Positions 1 through 49,383 of a stretch of 49,383 bases of DNA are shown piece after piece; the first letter of the stretch is position 1, and each line of letters begins with the position of its first letter. The position numbers were made by a program, and so were the translations under genes. The DNA is from Konateibacter massiliensis (lineage in GTDB: Bacteria > Bacillota > Clostridia > Lachnospirales > Lachnospiraceae), in NCBI RefSeq assembly GCF_900184995.1, contig NZ_LT860099.1:2825445-2874827 (forward strand). The letters are read 5' to 3'. A model generated the notes under the pieces. That model had not been told where the DNA came from. It saw nothing but the letters and a program-made list of their open reading frames with translations, and ran no database searches.

Positions 1-36
1 GCAGTTTTGAAGGTATAAACCTTTAACAGTCAGATT

Positions 37-64
37 GTCACGATTTATGTCGTGGCTTTTTTTG
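37..64 (+). terminator. Intrinsic terminator of an upstream gene
   Basis: A 7-bp stem (37-43 with 50-56, one G-T pair, 6-nt loop) is followed by an eight-base T run. It ends a transcript that starts left of the window. A second small hairpin (AAGG/CCTT) lies at 10-23. Confidence 0.7.
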
Positions 65-183
65 TTTTATAGAAAATTTTCTTGAATAGTTTTATTTTGA
101 AGCAGATATCACTTATCGGGAAATTATCAAATAATTTTTTATAAATTGTTAATAAAAACAGATATATCTTTTCGAGTTTTTAT

Positions 184-191
184 GCTATAAT
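184..191 (+). promoter_or_regulatory. Candidate extended -10 promoter for the CheV-like gene
   Basis: TGCTATAAT is a perfect extended -10 element about 50 bp upstream of the chosen start. No good -35 is visible at 17 bp, which is acceptable for an extended -10 promoter. No sigma-28 (flagellar) consensus was seen. Confidence 0.45.
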
Positions 192-243
192 AAAACAAAT
201 ATGAGAAGATTTAGCTGCTATGCATAGAGAGGAAGGTAGAGAT

Positions 244-1143
244 ATGGATACAAATATACTACTAGAGAATGGTACAAACGAACTTGAGGTCTTAGAATTT
301 ACTCTTGGCGGCAATCATTATGGAATTAATGTTGCAAAAATCAGAGAAATTTTAACTTTTCAGAAAGTAACCCCGGTTCCGAACGCCCATCCATGTATTG
401 AAGGTGTATTTATGCCAAGAGATACTATGATTTCTGTTATTAACTTAAAAAAAGCAATTAATATGAATTATAATGAAGATGATACAGGATTATTTATCAT
501 TACGAATTTTAATAAATTGAACATTGCATTTCATGTAGATGCAGTGCTTGGTATACATAGAATATCTTGGGCAGATATTATTAAGCCGGATGCTACAATT
601 AACACTGCAGGAAGCGGTGTCTCAACTGGTATTATTAAAATTGACAGTAAGCTGATTATTATTTTGGATTTTGAAAAAATCGTGACAGATATCAGCCCGG
701 AAACGGGATTGAAGACATCAGAGATAGAAGCACTGGGAGAGCGTAAAAGAAATGATGCACCTATTTTAGTTTCAGAAGATTCTCCTCTTCTTAGCAAGCT
801 GATTACTGATTCCTTGAAGGCAGCAGGATATAAAAATTTGATTGTGACAGGGAACGGACAAGAAGCTTGGGATTGGCTGCTAGAGCATAAAAAAGACGGA
901 ACTTTTGAACAAAAGGTTAAATGTGTTATCACCGATATAGAAATGCCGCTGATGGACGGTCACAGATTAACTAAATTAATTAAAACAGACTCGGAGCTCT
1001 CGGTCCTTCCGGTTGTAATATTCTCATCGCTTGTCAATGAGGAAATGAGAAGAAAGGGAGTGCAGTTAGGTGCAGACGCACAGCTTTCCAAGCCAGAGAT
1101 TGGGAATTTAGTTTCAGAGATTGATAAGCTGTTAGCAAAATAA
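244..1143 (+). CDS. cheV: CheV-like chemotaxis adaptor (CheW domain plus receiver domain)
   Basis: The 299-residue protein has an N-terminal CheW-like domain (about residues 10-155) and a C-terminal response-regulator receiver domain (about 170-299). The receiver shows an acidic pocket (SEDSP), the likely phospho-acceptor aspartate in TDIEMPLMDG, and the conserved lysine in LSKPE. CheV proteins couple chemoreceptors to the kinase CheA, and phosphorylation of the receiver tunes that coupling. I chose ATG 244 because AGAGGAAGG sits just upstream of it; an in-frame ATG at 220 precedes that site and has none of its own. No other chemotaxis or flagellar gene is in the window. A terminator follows. 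Confidence 0.85.
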   Translation: MDTNILLENGTNELEVLEFTLGGNHYGINVAKIREILTFQKVTPVPNAHPCIEGVFMPRDTMISVINLKKAINMNYNEDDTGLFIITNFNKLNIAFHVDAVLGIHRISWADIIKPDATINTAGSGVSTGIIKIDSKLIIILDFEKIVTDISPETGLKTSEIEALGERKRNDAPILVSEDSPLLSKLITDSLKAAGYKNLIVTGNGQEAWDWLLEHKKDGTFEQKVKCVITDIEMPLMDGHRLTKLIKTDSELSVLPVVIFSSLVNEEMRRKGVQLGADAQLSKPEIGNLVSEIDKLLAK

Positions 1144-1151
1144 GCAGATAG

Positions 1152-1193
1152 AAAAGTTCTTATTCGTGAGAGAAAAGGGATAAGGACTTTTTT
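1152..1193 (+). terminator. Intrinsic terminator after the CheV-like gene
   Basis: AAAGTTCTTAT pairs with ATAAGGACTTT (one G-T pair) across a loop of about 16 nt and runs into a T tract. It separates the CheV-like gene from the Sir2-like gene. Confidence 0.65.
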
Positions 1194-1236
1194 GAGTGAA
1201 ATTATTTAAGAAAAAGAAGTAAAAGGAAAAGGTTAT

Positions 1237-2043
1237 ATGGCAACCTCGATACAGGAAATAGTTGAATTAATACAAAAAGCAGACAAGGTTTTAATTGGAA
1301 TTGGAAAAGAATTTTCTTGTGAAAAGCTTGATTTATCGGGGAATGATGTGTATCAAGCTTATTTTGGGAAAAAAATATCCAAGGAGTATGAAGAGACAGA
1401 TTGGCTGCTAGAGACAATCCAAAAGTACTATCTTGCATCTTTGGATTTCAAAGATGATGGCAGGGTTCTTGAGGCTTACAAAAGCTTATTCGATATAGTC
1501 GGGGATAAGGACTATTATATTGTGAATATGAATGGTGATGTATTGCTTCAAAGAGCTGGGTTTTCAGAAGAAAAAGTTGTTTATCCATGCGGAAACAGAA
1601 TGCACTATCAATGCCAGAATAATTGCAGTGATGAGGTCACAAGCAGTGAGAGCATAGATGATGAGCTACTTTCGCTTATTGGCAGTGCATCTGTTAAATT
1701 AAGTGAAATAAAGCGCCCTAAGTGTAAAAAATGCGGGAAGAATTTAGTTTATAACCGTGTTGAAAATAAAAACTATTGTGAGACAGGATATTTGGATAAG
1801 TGGAAGGAATATACAGAATGGACGGCACGAACATTAAACAAAAAGCTTTGCGTGCTTGAATTGGGAGTAAATTTCCAATTTCCAACTGTAATAAGGTGGC
1901 CATTTGAGAAAATTGCGTTCATCAATAACAAAGCAGATTTTATTCGAGTAAACGAAAAATACAGTCAGTTAAGCAGTGAGCTGGCAGATAAGGGAATTCG
2001 GATTGAAAAAAATGCAATTGATTTTTTATTAAATATAAAGTAG
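1237..2043 (+). CDS. Divergent Sir2-fold protein lacking the canonical catalytic histidine
   Basis: The 268-residue protein has the outline of a Sir2 (NAD-dependent deacylase) fold. It has an N-terminal nucleotide-binding segment (KADKVLIGIGKEFS, residues 14-27), a segment aligning with the TxNxDxLhxxAG motif (VNMNGDVLLQRAGF, about 96-109), four likely zinc cysteines (C126, C130, C163, C166) and a Sir2-like C-terminus (LELGVNFQFPTVIRWPFEK). Where sirtuins have the catalytic HG, this protein reads PCG, with Cys118 in place of His. It may therefore bind NAD or ADP-ribose derivatives without ordinary deacetylase activity, or use other chemistry. The ribosome site AAAAGG precedes ATG 1237. The next gene follows 36 bp downstream, so the two may be co-transcribed. 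The family call is by motif; substrate unknown. Confidence 0.6.
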   Translation: MATSIQEIVELIQKADKVLIGIGKEFSCEKLDLSGNDVYQAYFGKKISKEYEETDWLLETIQKYYLASLDFKDDGRVLEAYKSLFDIVGDKDYYIVNMNGDVLLQRAGFSEEKVVYPCGNRMHYQCQNNCSDEVTSSESIDDELLSLIGSASVKLSEIKRPKCKKCGKNLVYNRVENKNYCETGYLDKWKEYTEWTARTLNKKLCVLELGVNFQFPTVIRWPFEKIAFINNKADFIRVNEKYSQLSSELADKGIRIEKNAIDFLLNIK

Positions 2044-2079
2044 GAGTATAAGCTCAAATTAACATGAGGAGGAAGAGGT

Positions 2080-3846
2080 ATGGGACAAGAGGACTACCTA
2101 AACAGTTTATTAAATTCTCTTACTGATACGGAAGAGAAAAGAGATAGTTCTTTAGAAACGAAGCTTGACAAAGAGGAAGAAATTGTCATAGATCCGCTTG
2201 AGGGAATGTCTGCAAATAATGGAAATGCGTCAGTTGATATATTTGCAGATAGCGGAGAGGAAGAACCATTGGTAGACGTATTTGTAGATAACGGAGAGGA
2301 AGAACCACTGGAGGACATCTTCGCAGATTCCGGAGAGGAAGAACCACTGGAAGACGTATTTGCAGATAATGGAGAGGAAGAACCACTGGAGGATATCTTT
2401 GCAGATAGCGGAGAAGAAGAACCGATAGAGGACGTATTTGCAGATGGCGGAGAGGAAGAGCCACTGGAGGACGTATTTGCAGATAACGGCGAAGAAGAGC
2501 CGCTGGAGGATATCTTTGCAGATAACGGAGAGGAAGAGCCACTGGAGGATATCTTTGCCGACAACGGAGAGGAAGAGCCTCAGACGGATGCTTTGTCAGA
2601 CGACGAGGAATACGATCCGCTTGCAGATATATTTGTAAATAATAATTATGTAGATTCGTCCGAGAATGAAGAGACAGACGATGCTGAAGACGATCTAATC
2701 AGAGATATTATAAATGAATACGACGCAATGGGTGAAATGCTTGAAGATGCAGAGGAAATAACAGAGGCTTCCGAGGATGGGGAAGCATTGTTAAACAGCA
2801 TCGAGGGAATGTTAGGCAATTTGGAGGATGAAGAGGCTATCCTGCAGAATTCAGACCGGAAAGTGGTTACGAATGACAGTCCGGAGGAAGCGGAAGATAT
2901 TTTTGCCATGTTGAACAATAGCGGAGAAACCGTTGACTTAGAGACAGGGGCAAGTGAGGAGCCGGATGTAAAAAATATATTTGATGAGGATTTAATGAAG
3001 CTACTAGGGGAGGAAGACCTTTCAGGAGAAGAAGCCTGGCTAGGAGAGGAAGAGACTGAGGATTTCCTTTTAGCAGATGGAAAGGGAACAAAAATGGCAG
3101 AAGAAGTGAAAGATAAAAAGAAGGAAAAAGGCGGCTTATTTTCAAAAGTTTTCAAAGGAAAAGAAGAAAAGGAAACGAAAGCGGACGGGGAGAATGTAGA
3201 AGAGTCTGCACCGAAAGAGAAGCCGAAAAAGGAAAAGAAGGAAAAACCGAAGAAAGAGAAAAAAGAAAAAAAAGAGAAGAAACCAAAGAAAGAAAAACCT
3301 AAGAAGGAAAAGGTGAAAAAGCCGGAGGTTATTGAGGAGCCGTTGCCGCCATTACATAAAGGCCAGGTTGTGGCAATCTTTGTTTTATGTATCTCAATCG
3401 GAGCATTTGTCATAATCTGCTCTAAGCTTATTCCATACACAATAAGTGTATCAGCGGCGCAAAACTATTATGAGAGAGAAGACTACGAAAATGCTTATCG
3501 TGAGCTGCAAGGGCTGACGATTCAGGAGTCAGATACAGAGCTTTATCATAAGGCTCAGACCATTATGCTTATAAAAAATCAATGGGATTCTTATACGAGC
3601 TATGACAGTCTTGGAATGACACAGGAGGCACTGAGTTCCTTGTTAAAGGGTGTTTCTAACTATGATGAATTTTATTCGGCGGCTGAGCAGTATGGTGTAT
3701 CAGCTTATTACGATACTATGCTGGAACAAATCACAAGTGAGTTAAGTGCAAAATATGAGGTATCTCTTGAAACTGCAAGAGTGATAAATGAGTCAGAGGA
3801 TGCGGAAACATACTCAGCACAAATTTACAGTATTATAGAGCAATAA
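2080..3846 (+). CDS. Acidic tandem-repeat single-pass membrane protein, function unknown
   Basis: I do not recognise this 588-residue protein. Visible parts in order: a short N-terminus (MGQEDYLNSLLNSLTD); nine copies of a 13-residue repeat of the form EDIFADNGEEEPL (about residues 52-168); a long acidic stretch to about 340; a block of about 75 residues rich in KEK, KPKKEK and KKEKK; one transmembrane helix (about 430-450, VVAIFVLCISIGAFVIIC); and a C-terminal part of about 130 residues resembling a TPR-type helical domain (AAQNYYEREDYENAYRELQG). With the basic block before the helix, the positive-inside rule puts the repeats in the cytoplasm and the C-terminus outside. AGGAGG precedes the start and a strong terminator follows the stop. 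Confidence 0.75.
   Translation: MGQEDYLNSLLNSLTDTEEKRDSSLETKLDKEEEIVIDPLEGMSANNGNASVDIFADSGEEEPLVDVFVDNGEEEPLEDIFADSGEEEPLEDVFADNGEEEPLEDIFADSGEEEPIEDVFADGGEEEPLEDVFADNGEEEPLEDIFADNGEEEPLEDIFADNGEEEPQTDALSDDEEYDPLADIFVNNNYVDSSENEETDDAEDDLIRDIINEYDAMGEMLEDAEEITEASEDGEALLNSIEGMLGNLEDEEAILQNSDRKVVTNDSPEEAEDIFAMLNNSGETVDLETGASEEPDVKNIFDEDLMKLLGEEDLSGEEAWLGEEETEDFLLADGKGTKMAEEVKDKKKEKGGLFSKVFKGKEEKETKADGENVEESAPKEKPKKEKKEKPKKEKKEKKEKKPKKEKPKKEKVKKPEVIEEPLPPLHKGQVVAIFVLCISIGAFVIICSKLIPYTISVSAAQNYYEREDYENAYRELQGLTIQESDTELYHKAQTIMLIKNQWDSYTSYDSLGMTQEALSSLLKGVSNYDEFYSAAEQYGVSAYYDTMLEQITSELSAKYEVSLETARVINESEDAETYSAQIYSIIEQ
2233..2583 (+). repeat. Nine 39-bp in-frame tandem repeats encoding acidic 13-mers
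   Basis: Nine consecutive 39-bp units encode D-(I/V)-F-A-D-(S/N/G)-G-E-E-E-P-(L/I/Q) plus a joining residue. A tenth, degenerate unit follows (TDALSDDEEYDPL). Units differ mostly by synonymous changes and S/N/G swaps. This kind of repeat expands and contracts easily, so copy number may vary between strains. Confidence 0.9.
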
Positions 3847-3864
3847 ATAGATTTAAGGGAGAAG

Positions 3865-3890
3865 GAATGTGCTTTGGCACATTCTTTTTT
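3865..3890 (+). terminator. Intrinsic terminator
   Basis: GAATGTGC pairs with GCACATTC across a 4-nt loop and is followed by TTTTTT. It ends the unit carrying the Sir2-like and repeat-protein genes. Confidence 0.85.
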
Positions 3891-3978
3891 CATAAATCTA
3901 CAAATAAGGATAGGAATTTTTAGGATTGTGTTTTATAATAAAAAAAGGTTTCTATAACTCATATTATGGAGGAAAGAC

Positions 3979-4599
3979 ATGATAGGAATAATTGACTACG
4001 ATGCCGGTAATTTAAAGAGCGTGGAAAAAGCATTGAATTTTCTGGGAGAAGAGGTTATAGTTTCCCGTGACAGAGCTGCTTTGCTGCATGCTGACAAGGT
4101 GATATTGCCAGGGGTAGGAGCCTTTGGTGATGCAATGCATAATTTAAAAAAATATGAGCTTGATAAGGTGCTTCATGAAATAGCGGCGATGAATAAGCCG
4201 TTTATGGGAATATGCCTGGGATTACAGCTATTATTTGAATATAGTGAGGAAAGTCCCGGTGTGGAAGGGCTTGGAGTTTTAAAAGGGAAAATTCTTAGAA
4301 TTCCGGATAAGCAGGATTTAAAGGTTCCTCACATTGGCTGGAATTCTCTAAAATTGATGAATAACGGGACTCTGTTTCAGGGAATCGAGGACGAAGCGTA
4401 TGTCTATTTTGTTCATTCCTATTATTTAAAGGCAGAGGATGAGACTATCGTAAAGGCAGCAACGGATTACGGCACGGTTATTCATGCTTCTGTCGAGCAG
4501 GGCAATATTTTTGCGTGTCAGTTCCATCCGGAAAAAAGCAGTACGGTAGGGCTTAAAATACTGAACAATTTTGCAAAGCTGAATAAGGAGGAAAAGTAG
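3979..4599 (+). CDS. hisH: Imidazole glycerol phosphate synthase, glutamine amidotransferase subunit HisH
   Basis: HisH releases ammonia from glutamine and passes it to HisF, which makes imidazole glycerol phosphate and AICAR in histidine biosynthesis. The 206-residue length is normal. The class I amidotransferase triad is visible: Cys79 in the nucleophile elbow (FMGICLGLQLL), and His183 and Glu185 in CQFHPEKS. PGVGAFGDAM (about 45-53) is the usual oxyanion-strand region. AGGAGG-like GGAGGAA precedes ATG 3979. The stop abuts the hisF start directly (TAG-ATG), consistent with translational coupling of the two subunits. Confidence 0.97.
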   Translation: MIGIIDYDAGNLKSVEKALNFLGEEVIVSRDRAALLHADKVILPGVGAFGDAMHNLKKYELDKVLHEIAAMNKPFMGICLGLQLLFEYSEESPGVEGLGVLKGKILRIPDKQDLKVPHIGWNSLKLMNNGTLFQGIEDEAYVYFVHSYYLKAEDETIVKAATDYGTVIHASVEQGNIFACQFHPEKSSTVGLKILNNFAKLNKEEK

Positions 4600-5361
4600 A
4601 TGCATACAAAGAGAATTATTCCTTGCTTAGACGTTTGTAATGCGAGAGTTGTAAAAGGCGTTAATTTTGTGAATTTACAGGACGCAGGTGATCCGGTCGA
4701 GATAGCGGCGGCGTATGATAAAGCCGGTGCGGATGAGGTGGTGTTTCTGGATATTACCGCTACGTCAGATGCAAGGAATACTGTGGTTGACATGGTAAGA
4801 AGGGTGGCAGAAAAAGTCTTCATCCCTTTTACTGTGGGCGGAGGAATCCGTACTGTGGATGACTTTAAGGTACTTCTCCGTGAAGGTGCGGACAAGATAT
4901 CTATCAATTCTGCGGCTATCAACAACCCCAATTTAATCAGCGAGGCGGCTGAAAAATTCGGAAGCCAGTGCGTTGTAGTTGCGATTGATGCCAGAAAAAG
5001 AGAGGATGGCTCAGGCTGGAATATATATAAAAACGGCGGAAGAATTGATATGGGAATCGATGCGATTGAGTGGGCAATGCAGGCGGACAGGCTCGGAGCA
5101 GGAGAAATTCTTCTCACAAGCATGGACTGTGACGGGACAAAGGCAGGATATGATCTTGAATTGACCAGACTGATTGCGGAAAATGTTTCGGTTCCGGTTA
5201 TTGCATCAGGAGGTGCCGGTACAAAAGAGCACTTTTATGAGGCATTGACAGAGGGGAAGGCAGATGCTGCATTGGCAGCCTCCTTGTTTCACTATAAGGA
5301 GCTTGAGATAAACGAGGTAAAACGTTACTTGAGGGAGAAGAATGTTCCGATAAGGCTATAA
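4600..5361 (+). CDS. hisF: Imidazole glycerol phosphate synthase, cyclase subunit HisF
   Basis: The 253-residue TIM barrel is the normal HisF length. The two catalytic aspartates are in place: Asp11 ([14 protein letters not shown]) and Asp130 (VVAIDARK). The phosphate-binding loops TVGGGIRT and IASGGAGT are present. It works with HisH from the adjoining gene. An AAGGAGG ribosome site lies inside the end of hisH. No other histidine gene is in the window, so this pair is separated from the rest of the pathway or sits at one end of a split his cluster. Confidence 0.97.
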
Positions 5362-5382
5362 AAGGAAGTTGAGGTGAAGGTG

Positions 5383-6057
5383 ATGCCACCGATTAACAAT
5401 GATTGGCTGGAGCCGTTAAAAGGAGAATTTCGAAAAGAATATTATAAAAATTTACACAAGAAGATAGTGGAAGAATATAACGCGCGTCAGGTTTTTCCGG
5501 ACCCTGATGATATTTTCAATGCATTTCATTTGACACCGCTTAGTAAGGTAAAGGTTGTTATTCTGGGACAGGACCCTTACCATGATAACGGCCAGGCACA
5601 TGGAGTATGCTTTTCCGTGAAACCGGAGGTGGAAACACCGCCGTCTCTTGTAAACATTTATAAGGAGCTGCATGATGACTTAGGCTGTTATGTGCCAAAC
5701 AACGGTCATCTGGTCAAATGGGTGCAGCAGGGTGTATTGCTCTTGAATACTGTGCTCACTGTGCGGGCTCATCAGGCAAATTCCCACAGGGGAATCGGCT
5801 GGGAGGAGTTTACCGATGCGGCAATCCGTATTTTAAATGAGCAGGACAGACCGATTGTCTATATATTATGGGGAAAGCCGGCACAGAGCAAAAAGGAAAT
5901 GCTGAACAATCCAAAGCATCTTATTTTGGAAGCACCTCATCCAAGTCCCCTCTCGGCATACAGAGGTTTCTTTGGAAGCAAGCCGTTTAGTAAGGCCAAC
6001 CAGTTTTTGGAGGCAAATGGGCTGGAGGCAATTGACTGGCAGATAGAGAATATATAA
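5383..6057 (+). CDS. ung: Uracil-DNA glycosylase (family 1)
   Basis: This enzyme removes uracil from DNA as the first step of base excision repair. The 224-residue protein has the family 1 water-activating loop GQDPYHDNGQAHG and the DNA-intercalating HPSPLSAYRGFFG motif near the C-terminus. ATG 5383 is preferred, with GAGG eight bases upstream; in-frame GTG codons at 5374 and 5380 are alternatives. The gene starts about 20 bp after hisF and is probably read with hisHF, although the functions are unrelated. Confidence 0.95.
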   Translation: MPPINNDWLEPLKGEFRKEYYKNLHKKIVEEYNARQVFPDPDDIFNAFHLTPLSKVKVVILGQDPYHDNGQAHGVCFSVKPEVETPPSLVNIYKELHDDLGCYVPNNGHLVKWVQQGVLLLNTVLTVRAHQANSHRGIGWEEFTDAAIRILNEQDRPIVYILWGKPAQSKKEMLNNPKHLILEAPHPSPLSAYRGFFGSKPFSKANQFLEANGLEAIDWQIENI

Positions 6058-6096
6058 TAATCATAATTTAGTGAGATTAATAGGAATAATCAAACC

Positions 6097-6112
6097 CTCC
6101 ACTATAACACCA
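6097..6112 (+). promoter_or_regulatory. Candidate regulator site upstream of merR gene (copy 1)
   Basis: CTCCACTATAACACCA lies about 50 bp upstream of the MerR-family gene. Fourteen of its 16 bases recur at 6905-6920, just before the ABC operon. A sequence shared by the upstream regions of a MerR regulator and its neighbour suggests a common operator. That is inference; spacing to a promoter could not be fixed. Confidence 0.4.
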
Positions 6113-6160
6113 GACTTTTTGTTTGAGGTAAAATTTGATGTAAGTAGGAGGTATGCATCA

Positions 6161-6901
6161 ATGAATTCTTATAAAACTGCTGAAATTGCAGCAATAATAG
6201 GGATACATCCCAATACGGTACGGCTTTATGAGGAATTAGAGCTTATACCAAAGCCTAAAAGGCAGTCCAACGGCTACCGTGTTTTTACGGATTTTCATGT
6301 GGAGCAATTTCAGCTTGCACGTCTTGCGTTTCAAGTTGAGGTACTGCAGAATGGTCTGCGAAAGAAAATCATTCAAATGGTTAAAAAATCGGCAGCAGGT
6401 GATTTTGAAACAGCGCTTGTGCTTACACGGGAATATTTAGAGCAGGTCAGACAAGAACGCGAGAACGCAGAAGAAGCGATTTATATTGTGGAGCAGGTTT
6501 TAAACGGTTTCCATGAAAATACACATTTTTTTAAGAGAAAAGAAGTGTCGAAATATCTAAATATTTCTATGGATACACTGCGAAATTGGGAAATGAATGG
6601 TCTTTTGACTGTCAAACGCAGGCAAAACGGGTATCGTGTATATACGGATGAGGATATACAAATATTAAAGATTATTCGTTCACTGCGATGCGCTAATTAT
6701 TCTTTAGAGGCTATTTTGCGTATGCTTTGTCAGTTATCTGAAAATCCAAATGCAGATATCAAGAAAGCTCTAAATACACCCAACGCTGATGCGGATATTA
6801 TCGCAGTATGCGACAAGCTGATTAGTTCTTTATGTGATGCGGAGAATAATGCACAGAAAATGATTTATAAGTTAGAAAAAATGAAAACTAAATTTTTATA
6901 A
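6161..6901 (+). CDS. MerR-family regulator with two MerR-type DNA-binding domains
   Basis: The 246-residue protein has two MerR-like winged-helix segments. One is at the N-terminus (YKTAEIAAIIGIHPNTVRLY, ending NGYRVFTDFHVEQFQLARL) and the other in the C-terminal half (FFKRKEVSKYLNISMDTLRN, ending NGYRVYTDEDIQILKIIRSL). Helical linkers follow each. Usual MerR proteins have one such domain plus a coiled coil and an effector domain; here no effector domain is evident. I chose ATG 6161 because TAGGAGG lies nine bases upstream; the frame stays open further upstream without a good ribosome site. It precedes a two-gene ABC exporter and probably controls it. Confidence 0.8.
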   Translation: MNSYKTAEIAAIIGIHPNTVRLYEELELIPKPKRQSNGYRVFTDFHVEQFQLARLAFQVEVLQNGLRKKIIQMVKKSAAGDFETALVLTREYLEQVRQERENAEEAIYIVEQVLNGFHENTHFFKRKEVSKYLNISMDTLRNWEMNGLLTVKRRQNGYRVYTDEDIQILKIIRSLRCANYSLEAILRMLCQLSENPNADIKKALNTPNADADIIAVCDKLISSLCDAENNAQKMIYKLEKMKTKFL

Positions 6902-6904
6902 ACG

Positions 6905-6920
6905 CTCCACTTTACCACCA
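6905..6920 (+). promoter_or_regulatory. Candidate regulator site upstream of ABC operon (copy 2)
   Basis: CTCCACTTTACCACCA matches 14 of 16 bases of the site at 6097-6112. Its 3' end forms the left arm of the hairpin at 6914-6937, so binding could overlap a transcription-termination decision. Confidence 0.4.
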
Positions 6921-6943
6921 ATGTTTCTGTTGGTGGTATTTTT
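6914..6943 (+). terminator. Intrinsic terminator between merR gene and ABC operon
   Basis: ACCACCAA pairs perfectly with TTGGTGGT across an 8-nt loop and is followed by ATTTTTT. It lies 27 bp upstream of the ABC ATPase gene and could end the merR transcript or attenuate readthrough. Confidence 0.75.
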
Positions 6944-6970
6944 TATATATCATAGAAAGGAGGCAGTAAG

Positions 6971-7687
6971 ATGCAGGAAGTAATTAGGGTTGAAGAACTT
7001 ACAAAATCGTATGGTAAGCTGATTGCGGTAGATAATGTAAGCTTGTCAGTAAGGCGCGGTATGTTTTTTGGTCTGCTTGGAGCAAACGGAGCAGGCAAAA
7101 GTACGACGTTGGAGTGTATGTTAGGAATTCAAAAGGTAGACAGCGGAAAAATAACTATTTTAGGAATGAATCCGCTGACAGAGCGAAAAAAATTATTTGA
7201 AAAGGTAGGTGTTCAATTTCAGGAAGCTAATTATCAGGAAAAAATTACGGTATCAGAGCTTTGCGAGGTTACAGCGTCACTATATCAAAAATCGGTAAAC
7301 TATGTTGATTTACTAACCGAATTTGGTATTTTTGATAAACAAAAAAGTCCTGTGTGCGAATTGTCAGGAGGTCAAAGGCAGCGTTTATTTCTTGTTCTTG
7401 CCCTTATTCCTGATGCAGAGGTTATTTTTTTGGATGAATTGACGACAGGGCTTGATGCGAAGGCTCGCCGGGGTGTCTGGAAGATTCTTTCCGATTTAAA
7501 AGAAAAAGGATTGACAATTATGTTGACTTCTCATTTTATGGATGAGATTGAAGCCCTGTGTGATCAGATTTGCATTTTGAAACAAGGTAAAATCGTATTC
7601 AGCGGTACTGTACCAGAAGCAATTCATGCAAGTCCCTATGATAAACTGGAGGACGCTTATCTTTGGTTTTCAGATGAGGAGGTATAA
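6971..7687 (+). CDS. ABC transporter ATP-binding protein (exporter type)
   Basis: The 238-residue ATPase has Walker A GANGAGKST, signature LSGGQRQR, Walker B VIFLDELTTGLD and the switch histidine in MLTSHFMDE. It resembles the ATPases of ABC-2 type exporters (drug, lantibiotic or polyketide self-resistance types). AAGGAGG precedes ATG 6971. The permease gene starts one base after its stop, so the two form a pair. Substrate unknown; a MerR regulator next door makes a toxic or foreign compound plausible. Confidence 0.92.
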   Translation: MQEVIRVEELTKSYGKLIAVDNVSLSVRRGMFFGLLGANGAGKSTTLECMLGIQKVDSGKITILGMNPLTERKKLFEKVGVQFQEANYQEKITVSELCEVTASLYQKSVNYVDLLTEFGIFDKQKSPVCELSGGQRQRLFLVLALIPDAEVIFLDELTTGLDAKARRGVWKILSDLKEKGLTIMLTSHFMDEIEALCDQICILKQGKIVFSGTVPEAIHASPYDKLEDAYLWFSDEEV

Positions 7688-7688
7688 G

Positions 7689-8432
7689 ATGAGAACTTTT
7701 ATTATAATGCTGAAAACAGAATGGAAGCTTTCTCTGCGAGGAATGGATATGTTTATTTTTGCTATTTGTATGCCGCTTGCAGCATTGGTCATGCTTGGTA
7801 TCATTTATGGGAATAAGCCAGCCTTTGAGGGGGCAGAGTATAGCTTTTTGGAACAGTCTTTTGGTGCACTGACAACGATTGCAATTTGTGCAGGCGGTGT
7901 TATGGGGCTGCCGTTAGTTGTGTCAGACTATCGCAGCAAAAAAATATTGAAGAGATTTAAAGTAACACCGATTAGTCCATCCATGATTTTGCTGGTACAA
8001 GTTGTTATCTATACATTCTATTCGATTGTATCCTTGCTTCTTCTCTATCTCGTTGCAGCAAGTGCTTTTGACTATCGGCTTCAAGGCTCACCGCTTTATT
8101 TTGGAGGAGGTTATATCTTAGTAATGCTATCAATGTTCAGCGTTGGAATAATGGTGGGCGGTATAGCTCCCAATACCAAAATTGCCGGTGTTATTGCAAG
8201 CCTATTATACTTTCCGATGCTCTTATTTTCCGGAGCAACACTGCCATATGAGGTTATGCCCGCGACGCTTCAAAGAGTTGCCGATATGTTACCTCTGACA
8301 CAAGGAATAAAAATCCTTAAAGCTGCTTCACTGGGGCTTGATATGGATGGTACATCAGTTCCGATTTTAGTTATGACGGTTCTCGCTGTTGTTTGCGGCA
8401 CGATTTCAATTAGGTTTTTTCGGTGGGAATAA
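7689..8432 (+). CDS. ABC-2 type transporter permease
   Basis: The 247-residue membrane protein has about six hydrophobic segments, typical of ABC-2 permeases. It partners the ATPase immediately upstream. The start is ATG 7689, one base past the ATPase stop, with GAGGAGG in the end of the upstream gene; the frame extends further upstream but overlaps the ATPase. KTEWKLSLRGMDMFIFAICMP is the usual N-terminal helix entry of the family. A two-way terminator follows. Confidence 0.88.
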   Translation: MRTFIIMLKTEWKLSLRGMDMFIFAICMPLAALVMLGIIYGNKPAFEGAEYSFLEQSFGALTTIAICAGGVMGLPLVVSDYRSKKILKRFKVTPISPSMILLVQVVIYTFYSIVSLLLLYLVAASAFDYRLQGSPLYFGGGYILVMLSMFSVGIMVGGIAPNTKIAGVIASLLYFPMLLFSGATLPYEVMPATLQRVADMLPLTQGIKILKAASLGLDMDGTSVPILVMTVLAVVCGTISIRFFRWE

Positions 8433-8450
8433 GATAGATTTATAGAAAGA

Positions 8451-8487
8451 AAAAGCTGTCCCCCAATTTATATGGGGAACAGCTTTT
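8451..8487. terminator. Bidirectional terminator between convergent genes
   Basis: AAAAGCTGT-CCCC pairs with GGGG-AACAGCTTTT across a 9-nt AT loop. The A run and T run on either side let it serve the plus-strand ABC operon and the minus-strand activase gene. Confidence 0.88.
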
Positions 8488-8510
8488 GGACTTATTTCCG
8501 ATAATTTATT

Positions 8511-11500
8511 CTATGCTTCTTTTGCTAAATCAAGATTCTTGTTTGCAGTAGAAAGCATTAATTTAATTCGGTTCAACTGGTTTACCTCACTTGCACCCGG
8601 ATCGTAATCGATGGCAACGATATTGGAAAGAGGGTACTGGTGTCTGATTTCCTTGATAACACCCTTTCCTACGACGTGGTTTGGCAGGCAGGCAAACGGC
8701 TGCGCACACACGATGTTGTTTGTGCCGCTGTGAATCAGCTCTAACATTTCACCGGTTAAGAACCAGCCTTCACCCGTCTGGTTTCCGAGTGAAACAAATT
8801 TGGAAGCCATCTCTGCAAGTTCATCGATGTCTGACGGAGGAGAAAAATGCTTGCTTTCCTTCAATGCCTTGTAAGCCGTAGCACGAATAAATTCAATACC
8901 TTTGATACCTAATCTGCCCTTTATGGCAGTTGACTTCTTAAAGCCTAAATCACTCGCCTTAAACTCTGTGTTTTTAAAGCAGTAGAGGAAGAAGTCGATT
9001 AAGTCAGGCACAACAGCTTCGGCACCCTCTGACTCTAACAATTCTACAAGATAATTGTTGGCGGAAGGGAGGAACTTAACTAAAATCTCTCCGACGATAC
9101 CAACCTTTGGCTTCACTTCATTTGTAATCGGCAGACTGTCAAAGTCCGCTACAATTTCACGGCAGAGGCGCCTGAATTTAAAGTAGGAAGGGTTTTTGCC
9201 CGAAACAAATTTCGTACAAATATCAACCCACTTGCGATGCATGGCGTTGGCAGAGCCAGGAACCGCCTCGTAAGGACGCATGTGGTATAAGGTGCGCATG
9301 AATAAATCACCGAATACTAACGAGAAAACACCTTTTTTCACCATGTCATATGTAATCTTAAAGCCAGGATTGCCCTCCAAACCGCTTAAGTTTAAGGAGA
9401 TAACAGGTATCTGAGGATATCCTGCCTTTTCCAAAGCACGGCGGATGAAGCCGATATAGTTAGAAGCACGGCAGCCACCGCCGGTCTGACTGATGATAAC
9501 GGCAGTCTTATCCAAATCGTATTCCCCGGATAAAACAGCGTCCATAATCTGTCCGACTACCATAAGAGACGGATAGCAGGCATCGTTGTTTACATATTTG
9601 AGTCCTATGTCAACGGAGGACTTATTGTCATTGCCAAGCAGTTTAATGTTGTAGCCGCAGGATACCAAAGCCGGCTCCACAAGCTCAAAATGAATCGGTG
9701 ACATTTGCGGGCAAAGTATTGTATAATTCTCGCGCATTTCTTCTGTAAAGACAACTCGGTCGTAAGCGGAGGATTTTACATTTCGGTTGAAATGCTTTTG
9801 CTCACGCACACGAAGAGCTGAAAGGAGAGAACGAATTCGGATACGCGCTGCACCTAAGTTATTAACTTCATCAATTTTTAAAACAGTATATATTTTATCT
9901 GATTTTGATAAAATATCGCTGACTTCATCGATTGTAACGGCATCAAGTCCGCAACCGAAGGAATTCAACTGAATGAGATCCAAATCATCCCTTATTTTAA
10001 CATAGTTAGCAGCCCCATAGAGCCTTGAATGGTACATCCATTGATCCATAACGAGGAGAGGGCGTTCAACCGGCTCTAAATGGGAAATAGAGTCCTCTGT
10101 CAGTACCGCAATGCCGTAGGAGTTAATCAATTCCGGAATACCATGGTTGATTTCAGGGTCAATATGGTAAGGGCGTCCGGCAAGAACGATACCTCGTCTT
10201 CCTGTTTCCTTTAAATAGTTCAGTGTTTCCTCACCCTTGCGCTTGATATCCTCCCTCGAAGCCTCCTGCTCGTTCCAAGCAAGCTCTACGGCTGCTTTTA
10301 TTTCTTCATAAGAAAGATTAAAGCTCTCTAAGGATTTTACAAGCTGAGGAATAATGGTTTCCTTGCTTTCGAAAGATAAAAACGGATTTTTAAAATTAAT
10401 CTCGCCTCTTACGATTTCATCAATGTTGTTTTTGATGTTTTCCGCGTAGGAGGTAACAATCGGACAGTTGTAGTGATTGTTTGCATCCTCAAATTCCTTT
10501 CTTTCATAAGGAATACACGGATAAAAAATAAAGTCAACACCTTGCTTAATCAGCCACATAACGTGTCCGTGTGCAAGTTTTGCAGGATAACACTCTGATT
10601 CACTTGGAATGGATTCAATACCAAGCTCGTATATTTTACGGTTAGAGTCAGGTGATAAAACAACCTGAAACTTTAAGGCATTGAAAAATGTAAACCAGAA
10701 CGGGTAGTTCTCATACATATTTAAAACTCTTGGAATACCAACGGTTCCGCGTACAGCCTCCTCCGGAGAGAGCGGCTGATAACCGAAGAGCTTCTCATAT
10801 TTATATTCAAATAAATTCGGAATATTGTCCTTGTTTTTCTCTTTTCCGATACCGCGCTCACAGCGATTTCCTGTGACATACTGGCGTCCTCCGGTAAAAC
10901 GGTTAATGGTCAAGACACAATTGTTTGTACAGCCTCTGCATCGGCCCATTTTTGTGTCAAATTCCAAAGTATAGATTTTTTCGATCGGAAGCATGGTAGT
11001 TTCCTTCGTCTCGGAAAGCTCATAGCGTTCTCTGGCGATTAAGGCAGCTCCGAATGCTCCCATGATACCAGCGATATCAGGACGGACTGCCTCACATTTT
11101 GATGTTTTCTCGAAACTTCTCAAAACGGCGTCATTATAGAAAGTACCGCCTTGCACAACGATTCGTTTTCCTAAATCTTTCGGGTCTGATACCTTGATAA
11201 CTTTAAATAAAGCATTTTTGATAACGGAGTAAGCAAGTCCGGCTGAGATATCATCTACGCCGGCACCTTCCTTCTGTGCCTGCTTTACCTTGGAATTCAT
11301 AAATACGGTACAGCGGGTTCCAAGATCAATCGGGTTTTTCGCAAACAGTGCGGTTTTTGCAAAATCCTCTACCGTAAAATTCAGGGACTTTGCAAAGGTT
11401 TCAATAAAGGAGCCGCAGCCTGCGGAACATGCCTCATTGAGCTGTACGCTGTCTACCGTTTGATTTTTAATGCGGATACACTTCATATCCTGACCGCCGA

Positions 11501-12767
11501 TGTCTAAAATACAGTCAACCTCAGGGTCAAAGAAGGCAGCAGCATAGTAGTGAGAAACGGTTTCCACCTCTCCCTCATCAAGCATCAATGCCGCTTTAAT
11601 CAAGGCTTCCCCATAACCTGTCGAGCAGGAATATACAATCTCAGCCTTAGCCGGGATACGGGAATAAATTTCCTTGATTGCCTTGATGGTCGTTGCAAGA
11701 GGGCTTCCGTTGTTACTGCTGTAGAAAGAGTAAAGCAGGGAGCCGTCCTCGCCAATCAGAGCAACCTTTGTCGTTGTGGAACCGGCATCGATTCCTAAAA
11801 AGCATTTGCCTGTATAGCTCTCCAAATCACCGGTTGTCACACTGTGGCTGTTGTGGCGTGCTTCAAACTCTGCATATTCCTCCTCAGAGGAGAAAAGAGG
11901 CTCCAGACGTTCCACCTCAAATTCCATCTTAATATTGGAACTAAGCTTATTCTTTAATTCGGATAAAGAAATAGAAACCTCCGGTTTGGAATGAAGGGCA
12001 GAACCAACCGCCGCAAACAGGTGGGAATGTACAGGTGCTATAATATGGTCCTCATCCAGATTCAGGGTCCGGATGAATGCTTCACGAAGTTCGGATAAAA
12101 AGTGAAGAGGACCGCCTAAGAATGCAATATGTCCGCGGATTGGCTTACCACAGGCAAGTCCGCTTATAGTCTGATTTACAACCGCCTGAAAAATGGAAGC
12201 CGATAAATCCTCTTTTGTAGCGCCTTCGTTGATTAAAGGCTGAATATCCGACTTGGCAAATACACCGCATCTTGCTGCGATCGGATAGATTGCCTTGTAG
12301 TCCTTGGCATATTCGTTAAGTCCCGTGGCATCTGTCTGCAACAGAGAAGCCATCTGGTCGATAAAAGAGCCGGTACCGCCGGCACAGATTCCGTTCATTC
12401 TCTGTTCCACAGAGCCGCCGGAAAAGTAAATGATTTTGGCATCCTCTCCTCCAAGCTCGATTGCGACATCAGTCTGAGGGGAATCTTCCTGCAAGGCAGA
12501 TGCAACGGCAATTACTTCTTGGACAAATGGGATTTCTAAGTGTTTTGAAAGAGTTAAACCGCCGGAGCCTGTGATGACAGGAGAGAGGGAAAGCTCGCCG
12601 AACTGGCTGTGAGCCTCCTCTAAAAGAGAAGCCAAAGTTTCCTGAATGTTGGCAAAGTGCCTTCGGTAATCAGAAAATAGTATGTTTTTGTTTTCATCAA
12701 GAATGGCAATCTTGACAGTGGTGGAACCAATGTCAATGCCTAATGGATATAATAATTGATTTTTCAT
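8511..12767 (-). CDS. Giant 2-hydroxyacyl-CoA dehydratase activase/dehydratase-like fusion
   Basis: The 1418-residue protein has two ASKHA ATPase domains in tandem ([15 protein letters not shown] near residue 8; [15 protein letters not shown] near 320). Each has the conserved glycine-cysteine loop ([28 protein letters not shown]) that in HgdC/BadFG activases holds the bridging [4Fe-4S] cluster. Then come a cysteine motif (CRGCTNNC, about 610), a DUF2229-type segment (about 670-890) and a C-terminal HgdB-like region (about 1030-1400). Activases of this superfamily use ATP to drive electrons into a dehydratase. Large proteins of this layout are common in Clostridia but their substrate is not known to me. 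It is read alone; AGGAGG lies upstream of its start on the minus strand. Confidence 0.85.
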
Positions 12768-12831
12768 ATAATTTTTACAGTAAAATACTGTTACCTCCTA
12801 GCTCTAAAGGGATACATCTTGTATCAGAAGC

Positions 12832-12855
12832 AGTGTCAAGCATTGTTTTGACACT
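12832..12855. promoter_or_regulatory. Inverted repeat in the activase 5' region (candidate operator)
   Basis: AGTGTCAA and TTGACACT form an 8-bp inverted repeat separated by 8 bp. On the minus strand it lies about 15-35 bases downstream of the likely transcription start, a usual place for a repressor site. The regulator is unknown. Confidence 0.45.
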
Positions 12856-12874
12856 AAATATAGATACCGATACT

Positions 12875-12903
12875 ATTATACGACATTAAATAAGTAAATA
12901 CAA
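12875..12903 (-). promoter_or_regulatory. Candidate promoter of the activase gene (minus strand)
   Basis: On the minus strand TTGTAT and TATAAT are separated by 17 bp. The -10 is perfect; the -35 matches three of six bases. A 15-bp perfect palindrome (ATACAAA-A-TTTGTAT, 12904-12918) abuts it and overlaps a second TATAAT (12916-12921) on the plus strand. Confidence 0.5.
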
Positions 12904-13027
12904 ATACAAAATTTGTATAATGGATATAAGAATAACACAATCTGGAAAAAATATCTACATATTTTTATAGTACCAATTCTTAAGGAAAAGAATATTATAT
13001 GAGGAAGAAAGAAAGGGGAAACGGTCT

Positions 13028-13285
13028 ATGGATAATTCTGAAAATGCAAATATAGGCAATGTCCGCGCCTATGCAAATTGTCTCAATAACTGTATCAATA
13101 ATTGCAGGTGCCGGGGATTTTATTATGTCATTAAGGAAGGGGATAGTTTATATCAATTAAGCCGAGCGTATAACGTAAGTGTATCTGACTTAATTATGGC
13201 AAATCCTTACATCAATGTATATAATCTTCAGATAAACGATGAAATCTGCATTCCGAAAGCAATAGAAGTTGAGCTCGCAAAGTAA
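13028..13285 (+). CDS. Small LysM-domain protein
   Basis: The 85-residue protein has a cysteine-rich start (CLNNCINNCRCRG, residues 14-26) followed by one LysM domain (FYYVIKEGDSLYQLSRAYNV to INDEICIPKA). LysM domains bind N-acetylglucosamine polymers such as peptidoglycan. There is no signal peptide or membrane helix, so it is either cytoplasmic (as in some spore-coat or spore-morphogenesis proteins) or exported by other means. GAAAGGGG precedes the ATG. It is followed by an independent promoter and transcribed away from the activase gene. Confidence 0.82.
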   Translation: MDNSENANIGNVRAYANCLNNCINNCRCRGFYYVIKEGDSLYQLSRAYNVSVSDLIMANPYINVYNLQINDEICIPKAIEVELAK

Positions 13286-13322
13286 AATTTTTGTGAGCAA
13301 ATGTAAAAAGTTTTACTTCCGA

Positions 13323-13351
13323 TTGACAAAAACGGATGCAGAAATTATAAT
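13323..13351 (+). promoter_or_regulatory. Perfect-consensus promoter upstream of corA
   Basis: TTGACA, a 17-bp spacer and TATAAT match the housekeeping sigma-factor consensus exactly. The expected start near 13358 would give a leader of about 210 nt before the corA-type gene. A promoter this strong with so long a leader suggests control after initiation. Confidence 0.85.
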
Positions 13352-13377
13352 GATAGCGATAAGAAAGTTTATGTGGG

Positions 13378-13403
13378 GAAGCTTTCACTTTGGTGGAAGC
13401 TTC
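13378..13403 (+). promoter_or_regulatory. Leader hairpin 1 of corA transcript
   Basis: GAAGCTTTCAC pairs with GTGGAAGCTTC (11 bp, one G-T pair) around a TTTG loop. It lies at the 5' end of the leader. The three T residues after it are too few for a confident terminator call. Confidence 0.7.
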
Positions 13404-13441
13404 TTTGCAAGAAATTGAACGATGAAAGGAAGTGTAATATC

Positions 13442-13492
13442 ATGGAAGGTTTGCCGGGTCCGGGGAATAATTACTTAGAATTAAACAGATAA
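13442..13492 (+). CDS. Candidate 16-codon leader peptide upstream of corA
   Basis: ATG 13442 has an AAAGGAAG ribosome site nine bases upstream and opens a 16-codon frame, MEGLPGPGNNYLELNR. Its 5' context (ACGATGAAAGGA) is repeated before the corA start (13548-13560). The peptide has two Gly-Pro pairs, which can slow ribosomes. It sits between two hairpins in a transcript driven by a perfect promoter. That arrangement fits a translated regulatory leader, but translation is unproven and it could be chance. Confidence 0.45.
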   Translation: MEGLPGPGNNYLELNR

Positions 13493-13500
13493 TTAGGATG

Positions 13501-13528
13501 AGACAATCGGCATATACGGACATTGTCT
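13501..13528 (+). promoter_or_regulatory. Leader hairpin 2 of corA transcript
   Basis: AGACAAT pairs with ATTGTCT (7 bp) around a 14-nt loop, starting 8 nt after the stop of the 16-codon ORF and ending about 40 nt before the corA start. The position suits an element whose folding depends on ribosomes leaving the small ORF. Confidence 0.55.
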
Positions 13529-13568
13529 TATTCTGAAGAGCGATAAGACGATGAAAGGAGTAAATTCC

Positions 13569-14510
13569 ATGATCAGAATTTTTAGAACGATTGATGAAGG
13601 AATTCAGGAAGTTAATGAGATTCAGCCAGGCTGCTGGGTTGCATTGACAGATCCTACAGCAACGGAAATATTAGATATTTCCAATCAGTATAACATTGAT
13701 GTAGAGCATTTGAGAGCATCTCTGGATGAGGAGGAACGCTCAAGAATTGAAGTGGAAGACAGGTATACGATGGTTTTGGTTGACATACCTGTTATTGAGG
13801 AGAGAAATAATAAGGATTGGTATGTTACAATTCCTTTGGCTATCATACTTACGGATGAGGTTATTTTCACTATCTGTCTGGAGGATACGCCGGTACTCGG
13901 AGCCTTTATGGACGGAAGAGTCAGAAATTTTTACACCTATAAAAAGACAAGATTCATCTTACAGATGTTATATAAAAATGCAACCATGTTTTTGCATTAC
14001 CTGCGTATTATAGACAAAAAGAGTGAAGTGATTGAAAGAAAGCTTCATATGTCTACAAAAAATGAAGAATTAATAGAACTTTTGGAATTAGAAAAGAGCC
14101 TTGTGTACTTTACCACATCGCTTCGATCTAATGAGGTTGTTTTGGAAAAGCTGCTAAAGACGGAGAGCATCAAGCAATATCCGGAGGACAGAGAGCTGCT
14201 GGAAGATGTTATCGTTGAGAATAAACAGGCGATTGAGATGGCAGGAATTTACAGCGGTATCTTAAGCGGAACAATGGATGCGTTTGCCTCGGTTATCTCC
14301 AACAACTTAAATATCGTGATGAAGTTTTTGGCGACAGTGACAATCTGTATGTCAATACCGACCATGATAGCAAGCTTCTACGGAATGAACGTAAATCCGG
14401 ACGGAATGCCGGGAGCGTCAAGCCCCTTTGGCTTTGCCTATGTAATTGTATTTTCACTTGTAATTACGATTATGCTGGCACTGTTCTTTGCGAAGAAGGA
14501 CCTGTTTTAA
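13569..14510 (+). CDS. corA: CorA-family divalent metal ion transporter
   Basis: The 313-residue protein has a large cytoplasmic N-terminal domain and two C-terminal transmembrane helices with the signature YGMNV (FYGMNVNPDGMPG) between them. CorA pentamers admit Mg2+, and some relatives Co2+, Ni2+ or Zn2+. The last helix ends FFAKKDLF, giving a basic cytoplasmic tail. ATG 13569 is preferred because GAAAGGAG lies eight bases upstream; the in-frame ATG at 13551 overlaps that ribosome site. The leader with two hairpins and a short ORF suggests metal- or translation-dependent control. A rhomboid-like gene follows 28 bp later. Confidence 0.92.
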   Translation: MIRIFRTIDEGIQEVNEIQPGCWVALTDPTATEILDISNQYNIDVEHLRASLDEEERSRIEVEDRYTMVLVDIPVIEERNNKDWYVTIPLAIILTDEVIFTICLEDTPVLGAFMDGRVRNFYTYKKTRFILQMLYKNATMFLHYLRIIDKKSEVIERKLHMSTKNEELIELLELEKSLVYFTTSLRSNEVVLEKLLKTESIKQYPEDRELLEDVIVENKQAIEMAGIYSGILSGTMDAFASVISNNLNIVMKFLATVTICMSIPTMIASFYGMNVNPDGMPGASSPFGFAYVIVFSLVITIMLALFFAKKDLF

Positions 14511-14538
14511 GTATGATTTGTAGAAAGGCGATTGAAAT

Positions 14539-15351
14539 ATGAACTTTTTGAACAAGCTTGAACGTAAATATGGTAAATATGCAATACATAATCTCATGTA
14601 TTATATTATCATCTTATACGGAATTGGAACGGTACTGGATATCGTTGCACCGGGGCTTTATCTGCAATATCTGGCACTTGACGTGCGTGCGGTTTTGCAT
14701 GGTCAGGTATGGAGGCTTTTGACCTTTCTGATACAGGCACCGAGCGGCGGGCTGCTGTTTGCGATTATCGCACTGTATCTGTATTATATGATAGGAACCA
14801 ATCTGGAAAACCAATGGGGTGCATTCCGGTTTAATATGTATTTTTTTGTCGGGGTACTGGGACATATACTTGCAGCATTTTTAGTATATTTCATAAATGG
14901 AGACAGTGTTTATATCAATATCTATTATTTGAACTTCTCTCTGTTTTTTGCCTTTGCCGCAACTTATCCAAACATGCAGTTTTTACTGTTTTTTGTCATA
15001 CCGGTAAAAGCCAAATGGCTGGCATGGCTAAACGGAGCATTCTTTGCCTATGAGTTTTTGATTGGCTCATTCAGCACGAAAATTTGTATTGCATTGTCGA
15101 TGGCAAACTTTTTAATCTTTTTCTTTGCAACGAGAAACTTCAAAAGAATATCACCGCAGGAAATACATCGCAAGCAAGCATATAAAAAAGCTACTTCACG
15201 CCCGCAAGGGATTACAAAGCATAAATGCGCTATATGCGGACGGACGGAAGAGGACGGCGATGAGCTGGAATTTCGTTTTTGTTCCAAGTGCGACGGCAAC
15301 TATGAGTATTGCCAGGATCATTTATTTACACATACCCACATAAAAAGATAG
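14539..15351 (+). CDS. Rhomboid-like membrane protein without the serine protease motif, with C-terminal zinc-binding motif
   Basis: The 270-residue protein has about six membrane segments and rhomboid-type landmarks: GQVWRLLTFL near residue 55 and YYMIGTNLENQWGAFRFN near 75-95. The GxSG serine of active rhomboid proteases is missing; the expected helix reads LNFSLFFAFAATYPN. It is thus probably a pseudoprotease of the derlin or iRhom kind. The cytoplasmic tail has four or more cysteines and histidines (CAICGR, FCSKC, YCQDHLFTHTH) suited to zinc binding. It lies 28 bp after corA and is probably co-transcribed. Confidence 0.75.
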   Translation: MNFLNKLERKYGKYAIHNLMYYIIILYGIGTVLDIVAPGLYLQYLALDVRAVLHGQVWRLLTFLIQAPSGGLLFAIIALYLYYMIGTNLENQWGAFRFNMYFFVGVLGHILAAFLVYFINGDSVYINIYYLNFSLFFAFAATYPNMQFLLFFVIPVKAKWLAWLNGAFFAYEFLIGSFSTKICIALSMANFLIFFFATRNFKRISPQEIHRKQAYKKATSRPQGITKHKCAICGRTEEDGDELEFRFCSKCDGNYEYCQDHLFTHTHIKR

Positions 15352-15367
15352 TAAGAATTTACACACC

Positions 15368-15411
15368 GCCTCTTATAAAGCTTACAAAATTAAGAATAAA
15401 CTATAAGAGGC
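15368..15411 (+). promoter_or_regulatory. Hairpin between rhomboid-like gene and pyk
   Basis: GCCTCTTATA pairs perfectly with TATAAGAGGC over a 24-nt loop. No T tract follows, so it is a weak terminator candidate or a structured leader element of the pyruvate kinase mRNA. Confidence 0.5.
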
Positions 15412-15478
15412 TAAACTTATGCTGTCACTTAACATTAATGATAAATGCACAATGTGTGCCCAATTTAGGAGGAAAAAA

Positions 15479-16915
15479 ATGAAAAAAACAAAAATAATCT
15501 GCACGATGGGACCAAATACAAATGACAAAGAGTTATTAAAAGCGTTGGCCATAGAAGGTATGGATATTGCCAGATTTAACTTTTCACACGGTGACCACGA
15601 AGAGCAAAAAGGCAGAATGGACATGATTAAGAGCCTAAGAGCAGAGTTACAGATTCCGCTTGCAATTTTGCTTGATACGAAGGGACCTGAAATCAGAACA
15701 GGTCTGTTAAAGAACGAAGAAAAAGTCAACTTAAAAGAAGGTGACGCTTATACCTTTACAAGTGAGGAAATCATTGGTGATGAGACAAGAAGTCATATTA
15801 CCTATGCAAACCTGGCAGAAGATTTATCGGTAGGAAATAAGATTCTTGTCGATGACGGATTATTGGAATTTGAAGTAACTGAAATTGCAGGAAAAGAGAT
15901 TAAATGTAGAGTTGTAAACGGTGGCGAGCTTGGAATGAGAAAGGGTGTCAATGTACCGAACGTTCAGATTAAGCTTCCGGGTATTACAGAAAAAGATAAA
16001 GAAGATATTATTTTCGGTATCGGCCAGGGAATTGATTTTATTGCAGCGTCTTTCGTCCGTTCAGCAGACTGTATCAAAGAGATCAAAGAAATTTTAAAAG
16101 AGCATAAAGCAGAGCATATTCAGGTTATTGCTAAAATTGAAAATGCAGAAGGTATTGCAAATATTGATGAAATCATCAAATATTCTGACGGAATCATGGT
16201 AGCAAGAGGTGATCTGGGTGTTGAGATCCCTGCGCATGAGCTTCCTTATCTGCAGAAGATGATTATCAAGAAGTGTAACGAGCAGTACAAGCCGGTTATC
16301 ACAGCGACACAGATGTTAGATTCTATGATGAGAAACCCAAGACCGACCAGAGCGGAAGTGACAGACGTTGCAAATGCTATCTATGACGGTACAGACGCTG
16401 TTATGCTTTCCGGTGAGACAGCAGCAGGTAAATACCCTCTGGAAGCAATTCGTATGATGGTACAGATAGCAAAATCAACCGAGCAGCATTTAGATTATGA
16501 AAGACTAATCCAGAATAAGGCAATGCATAGAAAGAAAGGCATTGAAAGTGCAGTCGGATATTCCACCGTGGCAATTTCACACAATCTGGATGTGAAATTA
16601 ATTGTGAACCCAACTGTATCAGGAGCTACTGCAAGACTGGTATCCAGCTTTAGACCAAGTGTTCCGATTGTCGGTATATCACCAAACGAAGAAACAGTAA
16701 GAAAAATGCAGATTTACTGGGGTGTTACACCGATACTGTCAGAGGCAAAAGAAACGACAGAGGATATTATTGCAAGAGCAATTGATATTATTAAAGATAG
16801 AGGATATGTACAAAAAGGAGATACGGTTGTATTGACAGCAGGATCACCGGCACCTACAAGGGAAGCGGCTGCCGGGGCAGTAAGTAATATGATGCGTGTA
16901 AGCGTTATCGACTAA
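15479..16915 (+). CDS. pyk: Pyruvate kinase
   Basis: Pyruvate kinase makes pyruvate and ATP from phosphoenolpyruvate and ADP in the last step of glycolysis. The 478-residue protein has the N-terminal KTKIICTMGP start, the DTKGPEIRTG loop, the active-site block IQVIAKIENAEG and the signature MVARGDLGVEIP. The C-terminal allosteric domain is present, but the extra PEP-utiliser-like domain of many Bacillus enzymes is absent. ATG 15479 follows TAGGAGG closely; a 20-codon upstream in-frame extension from 15419 lacks a ribosome site. A small cNMP-binding-fold gene follows. Confidence 0.97.
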   Translation: MKKTKIICTMGPNTNDKELLKALAIEGMDIARFNFSHGDHEEQKGRMDMIKSLRAELQIPLAILLDTKGPEIRTGLLKNEEKVNLKEGDAYTFTSEEIIGDETRSHITYANLAEDLSVGNKILVDDGLLEFEVTEIAGKEIKCRVVNGGELGMRKGVNVPNVQIKLPGITEKDKEDIIFGIGQGIDFIAASFVRSADCIKEIKEILKEHKAEHIQVIAKIENAEGIANIDEIIKYSDGIMVARGDLGVEIPAHELPYLQKMIIKKCNEQYKPVITATQMLDSMMRNPRPTRAEVTDVANAIYDGTDAVMLSGETAAGKYPLEAIRMMVQIAKSTEQHLDYERLIQNKAMHRKKGIESAVGYSTVAISHNLDVKLIVNPTVSGATARLVSSFRPSVPIVGISPNEETVRKMQIYWGVTPILSEAKETTEDIIARAIDIIKDRGYVQKGDTVVLTAGSPAPTREAAAGAVSNMMRVSVID

Positions 16916-16964
16916 GTACCATACCTTAATCAGGACAGTATTCCTATAATTGGGAGGCATATTT

Positions 16965-17498
16965 ATGAACTTGTCTGAAATGAACAAGGTCGGAAAGACG
17001 AAAGTATATAAGAAAAACGCTATCATTTTAGACGAACAATCTACAGATACCACAATCTGTATTGTATTGCAGGGTGAAGTAGAGGTAATCGAGAAGGTAA
17101 GAAATACAAACACTTATATTAAGGCGGGAGAGTTTTTCGGAGGAATCCCGATTCTTCAGGATGCTATAAGACTGTATACGGTGAAAGCACTGGAGGATAA
17201 TACAACGCTGTTTCAAATACAGACAAGTACCTACAACAGCTTAATCATGAAGGCGCCTGATATGTATTTTAAAATATTTATAAACCTTTTAAATAAGGTG
17301 AGGACGGGAATTGATGAATTAAATAAGACGGATCCGGTATCCGCCACACTCTATAAATTAGATCCCCTCTATGCCAGAATCAATTTGCTGAAAGAAGAAG
17401 ATCTGGAAGACATGATTCAAAATGATTTGAATTATACAGTGTTTGTAATGCGATTTTTGAGCGATTTAAGCAATAAAATGAACTTAAATATAGTATAG
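16965..17498 (+). CDS. Cyclic-nucleotide-binding-fold protein lacking a helix-turn-helix
   Basis: The 177-residue protein has a Crp/cAMP-receptor type beta-roll (about residues 10-115: TTICIVLQGEVEVIEKV, YIKAGEFFGGIPIL, YTVKALEDNTTLFQI). The usual C-terminal DNA-binding domain is missing. The region after the long helix (IFINLLNKVRTGIDELNKTD) holds only a short acidic helical tail. It may sense a small molecule and act through protein contacts. GGGAGG lies seven bases before ATG 16965. It starts 49 bp after pyk and probably shares its transcript. Confidence 0.75.
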   Translation: MNLSEMNKVGKTKVYKKNAIILDEQSTDTTICIVLQGEVEVIEKVRNTNTYIKAGEFFGGIPILQDAIRLYTVKALEDNTTLFQIQTSTYNSLIMKAPDMYFKIFINLLNKVRTGIDELNKTDPVSATLYKLDPLYARINLLKEEDLEDMIQNDLNYTVFVMRFLSDLSNKMNLNIV

Positions 17499-17507
17499 GC
17501 TTATGAT

Positions 17508-17539
17508 ACCGCCAGGTGGCAGATTGACCATTTGGCGGT
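17508..17539 (+). terminator. Hairpin terminator candidate after the cNMP-fold gene
   Basis: ACCGCCAGGTGG pairs with CCATTTGGCGGT (12 bp, two G-T pairs) across an 8-nt loop. The T-rich tail is poor (TATCCTTG), so termination may be incomplete. Confidence 0.55.
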
Positions 17540-17705
17540 TATCCTTGTATTATAGGGGTTTTCTATGATATAAAATACCTTATGACAACGATTGCAGAGA
17601 TAAAAGAAAAAAGTCTAAAAAGATAGAAAATATGGGGAGAATAAGACTCTATCAAGAAGAAAATAAGTGTATTTTAAATGAAAGTAAGGCATTATAGAGA
17701 AATAG

Positions 17706-17729
17706 AAACGTTTGCAAAATGACGAAAAT
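17706..17729 (+). promoter_or_regulatory. LacI-type operator candidate, upstream copy
   Basis: The 24-bp sequence contains the palindrome TTTGCAAA and matches 20 of 24 bases at 17905-17928. It lies about 50 bp upstream of the -35 element. A LacI-family regulator encoded at the end of this locus (25027-26031) is the natural candidate to bind it. Confidence 0.55.
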
Positions 17730-17780
17730 ATCTTGTCAAAATTCACAAAAATTGAGTCTCACATATGTTAAAATGCACAG

Positions 17781-17809
17781 TTGACAATATAAAACAGTAA
17801 TGTTATCAT
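17781..17809 (+). promoter_or_regulatory. Promoter of the sugar ABC operon
   Basis: TTGACA and TATCAT are separated by exactly 17 bp. The predicted start near 17816 gives a leader of about 130 nt that contains the downstream operator-like site. Confidence 0.75.
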
Positions 17810-17904
17810 AAAAAAGTAAAGAAAAGACAGCATGAATGACTAATTGAAATAGTAATTAAATTCTAATTCCTTAGCATTTGTGCCTATTTTTTGAAACAAA
17901 TTGC

Positions 17905-17928
17905 AAACCTTTGCAAAACAACGAAAAC
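17905..17928 (+). promoter_or_regulatory. LacI-type operator candidate, downstream copy
   Basis: This is the second copy of the 24-bp sequence (AAACCTTTGCAAAA core), 199 bp from the first and inside the transcribed leader. Two sites bracketing a promoter at about 19 helical turns is a classic looping-repression layout. Confidence 0.55.
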
Positions 17929-17947
17929 TAAAGGAGAGATAAGTATT

Positions 17948-19336
17948 ATGAAAAAGGCTAAAAAACTAGTTGCCTTATTAATGGCATCAACAATGGCACT
18001 GTCATTGGCTGCTTGTGGATCTTCTAACAGCGGATCAACTGCAACAGACTCCACAGCTACAACAGACACTACAACAGAGGCTGCTGATACAGCAAAAACA
18101 GAAGAAGCAGCAACTGACACAACTTCCGCAGACGGAAAAACAGTAATCACATTCTCATGGTGGGGTGGTGATTCAAGACATGAAGCTACTATCGCAGCGG
18201 TAGATAAGTTCATGGAGTTAAATCCAGACATCGAAGTTAAAACAAACTACGGTGCATGGGACGGATGGGAAGAGAAGATGGCAACTGGATTTGCTACAGG
18301 TACAGGTTCTGATGTTACACAGATTAACTGGAACTGGCTTACATCTTTTAGCTCAGACGGAAGTGTTTTCGCTGATTTAAATCAGTATTCAGACATCATT
18401 GATTTGACACAGTTTGATCAGACAAAATTGGATTTATGTACAGTGGCTGACAAGTTACAGGCAATTCCTGTATCTATGACAGGTAGAATCCTTTACTGGA
18501 ATAAGACAACCTTTGATAAGGCTGGTATCGAAGTTCCTACTACTTTAGCTGATTTAAAAGCAGCTGGTGAGACTTTCAAAACTGCTTTAGGTGATGAGTA
18601 TTATCCACTTGCTTTAGGCGAGTATGACAGAATGATTTTCATGGTTAGCTACTTAGAGTCCGTATACGGAAAGAACTGGGTAGAAGACGGTAAATTACAG
18701 TACACAGAAGCAGAAGTAAAAGAAGGCTTAGAATTCATTCAGTCTCTTGAAGATTCACATGTAATTCCTTCTATTGAGACAATCACTGGCGACGGTGCAG
18801 ACTCTCTTGACAAGAACCCTAAGTGGATGGGCGGCATCTATGCTGGTATCTTTGAGTGGGACTCTTCAGCTTCTAAATTCCAGTCAGCATTAAACGAAGG
18901 ACAGGAATTTGTTGTTGGTGACTACTTAACAGACTTAGGCGAGTATCAGGGTGGATTTACAAAAGTTTCTTTAGGATTTGCAATTTCTGAATCAGCAGCT
19001 AACAAAGAAGCTTGTGCTAAATTAATCAACTTCTTATTAAATGAAGAAGAAGGTATCAAGATTATGGCTTCTGAGAGAGGAATTCCTCTAAGTACAGCAG
19101 CATTAAAGATTTGTACAGACAACGACTTATTAGATGCAACAGTAGCAGAAGCAAACGGAAAAATTCTTGCTTGGACAAAATTCTCATTGGATCCTACTTT
19201 TGAGGATGCTAAGTTAAAGAACAACCCAGACGGCACATACTATGACGCTATGCAGGGATTAAGCTATGGTGATTATAGTGTTGACGAAGCTACAACTACT
19301 TTAATTGATGGAGTAAACGCAGTTTTAGCTAAATAA
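17948..19336 (+). CDS. Sugar ABC transporter substrate-binding lipoprotein
   Basis: The 462-residue protein has a lipoprotein signal peptide with lipobox LAAC (Cys23) and a Ser/Thr/Ala-rich linker, followed by a family 1 extracellular solute-binding domain (VITFSWWGGDSRHEAT onward). It would be anchored to the outer face of the membrane and capture oligosaccharides for the two permeases downstream. GH28 and GH105 genes in the same locus suggest oligogalacturonides or rhamnogalacturonan fragments. AAAGGAGAG precedes ATG 17948; a TTG-started extension to 17891 overlaps the operator site and is unlikely. Confidence 0.92.
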   Translation: MKKAKKLVALLMASTMALSLAACGSSNSGSTATDSTATTDTTTEAADTAKTEEAATDTTSADGKTVITFSWWGGDSRHEATIAAVDKFMELNPDIEVKTNYGAWDGWEEKMATGFATGTGSDVTQINWNWLTSFSSDGSVFADLNQYSDIIDLTQFDQTKLDLCTVADKLQAIPVSMTGRILYWNKTTFDKAGIEVPTTLADLKAAGETFKTALGDEYYPLALGEYDRMIFMVSYLESVYGKNWVEDGKLQYTEAEVKEGLEFIQSLEDSHVIPSIETITGDGADSLDKNPKWMGGIYAGIFEWDSSASKFQSALNEGQEFVVGDYLTDLGEYQGGFTKVSLGFAISESAANKEACAKLINFLLNEEEGIKIMASERGIPLSTAALKICTDNDLLDATVAEANGKILAWTKFSLDPTFEDAKLKNNPDGTYYDAMQGLSYGDYSVDEATTTLIDGVNAVLAK

Positions 19337-19370
19337 TCCTAGCACGGATTGATATATTTATAAACCAAAT

Positions 19371-19403
19371 ATGTCGCCGGATACTTCGGTTTCCGGCGAC
19401 ATG
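19371..19403 (+). promoter_or_regulatory. Strong intercistronic hairpin after the binding-protein gene
   Basis: ATGTCGCCGGA pairs perfectly with TCCGGCGACAT (11 bp, 10-nt loop) and is not followed by a T run. A GC-rich hairpin directly after a binding-protein gene usually protects its mRNA or causes partial termination. Either would give more binding protein than permease. Confidence 0.7.
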
Positions 19404-19424
19404 TTTAAAGATAAGGAGAAAATT

Positions 19425-20516
19425 ATGAAGTTTGACCAATATGTAGAATATCATTTAGCCCACTTTGAAAATGCAAAGTCTGACTGGAATTATGAAGATG
19501 GTTGTGTTTTACTGGGATGTGTTCAATTATATAAGGTGACAGGGAAGGATATGTACAAGAATTTTATAATTGAGTACATGAAAAAATTTATTAATGATGA
19601 TGGAAGCATCAATCATTTTGAAAAAGAGAATTATAACATTGACAGTATACATACTGGTAAAGTATTATTCTTCTTATACGATGAGACAAAAGAGGAAAAA
19701 TACAGACAAGCAATTGAAAACTTAATGGATCAGCTTAGAGATCACCCACGTACACAATGCGGCAGTTTTTGGCATAAAGCGATTTATCCGAATCAGATTT
19801 GGTTGGATGGTTTGTATATGGCACAGCCATTTTATATGGAATATGAAACAAGATATGAAAACAAAGAGCATTACGATGACATTATAAATCAGTTTAAGAA
19901 TGTTAGAGAATATATTTATGATGATGAAAAAGCATTATATTGTCATGCTTATGATGAGGCAAAAATCCAGATATGGGCAGACAGAGAAACAGGAAAGTCT
20001 CCTAACTTCTGGTTGAGGGCAATGGGTTGGTATTTGATGTCTTTAGTAGACACGATGGATGTGATGTCAAAAGAGATATTTGAGCAGTATAAAGTATTGG
20101 AAGATATTTTCAAAGAGGCTGTGAAAGGAATTTTACAGTATCAGGATAAAGAAAGCAAATTATTTTATCAAGTGATTGATAAAGGTGACATAGAGGGTAA
20201 CTACTTGGAGACTTCAGGCTCGGTAATGGTTGCATATGCAATTATGAAGGGATGTAGGCTTGGGGTACTTTCAAAAGAGAAATATCAAAGCGTTGGAGAA
20301 GAAATTCTAAATTCAATTATTGATCGTATGTTGATTGAAGAAGATAATGTTCCAAAACTAAGCCAAATTTGTTCGGTGGCAGGACTTGGTCCGAAAGACG
20401 AGCGTGACGGAAGCTTAGAATATTATTTTTCAGAGCCGATCGTGTGTGATGACCATAAGGGTTCAGGTGCTTTTATGATGGCATATGCTCAGATGCTATT
20501 GCTGAAACAAGCGTAA
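19425..20516 (+). CDS. GH105 unsaturated rhamnogalacturonyl/glucuronyl hydrolase
   Basis: The 363-residue protein resembles the YteR/YesR (GH105) family, an alpha/alpha barrel that removes the unsaturated uronic acid left at the non-reducing end of pectin fragments by lyases. Family landmarks visible are the WLDGLYMAQPF segment (with the likely catalytic aspartate), NFWLRAMGWYLMSLVD, and the C-terminal KGSGAFMMAYAQML. There is no signal peptide, so it acts on imported oligosaccharides. ATG 19425 has an AAGGAG site upstream; an upstream in-frame ATG at 19371 lies in a hairpin and is rejected. Confidence 0.9.
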   Translation: MKFDQYVEYHLAHFENAKSDWNYEDGCVLLGCVQLYKVTGKDMYKNFIIEYMKKFINDDGSINHFEKENYNIDSIHTGKVLFFLYDETKEEKYRQAIENLMDQLRDHPRTQCGSFWHKAIYPNQIWLDGLYMAQPFYMEYETRYENKEHYDDIINQFKNVREYIYDDEKALYCHAYDEAKIQIWADRETGKSPNFWLRAMGWYLMSLVDTMDVMSKEIFEQYKVLEDIFKEAVKGILQYQDKESKLFYQVIDKGDIEGNYLETSGSVMVAYAIMKGCRLGVLSKEKYQSVGEEILNSIIDRMLIEEDNVPKLSQICSVAGLGPKDERDGSLEYYFSEPIVCDDHKGSGAFMMAYAQMLLLKQA

Positions 20517-20545
20517 TGCACACGTTGAAATAAGGAGGATTTATA

Positions 20546-21481
20546 ATGGCGAAACAAGCTAATGCTACTACGGTAGCACCTACAAAGAAGAAAGGGTTTA
20601 AGAAGTTTGTAAAAGAAAACACAGGTTTCTTTTTCATTCTCCCTTGGTTAATAGGTTTTCTTATATTTAAACTGATTCCGTTTGGTTCATCTTTGGTTTA
20701 CAGTTTTACAGATTATCATCTATTTGACGGCATTACACAAGTCGGATTGATGAATTACACTGATATTTTTTCAGATAATAAAATTATGAAGGCGTTTGGA
20801 GTAACATTCAAATATTCCTTTATTACAGTTCCGCTAAAATTGACAGCGGCATTATTTATTGCGTATATTTTGAACTTTAAGATTAAAGGTGTTAACCTGT
20901 TTAGAACGGCGTACTATATTCCTTCTATTTTAGGTGGCTCTGTAGCAATCGCAGTTCTTTGGAAAGCGGTATTTAGAGATGAGGGTCTTATCAACACCCT
21001 TTTAAGCTACTTTGGTATAAACGGACCAAACTGGCTGTCTGATCCTTCCTATGCGCTGTTTATTATTTGTCTCTTAAGAGTATGGCAGTTCGGTTCTGCG
21101 ATGGTAATTTTCCTTGCAGCATTGAAAGGTGTTTCCGGAGACTTATATGAAGCAGCAGCAATTGACGGTGCAGGAAAATGGAGACAGTTCTTTAGCATTA
21201 CTGTTCCGCTTATCACACCCGTTATTTTCTACAACCTTGTAACACAGCTGTGTCAGGCGTTCCAGGAGTTCAACGGACCATACATCATCACAAAGGGTGG
21301 ACCGAGAAATTCCACAACACTGGTTTCCTTACTTGTTTACAATAACGCGTTCAAGAGTTATGAAATGGGTATGGCGAGTGCGATGGCTTGGCTGATGTTT
21401 ATTATTGTAATGGTACTTACCGTAATTGCGTTTGTCAGTCAGAAGCGTTGGGTATATTACGCAGATGATGAGGGGAGGTAG
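20546..21481 (+). CDS. Sugar ABC transporter permease (MalF/LplB type)
   Basis: The 311-residue protein has about six transmembrane helices and a long cytoplasmic N-terminus. The EAA loop (EAAAIDGAGKWRQFFSITVP) contacts the ATPase. It pairs with the next permease and with the binding lipoprotein upstream. An AAGGAGG site precedes ATG 20546. No ATPase gene is in the locus. Confidence 0.93.
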   Translation: MAKQANATTVAPTKKKGFKKFVKENTGFFFILPWLIGFLIFKLIPFGSSLVYSFTDYHLFDGITQVGLMNYTDIFSDNKIMKAFGVTFKYSFITVPLKLTAALFIAYILNFKIKGVNLFRTAYYIPSILGGSVAIAVLWKAVFRDEGLINTLLSYFGINGPNWLSDPSYALFIICLLRVWQFGSAMVIFLAALKGVSGDLYEAAAIDGAGKWRQFFSITVPLITPVIFYNLVTQLCQAFQEFNGPYIITKGGPRNSTTLVSLLVYNNAFKSYEMGMASAMAWLMFIIVMVLTVIAFVSQKRWVYYADDEGR

Positions 21482-21487
21482 AAGATA

Positions 21488-22345
21488 ATGGAATTAGGTA
21501 AGCAAAAATATATCAGCACATTTTTTCGATATTTTGTATTAATTTTGGTTGGTCTTATCATGGTGTATCCACTTATCTGGATGCTTGGTGCGACCTTTAA
21601 GAGTAATAATGAAATCTTCAGCGGAATTGGTTTTATACCGGCAAATCCTACACTGGATGGATATAAAGCAGCTATGAAGAGCTACGGCGGTGATATTAAC
21701 CTGATTAAATCTATGGTGAATACATATTCCTATGTTATTCCGAAGGTTGTATTTACGGTAATCTCCGCGACAATTACAGCATACGGTTTTGGAAGATTTA
21801 AGTTTAAAGGCAGAGATTTGTTGTTTGCACTTTTAATGTCAACTTTGTTCTTGCCACAGGTAGTATTGAATGTTCCACAGTATATTTTATTTAACAACTT
21901 TGGTTGGGTAGACTCTAGTTTATACTTACCAATCATCGTGCCTACACTGTTTGCAACAGATACGTATTTTGTATTCATGCTTATTCAGTTCCTTCGAAAT
22001 GTTCCGAAAGAGTTGGAGGAAGCGGCTAAGATTGACGGATGTAATGTTGTGCAGACATTATGGAAAATTATTGTACCAATGTTAAAGCCTGCGATGGTGT
22101 CTTGTGCATTATTCCAGTTTATGTGGTCATCAAATGACTTTATGGGACCATTGCTTTATGTATCCACACCGGCAAAATATCCTGCAGCTATCTTCGTTAA
22201 GCTTTCCATGGACGCAGATACGGGATTTGATTGGAACCGAGTACTTGCTACTTCATTGATTTCCATCGTTCCTTCACTTGTTGTGTTCTTTATGGCTCAG
22301 AGTACTTTCGTTGACGGTATTTCAGCAGGCGGTGTAAAGGGTTAA
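21488..22345 (+). CDS. Sugar ABC transporter permease (MalG/YtcP type)
   Basis: The 285-residue protein has about six transmembrane helices and an EAA loop (ELEEAAKIDGCNVVQTLWKI). It begins six bases after the first permease and completes the membrane channel. A terminator follows at 22432. Confidence 0.93.
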   Translation: MELGKQKYISTFFRYFVLILVGLIMVYPLIWMLGATFKSNNEIFSGIGFIPANPTLDGYKAAMKSYGGDINLIKSMVNTYSYVIPKVVFTVISATITAYGFGRFKFKGRDLLFALLMSTLFLPQVVLNVPQYILFNNFGWVDSSLYLPIIVPTLFATDTYFVFMLIQFLRNVPKELEEAAKIDGCNVVQTLWKIIVPMLKPAMVSCALFQFMWSSNDFMGPLLYVSTPAKYPAAIFVKLSMDADTGFDWNRVLATSLISIVPSLVVFFMAQSTFVDGISAGGVKG

Positions 22346-22431
22346 TGAATAAGAAGGTGGGAGCTTGGCTCACACTTTGCGCTCAATAAGAGAATAGTAT
22401 TAGATTACAGAAATATATAGAAAAAAAGAAG

Positions 22432-22463
22432 ATGGGATGTAGCAAGTGCTATGTCCCATTTTG
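22432..22463 (+). terminator. Intrinsic terminator after the ABC permeases
   Basis: ATGGGATGTAGC pairs with GCTATGTCCCAT (12 bp, two G-T pairs) around an AAGT loop and is followed by TTTT. It separates the transport genes from the GH28 unit. Confidence 0.8.
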
Positions 22464-22513
22464 TCAAAAATAGTGTGAAATATTAAAATTAATTTAGTAA
22501 AACATAATTCTTG

Positions 22514-22522
22514 TGATATAAT
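22514..22522 (+). promoter_or_regulatory. Extended -10 promoter candidate for the GH28 gene
   Basis: TGATATAAT is a perfect extended -10 about 50 bp before the GH28 start. The -35 region at 17 bp is poor. Confidence 0.5.
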
Positions 22523-22571
22523 TTACTGGGAGTTATTTACGTCAAAATATTTATTTAGCAGGTGGAAAAGT

Positions 22572-24134
22572 ATGAAGCTTAATTTATTAATGAAAACAGC
22601 ACGAAGCATATCGTTTGAAATAGAAGACGGAGGCATTGTTTTCACAGATCGGGAGTATGTGATTTGTGTCAACGGAGAAAAGCCGGAAGTTACAAATAAG
22701 GTTGTAAACAGCGTATTTAACTTAACTCCGAATACCCCATACAAGCTGGAAGTGAAGGGGAGAGAGGAAGCTGAAATACTGGAATTTACGACAGATTATG
22801 AGTTTGTCACTTTGAACGTAAAGGACATGGGAGCAAAGGGAGATGGTGTAAGTGATGATACCGGCTTTATTCAGGCGGCAATCATGGCTTGCCCTGCAAA
22901 CAGCAGAGTCCTTATTCCGGAAGGAACCTACAAGGTCACGAGTCTCTTTTTGAAAAGTGATATCAATATTGAGCTTGCCAAAAATGCAGTTATCTCAGCC
23001 GAAACAGACAGGGACAAATTTCCGAAGCTAGAGGGCTTGATTGAGAGCTATGATGAGACAGACGAGTATAATCTAGGCACATGGGAGGGAAATCCGCTTC
23101 CGATGTTTGCGGGGATCGTGACCGGTATCAATGCTAAGAATATTACCCTATATGGTGAGGGTGTGATTGACGGTAATGCAAGCTATGATAATTGGTGGTA
23201 TAATGCAAAGGTGATGAGAGGAGCTTTTCGTCCCAGAATGCTGTTCTTGAACCATTGTGAGCAGGTTAGCATACAGGGAATTAAGTTTCAAAACAGCCCG
23301 TCATGGAACATTCATCCGTATTTCAGCAATGATTTGAAATTCATTGATTTAAAGGTAGAAAATCCACAGGATTCTCCGAATACGGACGGCTTGGATCCGG
23401 AATCCTGTAAAAACGTATCGATTATCGGCGTACAGTTTTCCTTGGGAGACGATTGTATTGCGGTTAAGTCGGGGAAAATTTATATGGGAAGAAAGCATAA
23501 GACACCGTCAGAGAATATTTTGATTAAGCAATGTCTGATGCAGAACGGGCATGGTGCTGTCACAATCGGAAGCGAGATGGCAGGAGGCGTTAAAAACCTG
23601 ACTGTTCGTGACTGCCGTTTTGTGAATACAGACAGAGGGCTTAGAATTAAGACAAGACGAGGCAGAGGAAAAGATGCCATCATTGATGGAATTGTTTTTG
23701 AAAATATTTTGATGGACCATGTCATGTCACCGCTTGTATTGAATTGCTTTTATTTCTGCGATCCCGATGGACATACGAAATATGTATGGACGAAAGAGGT
23801 GCTTCCGGTAGATGAGAGGACACCGCAGATTAAAAAATTATCCTTCCGAAATATCAAGTGCAAAAACTGCCATGTGGCAGCGGCATATTTTTACGGTCTG
23901 CCGGAGCAAAAGATTGAGGAGATAGAGCTTAAGGATATTTCTTTTGAATTTGCAGACAATTGTAAAAAGGATGTTCCGGAAATGCTGGATGGAATTGAAC
24001 CGTGCAGCAGGATGGGAGTATATGCGAATAATATTGACAAACTGGTTATTCAGAATGTAGAAGTAAAAGGTCAGGATGGAGAGCCGTTTATACTTGAAAA
24101 TATTGTAAACGTTAATCAATTAGAGAAAAATTAG
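22572..24134 (+). CDS. GH28 polygalacturonase-family glycoside hydrolase
   Basis: The 520-residue protein has the GH28 parallel beta-helix signature in order: NTDGLDPE, SLGDDCIAVKSG, QNGHGAVTIGSE and RIKTRRGRG. These carry the catalytic aspartates, the histidine and the RIK motif. A short N-terminal fibronectin-like segment (about residues 1-80) precedes VKDMGAKGDGVSDDT, the usual start of the helix. There is no signal peptide, so it probably acts inside the cell as an exo-type enzyme releasing galacturonate from imported oligomers. It heads a unit with the isomerase-like and LacI genes. Confidence 0.94.
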   Translation: MKLNLLMKTARSISFEIEDGGIVFTDREYVICVNGEKPEVTNKVVNSVFNLTPNTPYKLEVKGREEAEILEFTTDYEFVTLNVKDMGAKGDGVSDDTGFIQAAIMACPANSRVLIPEGTYKVTSLFLKSDINIELAKNAVISAETDRDKFPKLEGLIESYDETDEYNLGTWEGNPLPMFAGIVTGINAKNITLYGEGVIDGNASYDNWWYNAKVMRGAFRPRMLFLNHCEQVSIQGIKFQNSPSWNIHPYFSNDLKFIDLKVENPQDSPNTDGLDPESCKNVSIIGVQFSLGDDCIAVKSGKIYMGRKHKTPSENILIKQCLMQNGHGAVTIGSEMAGGVKNLTVRDCRFVNTDRGLRIKTRRGRGKDAIIDGIVFENILMDHVMSPLVLNCFYFCDPDGHTKYVWTKEVLPVDERTPQIKKLSFRNIKCKNCHVAAAYFYGLPEQKIEEIELKDISFEFADNCKKDVPEMLDGIEPCSRMGVYANNIDKLVIQNVEVKGQDGEPFILENIVNVNQLEKN

Positions 24135-24145
24135 GAGGAAGGTTT

Positions 24146-24982
24146 ATGCAGTTAGGAATAAGATTACATGATGCAGTCGAACTGCCGTTGGAGGAAAGAC
24201 TTGCAAATATAAACAAACAGGGATTTAAGTGTGCGCATGTGGCACTCAAGAAGGTGATTTCCGAGTACTCAGCAGAAAATACTGCTTTAACTCCGGGACT
24301 TGCGATGTATCTTAAAAATTTATTTGCAAAAAACAACATTGATGTGGCGGTATTGGGATGCTATCTAAATCTTGCCACACCGGATGAGGCGGAGCTTAAA
24401 AAGACAGTGGAGACCTATATGGCAAATATCCGTTTTGCTTCTATTTTAGGATGTGGTGTGGTCGGAACAGAAACCGGTGCACCAAATACAGAGTATAAGC
24501 CGGTGCCGGAATGCAGAAGTGAGGAAGCTCTTCAGACTTTTATCACAAACTTGAAACCAATTGTAGAATATGCAGAAAAGATGGGAGTCATCGTGGCGAT
24601 TGAGCCGGTATTAAGGCATATTGTATACAGTCCGAAGAGAGCGCGTCAAGTTTTGGATGCGATACAGTCTCCAAATCTTCAGATTATACTGGACCCTGTC
24701 AACCTGCTTGGTATGGAGAATTATGAAAATAGAGAGGCTGTTATAGCCGAAGCAATTGAGTTGCTGGGGGAAGCGACGGCAGTTGTTCATATCAAGGATT
24801 TTGTTGTAGGGGAAGATGATTTGGTTTCGATTGCAGCAGGTACAGGAATTATGAATTACGAGAATTTACTTCGTTTTATGAAGAAGGATAAACCATATAT
24901 ACATGCAACCTTGGAGGACACCAATCCGGAAAATGCGGTAAAGGCAAGAAAGTATATTCAGGAAATATGGGACAATCTATAA
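24146..24982 (+). CDS. Sugar phosphate isomerase/epimerase-like TIM-barrel protein
   Basis: The 278-residue protein belongs to the xylose isomerase-like/AP endonuclease 2 superfamily. Likely metal ligands are seen in VAIEPVLRH, IILDPVNLLG, VVHIKDF and ATLEDTNPE. Such enzymes isomerise or epimerise sugars or keto-sugar acids. It starts 11 bp after the GH28 gene, with an AGGAGGAA site, so a role in processing galacturonate- or rhamnose-derived products is likely but the exact reaction is not known. Confidence 0.82.
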   Translation: MQLGIRLHDAVELPLEERLANINKQGFKCAHVALKKVISEYSAENTALTPGLAMYLKNLFAKNNIDVAVLGCYLNLATPDEAELKKTVETYMANIRFASILGCGVVGTETGAPNTEYKPVPECRSEEALQTFITNLKPIVEYAEKMGVIVAIEPVLRHIVYSPKRARQVLDAIQSPNLQIILDPVNLLGMENYENREAVIAEAIELLGEATAVVHIKDFVVGEDDLVSIAAGTGIMNYENLLRFMKKDKPYIHATLEDTNPENAVKARKYIQEIWDNL

Positions 24983-25026
24983 AACGGAAATGGCTGTCTA
25001 AATAAAAATCAGGTAGGAGAATGGGA

Positions 25027-26031
25027 ATGGCAGTTACAATAAAGGATATAGCAAAAAAAGCAGGAGTTTCTTATTCCACCGTGTCGAGAGCTTTAAACGG
25101 CGGAGAAAATGTCAAATCGGAAAAGAAAGAATTGATTATGAAGATTGCCAAGGAGGACGGCTATGTTCCCAATCAGGCGGCGATTAATCTGAAGCTTTCG
25201 AAAGCGCATACGTTAGGTTTGTTTTTCTCGACTATCAGCAAAGAAACCTCTCCATATGTACTTCATGATGTGGTATCAGGCATATATTCGGCAATTGGCA
25301 GTCAATACAGCGTCATTGTCAAAGGTATTGATATGCAGGAGGAGAATACCTTAAATCCAGCCATATTTGACGGACTTATTATACTGAGCCAGCGGACAAG
25401 TGATTCTGCTTTCATAGAGGAAGCGATTGCAAAGAAAATACCGTTGGTTGTAATCAACCGCCCTGTTTATTATGGGGTGTCAAATGTCTTGACAGATGAG
25501 GCACAGGGAATGAAAAAAGCAATGGAATTTTTGCTGGATAATGGACATAGAAACATTGCAATTATTGAATCAACTCAGACGCTGGACTCCACGAGAGCCA
25601 GGCATAGAGGGTGGGTTCAGGCTGTAGAATACTGCGGATTAGACCCAAAGAGTATGCCAATTGCGGTCGGAAATTACCGTTTCAACAGCGGTTATCTGGC
25701 AGCCAAAGAGCTGCTGGTACATAAGCCAACCGCAATTCTATGCTTCAACGATGAGATGGCGCACGGTGCGAGAAAGGCGATTTTGGAGGCAGGCTTGTCA
25801 GTGCCGGAGGATGTTTCCTTAGTCGGTTTTGATAATCTGGATGCTTCCAGATTCTCGGATATGCAGCTAACCACGGTGGAGAGAAACATGCTTAAGATTG
25901 CACAGACAGGAACCGAAGTGTTGTTAAAAAAGATTGAGGAGGGAGATACCTCCTGTGAGCGCATTTACCTTGATACCCAGTTGATTATACGAGATACGGT
26001 AAAGGATATCCGCGCAGGAAAGGCAGAATAG
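25027..26031 (+). CDS. LacI-family transcriptional regulator of the pectin locus
   Basis: The 334-residue protein has an N-terminal LacI helix-turn-helix (TIKDIAKKAGVSYSTVSRAL), a hinge helix region, and a periplasmic-binding-protein-like sensor domain (TLGLFFSTI to the C-terminus, with VPEDVSLVGFDN and ARKAILEAG). It would bind a sugar released from pectin and free operators. ATG 25027 suits the GGAG site better than ATG 25021, which lies only two to three bases after it. Candidate operators are the TTTGCAAA-centred sites at 17706 and 17905. Confidence 0.92.
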   Translation: MAVTIKDIAKKAGVSYSTVSRALNGGENVKSEKKELIMKIAKEDGYVPNQAAINLKLSKAHTLGLFFSTISKETSPYVLHDVVSGIYSAIGSQYSVIVKGIDMQEENTLNPAIFDGLIILSQRTSDSAFIEEAIAKKIPLVVINRPVYYGVSNVLTDEAQGMKKAMEFLLDNGHRNIAIIESTQTLDSTRARHRGWVQAVEYCGLDPKSMPIAVGNYRFNSGYLAAKELLVHKPTAILCFNDEMAHGARKAILEAGLSVPEDVSLVGFDNLDASRFSDMQLTTVERNMLKIAQTGTEVLLKKIEEGDTSCERIYLDTQLIIRDTVKDIRAGKAE

Positions 26032-26070
26032 TTACCAGCAAGCCTTTAACTTAATATTGTAAGATAAAAT

Positions 26071-26133
26071 AAGCCTATCAGAAAGATTGGAGAGAAATAG
26101 CTCTTTGCCTCTTTCAAATATAGGCTTTTTTTG
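26071..26133 (+). terminator. Intrinsic terminator after the LacI gene
   Basis: AAGCCTAT pairs with ATAGGCTT, and inner pairings GAAAG/CTTTC and AGAG/CTCT extend the stem. A run of T follows. Confidence 0.75.
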
Positions 26134-26153
26134 CTGTGACAGTTCAGCCATGC

Positions 26154-26299
26154 AGAAATGATTACGCAAAATTTATCGTAAGTGCTTGCACTTTAAGAAA
26201 ATTTTGCGTAATTATTTCTATAGGGCGAACGCCCTACATGAATAATGTGCCAATCATTTAGTAAGATACTTGGCGTATTTGCATATTCTGGCACATTAT
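26154..26299. repeat. Cluster of three palindromes (possible small repeat element)
   Basis: Palindrome 1 (26154-26219) has 21-bp arms matching at 20 positions, with an inner TAAGTGC/GCACTT pairing. Palindrome 2 (26221-26236) is TAGGGCG-AA-CGCCCTA. Palindrome 3 pairs ATAATGTGCCA (26242-26252) with TGGCACATTAT (26289-26299). No transposase is present. It resembles a REP/MITE-type element, but a single copy cannot prove that. Confidence 0.6.
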
Positions 26300-26416
26300 G
26301 AATGGCATGATTGAATGGCTGCTTTGCATTAACAATAGTAAGATGGAAGTATTGTAAATGAAGAGCCAATAAGGTAAGATGAGTGGTAAGGAAATGCAAA
26401 AAGGAGAGTTTTGATT

Positions 26417-27241
26417 ATGAAGCGGAATAAAGGGATAATTATATTGCTGTTGGCGTGTCTGATGGTAGCGGGATGTGGGCAGAGTGACTTTGATGCGGTT
26501 CAGGGAAATAAGGTGGAGAGTGAACAGGAAAGAAATGCAGAGAATCAGCAGGAGAGTACCTCAGCAGATGAAACGGCAACGGAACAAGAGCAAGAGAAGT
26601 CTTCCTCCAAAGCAGTACAAGATGTGACTTGGGAGGATGAAGTCCAACCAAATGCGAAAGAGGCAGAGGAACAAGAGACAGAAGAACAAAAGGCAGAAGA
26701 CCAAATGCAAGATACTGAGAGCACACAGATATCAGAGGCAGCAGGGCAGAACGATAGCGAAGCGGAGGCGACAAGTGATATGGAGACGAAAATTCTTGTA
26801 TATAAGGCAGACAGAAAGCTCGAGCTATGGCAAAACGGGGAGCTGGCCGAAACCTATCCCATCGGACTTGGAAAAAAGCCGGAGGGAAAAAAGGAAAAAG
26901 AGGGAGATAAAAAGACACCGGAGGGAGAATATTATGTTTGTGCGAGGAACCAATACAGCAAGTTTTACCTGTCTTTGGGAGTGTCTTACCCGAATATAGA
27001 AGATGCGAAGGCGGGGCTTGAAAGCGGATTGATTGATCAGAGCACCTACGACAAAATTGAGAGTGCAATTTTAAACGGGGAATGTCCTCCGTGGAATACG
27101 GCACTTGGCGGCGAAATTATGATACACGGACATGGCAGCAGCAATGATTGGACATTAGGCTGCATTGCGGTGGAGGATGAGGTAATGGACGTACTGTGGG
27201 AGTCTTGTGCAGTCGGAACCCGGATTGTTATTTACCCATAA
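26417..27241 (+). CDS. L,D-transpeptidase (YkuD) lipoprotein
   Basis: The 274-residue protein has a lipoprotein signal (lipobox VAGC, Cys20), a long Glu/Gln-rich linker (about residues 25-120) and a C-terminal YkuD domain. The catalytic motif is IMIHGHGSSNDWTLGCIAV, with the histidines and nucleophilic cysteine of the family. Such enzymes form 3-3 crosslinks in peptidoglycan or attach proteins to it. ATG 26417 is preferred over a TTG at 26411. The acidic linker would span the space between membrane anchor and cell wall. Confidence 0.9.
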   Translation: MKRNKGIIILLLACLMVAGCGQSDFDAVQGNKVESEQERNAENQQESTSADETATEQEQEKSSSKAVQDVTWEDEVQPNAKEAEEQETEEQKAEDQMQDTESTQISEAAGQNDSEAEATSDMETKILVYKADRKLELWQNGELAETYPIGLGKKPEGKKEKEGDKKTPEGEYYVCARNQYSKFYLSLGVSYPNIEDAKAGLESGLIDQSTYDKIESAILNGECPPWNTALGGEIMIHGHGSSNDWTLGCIAVEDEVMDVLWESCAVGTRIVIYP

Positions 27242-27258
27242 ATGGCTCTAAAGTTATC

Positions 27259-27287
27259 TTGACGGAAGATATAATAAATGATAAAAT
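27259..27287 (+). promoter_or_regulatory. Promoter of the nrdD-nrdG-dut operon
   Basis: TTGACG, 17 bp and TAAAAT form a good promoter; transcription would start near 27294, at the edge of the first NrdR box. Confidence 0.7.
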
Positions 27288-27298
27288 GTTTTTAGAAA

Positions 27299-27314
27299 AC
27301 ACATCATATAGTGT
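27299..27314 (+). promoter_or_regulatory. NrdR box 1
   Basis: ACACATCATATAGTGT matches 14 of 16 positions of the known NrdR consensus (acaCwAtATaTwGtgt). NrdR represses ribonucleotide reductase genes when dATP is high. Confidence 0.75.
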
Positions 27315-27329
27315 TTGTGAATAAAAACA

Positions 27330-27345
27330 ACACAAAATATAGTAT
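27330..27345 (+). promoter_or_regulatory. NrdR box 2
   Basis: ACACAAAATATAGTAT matches 14 of 16 consensus positions and lies 31 bp from box 1. That is three helical turns, the usual spacing of paired NrdR boxes. Confidence 0.75.
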
Positions 27346-27389
27346 ATATAACGAAAAAGATAAAATTATCAGAAGTGAGGGATGTCGCG

Positions 27390-29507
27390 ATGGTTGTAGT
27401 CAAAAAGGACGGTACAAAGGAAGAATTTAATATACAAAAGGTGGTAGTTGCAGTCAATAAATCTGCCTACAGAGCCTTGATTAAGTTTACCGATGAAGAA
27501 TTGGGCTTTATTTGCAAATTTGTCGAAGAAAAAGCGGATGCGATGGGATTGGAGGAAATACAAATATCCCAGATGCATAATATTGTTGAAAGCGCCTTGG
27601 AAAGGGTAAATCGCACCGTTGCCCAGAGCTACCGCGACTATCGAAATTATAAGCAGGATTTCGTTCATATGTTGGACGAGGTATATAAAAAGAGTCAGTC
27701 TATTATGTACATTGGCGATAAAGAGAATTCCAACACGGACAGTGCACTGGTATCGACCAAACGAAGCCTGATTTTTAATCAGTTAAACAAAGAGCTGTAT
27801 CAGAAGTTTTTTATGACGACAGAGGAAATTCAAGCATGCAGGGACGGATATTTGTATGTGCATGATATGTCAGCAAGAAGAGACACGATGAACTGCTGTC
27901 TGTTCGATGTAAAATCAGTTTTGGAGGGCGGCTTTGAGATGGGAAATCTCTGGTACAACGAGCCCAAGACCTTAAATGTAGCATTTGACGTTATCGGTGA
28001 TATTGTCTTAAGTGCTGCAAGTCAGCAGTATGGCGGCTTCACCGTGCCAAGTGCGGATTTGATTTTAGAGCCTTATGCAGAAAAATCCTTTGATATGTTC
28101 ACCCAGAAATATATGAGAATGGGATTGAGCCAGGAAGCGGCGGAAAAAGAAGCATGGGCGGATGTTTTAAATGATTTTGAGCAGGGCTTCCAAGGTTGGG
28201 AATACAAGTTTAACACGGTGGCTTCGAGCCGTGGCGACTATCCGTTTATCACTGTTACAGTCGGAACAGGAAGAGGCAGATTTGCAAAGCTTGCAAGTGT
28301 TACGATGCTCAAGGTGAGAAAAAACGGCCAGGGTAAGAAAAACTGTAAAAAGCCGGTACTTTTTCCTAAAATCGTATTTCTATATGATGAGAATCTTCAC
28401 GGGGAAGGCAAAGAGCTGGAGGATGTATTTGAGGCAGGAGTGGAATGCTCTTCCAAGACGATGTATCCGGATTGGCTGAGCCTGACCGGAGAAGGCTATA
28501 TTGCCAGCATGTACAAAAAATATGGCGAAATTATCAGCCCGATGGGATGCCGCGCATTTCTTTCTCCTTGGTACAAGGAGGGCGGAATGGAGCCGAAGGA
28601 TGAGAATGACAGACCGGTATTTGTCGGTCGCTTTAACATCGGTGTAGTGAGCCTGCATCTGCCGATGATTTATGCAAGGGCGAAGCAGGAGAGCAAGGAA
28701 TTTTATCAGGTGCTTGACTACTATCTAGAGCTGATTCGAAACCTGCATTTGAGAACCTATGACTATTTAGGAGAGATGAAGGCTTCCACGAATCCGCTTG
28801 CTTACTGCGAGGGCGGCTTCTACTGCGGACATCTTGATATTCATGATAAAATTAAACCGATTTTAAAAACAGCAACGGCTTCCTTTGGCATTACGGCATT
28901 GAATGAATTGCAGCAGCTCCACAATAAGAAATCGCTTGTGGAGGATGGGCAGTTTGCGTTGGAGGTACTGGAGCATATCAATAAGAAAATTGATGAGTTT
29001 AAAAAGGCAGACGGTAGATTGTATGCGATATATGCAACTCCGGCAGAGAATTTATGCGGTCTTCAGGTGCAGCAGTTCCGCAAGAAATACGGAATTGTGG
29101 AAAATGTATCGGACAGAGAATATGTAAGCAACGGCTTCCACTGTCACGTTACGGAAGAGATCACACCGATTGAAAAACAGGATAAGGAATATCGTTTCTG
29201 GGAACTGTCAAACGGTGGGAAAATACAATATGTGAAATATCCGATTAACTACAACACAGAGGCAATCAGAACCTTGATTCGCCGCGCTATGGCAATGGGT
29301 TTTTACGAGGGTGTCAATCTGTCATTGGCTTACTGTGATGATTGCGGACATCAGGAGCTTGAGATGGATGTTTGCCCGAAGTGCGGAAGCAAAAACCTGA
29401 CGAAGATTGACCGAATGAATGGATACCTCTCCTATTCCAGAGTAAAAGGTGATACGAGGCTCAATGATGCGAAAATGGCTGAAATTGCAGAAAGAAAATC
29501 TATGTAG
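27390..29507 (+). CDS. nrdD: Anaerobic ribonucleoside-triphosphate reductase
   Basis: This class III enzyme makes deoxynucleotides without oxygen. The 705-residue protein has an N-terminal ATP-cone (VVKKDGTKEEFNIQKVVVAV), a ten-stranded barrel region, a C-terminal zinc ribbon (CDDC and CPKC, about 643-665) and the glycyl-radical segment RMNGYLSYSR near the C-terminus. The ATP-cone allows dATP feedback. ATG 27390 has GTGAGGG upstream; a GTG at 27375 is part of that sequence. It is followed by its activase and by dUTPase. Presence of this enzyme supports an anaerobic host. Confidence 0.96.
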   Translation: MVVVKKDGTKEEFNIQKVVVAVNKSAYRALIKFTDEELGFICKFVEEKADAMGLEEIQISQMHNIVESALERVNRTVAQSYRDYRNYKQDFVHMLDEVYKKSQSIMYIGDKENSNTDSALVSTKRSLIFNQLNKELYQKFFMTTEEIQACRDGYLYVHDMSARRDTMNCCLFDVKSVLEGGFEMGNLWYNEPKTLNVAFDVIGDIVLSAASQQYGGFTVPSADLILEPYAEKSFDMFTQKYMRMGLSQEAAEKEAWADVLNDFEQGFQGWEYKFNTVASSRGDYPFITVTVGTGRGRFAKLASVTMLKVRKNGQGKKNCKKPVLFPKIVFLYDENLHGEGKELEDVFEAGVECSSKTMYPDWLSLTGEGYIASMYKKYGEIISPMGCRAFLSPWYKEGGMEPKDENDRPVFVGRFNIGVVSLHLPMIYARAKQESKEFYQVLDYYLELIRNLHLRTYDYLGEMKASTNPLAYCEGGFYCGHLDIHDKIKPILKTATASFGITALNELQQLHNKKSLVEDGQFALEVLEHINKKIDEFKKADGRLYAIYATPAENLCGLQVQQFRKKYGIVENVSDREYVSNGFHCHVTEEITPIEKQDKEYRFWELSNGGKIQYVKYPINYNTEAIRTLIRRAMAMGFYEGVNLSLAYCDDCGHQELEMDVCPKCGSKNLTKIDRMNGYLSYSRVKGDTRLNDAKMAEIAERKSM

Positions 29508-29541
29508 CCAGGATTGGTAATCACTAAAGCGGAGGTATGGG

Positions 29542-30045
29542 ATGAACTATCATAATATTACAAAAGACGATATGTTAAACGGCGACGGGCTGCGAGTTGT
29601 TTTGTGGACGGCAGGATGCAGTCATGGCTGTAAGGGCTGCCATAATCCCATCACATGGGATGCCAATGGAGGACTTTTGTTTGACGAGGCGGCAAAAAAA
29701 GAAATATTTGCGGAGCTTGACAAAAACTATATATCAGGTATTACATTTAGCGGAGGAGACCCCCTGCATGAGAATAACAGGGAAGCGGTCAGGGAGCTTG
29801 CAGAGGAAATCAAAGCAAAGTATCCGAAGAAAACAATATGGCTCTATACAGGCTATGAGTGGGATGCAATCAAGGATTGGGGCATTGTAAAGAGTTTGGA
29901 TGTAGTAGTAGACGGTAAATTTGAATTAGACAAAAGGGATGAACAACTTCACTGGAAAGGAAGCGCGAACCAGAAAGTTATTGATGTAAAGAAAACACGA
30001 GAGAGCGGGCAGATTATACTGCATGACAGAATGGAGAGACGATGA
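29542..30045 (+). CDS. nrdG: Anaerobic ribonucleotide reductase activase (radical SAM)
   Basis: NrdG uses S-adenosylmethionine and a [4Fe-4S] cluster to create the glycyl radical on NrdD. The 167-residue protein has the radical SAM cysteines in CSHGCKGC (C-x3-C-x2-C) and the ITFSGGDPL motif that binds SAM. It starts about 35 bp after nrdD with a GGAGG site. Its last four bases overlap the dut start (ATGA), so the two are translationally coupled. Confidence 0.96.
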
Positions 30046-30473
30046 AAGACATAAGAATCAAATATTTTACAGAGGAAATCGAAAAGGTTGAAAAAATTGC
30101 AAAGGGTGATTGGATTGATCTTAGAGCAGCAGAGAAAGTACAACTGAAGGCGGGAGAATTTAAGCTAATTCCTCTTGGAGTAGCAATGGAACTTCCAAAG
30201 GGCTATGAGGCGCATATCGTGCCGAGAAGCTCAACTTATAAGAATTTTGGCGTGATTCAGACCAATTCCATGGGCGTTGTGGACGAGACCTATTGCGGTG
30301 ACAATGATCAATGGTATTTTCCGGCATATGCCCTCCGGGATACCGTTATCGAGGTAAATGACCGAATTTGCCAGTTCCGTATTATGGAACATCAGCCAGA
30401 CATTGAGTTTAACATCGTGGAAGCTTTGGGAAATGATGATAGAGGCGGAATAGGAAGTACAGGAAAGAATTAG
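30042..30473 (+). CDS. dut: dUTP diphosphatase (dUTPase)
   Basis: dUTPase hydrolyses dUTP to dUMP and diphosphate, keeping uracil out of DNA and supplying dTMP synthesis. The 143-residue trimeric-type enzyme has [11 protein letters not shown] (motif 2), [17 protein letters not shown] (motif 3) and a glycine-rich C-terminal tail ([11 protein letters not shown], motif 5). It overlaps nrdG by four bases and shares NrdR control. A terminator follows. Confidence 0.95.
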
Positions 30474-30488
30474 TTAACGAGAATGAGG

Positions 30489-30516
30489 ACGACTGCCGAG
30501 AGGTGGTCGTTTTTTT
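30489..30516 (+). terminator. Intrinsic terminator of the nrd-dut operon
   Basis: ACGACTGCC pairs with GGTGGTCGT (two G-T pairs) around a GAGA tetraloop, followed by TTTTTT. Confidence 0.85.
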
Positions 30517-30642
30517 GATATCAGGAGGAAAGTTTTTTGAATTTCTTATGATATCAGAAACTATTTGTGTGCACTTCGAAGAGAAGAGGTAGTTGCTTCG
30601 TCTAAAGGATATATGCCGCTGCACCGACTTCGCTTGGTACGA

Positions 30643-30667
30643 GAATATGCTAGGCATATTCTTTTCT
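30643..30667 (+). terminator. Hairpin with T-rich tail, purpose unclear
   Basis: GAATATGC pairs perfectly with GCATATTC around a TAG loop, followed by TTTTCTTT. No gene ends just upstream, so it may terminate a short unrecognised RNA or be a remnant. Confidence 0.45.
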
Positions 30668-30807
30668 TTAGTGTATTAATAAAACTGTGGATATAGCCGA
30701 AATATACCTATATAAGAATGTACGGGAATAATTTGGGCATTTGAGGGAGACAGCAAGGCACAAGGAGTGAAAGGTTTGGTTCCAAGGATGGAGCAGGAGG
30801 AAGAGTT

Positions 30808-31401
30808 ATGAATATAACAAGTATGAAGGCAGTGATAACAGGAAGCTATGGAAAGATACAAAAAAATATAAGCAGCACGACAAAAAAGAGCGGAAGCATT
30901 ACGATAAAGAGGAGCTTTAACCCTGCACGGGCATTGGCACAGCTTGCAAATGCCAGAACGAAGTCGCAGGTAAGTGCCATAGAGCGTACCCTAAGAGCAC
31001 AGATACCGGCAATGAAAAACCAGGAGGGCGGCGAGCAGGCGGTCCGACAGATGAAATATGTCATTCAAAAAGCAAATATGAAGCGTCAAGCCCTGACCAG
31101 AGAGCAGACGATTGAAAATAACCGAAAGATTGCGAAGAGCGCGAATAATAGGAGACAAGAGGCAAAATTGGAGAGGGAGCTGAACCGTAAGAGAAATAGC
31201 CGTATGAGGAAAGAGGTCGTGGATGCTCTGAATGCACCGGGGGTATTTCGTAAGAATGAAAGAGATGGTGACAGTGTTGGAACGCAGGGGAATGCAGGTG
31301 TGACAACGAATGTGGGGATAGATGTGGTGTGTGATGGATTTGGAGTGAGCGATGCGGGTGCCGGAAGTGTTGTGGGGGGCTCGGTGGATGCTTTGTTGTA
31401 G
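30808..31401 (+). CDS. Basic protein of unknown function
   Basis: I do not recognise this 197-residue protein. The first 150 residues are strongly basic and mostly helical (QLANARTKSQVSAIERTLRA, REQTIENNRKIAKSANNRRQ, ERELNRKRNSRMRKEVVDAL). The last 45 are Gly/Val/Ser-rich and acidic (NAGVTTNVGIDVVCDGFGVS to VVGGSVDALL). There is no signal peptide or membrane helix. The basic part could bind nucleic acid or stack as a coil. A GGAGGAAGAG site precedes the ATG and a very strong terminator follows, so it is very probably expressed. Confidence 0.7.
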   Translation: MNITSMKAVITGSYGKIQKNISSTTKKSGSITIKRSFNPARALAQLANARTKSQVSAIERTLRAQIPAMKNQEGGEQAVRQMKYVIQKANMKRQALTREQTIENNRKIAKSANNRRQEAKLERELNRKRNSRMRKEVVDALNAPGVFRKNERDGDSVGTQGNAGVTTNVGIDVVCDGFGVSDAGAGSVVGGSVDALL

Positions 31402-31426
31402 GGGGGGAATAAGTAGATAGGGTAGT

Positions 31427-31469
31427 AAAAAGACCAAAATCTGACTATGGTAGATTTTGGTCTTTTTTG
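31427..31469 (+). terminator. Intrinsic terminator before the cas operon
   Basis: AAAAAGACCAAAATCT pairs perfectly with AGATTTTGGTCTTTTT over a 9-nt loop. It is symmetrical enough to act in both directions and isolates the cas operon from upstream transcription. Confidence 0.9.
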
Positions 31470-31672
31470 ATAATGGGTTCCAGTATGGGACGACTTGTGT
31501 AATAAAGTATAAAACATTTAAAGCTACGTTTTACATTCCAATTTGGAGATAAACATAAACTGGGGTAAAAAATAATTATAATAGTGCAAATCTAGTTTAA
31601 TATATTTTAGACATTCTTGCAAATAAAAAATTAAAAAAAAAATATTTATTAAACACCACGTAGATTTATATG

Positions 31673-31689
31673 TTTAATATAATATTAAA
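31673..31689. promoter_or_regulatory. Perfect 17-bp palindrome upstream of the cas promoter
   Basis: TTTAATAT-A-ATATTAAA is a perfect palindrome ending 16 bp before the -35 element. It may be an operator; in such AT-rich DNA chance is also possible. Confidence 0.35.
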
Positions 31690-31705
31690 TTATGATAAAA
31701 TAGTA

Positions 31706-31734
31706 TTGACAAATAATGGAGATTAATATAAAAT
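31706..31734 (+). promoter_or_regulatory. Promoter of the cas operon
   Basis: TTGACA, exactly 17 bp, then TAAAAT. Transcription would start near 31741, leaving a leader of about 19 nt before cas6 ATG 31760 with GGGGGG as its ribosome site. Confidence 0.8.
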
Positions 31735-31759
31735 GATGCTAAGAAAGGGGGGATATAAA

Positions 31760-32491
31760 ATGAAATTTTGTTTAGATTTTTATTTACAAGGAAATTATTT
31801 ACACAAAGATTTCAGAAAATGTATTGCCAGCTTCTTCAAGAAGAGTCTAACAGAAGCGAATGAAGGTAAATATTTTGACAGATTTTACAAAGATACTTGC
31901 CAAAAGAACTATACGTGGCATTTAGTAATGCACCAACCTCAATATAAGAAAGATCAAATAATATTGGGTGATAATGAAATCAAGCTTATTGTATCAACAG
32001 ACAATGTAGATGGAACGGGGTTTATATTGTACTCAGCGTTTATGGGGCAGAAGCATAAAGAATTTCCGTTACCAAATTCAAATTCTATGGTATTAAAAAA
32101 TGTTAGCCAACTAAAAGAAAGAATTATTACAAAAGAAAAAGCTTTATTCAAAACCGCTGTGGGAAGCCCCGTTTGTATTCGTGAGCACAATAGAGAAACG
32201 AACAAGGACAGATATTATAGCGTTGTTGATAATGAATTTTCAGCAGTGACAACGGAGGCACTTAAAAGGCAGGCGAAGGAAGCGGGATTTTTAGAAGAAG
32301 ATGTAGAGCAGATCAAATTTATACCGATTCAGTGCAAAAAGATTGTGGTAGAACATTATGCTTGCTACATTGATGCAACAGTTGGAATGTTTGAACTGCA
32401 TGGACCTTCTCTGCTACTTCAGCATTTTTATCAAAATGGAATCGGTTCTCGTCGTTCAATAGGATTCGGAATGATTCAGGTGGCAGATTAA
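31760..32491 (+). CDS. cas6: Cas6 CRISPR RNA endoribonuclease
   Basis: Cas6 cuts the long array transcript within each repeat to make crRNAs with an 8-nt 5' handle (here expected AUGUAAAU). The 243-residue protein has the RAMP-type C-terminal glycine-rich loop GIGSRRSIGFGMIQV. It is the first gene of the operon. ATG 31760 was chosen because the promoter -10 (31729-31734) overlaps the only upstream alternative at 31733. Confidence 0.92.
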   Translation: MKFCLDFYLQGNYLHKDFRKCIASFFKKSLTEANEGKYFDRFYKDTCQKNYTWHLVMHQPQYKKDQIILGDNEIKLIVSTDNVDGTGFILYSAFMGQKHKEFPLPNSNSMVLKNVSQLKERIITKEKALFKTAVGSPVCIREHNRETNKDRYYSVVDNEFSAVTTEALKRQAKEAGFLEEDVEQIKFIPIQCKKIVVEHYACYIDATVGMFELHGPSLLLQHFYQNGIGSRRSIGFGMIQVAD

Positions 32492-32515
32492 AATTGTTAG
32501 GAAGGAGGAGTGACT

Positions 32516-33952
32516 TTGAATGGTAAAAAAGGAAAGTTTAATTCAAAATTGGAAGCTGCAGATTGGCGAACTTCGGCGGCATTGCTAGGACTTGTTAGGT
32601 ATTTAAAGGATCAACGAAAAGAATATTATTATCATGAAAATACTGATGAAATAGAAGAAGCCGAAGATGATGTACTTTATTATAACAAGGAAGATATTAC
32701 GGAAGAAGGATTTCTAAAGTTTGTTGAGTACTATTTTTCAGAAGATATGCACCATATGGAAATTTTAAAAAGGCTAAAACGAGAAGAGTTTTCAGAGGAA
32801 GAGATTAAGGCAATTAACGAGAAGCTAACCGCAAATACCGTTTTAAAAAAAGTATATGGAAAAATTAAGTTTGATGGAAAGAATGTTGAGCTGATTAAAC
32901 AGTTATTAGAAGAGAATAGAGCTATTATTATCAAAGAAACATTTAGAAATAAGAGTAATCTATATAAAAACTTCTGTAATCCTAATCAGTTGTTAAATGA
33001 AGCGCAGACGATTTGCCGATTGAACGGATATTATATTGATTCAGGGAAAAAAGGAAAATCAATAGGATATCAGTTTGACATGAACTCATTTGTGGGACAA
33101 GATAATGCGCTATATGATTTTGTTCCAGCGGGCTTTACAATTGGAAGGGAAGCACTGTTTATCAATGATAACTCAACAATTGAAGATTTAATTGGAACGA
33201 ATGAGCGATTGAAAAAATATGTGAAGGAAGCGTATGTTGATGATAAAACAGGAAACAAAGATGTACGTAGAGCATTTTTTAAAGCGTTAATTGAAGCAGC
33301 TGATTTTATTGACTATGATGTTGAGGTTATATTAAAAGATAGGGAAAAGGACTTTTTTGAAACATTATATGTAAGAAAGAGTAGCATAAGGATATTCAGG
33401 AAAATAAAGAATTACTCTATATTCTGCATTTCTATTAAGGTAACAGACGATTATTATATCAATGTGAACGAAAAGGTAACAGACTCTATTCTTAATATGT
33501 TATTGCTGGATGATTTTATCGATTGGCTTCTAAAAAATAATTTAAATGAAGAAGGACGATATCGATATTTAGTAGATAACCTATTAACTGTAAACATACT
33601 TATCAGACAGGAGATTATGCAAAATAATAAATTAGAGGGAGGTAATGGCCAAATGAATAAAGGAATGAATAGTGCTTATGCAAGTGCGAAGGAAATCGTT
33701 GCTAAACTACCGGACAATAAAGTTTCAAGTTATCGGAACAAGTTAACCAGTGCATTGGTATTTAAGGATTATAACCGGTTTTGTGAGATTTTGTTACAAT
33801 TAGGTAATTATGCAGATATGCAGTTTGATTTTGCATATGGTTTGTTTGAGGATTTTGAGGGAAATAGAGATATAGCATGTGCTTTTATTAATTCATTGTA
33901 CAAGAACGAAGAGAGAACAAAATTAAGAGATGTAGAAAAGGGAGGAATTTAA
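32516..33952 (+). CDS. cas8b: Type I-B Cascade large subunit Cas8b (Cst1-like)
   Basis: The 478-residue protein lies at the large-subunit position between cas6 and cas7. Its N-terminus (KLEAADWRTSAALLGLVRYL) resembles Cas8b1/Cst1 proteins of the I-B Tneap branch. In I-B complexes Cas8b recognises the PAM and recruits Cas3. The start appears to be TTG 32516, with AGGAGGAG five bases upstream; GTG 32510 overlaps that site. The last 100 codons also carry an internal ribosome site and ATG (see Cas11b entry). Family assignment rests on position plus weak motifs. Confidence 0.82.
   Translation: MNGKKGKFNSKLEAADWRTSAALLGLVRYLKDQRKEYYYHENTDEIEEAEDDVLYYNKEDITEEGFLKFVEYYFSEDMHHMEILKRLKREEFSEEEIKAINEKLTANTVLKKVYGKIKFDGKNVELIKQLLEENRAIIIKETFRNKSNLYKNFCNPNQLLNEAQTICRLNGYYIDSGKKGKSIGYQFDMNSFVGQDNALYDFVPAGFTIGREALFINDNSTIEDLIGTNERLKKYVKEAYVDDKTGNKDVRRAFFKALIEAADFIDYDVEVILKDREKDFFETLYVRKSSIRIFRKIKNYSIFCISIKVTDDYYINVNEKVTDSILNMLLLDDFIDWLLKNNLNEEGRYRYLVDNLLTVNILIRQEIMQNNKLEGGNGQMNKGMNSAYASAKEIVAKLPDNKVSSYRNKLTSALVFKDYNRFCEILLQLGNYADMQFDFAYGLFEDFEGNRDIACAFINSLYKNEERTKLRDVEKGGI
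33653..33952 (+). CDS. cas11b: Predicted Cas11b small subunit from an internal start within cas8b
   Basis: Inside cas8b, GAGGGAGG (33635-33642) lies ten bases before an in-frame ATG at 33653. Translation from there gives a 99-residue, mainly helical protein (MNKGMNSAYASAKEIVAKLP and onward), identical to the Cas8b C-terminus. Type I-B systems are known to make the small subunit Cas11b this way, and its size fits. Another in-frame ATG at 33617 has a purine-rich site only three bases away and is less likely. Confidence 0.7.
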   Translation: MNKGMNSAYASAKEIVAKLPDNKVSSYRNKLTSALVFKDYNRFCEILLQLGNYADMQFDFAYGLFEDFEGNRDIACAFINSLYKNEERTKLRDVEKGGI

Positions 33953-33953
33953 T

Positions 33954-34838
33954 ATGGGAAAAAATGCATTAACTTTAACGGCTGTGGCTAATATGACATC
34001 AAACTATTCAGAAAATTTGGGAAATGTATCGAGTGTACAAAAAGTGTTTCGCAATGGCAAGACTTATAGTATGAGAAGTAGAGAGAGCTTAAAAAATGCA
34101 ATTATGGTTCAAAGTGGTATGTATGATGATTTGCAGACACAGGTGGATGGAGCAACACAGAAATTGGTAAATGAAGAAGTGAATGTATCAAACAACCGTG
34201 CATTAGAAGGTGGATATATGAGCACAAAAGGGAATACATATATACGAAAAAGCTCGTTTTATCTGACGGATGCAGTTTCTTGTGAAAGCTTTGTAAATGA
34301 GAGTAGATTTCACAATAATTTATATTTGGCAAGTAATTATGCAGCCTCCAATAAGATAAACCTCCAAGCCAATGCCAAGGAAACAGGGTTGATGCCATAT
34401 CAATATGAATATGATAAGTCACTAAAAGTTTATAGTATTACAATTGATTTGCAGATGATAGGTAAGGATAATAATTTTGAAGCAGAGGAAGCTTCATCAG
34501 AAGAAAAGGCGATTAGAGTAAATAGTATTTTGACTGCGATAGAAAATCTATCATTGATAGTAAAGGGGAATCTGGACAATGCGGAGCCGTTATTCATAGT
34601 AGGTGGATTGTCAGAAAGGAAGACGCATTATTTTGAAAATCTTGTAAGAGTTAAAGAAAACAAGGTGGAGGTTTCGGAAGATTTAATCAAAAGGAAAGAG
34701 GAGGGCTTTCAGGCAGGACTTCTCAAGGGGATGAATTTTGAAAACGAGAATGAAATTATTCAAAAATTAAATCCTATAGCAATGCCTCAGTTTTTTGAAG
34801 TACTAAAAAAACAGATAAATGAGTATTACGGCTGCTAA
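33954..34838 (+). CDS. cas7: Type I-B Cascade backbone subunit Cas7 (Cst2/DevR family)
   Basis: Cas7 copies coat the crRNA spacer as the helical backbone of Cascade. The 294-residue protein has the Cst2/DevR N-terminus (LTLTAVANMTSNYSENLGNV, then FRNGKTYSMRSRESLKNAIM). It begins one base after cas8b with GGAGG in the end of that gene, so translation is tightly linked. Confidence 0.93.
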   Translation: MGKNALTLTAVANMTSNYSENLGNVSSVQKVFRNGKTYSMRSRESLKNAIMVQSGMYDDLQTQVDGATQKLVNEEVNVSNNRALEGGYMSTKGNTYIRKSSFYLTDAVSCESFVNESRFHNNLYLASNYAASNKINLQANAKETGLMPYQYEYDKSLKVYSITIDLQMIGKDNNFEAEEASSEEKAIRVNSILTAIENLSLIVKGNLDNAEPLFIVGGLSERKTHYFENLVRVKENKVEVSEDLIKRKEEGFQAGLLKGMNFENENEIIQKLNPIAMPQFFEVLKKQINEYYGC

Positions 34839-34864
34839 ATCAAGAATTGGAAAGGAGGCAGCTA

Positions 34865-35953
34865 ATGAGAGCATTGAGAATAATTTTGCACCAAAACAGT
34901 GCAAATTACCGAAAAGAAGAAACAATATATAATAAAATGACATATCCATTACCACCCTTATCTACGATTATTGGTGCATTACATGGAATTTGCGGGTATA
35001 CAGACTATCATGAAATGGATATTAGCGTTCAGGGAAGGTATGGTTCTATGCATAGGGAATCATATACGGATTATTGCTTTCTAAATTCGATAATGGACGA
35101 TAGGGGTAAATTGGTGAAAATGAATAATGCAAGCATGCTTTCAACGAGTTATCAAAGGGTTGCGGATGCATTAAAGCCCCAAGGAAATAGCTTTGCAAAT
35201 GAAACTACTGTTTTGGTGCATAATAGAGAACTATTAACAGAATACCAGCAGCTAAAAAAGCTTGCAGTATCAATTGATCAATTTAAGAAGGAAAGAATAG
35301 AGCCTGTATTAGGTTTGATAAAGAAAAGAAAGGCGAACTTATCTATTAAGAAGAAGCAATTTAAAAGAGGGACAATAGAATTTGAACGTCTTACAGCTAG
35401 GGAACAGGAGATTAAAAATCTAGAAAAAGAGATTAATTCTAGGTTAAAGACATATAAAGAAGAAAATTATGAAAAGCCAATTTCAAATTTTCGTTCTTTA
35501 ACGACTTCTCTGAAATATTATGAAGTATTGGATGATGTTAATTTAATCATCCATGTCAAAGCAGAAGATGACATTTTGGAGGATATTCTTGATAATATTT
35601 ATGAGTTAAAAGCTTTAGGAAGAAGTGAGGACTTTGTTTCAGTTGGAGAAGCAAAAATGGTGGAGTTAAGTGATGAACTTAGGGAGGAAGAAGAAGTAAG
35701 TAAGTATGCCGGATATTATGATTTAAACCTTATTCTTTCAAACCAAAATAAGATTTTTACAAAAGATGGAGAAAAACGAAAAATAATTGGAACAAAATAC
35801 CTTATAAACAAAAAATATGATAAGCCGGAAGGGAGACGGATATTTAAAAAAGTAAAGGTGTTATATGCATCGGAAGTTGCGATATATGATACGACAAATA
35901 ATTTGTACATGGATTATGATGGGGAAGAGACATATATTGTTAACTTTTTGTAA
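34865..35953 (+). CDS. cas5: Type I-B Cascade subunit Cas5 (Cas5t-like)
   Basis: Cas5 binds the 5' handle of the crRNA and contacts Cas8. The 362-residue protein starts with the family pattern (MRALRIILHQNSANYRKEE, then TYPLPPLSTIIGALHGICG). It is longer than most Cas5 proteins (usually about 220-260) because of a charged helical insert (about residues 130-210, KKRKANLSIKKKQFKRG, EKEINSRLKTYKEEN). AAAGGAGG fixes ATG 34865; an upstream in-frame TTG at 34847 is rejected. A hairpin follows before cas3. Confidence 0.88.
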   Translation: MRALRIILHQNSANYRKEETIYNKMTYPLPPLSTIIGALHGICGYTDYHEMDISVQGRYGSMHRESYTDYCFLNSIMDDRGKLVKMNNASMLSTSYQRVADALKPQGNSFANETTVLVHNRELLTEYQQLKKLAVSIDQFKKERIEPVLGLIKKRKANLSIKKKQFKRGTIEFERLTAREQEIKNLEKEINSRLKTYKEENYEKPISNFRSLTTSLKYYEVLDDVNLIIHVKAEDDILEDILDNIYELKALGRSEDFVSVGEAKMVELSDELREEEEVSKYAGYYDLNLILSNQNKIFTKDGEKRKIIGTKYLINKKYDKPEGRRIFKKVKVLYASEVAIYDTTNNLYMDYDGEETYIVNFL

Positions 35954-35956
35954 TAG

Positions 35957-36003
35957 GATTAGGGTGCCAAAGAAACCGAAGTTGAAAGTTTGACACCCTA
36001 ATC
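35957..36003 (+). promoter_or_regulatory. Hairpin between cas5 and cas3
   Basis: GATTAGGGTG pairs perfectly with CACCCTAATC (10 bp) around a 27-nt loop that can itself pair (CAAA/TTTG). No T run follows. It sits exactly between the Cascade genes and cas3. Confidence 0.65.
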
Positions 36004-36046
36004 ATAATAGTAAAAGAACAGAAGATAAGAGAGGGGCATAAATAAT

Positions 36047-38326
36047 ATGGATTGGGATAAGTATAACGCAAAGTCTAACAAAACAATTGCGAGACATAGC
36101 AGGGATCTAATAGAGCGATTAGAAATTATAAGAGCGCTTGGCTTAATTCCGAATGAGTATATATATAATATGACAAAGGAAGCTTGCTTGCGTCACGATT
36201 GCGGCAAAGTAAATGAACCTTTTCAGATTAGAGTTAATTCAGAAAAAGAAATCAAAATGATGAGGGAGAAAGAAATACCACATAATGTACTTTCTATGCT
36301 GTTTATTAATCCGAAAGATTACGAAAAGCCAATGGATTATTATAGAATGCTTTATGTGGTGGGATATCATCATAATTATTGTAAAGATGTATTCCAAGTA
36401 TTAAGCGAAGAAAAAACGCTGGTAGATGAATTAATGGAACCATTTCAAAATGAAATTTATGAAATTAGGCGGTTTCGAGATGTTAGGAATAAGGTGTTTG
36501 ATGTAGAAAAAAGGGCTGAACCAAATACAGTATGGATTAAAGGACTATTACATAAATGCGATTATAGTGCCAGTGCAGAGACAGTTGTAGAATACAAAAA
36601 CGATTTTCTAAAAGAATGTCTTCAAAAATTTAAGGAGACAAAACAGCAAAGTAATCAAGAGAATGGTCTGCCGACATTTGAATGGAAAAAACTACAAAAG
36701 GATTGTATGGATAAAACAGAAGAGAATATTATTGTGGTTGCACAGACCGGAATGGGAAAAACAGAAGCGGGGCTACATTGGATAGGTGATAATAAAGGTT
36801 TTTTTGTATTACCCGTTCGAACAGCAATCAATTCTATGTATGACCGGATTAATGAGGAAATCATATGTAAAAAGGATACAGTTCATCGATTGGCGTTATT
36901 ACATTCTGATACAAGGGAATATTATTTGAAAAATGAAAATAATATTTGGGAAAAAAATGAGAATATCAATGAGCACGAGGACAGCGATTTAATCGAATAC
37001 GCTAAACGAAGCAGAGAGCTTTCAATGCCTCTAACAGTATGCACAATGGATCAGATATTTGACTGTGCTTTTCGATATCCAGGATATGAAATGAAATTGG
37101 TTACCTTAGCATATTCTAAAATTGTTATAGATGAGATTCAAATGTATGAGCCAAGAGTATTAGCGTGCCTTATTTATGGACTACAGTTAATACATAAAAT
37201 GGGAGGAAAATTTGCTATTATAACGGCTACCTTGCCACCTTATATACTAAACATGTTAGATTTCTTGCAAATCGAAGTGAAAGAATATATTGATGATGAG
37301 GTAAAAAGACATAAGGTGAAGCTTTTAGAAAAAGAAATAAATGCAGAAGACATATATAATCAGTTTCTTAAAAACAAAAGTGCAGGAAAAAGCAATAAAA
37401 TTTTAGTGGTATGTAATACCATAATGAAAGCTCAGGAATTGTATAATGAGTTGAAGGATAGGATGGGAAATGATGAAAAAATAAATGTATTGCATTCCCG
37501 ATTTATTAAGGGGGAAAGAATTGAACTGGAAGAAGCAATCAGGAAATTCGGAAAGAGTGTAGATGAAAAGGGAAATGTGCACGTAGGAGAGGGAATCTGG
37601 ATCTCTACTTCATTGGTAGAAGCTAGTTTGGATATTGACTTTGACTATTTATTTACTGAATTGCAAGAATTGTCATCTCTGCTTCAAAGATTGGGAAGAT
37701 GTAATCGCCAAGGGCTAAAACCGATTGAAGAAGTCAATTGCTTTATTTACTGCAAAAAGGGAAGGGGCATTTACGACGAGGATATGTTTGAGATATCTAA
37801 GAAGGCTTTACTTGGAATAGAGGATATCATGGAAGGTCGTTATTTGAGTGAAAGCGAAAAAATGGAGTTAATTAACAAGACATATACGGTAGAAACAGTT
37901 GATGAGACTGGATTTATAAAAAAATATAATGAGGTTTTTGATGAACTTAAAGTTATTGCAGCAGAAAGTAAAAGCGATGCAAAAATAAGGGATATTTTTT
38001 CCGTCGATATTATGCCAAGCCCTATTTACGAAAAGAACAAAGAGAAAATAGACGAAACGCTAACAGAGTTAAAGAACACTAAGTCAGGTAGTGTGGAACA
38101 TGTGAGACTTATAAGTGAAATAAGAGACATGTGTGTCTCAATACCTTATGGTTACTACGCTGCGTATATAAAAGCAATAAAAGCTGGGAAGGCAGACAAA
38201 TTAATAGATATTAAGTTAAATAAATATGAAGCCATACCTGTTATGGAATGCCATTATGGAGATGATAAAAAAGGATTTTATCAAAAAAAATTCGACACCC
38301 AAAATCTTTCAGCATATATGTTGTAG
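36047..38326 (+). CDS. cas3: Cas3 HD nuclease-helicase
   Basis: Cas3 is recruited to target-bound Cascade, unwinds the foreign DNA and degrades it. The 759-residue protein has an N-terminal HD nuclease domain (His17, His50-Asp51 in RHDCGK, His107-His108, Asp171) and a superfamily 2 helicase. The helicase shows Walker A AQTGMGKT (231-238), DEIQ box (361-364), motif III TATLPP and motif VI QRLGRCNRQG. All catalytic motifs look intact. GAGGGG lies about ten bases before ATG 36047. The 93-bp gap from cas5 contains a hairpin. Confidence 0.96.
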   Translation: MDWDKYNAKSNKTIARHSRDLIERLEIIRALGLIPNEYIYNMTKEACLRHDCGKVNEPFQIRVNSEKEIKMMREKEIPHNVLSMLFINPKDYEKPMDYYRMLYVVGYHHNYCKDVFQVLSEEKTLVDELMEPFQNEIYEIRRFRDVRNKVFDVEKRAEPNTVWIKGLLHKCDYSASAETVVEYKNDFLKECLQKFKETKQQSNQENGLPTFEWKKLQKDCMDKTEENIIVVAQTGMGKTEAGLHWIGDNKGFFVLPVRTAINSMYDRINEEIICKKDTVHRLALLHSDTREYYLKNENNIWEKNENINEHEDSDLIEYAKRSRELSMPLTVCTMDQIFDCAFRYPGYEMKLVTLAYSKIVIDEIQMYEPRVLACLIYGLQLIHKMGGKFAIITATLPPYILNMLDFLQIEVKEYIDDEVKRHKVKLLEKEINAEDIYNQFLKNKSAGKSNKILVVCNTIMKAQELYNELKDRMGNDEKINVLHSRFIKGERIELEEAIRKFGKSVDEKGNVHVGEGIWISTSLVEASLDIDFDYLFTELQELSSLLQRLGRCNRQGLKPIEEVNCFIYCKKGRGIYDEDMFEISKKALLGIEDIMEGRYLSESEKMELINKTYTVETVDETGFIKKYNEVFDELKVIAAESKSDAKIRDIFSVDIMPSPIYEKNKEKIDETLTELKNTKSGSVEHVRLISEIRDMCVSIPYGYYAAYIKAIKAGKADKLIDIKLNKYEAIPVMECHYGDDKKGFYQKKFDTQNLSAYML

Positions 38327-38335
38327 GAGGTGCTT

Positions 38336-38827
38336 ATGGAGAAACAAATCACAGGTGTCATGGTATATTACTATGCAGTGTGTAAGAGAAAGCTCTGGTA
38401 TTTTTACCATGAAGTCACAATGGAACACGATAACGAGAATGTGCAGATAGGTAAAATAATTGATGAGGGGACATACTTGCGTGATGATAAACATATCAAT
38501 ATTGACAATGTTATAAATATTGATTTTATTAGAAGCAAGAAAGTACTTCACGAAATAAAAAAGAGCAATAAAATAGAGGAGGCATCTATTTTACAGGTCA
38601 AATATTATTTGGATTATTTAAAGCAAAGAGGTGTTGAGGTAACAGCAAAAATTGATTATCCGTTATTGAAAAAAACAATAGAAGTTGTTTTAAACGATGA
38701 TGATATTGTGGAACTTGAAGCAGTTCTCTTAGAAATTCAAAATGTTGTCAGCCATGAATGTCCGCCGACTATAAACAAAAAAAGTATCTGTAAAAAGTGC
38801 GCTTATCATGACTTGTGCTACATATAG
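38336..38827 (+). CDS. cas4: Cas4 exonuclease (spacer processing)
   Basis: Cas4 trims prespacers and helps choose PAM and orientation during adaptation. The 163-residue protein has the [4Fe-4S] cysteines (Cys16 in YYAVCKRKLW and a C-terminal group CKKCAYHDLC) and RecB-type nuclease motifs (HEIKKS and QVKYYLDYLK). It starts ten bases after cas3 with TAGGAGG. Cas1 follows 14 bp later. Confidence 0.93.
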   Translation: MEKQITGVMVYYYAVCKRKLWYFYHEVTMEHDNENVQIGKIIDEGTYLRDDKHINIDNVINIDFIRSKKVLHEIKKSNKIEEASILQVKYYLDYLKQRGVEVTAKIDYPLLKKTIEVVLNDDDIVELEAVLLEIQNVVSHECPPTINKKSICKKCAYHDLCYI

Positions 38828-38840
38828 AACGGAGGAGAAT

Positions 38841-39833
38841 ATGAAGAGAAGTTTATATGTCTTTAATAATGGAGCAATGAAACGAAAAGACAATACATTA
38901 AGATTTACAGACGAATCGGATAATAGCAGGGATATTCCGATTGAGAATATAGGCGAAGTGTATATTATGTCGGAAACAAATTTTAATACAAGTCTGATAA
39001 ATATCTTTTCACAGTATGGAGTAGTAGTGCATTTTTTCAATTATTATAGCTTTTACATTGGAAGCTTCTATCCGCGGGAAAGATTGGTCTCAGGTGATCT
39101 TCTGGTAAAGCAGGTAGAGGCTTACTCGAATAATGAAGCAAGAATGATAATTGCAAAGAAGTTTATAGAAGGGGCAGCAGACAATATTTATCGAAATCTG
39201 AGATACTATAACGGGAGAGGAAAATCCCTTCAGGGAGTTATGAATGAGATTGATAATTTACGTTCCCAGATCTCTTCATGTACAAGCATACAAGAGTTGA
39301 TGGGATATGAAGGAAATATTCGTAAAAAATATTATGCTGCATGGAATGAAATTGTCAATCAGGACATCGACTTTAAAAAGCGCGTAAAAAATCCACCTGA
39401 TAATATGATTAATACATTAATATCTTATGTAAACACACTGATTTATACGAAAGTATTGGCAGAAATTTATCAGACTCAGTTAAATCCAACAATTAGTTAT
39501 CTGCATGAGCCAGGAACAAGGAGATTTTCACTTTGTCTTGATATTGCGGAAATATTTAAGCCGATTATTGGAGACAGACTGATATTTTCATTGTTGAATA
39601 AAAATCAGATTAACGAAAAAAGTTTTACAAAAGAATTGAATTATTTGCACTTAACCAAGGAAGCCTCTAAGTTGATTGCGGCAGAGCTTGATGCAAGGCT
39701 TCAAACAACAATCAATCATAAGGATTTGAATAAACAGGTATCCTACCAATATTTAATGAGGCTTGAATGCTATAAAATAGTAAAGCATTTGGTAGGCGAA
39801 AAGGAGTATGAACCCTTTAAGATATGGTGGTAG
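38841..39833 (+). CDS. cas1: Cas1 integrase
   Basis: Cas1 with Cas2 inserts new spacers at the leader end of the array. The 330-residue protein has the metal-binding residues in the usual order: Glu in LMGYEGNIRKKYY, His in YLHEPGTRRFSLCLD and Asp in the same block (IAEIFKPIIGDRLIF). GGAGGAG fixes ATG 38841; an open extension from 38808 overlaps cas4. It looks fully functional. Confidence 0.97.
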   Translation: MKRSLYVFNNGAMKRKDNTLRFTDESDNSRDIPIENIGEVYIMSETNFNTSLINIFSQYGVVVHFFNYYSFYIGSFYPRERLVSGDLLVKQVEAYSNNEARMIIAKKFIEGAADNIYRNLRYYNGRGKSLQGVMNEIDNLRSQISSCTSIQELMGYEGNIRKKYYAAWNEIVNQDIDFKKRVKNPPDNMINTLISYVNTLIYTKVLAEIYQTQLNPTISYLHEPGTRRFSLCLDIAEIFKPIIGDRLIFSLLNKNQINEKSFTKELNYLHLTKEASKLIAAELDARLQTTINHKDLNKQVSYQYLMRLECYKIVKHLVGEKEYEPFKIWW

Positions 39834-39845
39834 ACAGGAGGATTT

Positions 39846-40124
39846 ATGTACGTTATACTTGTATATGATATATGCGGGGAAGGTAATGGGCAGAAGGTAT
39901 TAAATAAAACTTTTAAGACTTGCAAGAAATATTTGAGTCATATCCAAAATTCCGTTTTTGAAGGGGAACTAACAGAGGCGCAAATTATGAAGTTGCATAA
40001 GGAACTAGATGCAATAATACGAAAAGAGATTGACTCGGTTATTTTGTTTCAGAGCAGGAATGAGAGATGGCTAGAAAAAAGTATGTGGGGAATGCAAGAG
40101 GATTTGACATCTAATTTTTTGTAA
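39846..40124 (+). CDS. cas2: Cas2 adaptation protein
   Basis: The 92-residue protein has the Cas2 ferredoxin-like fold start (MYVILVYDICGEGNGQKVLN) with the conserved aspartate. It bridges two Cas1 dimers during spacer integration. It starts 12 bp after cas1 with CAGGAGG and is the last gene before the leader and array. Confidence 0.96.
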   Translation: MYVILVYDICGEGNGQKVLNKTFKTCKKYLSHIQNSVFEGELTEAQIMKLHKELDAIIRKEIDSVILFQSRNERWLEKSMWGMQEDLTSNFL

Positions 40125-40304
40125 TGATTGTCGACCTATAATAGTGTAAAAAGTATGGGGGGATGACAATCTGCATATTATCGGGCAAAAAGGTGATTTG
40201 GATTAAATAAAGAGCTTGTTTTTAGGAAAAAATTAAGGGTTAAGTAGAGGTCGACAAAATAGGTGCGTAGAAGTGCTGTGAATACAGGGCGTATGCAGGT
40301 ACGG
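40125..40304 (+). promoter_or_regulatory. CRISPR leader
   Basis: This non-coding stretch of 180 bp between cas2 and the first repeat is the expected leader: it should hold the array promoter and the sequences that steer new spacers to the first repeat. It contains a 10-bp inverted repeat, TTGTCGACCT (40128-40137) and AGGTCGACAA (40248-40257), and a TATAAT (40137-40142) without a clear -35. The array promoter could not be fixed. Confidence 0.8.
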
Positions 40305-43300
40305 ATAGAAGTAGAACCATAGTGGAATGTAAATTTATTCGCTTGCTTAAAGATGCCGAATGCAAACGGAAATAGAAGTAGAACCATAGTGGAATGTAAA
40401 TAAGGATAATATGCCACTTGAGATGATTGCAGCTATTATAGAAGTAGAACCATAGTGGAATGTAAATCAAACATGGTTAACAAAAAGAATTATCAGGTTA
40501 AGATAGAAGTAGAACCATAGTGGAATGTAAATCAATAAACATTAGGCTAAGTATATGTCAATGAGGCAATAGAAGTAGAACCATAGTGGAATGTAAATAT
40601 AGCACAAATGTAATTGAAGTAAATGCAGAATTACATAGAAGTAGAACCATAGTGGAATGTAAATCTCTTTATAGCATCTGATAGGATTTCTTTCAGTTTA
40701 TAGAAGTAGAACCATAGTGGAATGTAAATTTGTAGCCTTGTATGTGCCTATTCTAGCACTATAACATAGAAGTAGAACCATAGTGGAATGTAAATGATAT
40801 CCCCCTACATGGGTTACGCCATACATCGGCATATAGAAGTAGAACCATAGTGGAATGTAAATCGAAAAATCTATAAAGGAAGAACATGTATTGATTGATA
40901 GAAGTAGAACCATAGTGGAATGTAAATGATGTAGAGCAATATTCTATAGATGAAGCGTACGATAGAAGTAGAACCATAGTGGAATGTAAATGTGATTATT
41001 TTTGTCTGGATAACCACTCATTACATTATAGAAGTAGAACCATAGTGGAATGTAAATTTACTTCGGCAATTTTTTCATCGGTGTATGCGTTTGTATAGAA
41101 GTAGAACCATAGTGGAATGTAAATGTTAGACAGACTATTTGATGCCGGTATAGGTGCGGCAATAGAAGTAGAACCATAGTGGAATGTAAATAGCGAAAAA
41201 GACTTCCAGATTGCTAAGACGTTGGAATAGAAGTAGAACCATAGTGGAATGTAAATTAAAAACAGATGTTGATACCCTTAAGGGAAAATTTATAGAAGTA
41301 GAACCATAGTGGAATGTAAATTGTGCAGGAAGCGCATCAGCAGGCAGAGCTTGTATATAGAAGTAGAACCATAGTGGAATGTAAATAGGTGGATTTGCTT
41401 CTAACGCTTACAAGGACAAGTCATAGAAGTAGAACCATAGTGGAATGTAAATGACGGTGAAGTCTACGATGCAATCGAACAGAGCTCATAGAAGTAGAAC
41501 CATAGTGGAATGTAAATATTGAAGATTTTGACTTAACACAAATTGATGAAGTATAGAAGTAGAACCATAGTGGAATGTAAATGTTACAGTTACCGAACAG
41601 CAGATTATGCAGTCATTCATAGAAGTAGAACCATAGTGGAATGTAAATATGGGAGCCAAAAACGCAGCTATCATGAGTGATAAATAGAAGTAGAACCATA
41701 GTGGAATGTAAATGTAATTGCTAAAAACATTAAAGTTTTAGCAGATGCATAGAAGTAGAACCATAGTGGAATGTAAATTAGCAACTAATATTGTTGCAGG
41801 CATAGGGCAATACCATAGAAGTAGAACCATAGTGGAATGTAAATTTATTAGAACAACGGTGGGACATGATAATAGCTTTCCATAGAAGTAGAACCATAGT
41901 GGAATGTAAATTACTAACTTTGAGTTAATGTCAGAAGCATTATTTATAGAAGTAGAACCATAGTGGAATGTAAATTTTAATTTTATTCAAATTACAAATG
42001 CGAGTGGAACGATAGAAGTAGAACCATAGTGGAATGTAAATCAAACTGAAATAGTAAGAAATAAAGTTATTGAATTAGATAGAAGTAGAACCATAGTGGA
42101 ATGTAAATGTTTCATTAATTGACGAATTTCAAATTGAGTTTTAAAATAGAAGTAGAACCATAGTGGAATGTAAATAAGGTTATATATGTATTGATTACAT
42201 AGGTTGTAAGCATAGAAGTAGAACCATAGTGGAATGTAAATCGTATAAGCCTCATACACGCAATTTACATCATATTCGATAGAAGTAGAACCATAGTGGA
42301 ATGTAAATAAAGGTACGGTTGATAAGATTTTAAGCGGAGTAACAATAGAAGTAGAACCATAGTGGAATGTAAATGAAATATTAAGCAGCAAAAACAAGTC
42401 ACAGAAAGCGATAGAAGTAGAACCATAGTGGAATGTAAATCCAATCAGCGTGCCCATATCTGCTATGGCATTTGTTAATAGAAGTAGAACCATAGTGGAA
42501 TGTAAATAACTAATATCTGAAATGATATTCCACTCCTGAATATATAGAAGTAGAACCATAGTGGAATGTAAATTGGATTAGAATATCAGGCTTTAAATTC
42601 CATCCGACTATAGAAGTAGAACCATAGTGGAATGTAAATATAACTTCTCTGGTTTAGAAATCCTTGGAAACGACAATAGAAGTAGAACCATAGTGGAATG
42701 TAAATAGATAGCCATTGACTTTGCAATAGCAGAGTTGGTAATAGAAGTAGAACCATAGTGGAATGTAAATTTCATTGAATTCTATATTTTCATTTTTTTT
42801 ATCATATAGAAGTAGAACCATAGTGGAATGTAAATATTTTTGTAGCTCGAGAAATCTTTAAAACTCCGTATAGAAGTAGAACCATAGTGGAATGTAAATG
42901 TATCTACTAAGTTTCTAACAAGTGACATATTTCATAGAAGTAGAACCATAGTGGAATGTAAATTCTGTTGTTAATTCAAAGTACAGCGGTTCATCCTGAT
43001 AGAAGTAGAACCATAGTGGAATGTAAATTCTACTAATGTCAGTTGATTTTCTTCGCAATTTGCATAGAAGTAGAACCATAGTGGAATGTAAATAAATTTA
43101 GCTCAAGAACGGTAAACGGTGTCACATTAGATAGAAGTAGAACCATAGTGGAATGTAAATTCTATTGCTTGTTGCTCGTTCATACTCCACCTTCTTATAG
43201 AAGTAGAACCATAGTGGAATGTAAATCCAGTCGATACGATTTGTTTACCATTCCACATTCCGCCATAGAAGTAGAACCATAGTGGAATGTAAATCTAAAA

Positions 43301-44148
43301 TTGAAGAGCTGTAATAAAAATATGCTTCCATAGAAGTAGAACCATAGTGGAATGTAAATTTCAAGAATTTTGTCTGGTCAAGAAGCCCTATTGATAGAAG
43401 TAGAACCATAGTGGAATGTAAATTTATCCACCTCCTGCGGCTTTCTTTGCCAATTTGAATAGAAGTAGAACCATAGTGGAATGTAAATATAAATATCTCC
43501 TCTTTTACACATAATATCTCTCCATAGAAGTAGAACCATAGTGGAATGTAAATTCAATGACTTCTACTATATTATCTTGATTTAACATTATAGAAGTAGA
43601 ACCATAGTGGAATGTAAATTTTTCAAATGGTATCTTTTTAATCTCTTGTTTCATATAGAAGTAGAACCATAGTGGAATGTAAATTTTTATCAAAGGCCAA
43701 AATAATATTTTACTAACTAATAGAAGTAGAACCATAGTGGAATGTAAATAAAGCACTTGCCGTCCCTGTATCCATACCTATCGTTCATAGAAGTAGAACC
43801 ATAGTGGAATGTAAATCTTATTGATGTTCGTGGATTTTATCAATATTACAAAAATAGAAGTAGAACCATAGTGGAATGTAAATTGATGTTGTGTCAAGGG
43901 CAATCACTTCCCTGATACTATAGAAGTAGAACCATAGTGGAATGTAAATAAATTCACTTATATACATGTCATTCCTCCTTCCGGGTATAGAAGTAGAACC
44001 ATAGTGGAATGTAAATCCTTTCAAAATATCAATAAATTCTTGGTATTCAAACATAGAAGTAGAACCATAGTGGAATGTAAATTTATATGAGTTTTCATAA
44101 TACCCATAATTCGCTTTTATAGAAGTAGAACCATAGTGGAATGTAAAT

Positions 44149-44186
44149 GTACATTAAGGGGTACTTCAATGAGGTAGGCTTGCGTT
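44149..44186 (+). other. Spacer 59, homologous to spacer 125
   Basis: This 38-bp spacer encodes YIKGYFNEVGLR in frame 2. Its first 35 bases differ from spacer 125 at nine positions: eight third-codon positions plus the first base, which lies outside the shared codons. Confidence 0.9.
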
Positions 44187-47100
44187 ATAGAAGTAGAACC
44201 ATAGTGGAATGTAAATCAAAGTATGGAGTGGACATGTATTTGAAAGGAAAGCATAGAAGTAGAACCATAGTGGAATGTAAATAGATGAAATATCAAGTGA
44301 TAATTTTGGCTTGTGTTCGATAGAAGTAGAACCATAGTGGAATGTAAATCTGAAAAAGTTTAGCGACTTGGCATACCGAGGATTTCATAGAAGTAGAACC
44401 ATAGTGGAATGTAAATTGGACTGTACGGATTTTAACTCAAGCTCTGTGAAGCATAGAAGTAGAACCATAGTGGAATGTAAATATAGGTAGAGACAATTGG
44501 GTATATAGGCAATTCTTTATAGAAGTAGAACCATAGTGGAATGTAAATCTAACAATTCGGCGTCAACTGTAGAAGCGGAGCCAATAGAAGTAGAACCATA
44601 GTGGAATGTAAATGAGTATTCGGAATAGCGCGGCATCTTACAGACTGTATAGAAGTAGAACCATAGTGGAATGTAAATGTAACTTATATCCGCACAATTT
44701 GCATGCTTTGATATAATAGAAGTAGAACCATAGTGGAATGTAAATTGTTTTGTTATGTTTTATTTATTACTTATTATGAGTAATAGAAGTAGAACCATAG
44801 TGGAATGTAAATCAAGACGGGGTTGTTATAACATTCCTGCCAAGTACACATAGAAGTAGAACCATAGTGGAATGTAAATTCGGTTGAAAATGCTAAAGAG
44901 CGAGATAAAATAACAATAGAAGTAGAACCATAGTGGAATGTAAATTCTTGTATTTCGATTTGTTCTTTATTTTTTAGCTCTAATAGAAGTAGAACCATAG
45001 TGGAATGTAAATTTGTATTGTATGTCCTTAGACGCATTGGCTGTGGAATAGAAGTAGAACCATAGTGGAATGTAAATACGATTGGTTGGGGGCATACTGG
45101 TACAGTTGACGGAATAGAAGTAGAACCATAGTGGAATGTAAATTGACATATACTCACTTTCATTTCTAAATGATTGCATAATAGAAGTAGAACCATAGTG
45201 GAATGTAAATGAAGAGCCACCCGAGCCAGATCCAGAGCCAGACCCAGATAGAAGTAGAACCATAGTGGAATGTAAATAAACTTGTTATTGAAAACAACAA
45301 GACCGGACGGAAATAGAAGTAGAACCATAGTGGAATGTAAATTTCTTCGATGAAGAGGACTTGGAATACTACCTTAAATATAGAAGTAGAACCATAGTGG
45401 AATGTAAATTTTCTCCTCAAGAAATACAACTGAATTAATAATTCAGATAGAAGTAGAACCATAGTGGAATGTAAATTAACGATAGGCGATTACAATCAGA
45501 CAAACGAACCAAATAGAAGTAGAACCATAGTGGAATGTAAATTGATTAGTAATTAAACTTGTAGCCATAAAAAAGCCATAGAAGTAGAACCATAGTGGAA
45601 TGTAAATTAGCGTTCAACGCTTTCTCCTCGTTCGTAGTTCCATAGAAGTAGAACCATAGTGGAATGTAAATAGAACACATTTAATATCACTTTTATTTAT
45701 GAGTGTTATAGAAGTAGAACCATAGTGGAATGTAAATTATGACCTTCCGCCAACTGGTGGTAGTGGTGAGGTATAGAAGTAGAACCATAGTGGAATGTAA
45801 ATGTTGGATTCAAAAACTAAGTCATTTTGTATATTTTATAGAAGTAGAACCATAGTGGAATGTAAATTTATTTGATACCTAACACCTTTAGTCATTTATC
45901 ATTATAGAAGTAGAACCATAGTGGAATGTAAATATTGTTATTGTTTTATATCCTCTTACACCAGTCTGTTATAGAAGTAGAACCATAGTGGAATGTAAAT
46001 TCATATTTCCTACTAAATGAATAATTTCCTTCTGTAATAGAAGTAGAACCATAGTGGAATGTAAATCTGAATTCTATCGGAGCGACACAGAAATGGACTA
46101 ACCATAGAAGTAGAACCATAGTGGAATGTAAATAAAAGTAGAGAAGAATTTAAATCTGGGATAAATTGTATAGAAGTAGAACCATAGTGGAATGTAAATT
46201 TTCTTATTTCAATTTTTTATAACCAATTTAGTGCATAGAAGTAGAACCATAGTGGAATGTAAATTTTATTGAAAAGATTTTAGAATATATGGAAAACCTT
46301 ATAGAAGTAGAACCATAGTGGAATGTAAATGAAGCAGATAGGCGAGAAATCGAAAACACTTACAATAGAAGTAGAACCATAGTGGAATGTAAATCTTGCT
46401 CGTAGTAAGACGATTACTAAAATCGATTGGCATAGAAGTAGAACCATAGTGGAATGTAAATTTTTCAAAAGCGGAGCTAAAAGGCGAAGACATTTCATAG
46501 AAGTAGAACCATAGTGGAATGTAAATATATTTATTAAATTATAATCATTAGTTCTTAAAGTATAGAAGTAGAACCATAGTGGAATGTAAATCGTAATACA
46601 AGGGGTTTCATCACCGTTCTTTACATCATAGAAGTAGAACCATAGTGGAATGTAAATAACATAAATGCCGTCTTTTACAAACTGAGAAACAGTATAGAAG
46701 TAGAACCATAGTGGAATGTAAATTAAATAATAGTCAAGCAATAACGCTACATCAAAATTAATAGAAGTAGAACCATAGTGGAATGTAAATATTATTCTTA
46801 TCATATTAAAATAATACTTCATAATAATAGAAGTAGAACCATAGTGGAATGTAAATTCATATGAACTAACCATACCACTCCGCAAGCCTCCATAGAAGTA
46901 GAACCATAGTGGAATGTAAATTTGAGTGCAAGATTTAACTTTGACATCGGTATTCCAGATAGAAGTAGAACCATAGTGGAATGTAAATCCTTTATGGTTT
47001 AACTCATTACTCTTCGTCATCCACATAGAAGTAGAACCATAGTGGAATGTAAATAGATAAGTTAAACTTCTTAGGAAAGAAAAAGGATAAGATAGAAGTA

Positions 47101-48512
47101 GAACCATAGTGGAATGTAAATGCAAAGGAATGTCAAATAAATATGGTGTACCAGAAGAATAGAAGTAGAACCATAGTGGAATGTAAATTGTACTCCGGTG
47201 ATGGTTCAAAACCTTCAAGCTCTTATAGAAGTAGAACCATAGTGGAATGTAAATTAACATGTTTAGATAGCCATGTCCACGCATCAGTATTATAGAAGTA
47301 GAACCATAGTGGAATGTAAATATGGATTGCACAATTGCGGTTGATATGGCTAATAGAATAGAAGTAGAACCATAGTGGAATGTAAATGTGGATATGCCTT
47401 ATGTTCGATTTTCAATTAATACTGATAGAAGTAGAACCATAGTGGAATGTAAATACAACAGGTGCCGTGGCAACTGTATCAAGTGACTCACATAGAAGTA
47501 GAACCATAGTGGAATGTAAATCTAGAAGGACAATTATTGCGTGCAGAAAGTAACTGATAGAAGTAGAACCATAGTGGAATGTAAATGTTCGAGAAGCTGG
47601 TATAAATATTTTTTCTTCCTGATAGAAGTAGAACCATAGTGGAATGTAAATCTTTGACATCTTCCCTTATATTCCTGAGATCGTTTTTATATAGAAGTAG
47701 AACCATAGTGGAATGTAAATTCGCTTATATCCGTATTTTTAAAATTTGCCGTAATCGATAGAAGTAGAACCATAGTGGAATGTAAATTATCATATTTTTT
47801 CGTCTCTCTATCCGCTCGGATATATAGAAGTAGAACCATAGTGGAATGTAAATGCGGGCACAATTAGAAGCTGGAAAAACCGGTATTCAATAGAAGTAGA
47901 ACCATAGTGGAATGTAAATATTGAATTGCAGATTTGATTCATTGTGGAAACCCCCAATAGAAGTAGAACCATAGTGGAATGTAAATAAGTGTTAAAGGCT
48001 TCCCTGAGTGGTCAGACAATCGTATAGAAGTAGAACCATAGTGGAATGTAAATTCTCTTCCTTAATTCTTCTGTTAAGTCTTCAAATGTATAGAAGTAGA
48101 ACCATAGTGGAATGTAAATACAGGAGATGACCAGTTCATCAAGTATTATAACAACATAGAAGTAGAACCATAGTGGAATGTAAATTTTTTAAACTCAATT
48201 CCTAATTTGTCGCACATTTCATAGAAGTAGAACCATAGTGGAATGTAAATGAAACGAAGAGGTGTATAGAAGAGAAGCACTTTTGGAGATAGAAGTAGAA
48301 CCATAGTGGAATGTAAATAATATTACGGAGTAGGCTCTTCTTCGATTTTCTCAATAGAAGTAGAACCATAGTGGAATGTAAATCTTACAGAGACACTTAT
48401 TGAAGCGTTAGAAGAATCATAGAAGTAGAACCATAGTGGAATGTAAATTAAATAGCGGCTCATACCATTCAACTGTGTCTCCATAGAAGTAGAACCATAG
48501 TGGAATGTAAAT

Positions 48513-48547
48513 ATATATTAAAGGTTATTTTAACGAAGTCGGCTTGC
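48513..48547 (+). other. Spacer 125, homologous to spacer 59
   Basis: This 35-bp spacer encodes YIKGYFNEVGL in the same frame and register as spacer 59. Being further from the leader, it should be the older acquisition. Confidence 0.9.
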
Positions 48548-49383
48548 ATAGAAGTAGAACCATAGTGGAATGTAAATCTTGATTTTGAAAAAGGTTTTAA
48601 AGTTGAAATTTCATAGAAGTAGAACCATAGTGGAATGTAAATATCGTCTTGGTCGGGTAATACTTCGTTCCATTCCAATAGAAGTAGAACCATAGTGGAA
48701 TGTAAATAATTAATTGACACAGACAAAGAGAAAACAATATACTATAGAAGTAGAACCATAGTGGAATGTAAATCGGAATGATATCCTTTGCCCCGTTGGC
48801 TTGTAAACACATAGAAGTAGAACCATAGTGGAATGTAAATAAACAAAGATACGATGATTGGCTTTATAATGATGCTGATAGAAGTAGAACCATAGTGGAA
48901 TGTAAATAAGTAAAATCCGTCCATATAATTTTCCTCCTTCAAACATAGAAGTAGAACCATAGTGGAATGTAAATTAAAGAGTTAGTATTTTCATTAAGCG
49001 TTTCACAAGCATAGAAGTAGAACCATAGTGGAATGTAAATGAAGAATATGAACCTGTGATATATAACGAACAGCAAATAGAAGTAGAACCATAGTGGAAT
49101 GTAAATTATTTATGTCTAGATCCGAAATTGCTGATTATAAAAATAGAAGTAGAACCATAGTGGAATGTAAATGGATATGGAATAGGGTATGGAAAAAGCG
49201 CTGTCAATAGAAGTAGAACCATAGTGGAATGTAAATACGATTGTTGTTGTTGCTATGAAACCACCCGATAAGATAGAAGTAGAACCATAGTGGAATGTAA
49301 ATAAGGATGATTGGCAAGTATGGTTTTATCGCTTATAACATAGAAGTAGAACCATAGTGGAATGTAAATAAGGTAAAAGGTCC

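Follow-up and report, generated by a model that had tools for sequence, protein, structure and literature searches.

Two spacers of one CRISPR array encode the same eleven amino acids with largely different codons, which raises the question of what sources, and what history, left both of them in the array. The locus lies in the window, by which we mean the whole analysed stretch of 49,383 nucleotides, and the two spacers are the following.

Spacer 59, 44149..44186, plus strand: 38 bases, reading YIKGYFNEVGLR from the second base onward.
Spacer 125, 48513..48547, plus strand: 35 bases, reading YIKGYFNEVGL from the second base onward.

Both spacers were found at the coordinates and under the numbers proposed by an earlier sequence-only reading, aligned from the same first base and both encoding YIKGYFNEVGL. 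At offset 0 on the same strand, 26 of 35 bases are identical, and the mismatches (spacer positions 1, 4, 10, 13, 16, 19, 22, 25 and 28) occupy a single codon phase. Eight of these nine differences are silent within YIKGYFNEVGL and stand at third codon positions, as had been claimed; the claim can be refined in that the ninth, at base 1, occupies the third position of the codon before Tyr and falls into the same phase. If the protospacer-adjacent motif (PAM) is CCN, this preceding codon would be CN[G/A] (Leu, Gln, Pro or Arg), and since G and A are always synonymous there, all nine differences would be silent. No other frame has this property: the opposite-strand frame of the same phase contains a stop in spacer 125, so the source gene most likely runs in the direction of the array, and the only further frame without a stop in either spacer (minus strand, 1) changes many residues. 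Codons, strand and register are thus common to both spacers and their divergence is silent only, which bears out the proposal that the two sources are related and constrained at the protein level.

The array and the genes preceding it are laid out as follows.

Type I-B cas operon, 31733..40124, plus strand: cas6b, cas8b, cas7, cas5b, cas3, cas4, cas1 and cas2.
cas6b, 31733-32491, plus strand: Cas6b, E 4e-100.
cas8b, 32510-33952, plus strand: Cas8b, E 6e-143, with a model named Cas8a1/Csx8 slightly better at 5e-147.
cas7, 33954-34838, plus strand: Cas7b, E 4e-63.
cas5b, 34847-35953, plus strand: Cas5b, E 2e-155.
cas3, 36047-38326, plus strand: Cas3b, E 6e-274.
cas4, 38330-38827, plus strand.
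cas1, 38808-39833, plus strand.
cas2, 39846-40124, plus strand.
Presumed leader, 40125..40304, plus strand: 180 bases from cas2 to the first repeat, assigned by position.
CRISPR array, 40305..49383, plus strand: 138 identical 30-base repeats within the window and 137 complete spacers of 34-39 bases.

The system is of type I-B by gene content, namely a Cas8b-type large subunit together with cas3, cas5, cas6 and cas7, and by its cas4-cas1-cas2 adaptation module, which adjoins the repeat array; one cas1 was found in the genome. The window ends at 49383 in a single-N assembly gap inside a spacer, and its last 9 bases equal the first 9 of the record (contig C7). The ends of the 2.87 Mb piece seem to join within the array, the true continuation of which is likely the start of the same chromosome record; there the array goes on at L009:1-1387, giving 159 repeats and 158 spacers in total, with the spacer numbers 139-158 depending on this closure. 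Beyond the one-N gap lies a cluster of eight tRNA genes (L188:158-1016). In the translated and shuffle comparisons described below, spacer 138 was taken as a 46-base join with the overlap kept; it figures in no reported match, and when closed to 37 bases it agrees with no other spacer at more than 15 bases at offset 0. In the whole array 156 repeats are exact and three of the last four are altered; together with the position of the presumed leader, this suggests that the young spacers lie at the low-number end. By array order, spacer 59 would be newer than spacer 125, and spacer 21 newer than spacer 146. Several family genomes (some of L112-L138) carry arrays of diverged forms of the same repeat.

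When the 158 spacers were compared pairwise in translation, 59/125 came first (score 60) and only one further pair, 21/146, rose above the background (score 55, next 36).

Spacer 21, 41649..41683, plus strand: reads MGAKNAAIMSD; partner of spacer 146.
Spacer 146, L009:528-563, outside the window: reads MGAKNAAIMSD; partner of spacer 21.

Aligned at base 1 on the same strand, spacers 21 and 146 share 33 of 35 bases, and the only mismatches, at positions 21 and 24, are both silent in MGAKNAAIMSD. This is a further real same-site pair. In each pair both spacers start at the same base, which is consistent with PAM anchoring and, together with the CCT at the mapped targets of spacers 41 and 113 described below, lends indirect support to the PAM that the sequence-only reading expected beside the site; spacer 139, which lacks a conserved PAM, speaks against it.

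No convincing homologue of the source genes of 59/125 and 21/146 was detected in the phage, plasmid, IMG/VR and genome searches. The strict pattern YIKGYFNEVG had no match in IMG/VR or in genome_contigs, a collection of 84,980 species, each represented by a single genome, with contigs of at least 3 kb. The shorter GYFNEVG occurred in 27 IMG/VR stretches, none with YIK before it or L after it; 15 of these belong to one family, WWT[FS]LGYFNEVGE, which presumably resembles phage Gp15. A relaxed form of the motif matched one IMG/VR stretch and nothing in genome_contigs; the single match, FVKGYFDDIGL, has 21/38 and 23/35 bases alike with the two spacers and was rejected as showing no sign of relation. 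IKGYFNE was present in 11 stretches, none going on as VGL. For the second pair, strict MGAKNAAIM was not found in IMG/VR, and 22 occurrences of AKNAAIM included none that was convincing. Searches of named-phage DNA returned 8 records for spacer 59 (best E 2), 32 for spacer 125 (best E 0.4) and 4, 2 and 0 for parts of the array (best E 0.02), none of them convincing, while the named-phage protein search gave 2 weak records and none. Plasmid DNA (searched with 40335-48300 only, short of spacers 125 and 146) yielded 3 weak records, the plasmid protein search for 59/125 yielded none, and the three short translations hit 0 families in PHROGs and Pfam. In 299 family genomes, with as many as 3 mismatches allowed, spacers 59 and 125 occurred in their own array only; the 21/146 protein queries likewise hit nothing but their own array in overlapping sets of 41, 396 and 392 genomes. 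The 59/125 protein queries in 41 relatives and 120 family genomes found their own array and four weak matches elsewhere (E 0.22-1.2), which proved unrelated when read. A lead to PolC, read as YVKGYFNDRGI in one family genome, was also dropped: in three genomes of the genus PolC has YVKNYYEERGI, or V at the end, with 13-19 mismatches in 34 bases. PolC also had 21 matches in phage records, none of them annotated and most of them short, which look to be pieces of bacterial DNA.

The kind of DNA sampled by this system can be approached through those spacers for which targets were mapped.

Spacer 41, 42964..42998, plus strand: reverse-strand match to QDEPLYFELTT of a phage terminase large subunit.
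Spacer 45, 43227-43264: identical at 38/38 bases to a beta-lactamase-family (serine hydrolase) gene of the host itself, located on a different contig (G000:C6, about 860,371).
Spacer 113, 47721..47757, plus strand: prophage baseplate/tail-fibre-like gene in a same-genus genome (G299), 33/37 identical.
Spacer 117, 47987-48023: 32/37 match to the host's own 600-residue surface-protein-like gene.
Spacer 121, 48251-48288: glutamate dehydrogenase gene of the host itself, 37/38 identical with a single, silent mismatch.
Spacer 139, L009:63-99: small terminase subunit at the protein level, score 49, 11 mismatches in 37.

Comparison of spacers 1-137 with three genus genomes gave own-genome places outside the array for spacers 45, 117 and 121 and one prophage place, that of spacer 113; in another genome of the genus (G144) there were three places, one a homologue of the spacer 45 gene and two merely repeat-like. 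Against 396 family genomes, with two candidates scored per genome, the array had matches in 21 genomes, mostly other repeat arrays, and this comparison resolved the terminase place of spacer 41 and another homologue of the spacer 45 gene. In 30 family-genome stretches, translated scores of at least 40 came from the spacer 41 and 45 genes and one noise-level match of spacer 64.

Where a mapped target looks mobile, it is a structural or packaging gene of a phage. Spacer 41 differs from its terminase target at 4 of 35 bases, all in third position, with QDEPLYFELTT identical and CCT upstream. CCT also precedes the target of spacer 113, where two of the four mismatches are in third position and two are not. 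Spacer 139 was placed by protein-level comparison with related phages where DNA searches did not place it; the PAM place of its homologues is variable (ATT, GCC, CCC). Spacers 139 and 41, distant in the array, correspond to the two terminase subunits, small and large respectively, of one type of phage packaging module. Spacer 147 perhaps targets baseplate J, at a score of 43 that is within noise, with CCA upstream and seven of eleven differences in third position. With reversed spacers as control, the maximum score was 46, and 7 of 158 gave matches at a threshold of 42, against 17 of 158 real spacers; CC stood upstream in none of 11 control matches. The four non-third differences of the uncertain spacer 147 match and the two of spacer 113 speak against a general silent-only rule. 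Among the own-genome matches, spacer 45 has CCAT upstream, which puts CAT at the PAM place and CCA one base too far, and is possibly a slipped, harmless self-spacer. Spacer 121, with AGA and hence no CC at the PAM place, looks like DNA from a close relative rather than a phage, and spacer 117, whose target is identical in protein (VLKASLSGQTI), has CAA upstream. Since these three spacers match the host's own non-phage genes, phage origin does not hold for every spacer; for the two pairs, a mobile invader is nevertheless the source that we infer, with CCN as the probable PAM at their sites.

The terminase site of spacer 41 provides a yardstick for silent divergence at one phage site. Among 28 terminase relatives from IMG/VR, the site was read in 30 locus rows, some of them duplicates. 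QDEPLYFELTT is identical in 13 of the 30 rows (duplicates included), and within those 13 rows third positions account for 58 of 70 base differences. The PAM place holds CCT in 28 rows and CCC in two. Glu-Gly continues the site in 30/30 rows, and because the CC is complementary to the two bases that open the Gly codon, a silent change cannot remove it; the target of spacer 113 has the same Glu-Gly arrangement. When 12 sites were compared (spacer 41 and 11 loci, two obvious duplicates being left out), 12 of the 66 pairs differed at 8 or more codons and 16 differed at third positions only. The 59/125 pattern is therefore within what old lineages can show at a single, ordinary, conserved phage site.

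Several other origins of the pair have to be weighed against these observations. Although 158 spacers give 12,403 pairs, the probability of a chance likeness between two unrelated spacers is negligible: the nine differences would share one phase with a probability of 7e-6, none of 1000 arrays with shuffled spacers attained the offset-0 identity (25 of the first 34 bases; maximum 24), and the translated score of 60 compares with at most 36 in the background, from which 21/146 at 55 stands apart. Copying of one spacer within the array followed by drift is highly improbable, for nothing but the similarity itself favours it, an untranslated spacer would not put 9/9 differences into one codon phase, the lengths are unequal (38 vs 35), and 138/138 repeats of the window are identical. 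A chromosomal gene of related bacteria, rather than a phage or plasmid, is an unlikely source of the pair; such kin DNA has a precedent in spacers 45, 121 and 117 with their own-gene matches, but the strict motif lacks an exact match in the 84,980 species of genome_contigs, no convincing protein match exists in the 41 relatives and 120 family genomes, and the sole look-alike is the distant PolC.

We also consider quite unlikely the narrow arms race suggested earlier, in which one lineage would have escaped spacer 125 through selected silent changes and the array would then have been updated with spacer 59. The array order, with spacer 59 the newer, fits this course, as do the nine differences, two of which (positions 1 and 4) lie within what we take to be the type I seed. 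However, 8 of the 11 codons differ where unrelated codon choice would give 6.4-7.1 (P(>=8) = 0.24-0.40), whereas an escape mutant requires one or two changes; terminase sites of different phages are as divergent; and the differences between spacers 21 and 146 fall outside the assumed seed. Because the number of changed codons is within the expectation for unrelated codon choice, selected escape is not required, and the arms-race claim is not supported. The divergence between spacers 59 and 125 is old and lies between lineages rather than reflecting a recent escape mutant.

The explanation that we regard as probable is that one type I-B system made independent, PAM-anchored acquisitions from two diverged invaders at a homologous, protein-constrained site. 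An invader with a CCN-flanked site would have yielded spacer 125 first. The site would code for an invariant protein stretch, at which the invaders differ by silent bases only. A diverged relative, different at nine bases of the site, was probably no longer matched by spacer 125, as nine mismatches, two of them in the presumed seed, suggest. The site would thus have been left open and sampled again at the same PAM, giving spacer 59, and the same course would have been taken at a second gene by the closer relatives behind 21/146. A CCN motif would agree with the literature, in which CCN is given as the acquisition PAM of the C. difficile type I-B system (PMC8406132) and CCN and CCT are given for type I-B (PMC8482600).

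A more speculative reading, to which we attach little weight, is that the protein code at some sites locks both the non-silent protospacer bases and the PAM, which cannot then be lost silently, and thereby leads to repeated capture. If the ATG of the 21/146 site is internal, a Pro codon (CCN) would be required there, and the 59/125 site would have its PAM partly in a fixed codon; that this one array has two same-site pairs could reflect recurrent, PAM-locked sites of this sort. Spacer 139, with its variable PAM place, is a counter-example. Per 40 kb, four stretches of phage or prophage-region DNA contain 1876-2852 copies of CCN and 763-980 of CCT, and by simple arithmetic two same-site pairs are expected among the 12,403 if roughly 12-46% of spacer pairs stem from related invaders sharing the site. 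These counts imply that two such pairs do not demonstrate a hotspot or priming.

The 59/125 case overturns nothing established. It offers a clean host-side record of one cell line sampling a single coding site in two diverged invaders, and translated comparison among the spacers of one array is a way to find such records independently of the invaders. Among the open-access papers listed by our literature searches, we recognised none on two same-array spacers differing only silently at one site. In its type, the system resembles the type I-B systems of the Clostridium kind with a CCN PAM (PMC8406132 and PMC8482600), sharing with them a Cas8b-type operon and, at spacers 41 and 113, CCT; unlike there, the PAM here is deduced from few sites, with the CCA of spacer 147 uncertain and spacer 139 lacking a conserved PAM. 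Spacers matching chromosomal genes of other organisms are described by Brodt et al. 2011 (PMC3285040), and spacers 121, 45 and 117 likewise match ordinary chromosomal genes, but they do so within the host's own genome, where CC is absent from the PAM place. The closest parallel comes from Heidelberg et al. 2009 (PMC2612747), who describe a CRISPR-targeted lysozyme/lysin site of hot-spring viruses, in a conserved gene, where virus reads vary silently or conservatively, some being only 70% identical to the spacer in DNA, and for which evasion was proposed. Silent variation is common to both cases; there, a spacer is set against virus reads, whereas here both variants are spacers of one array. 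The phenomenon is thus already known from the virus side since 2009, and the present array is its host-side mirror image.
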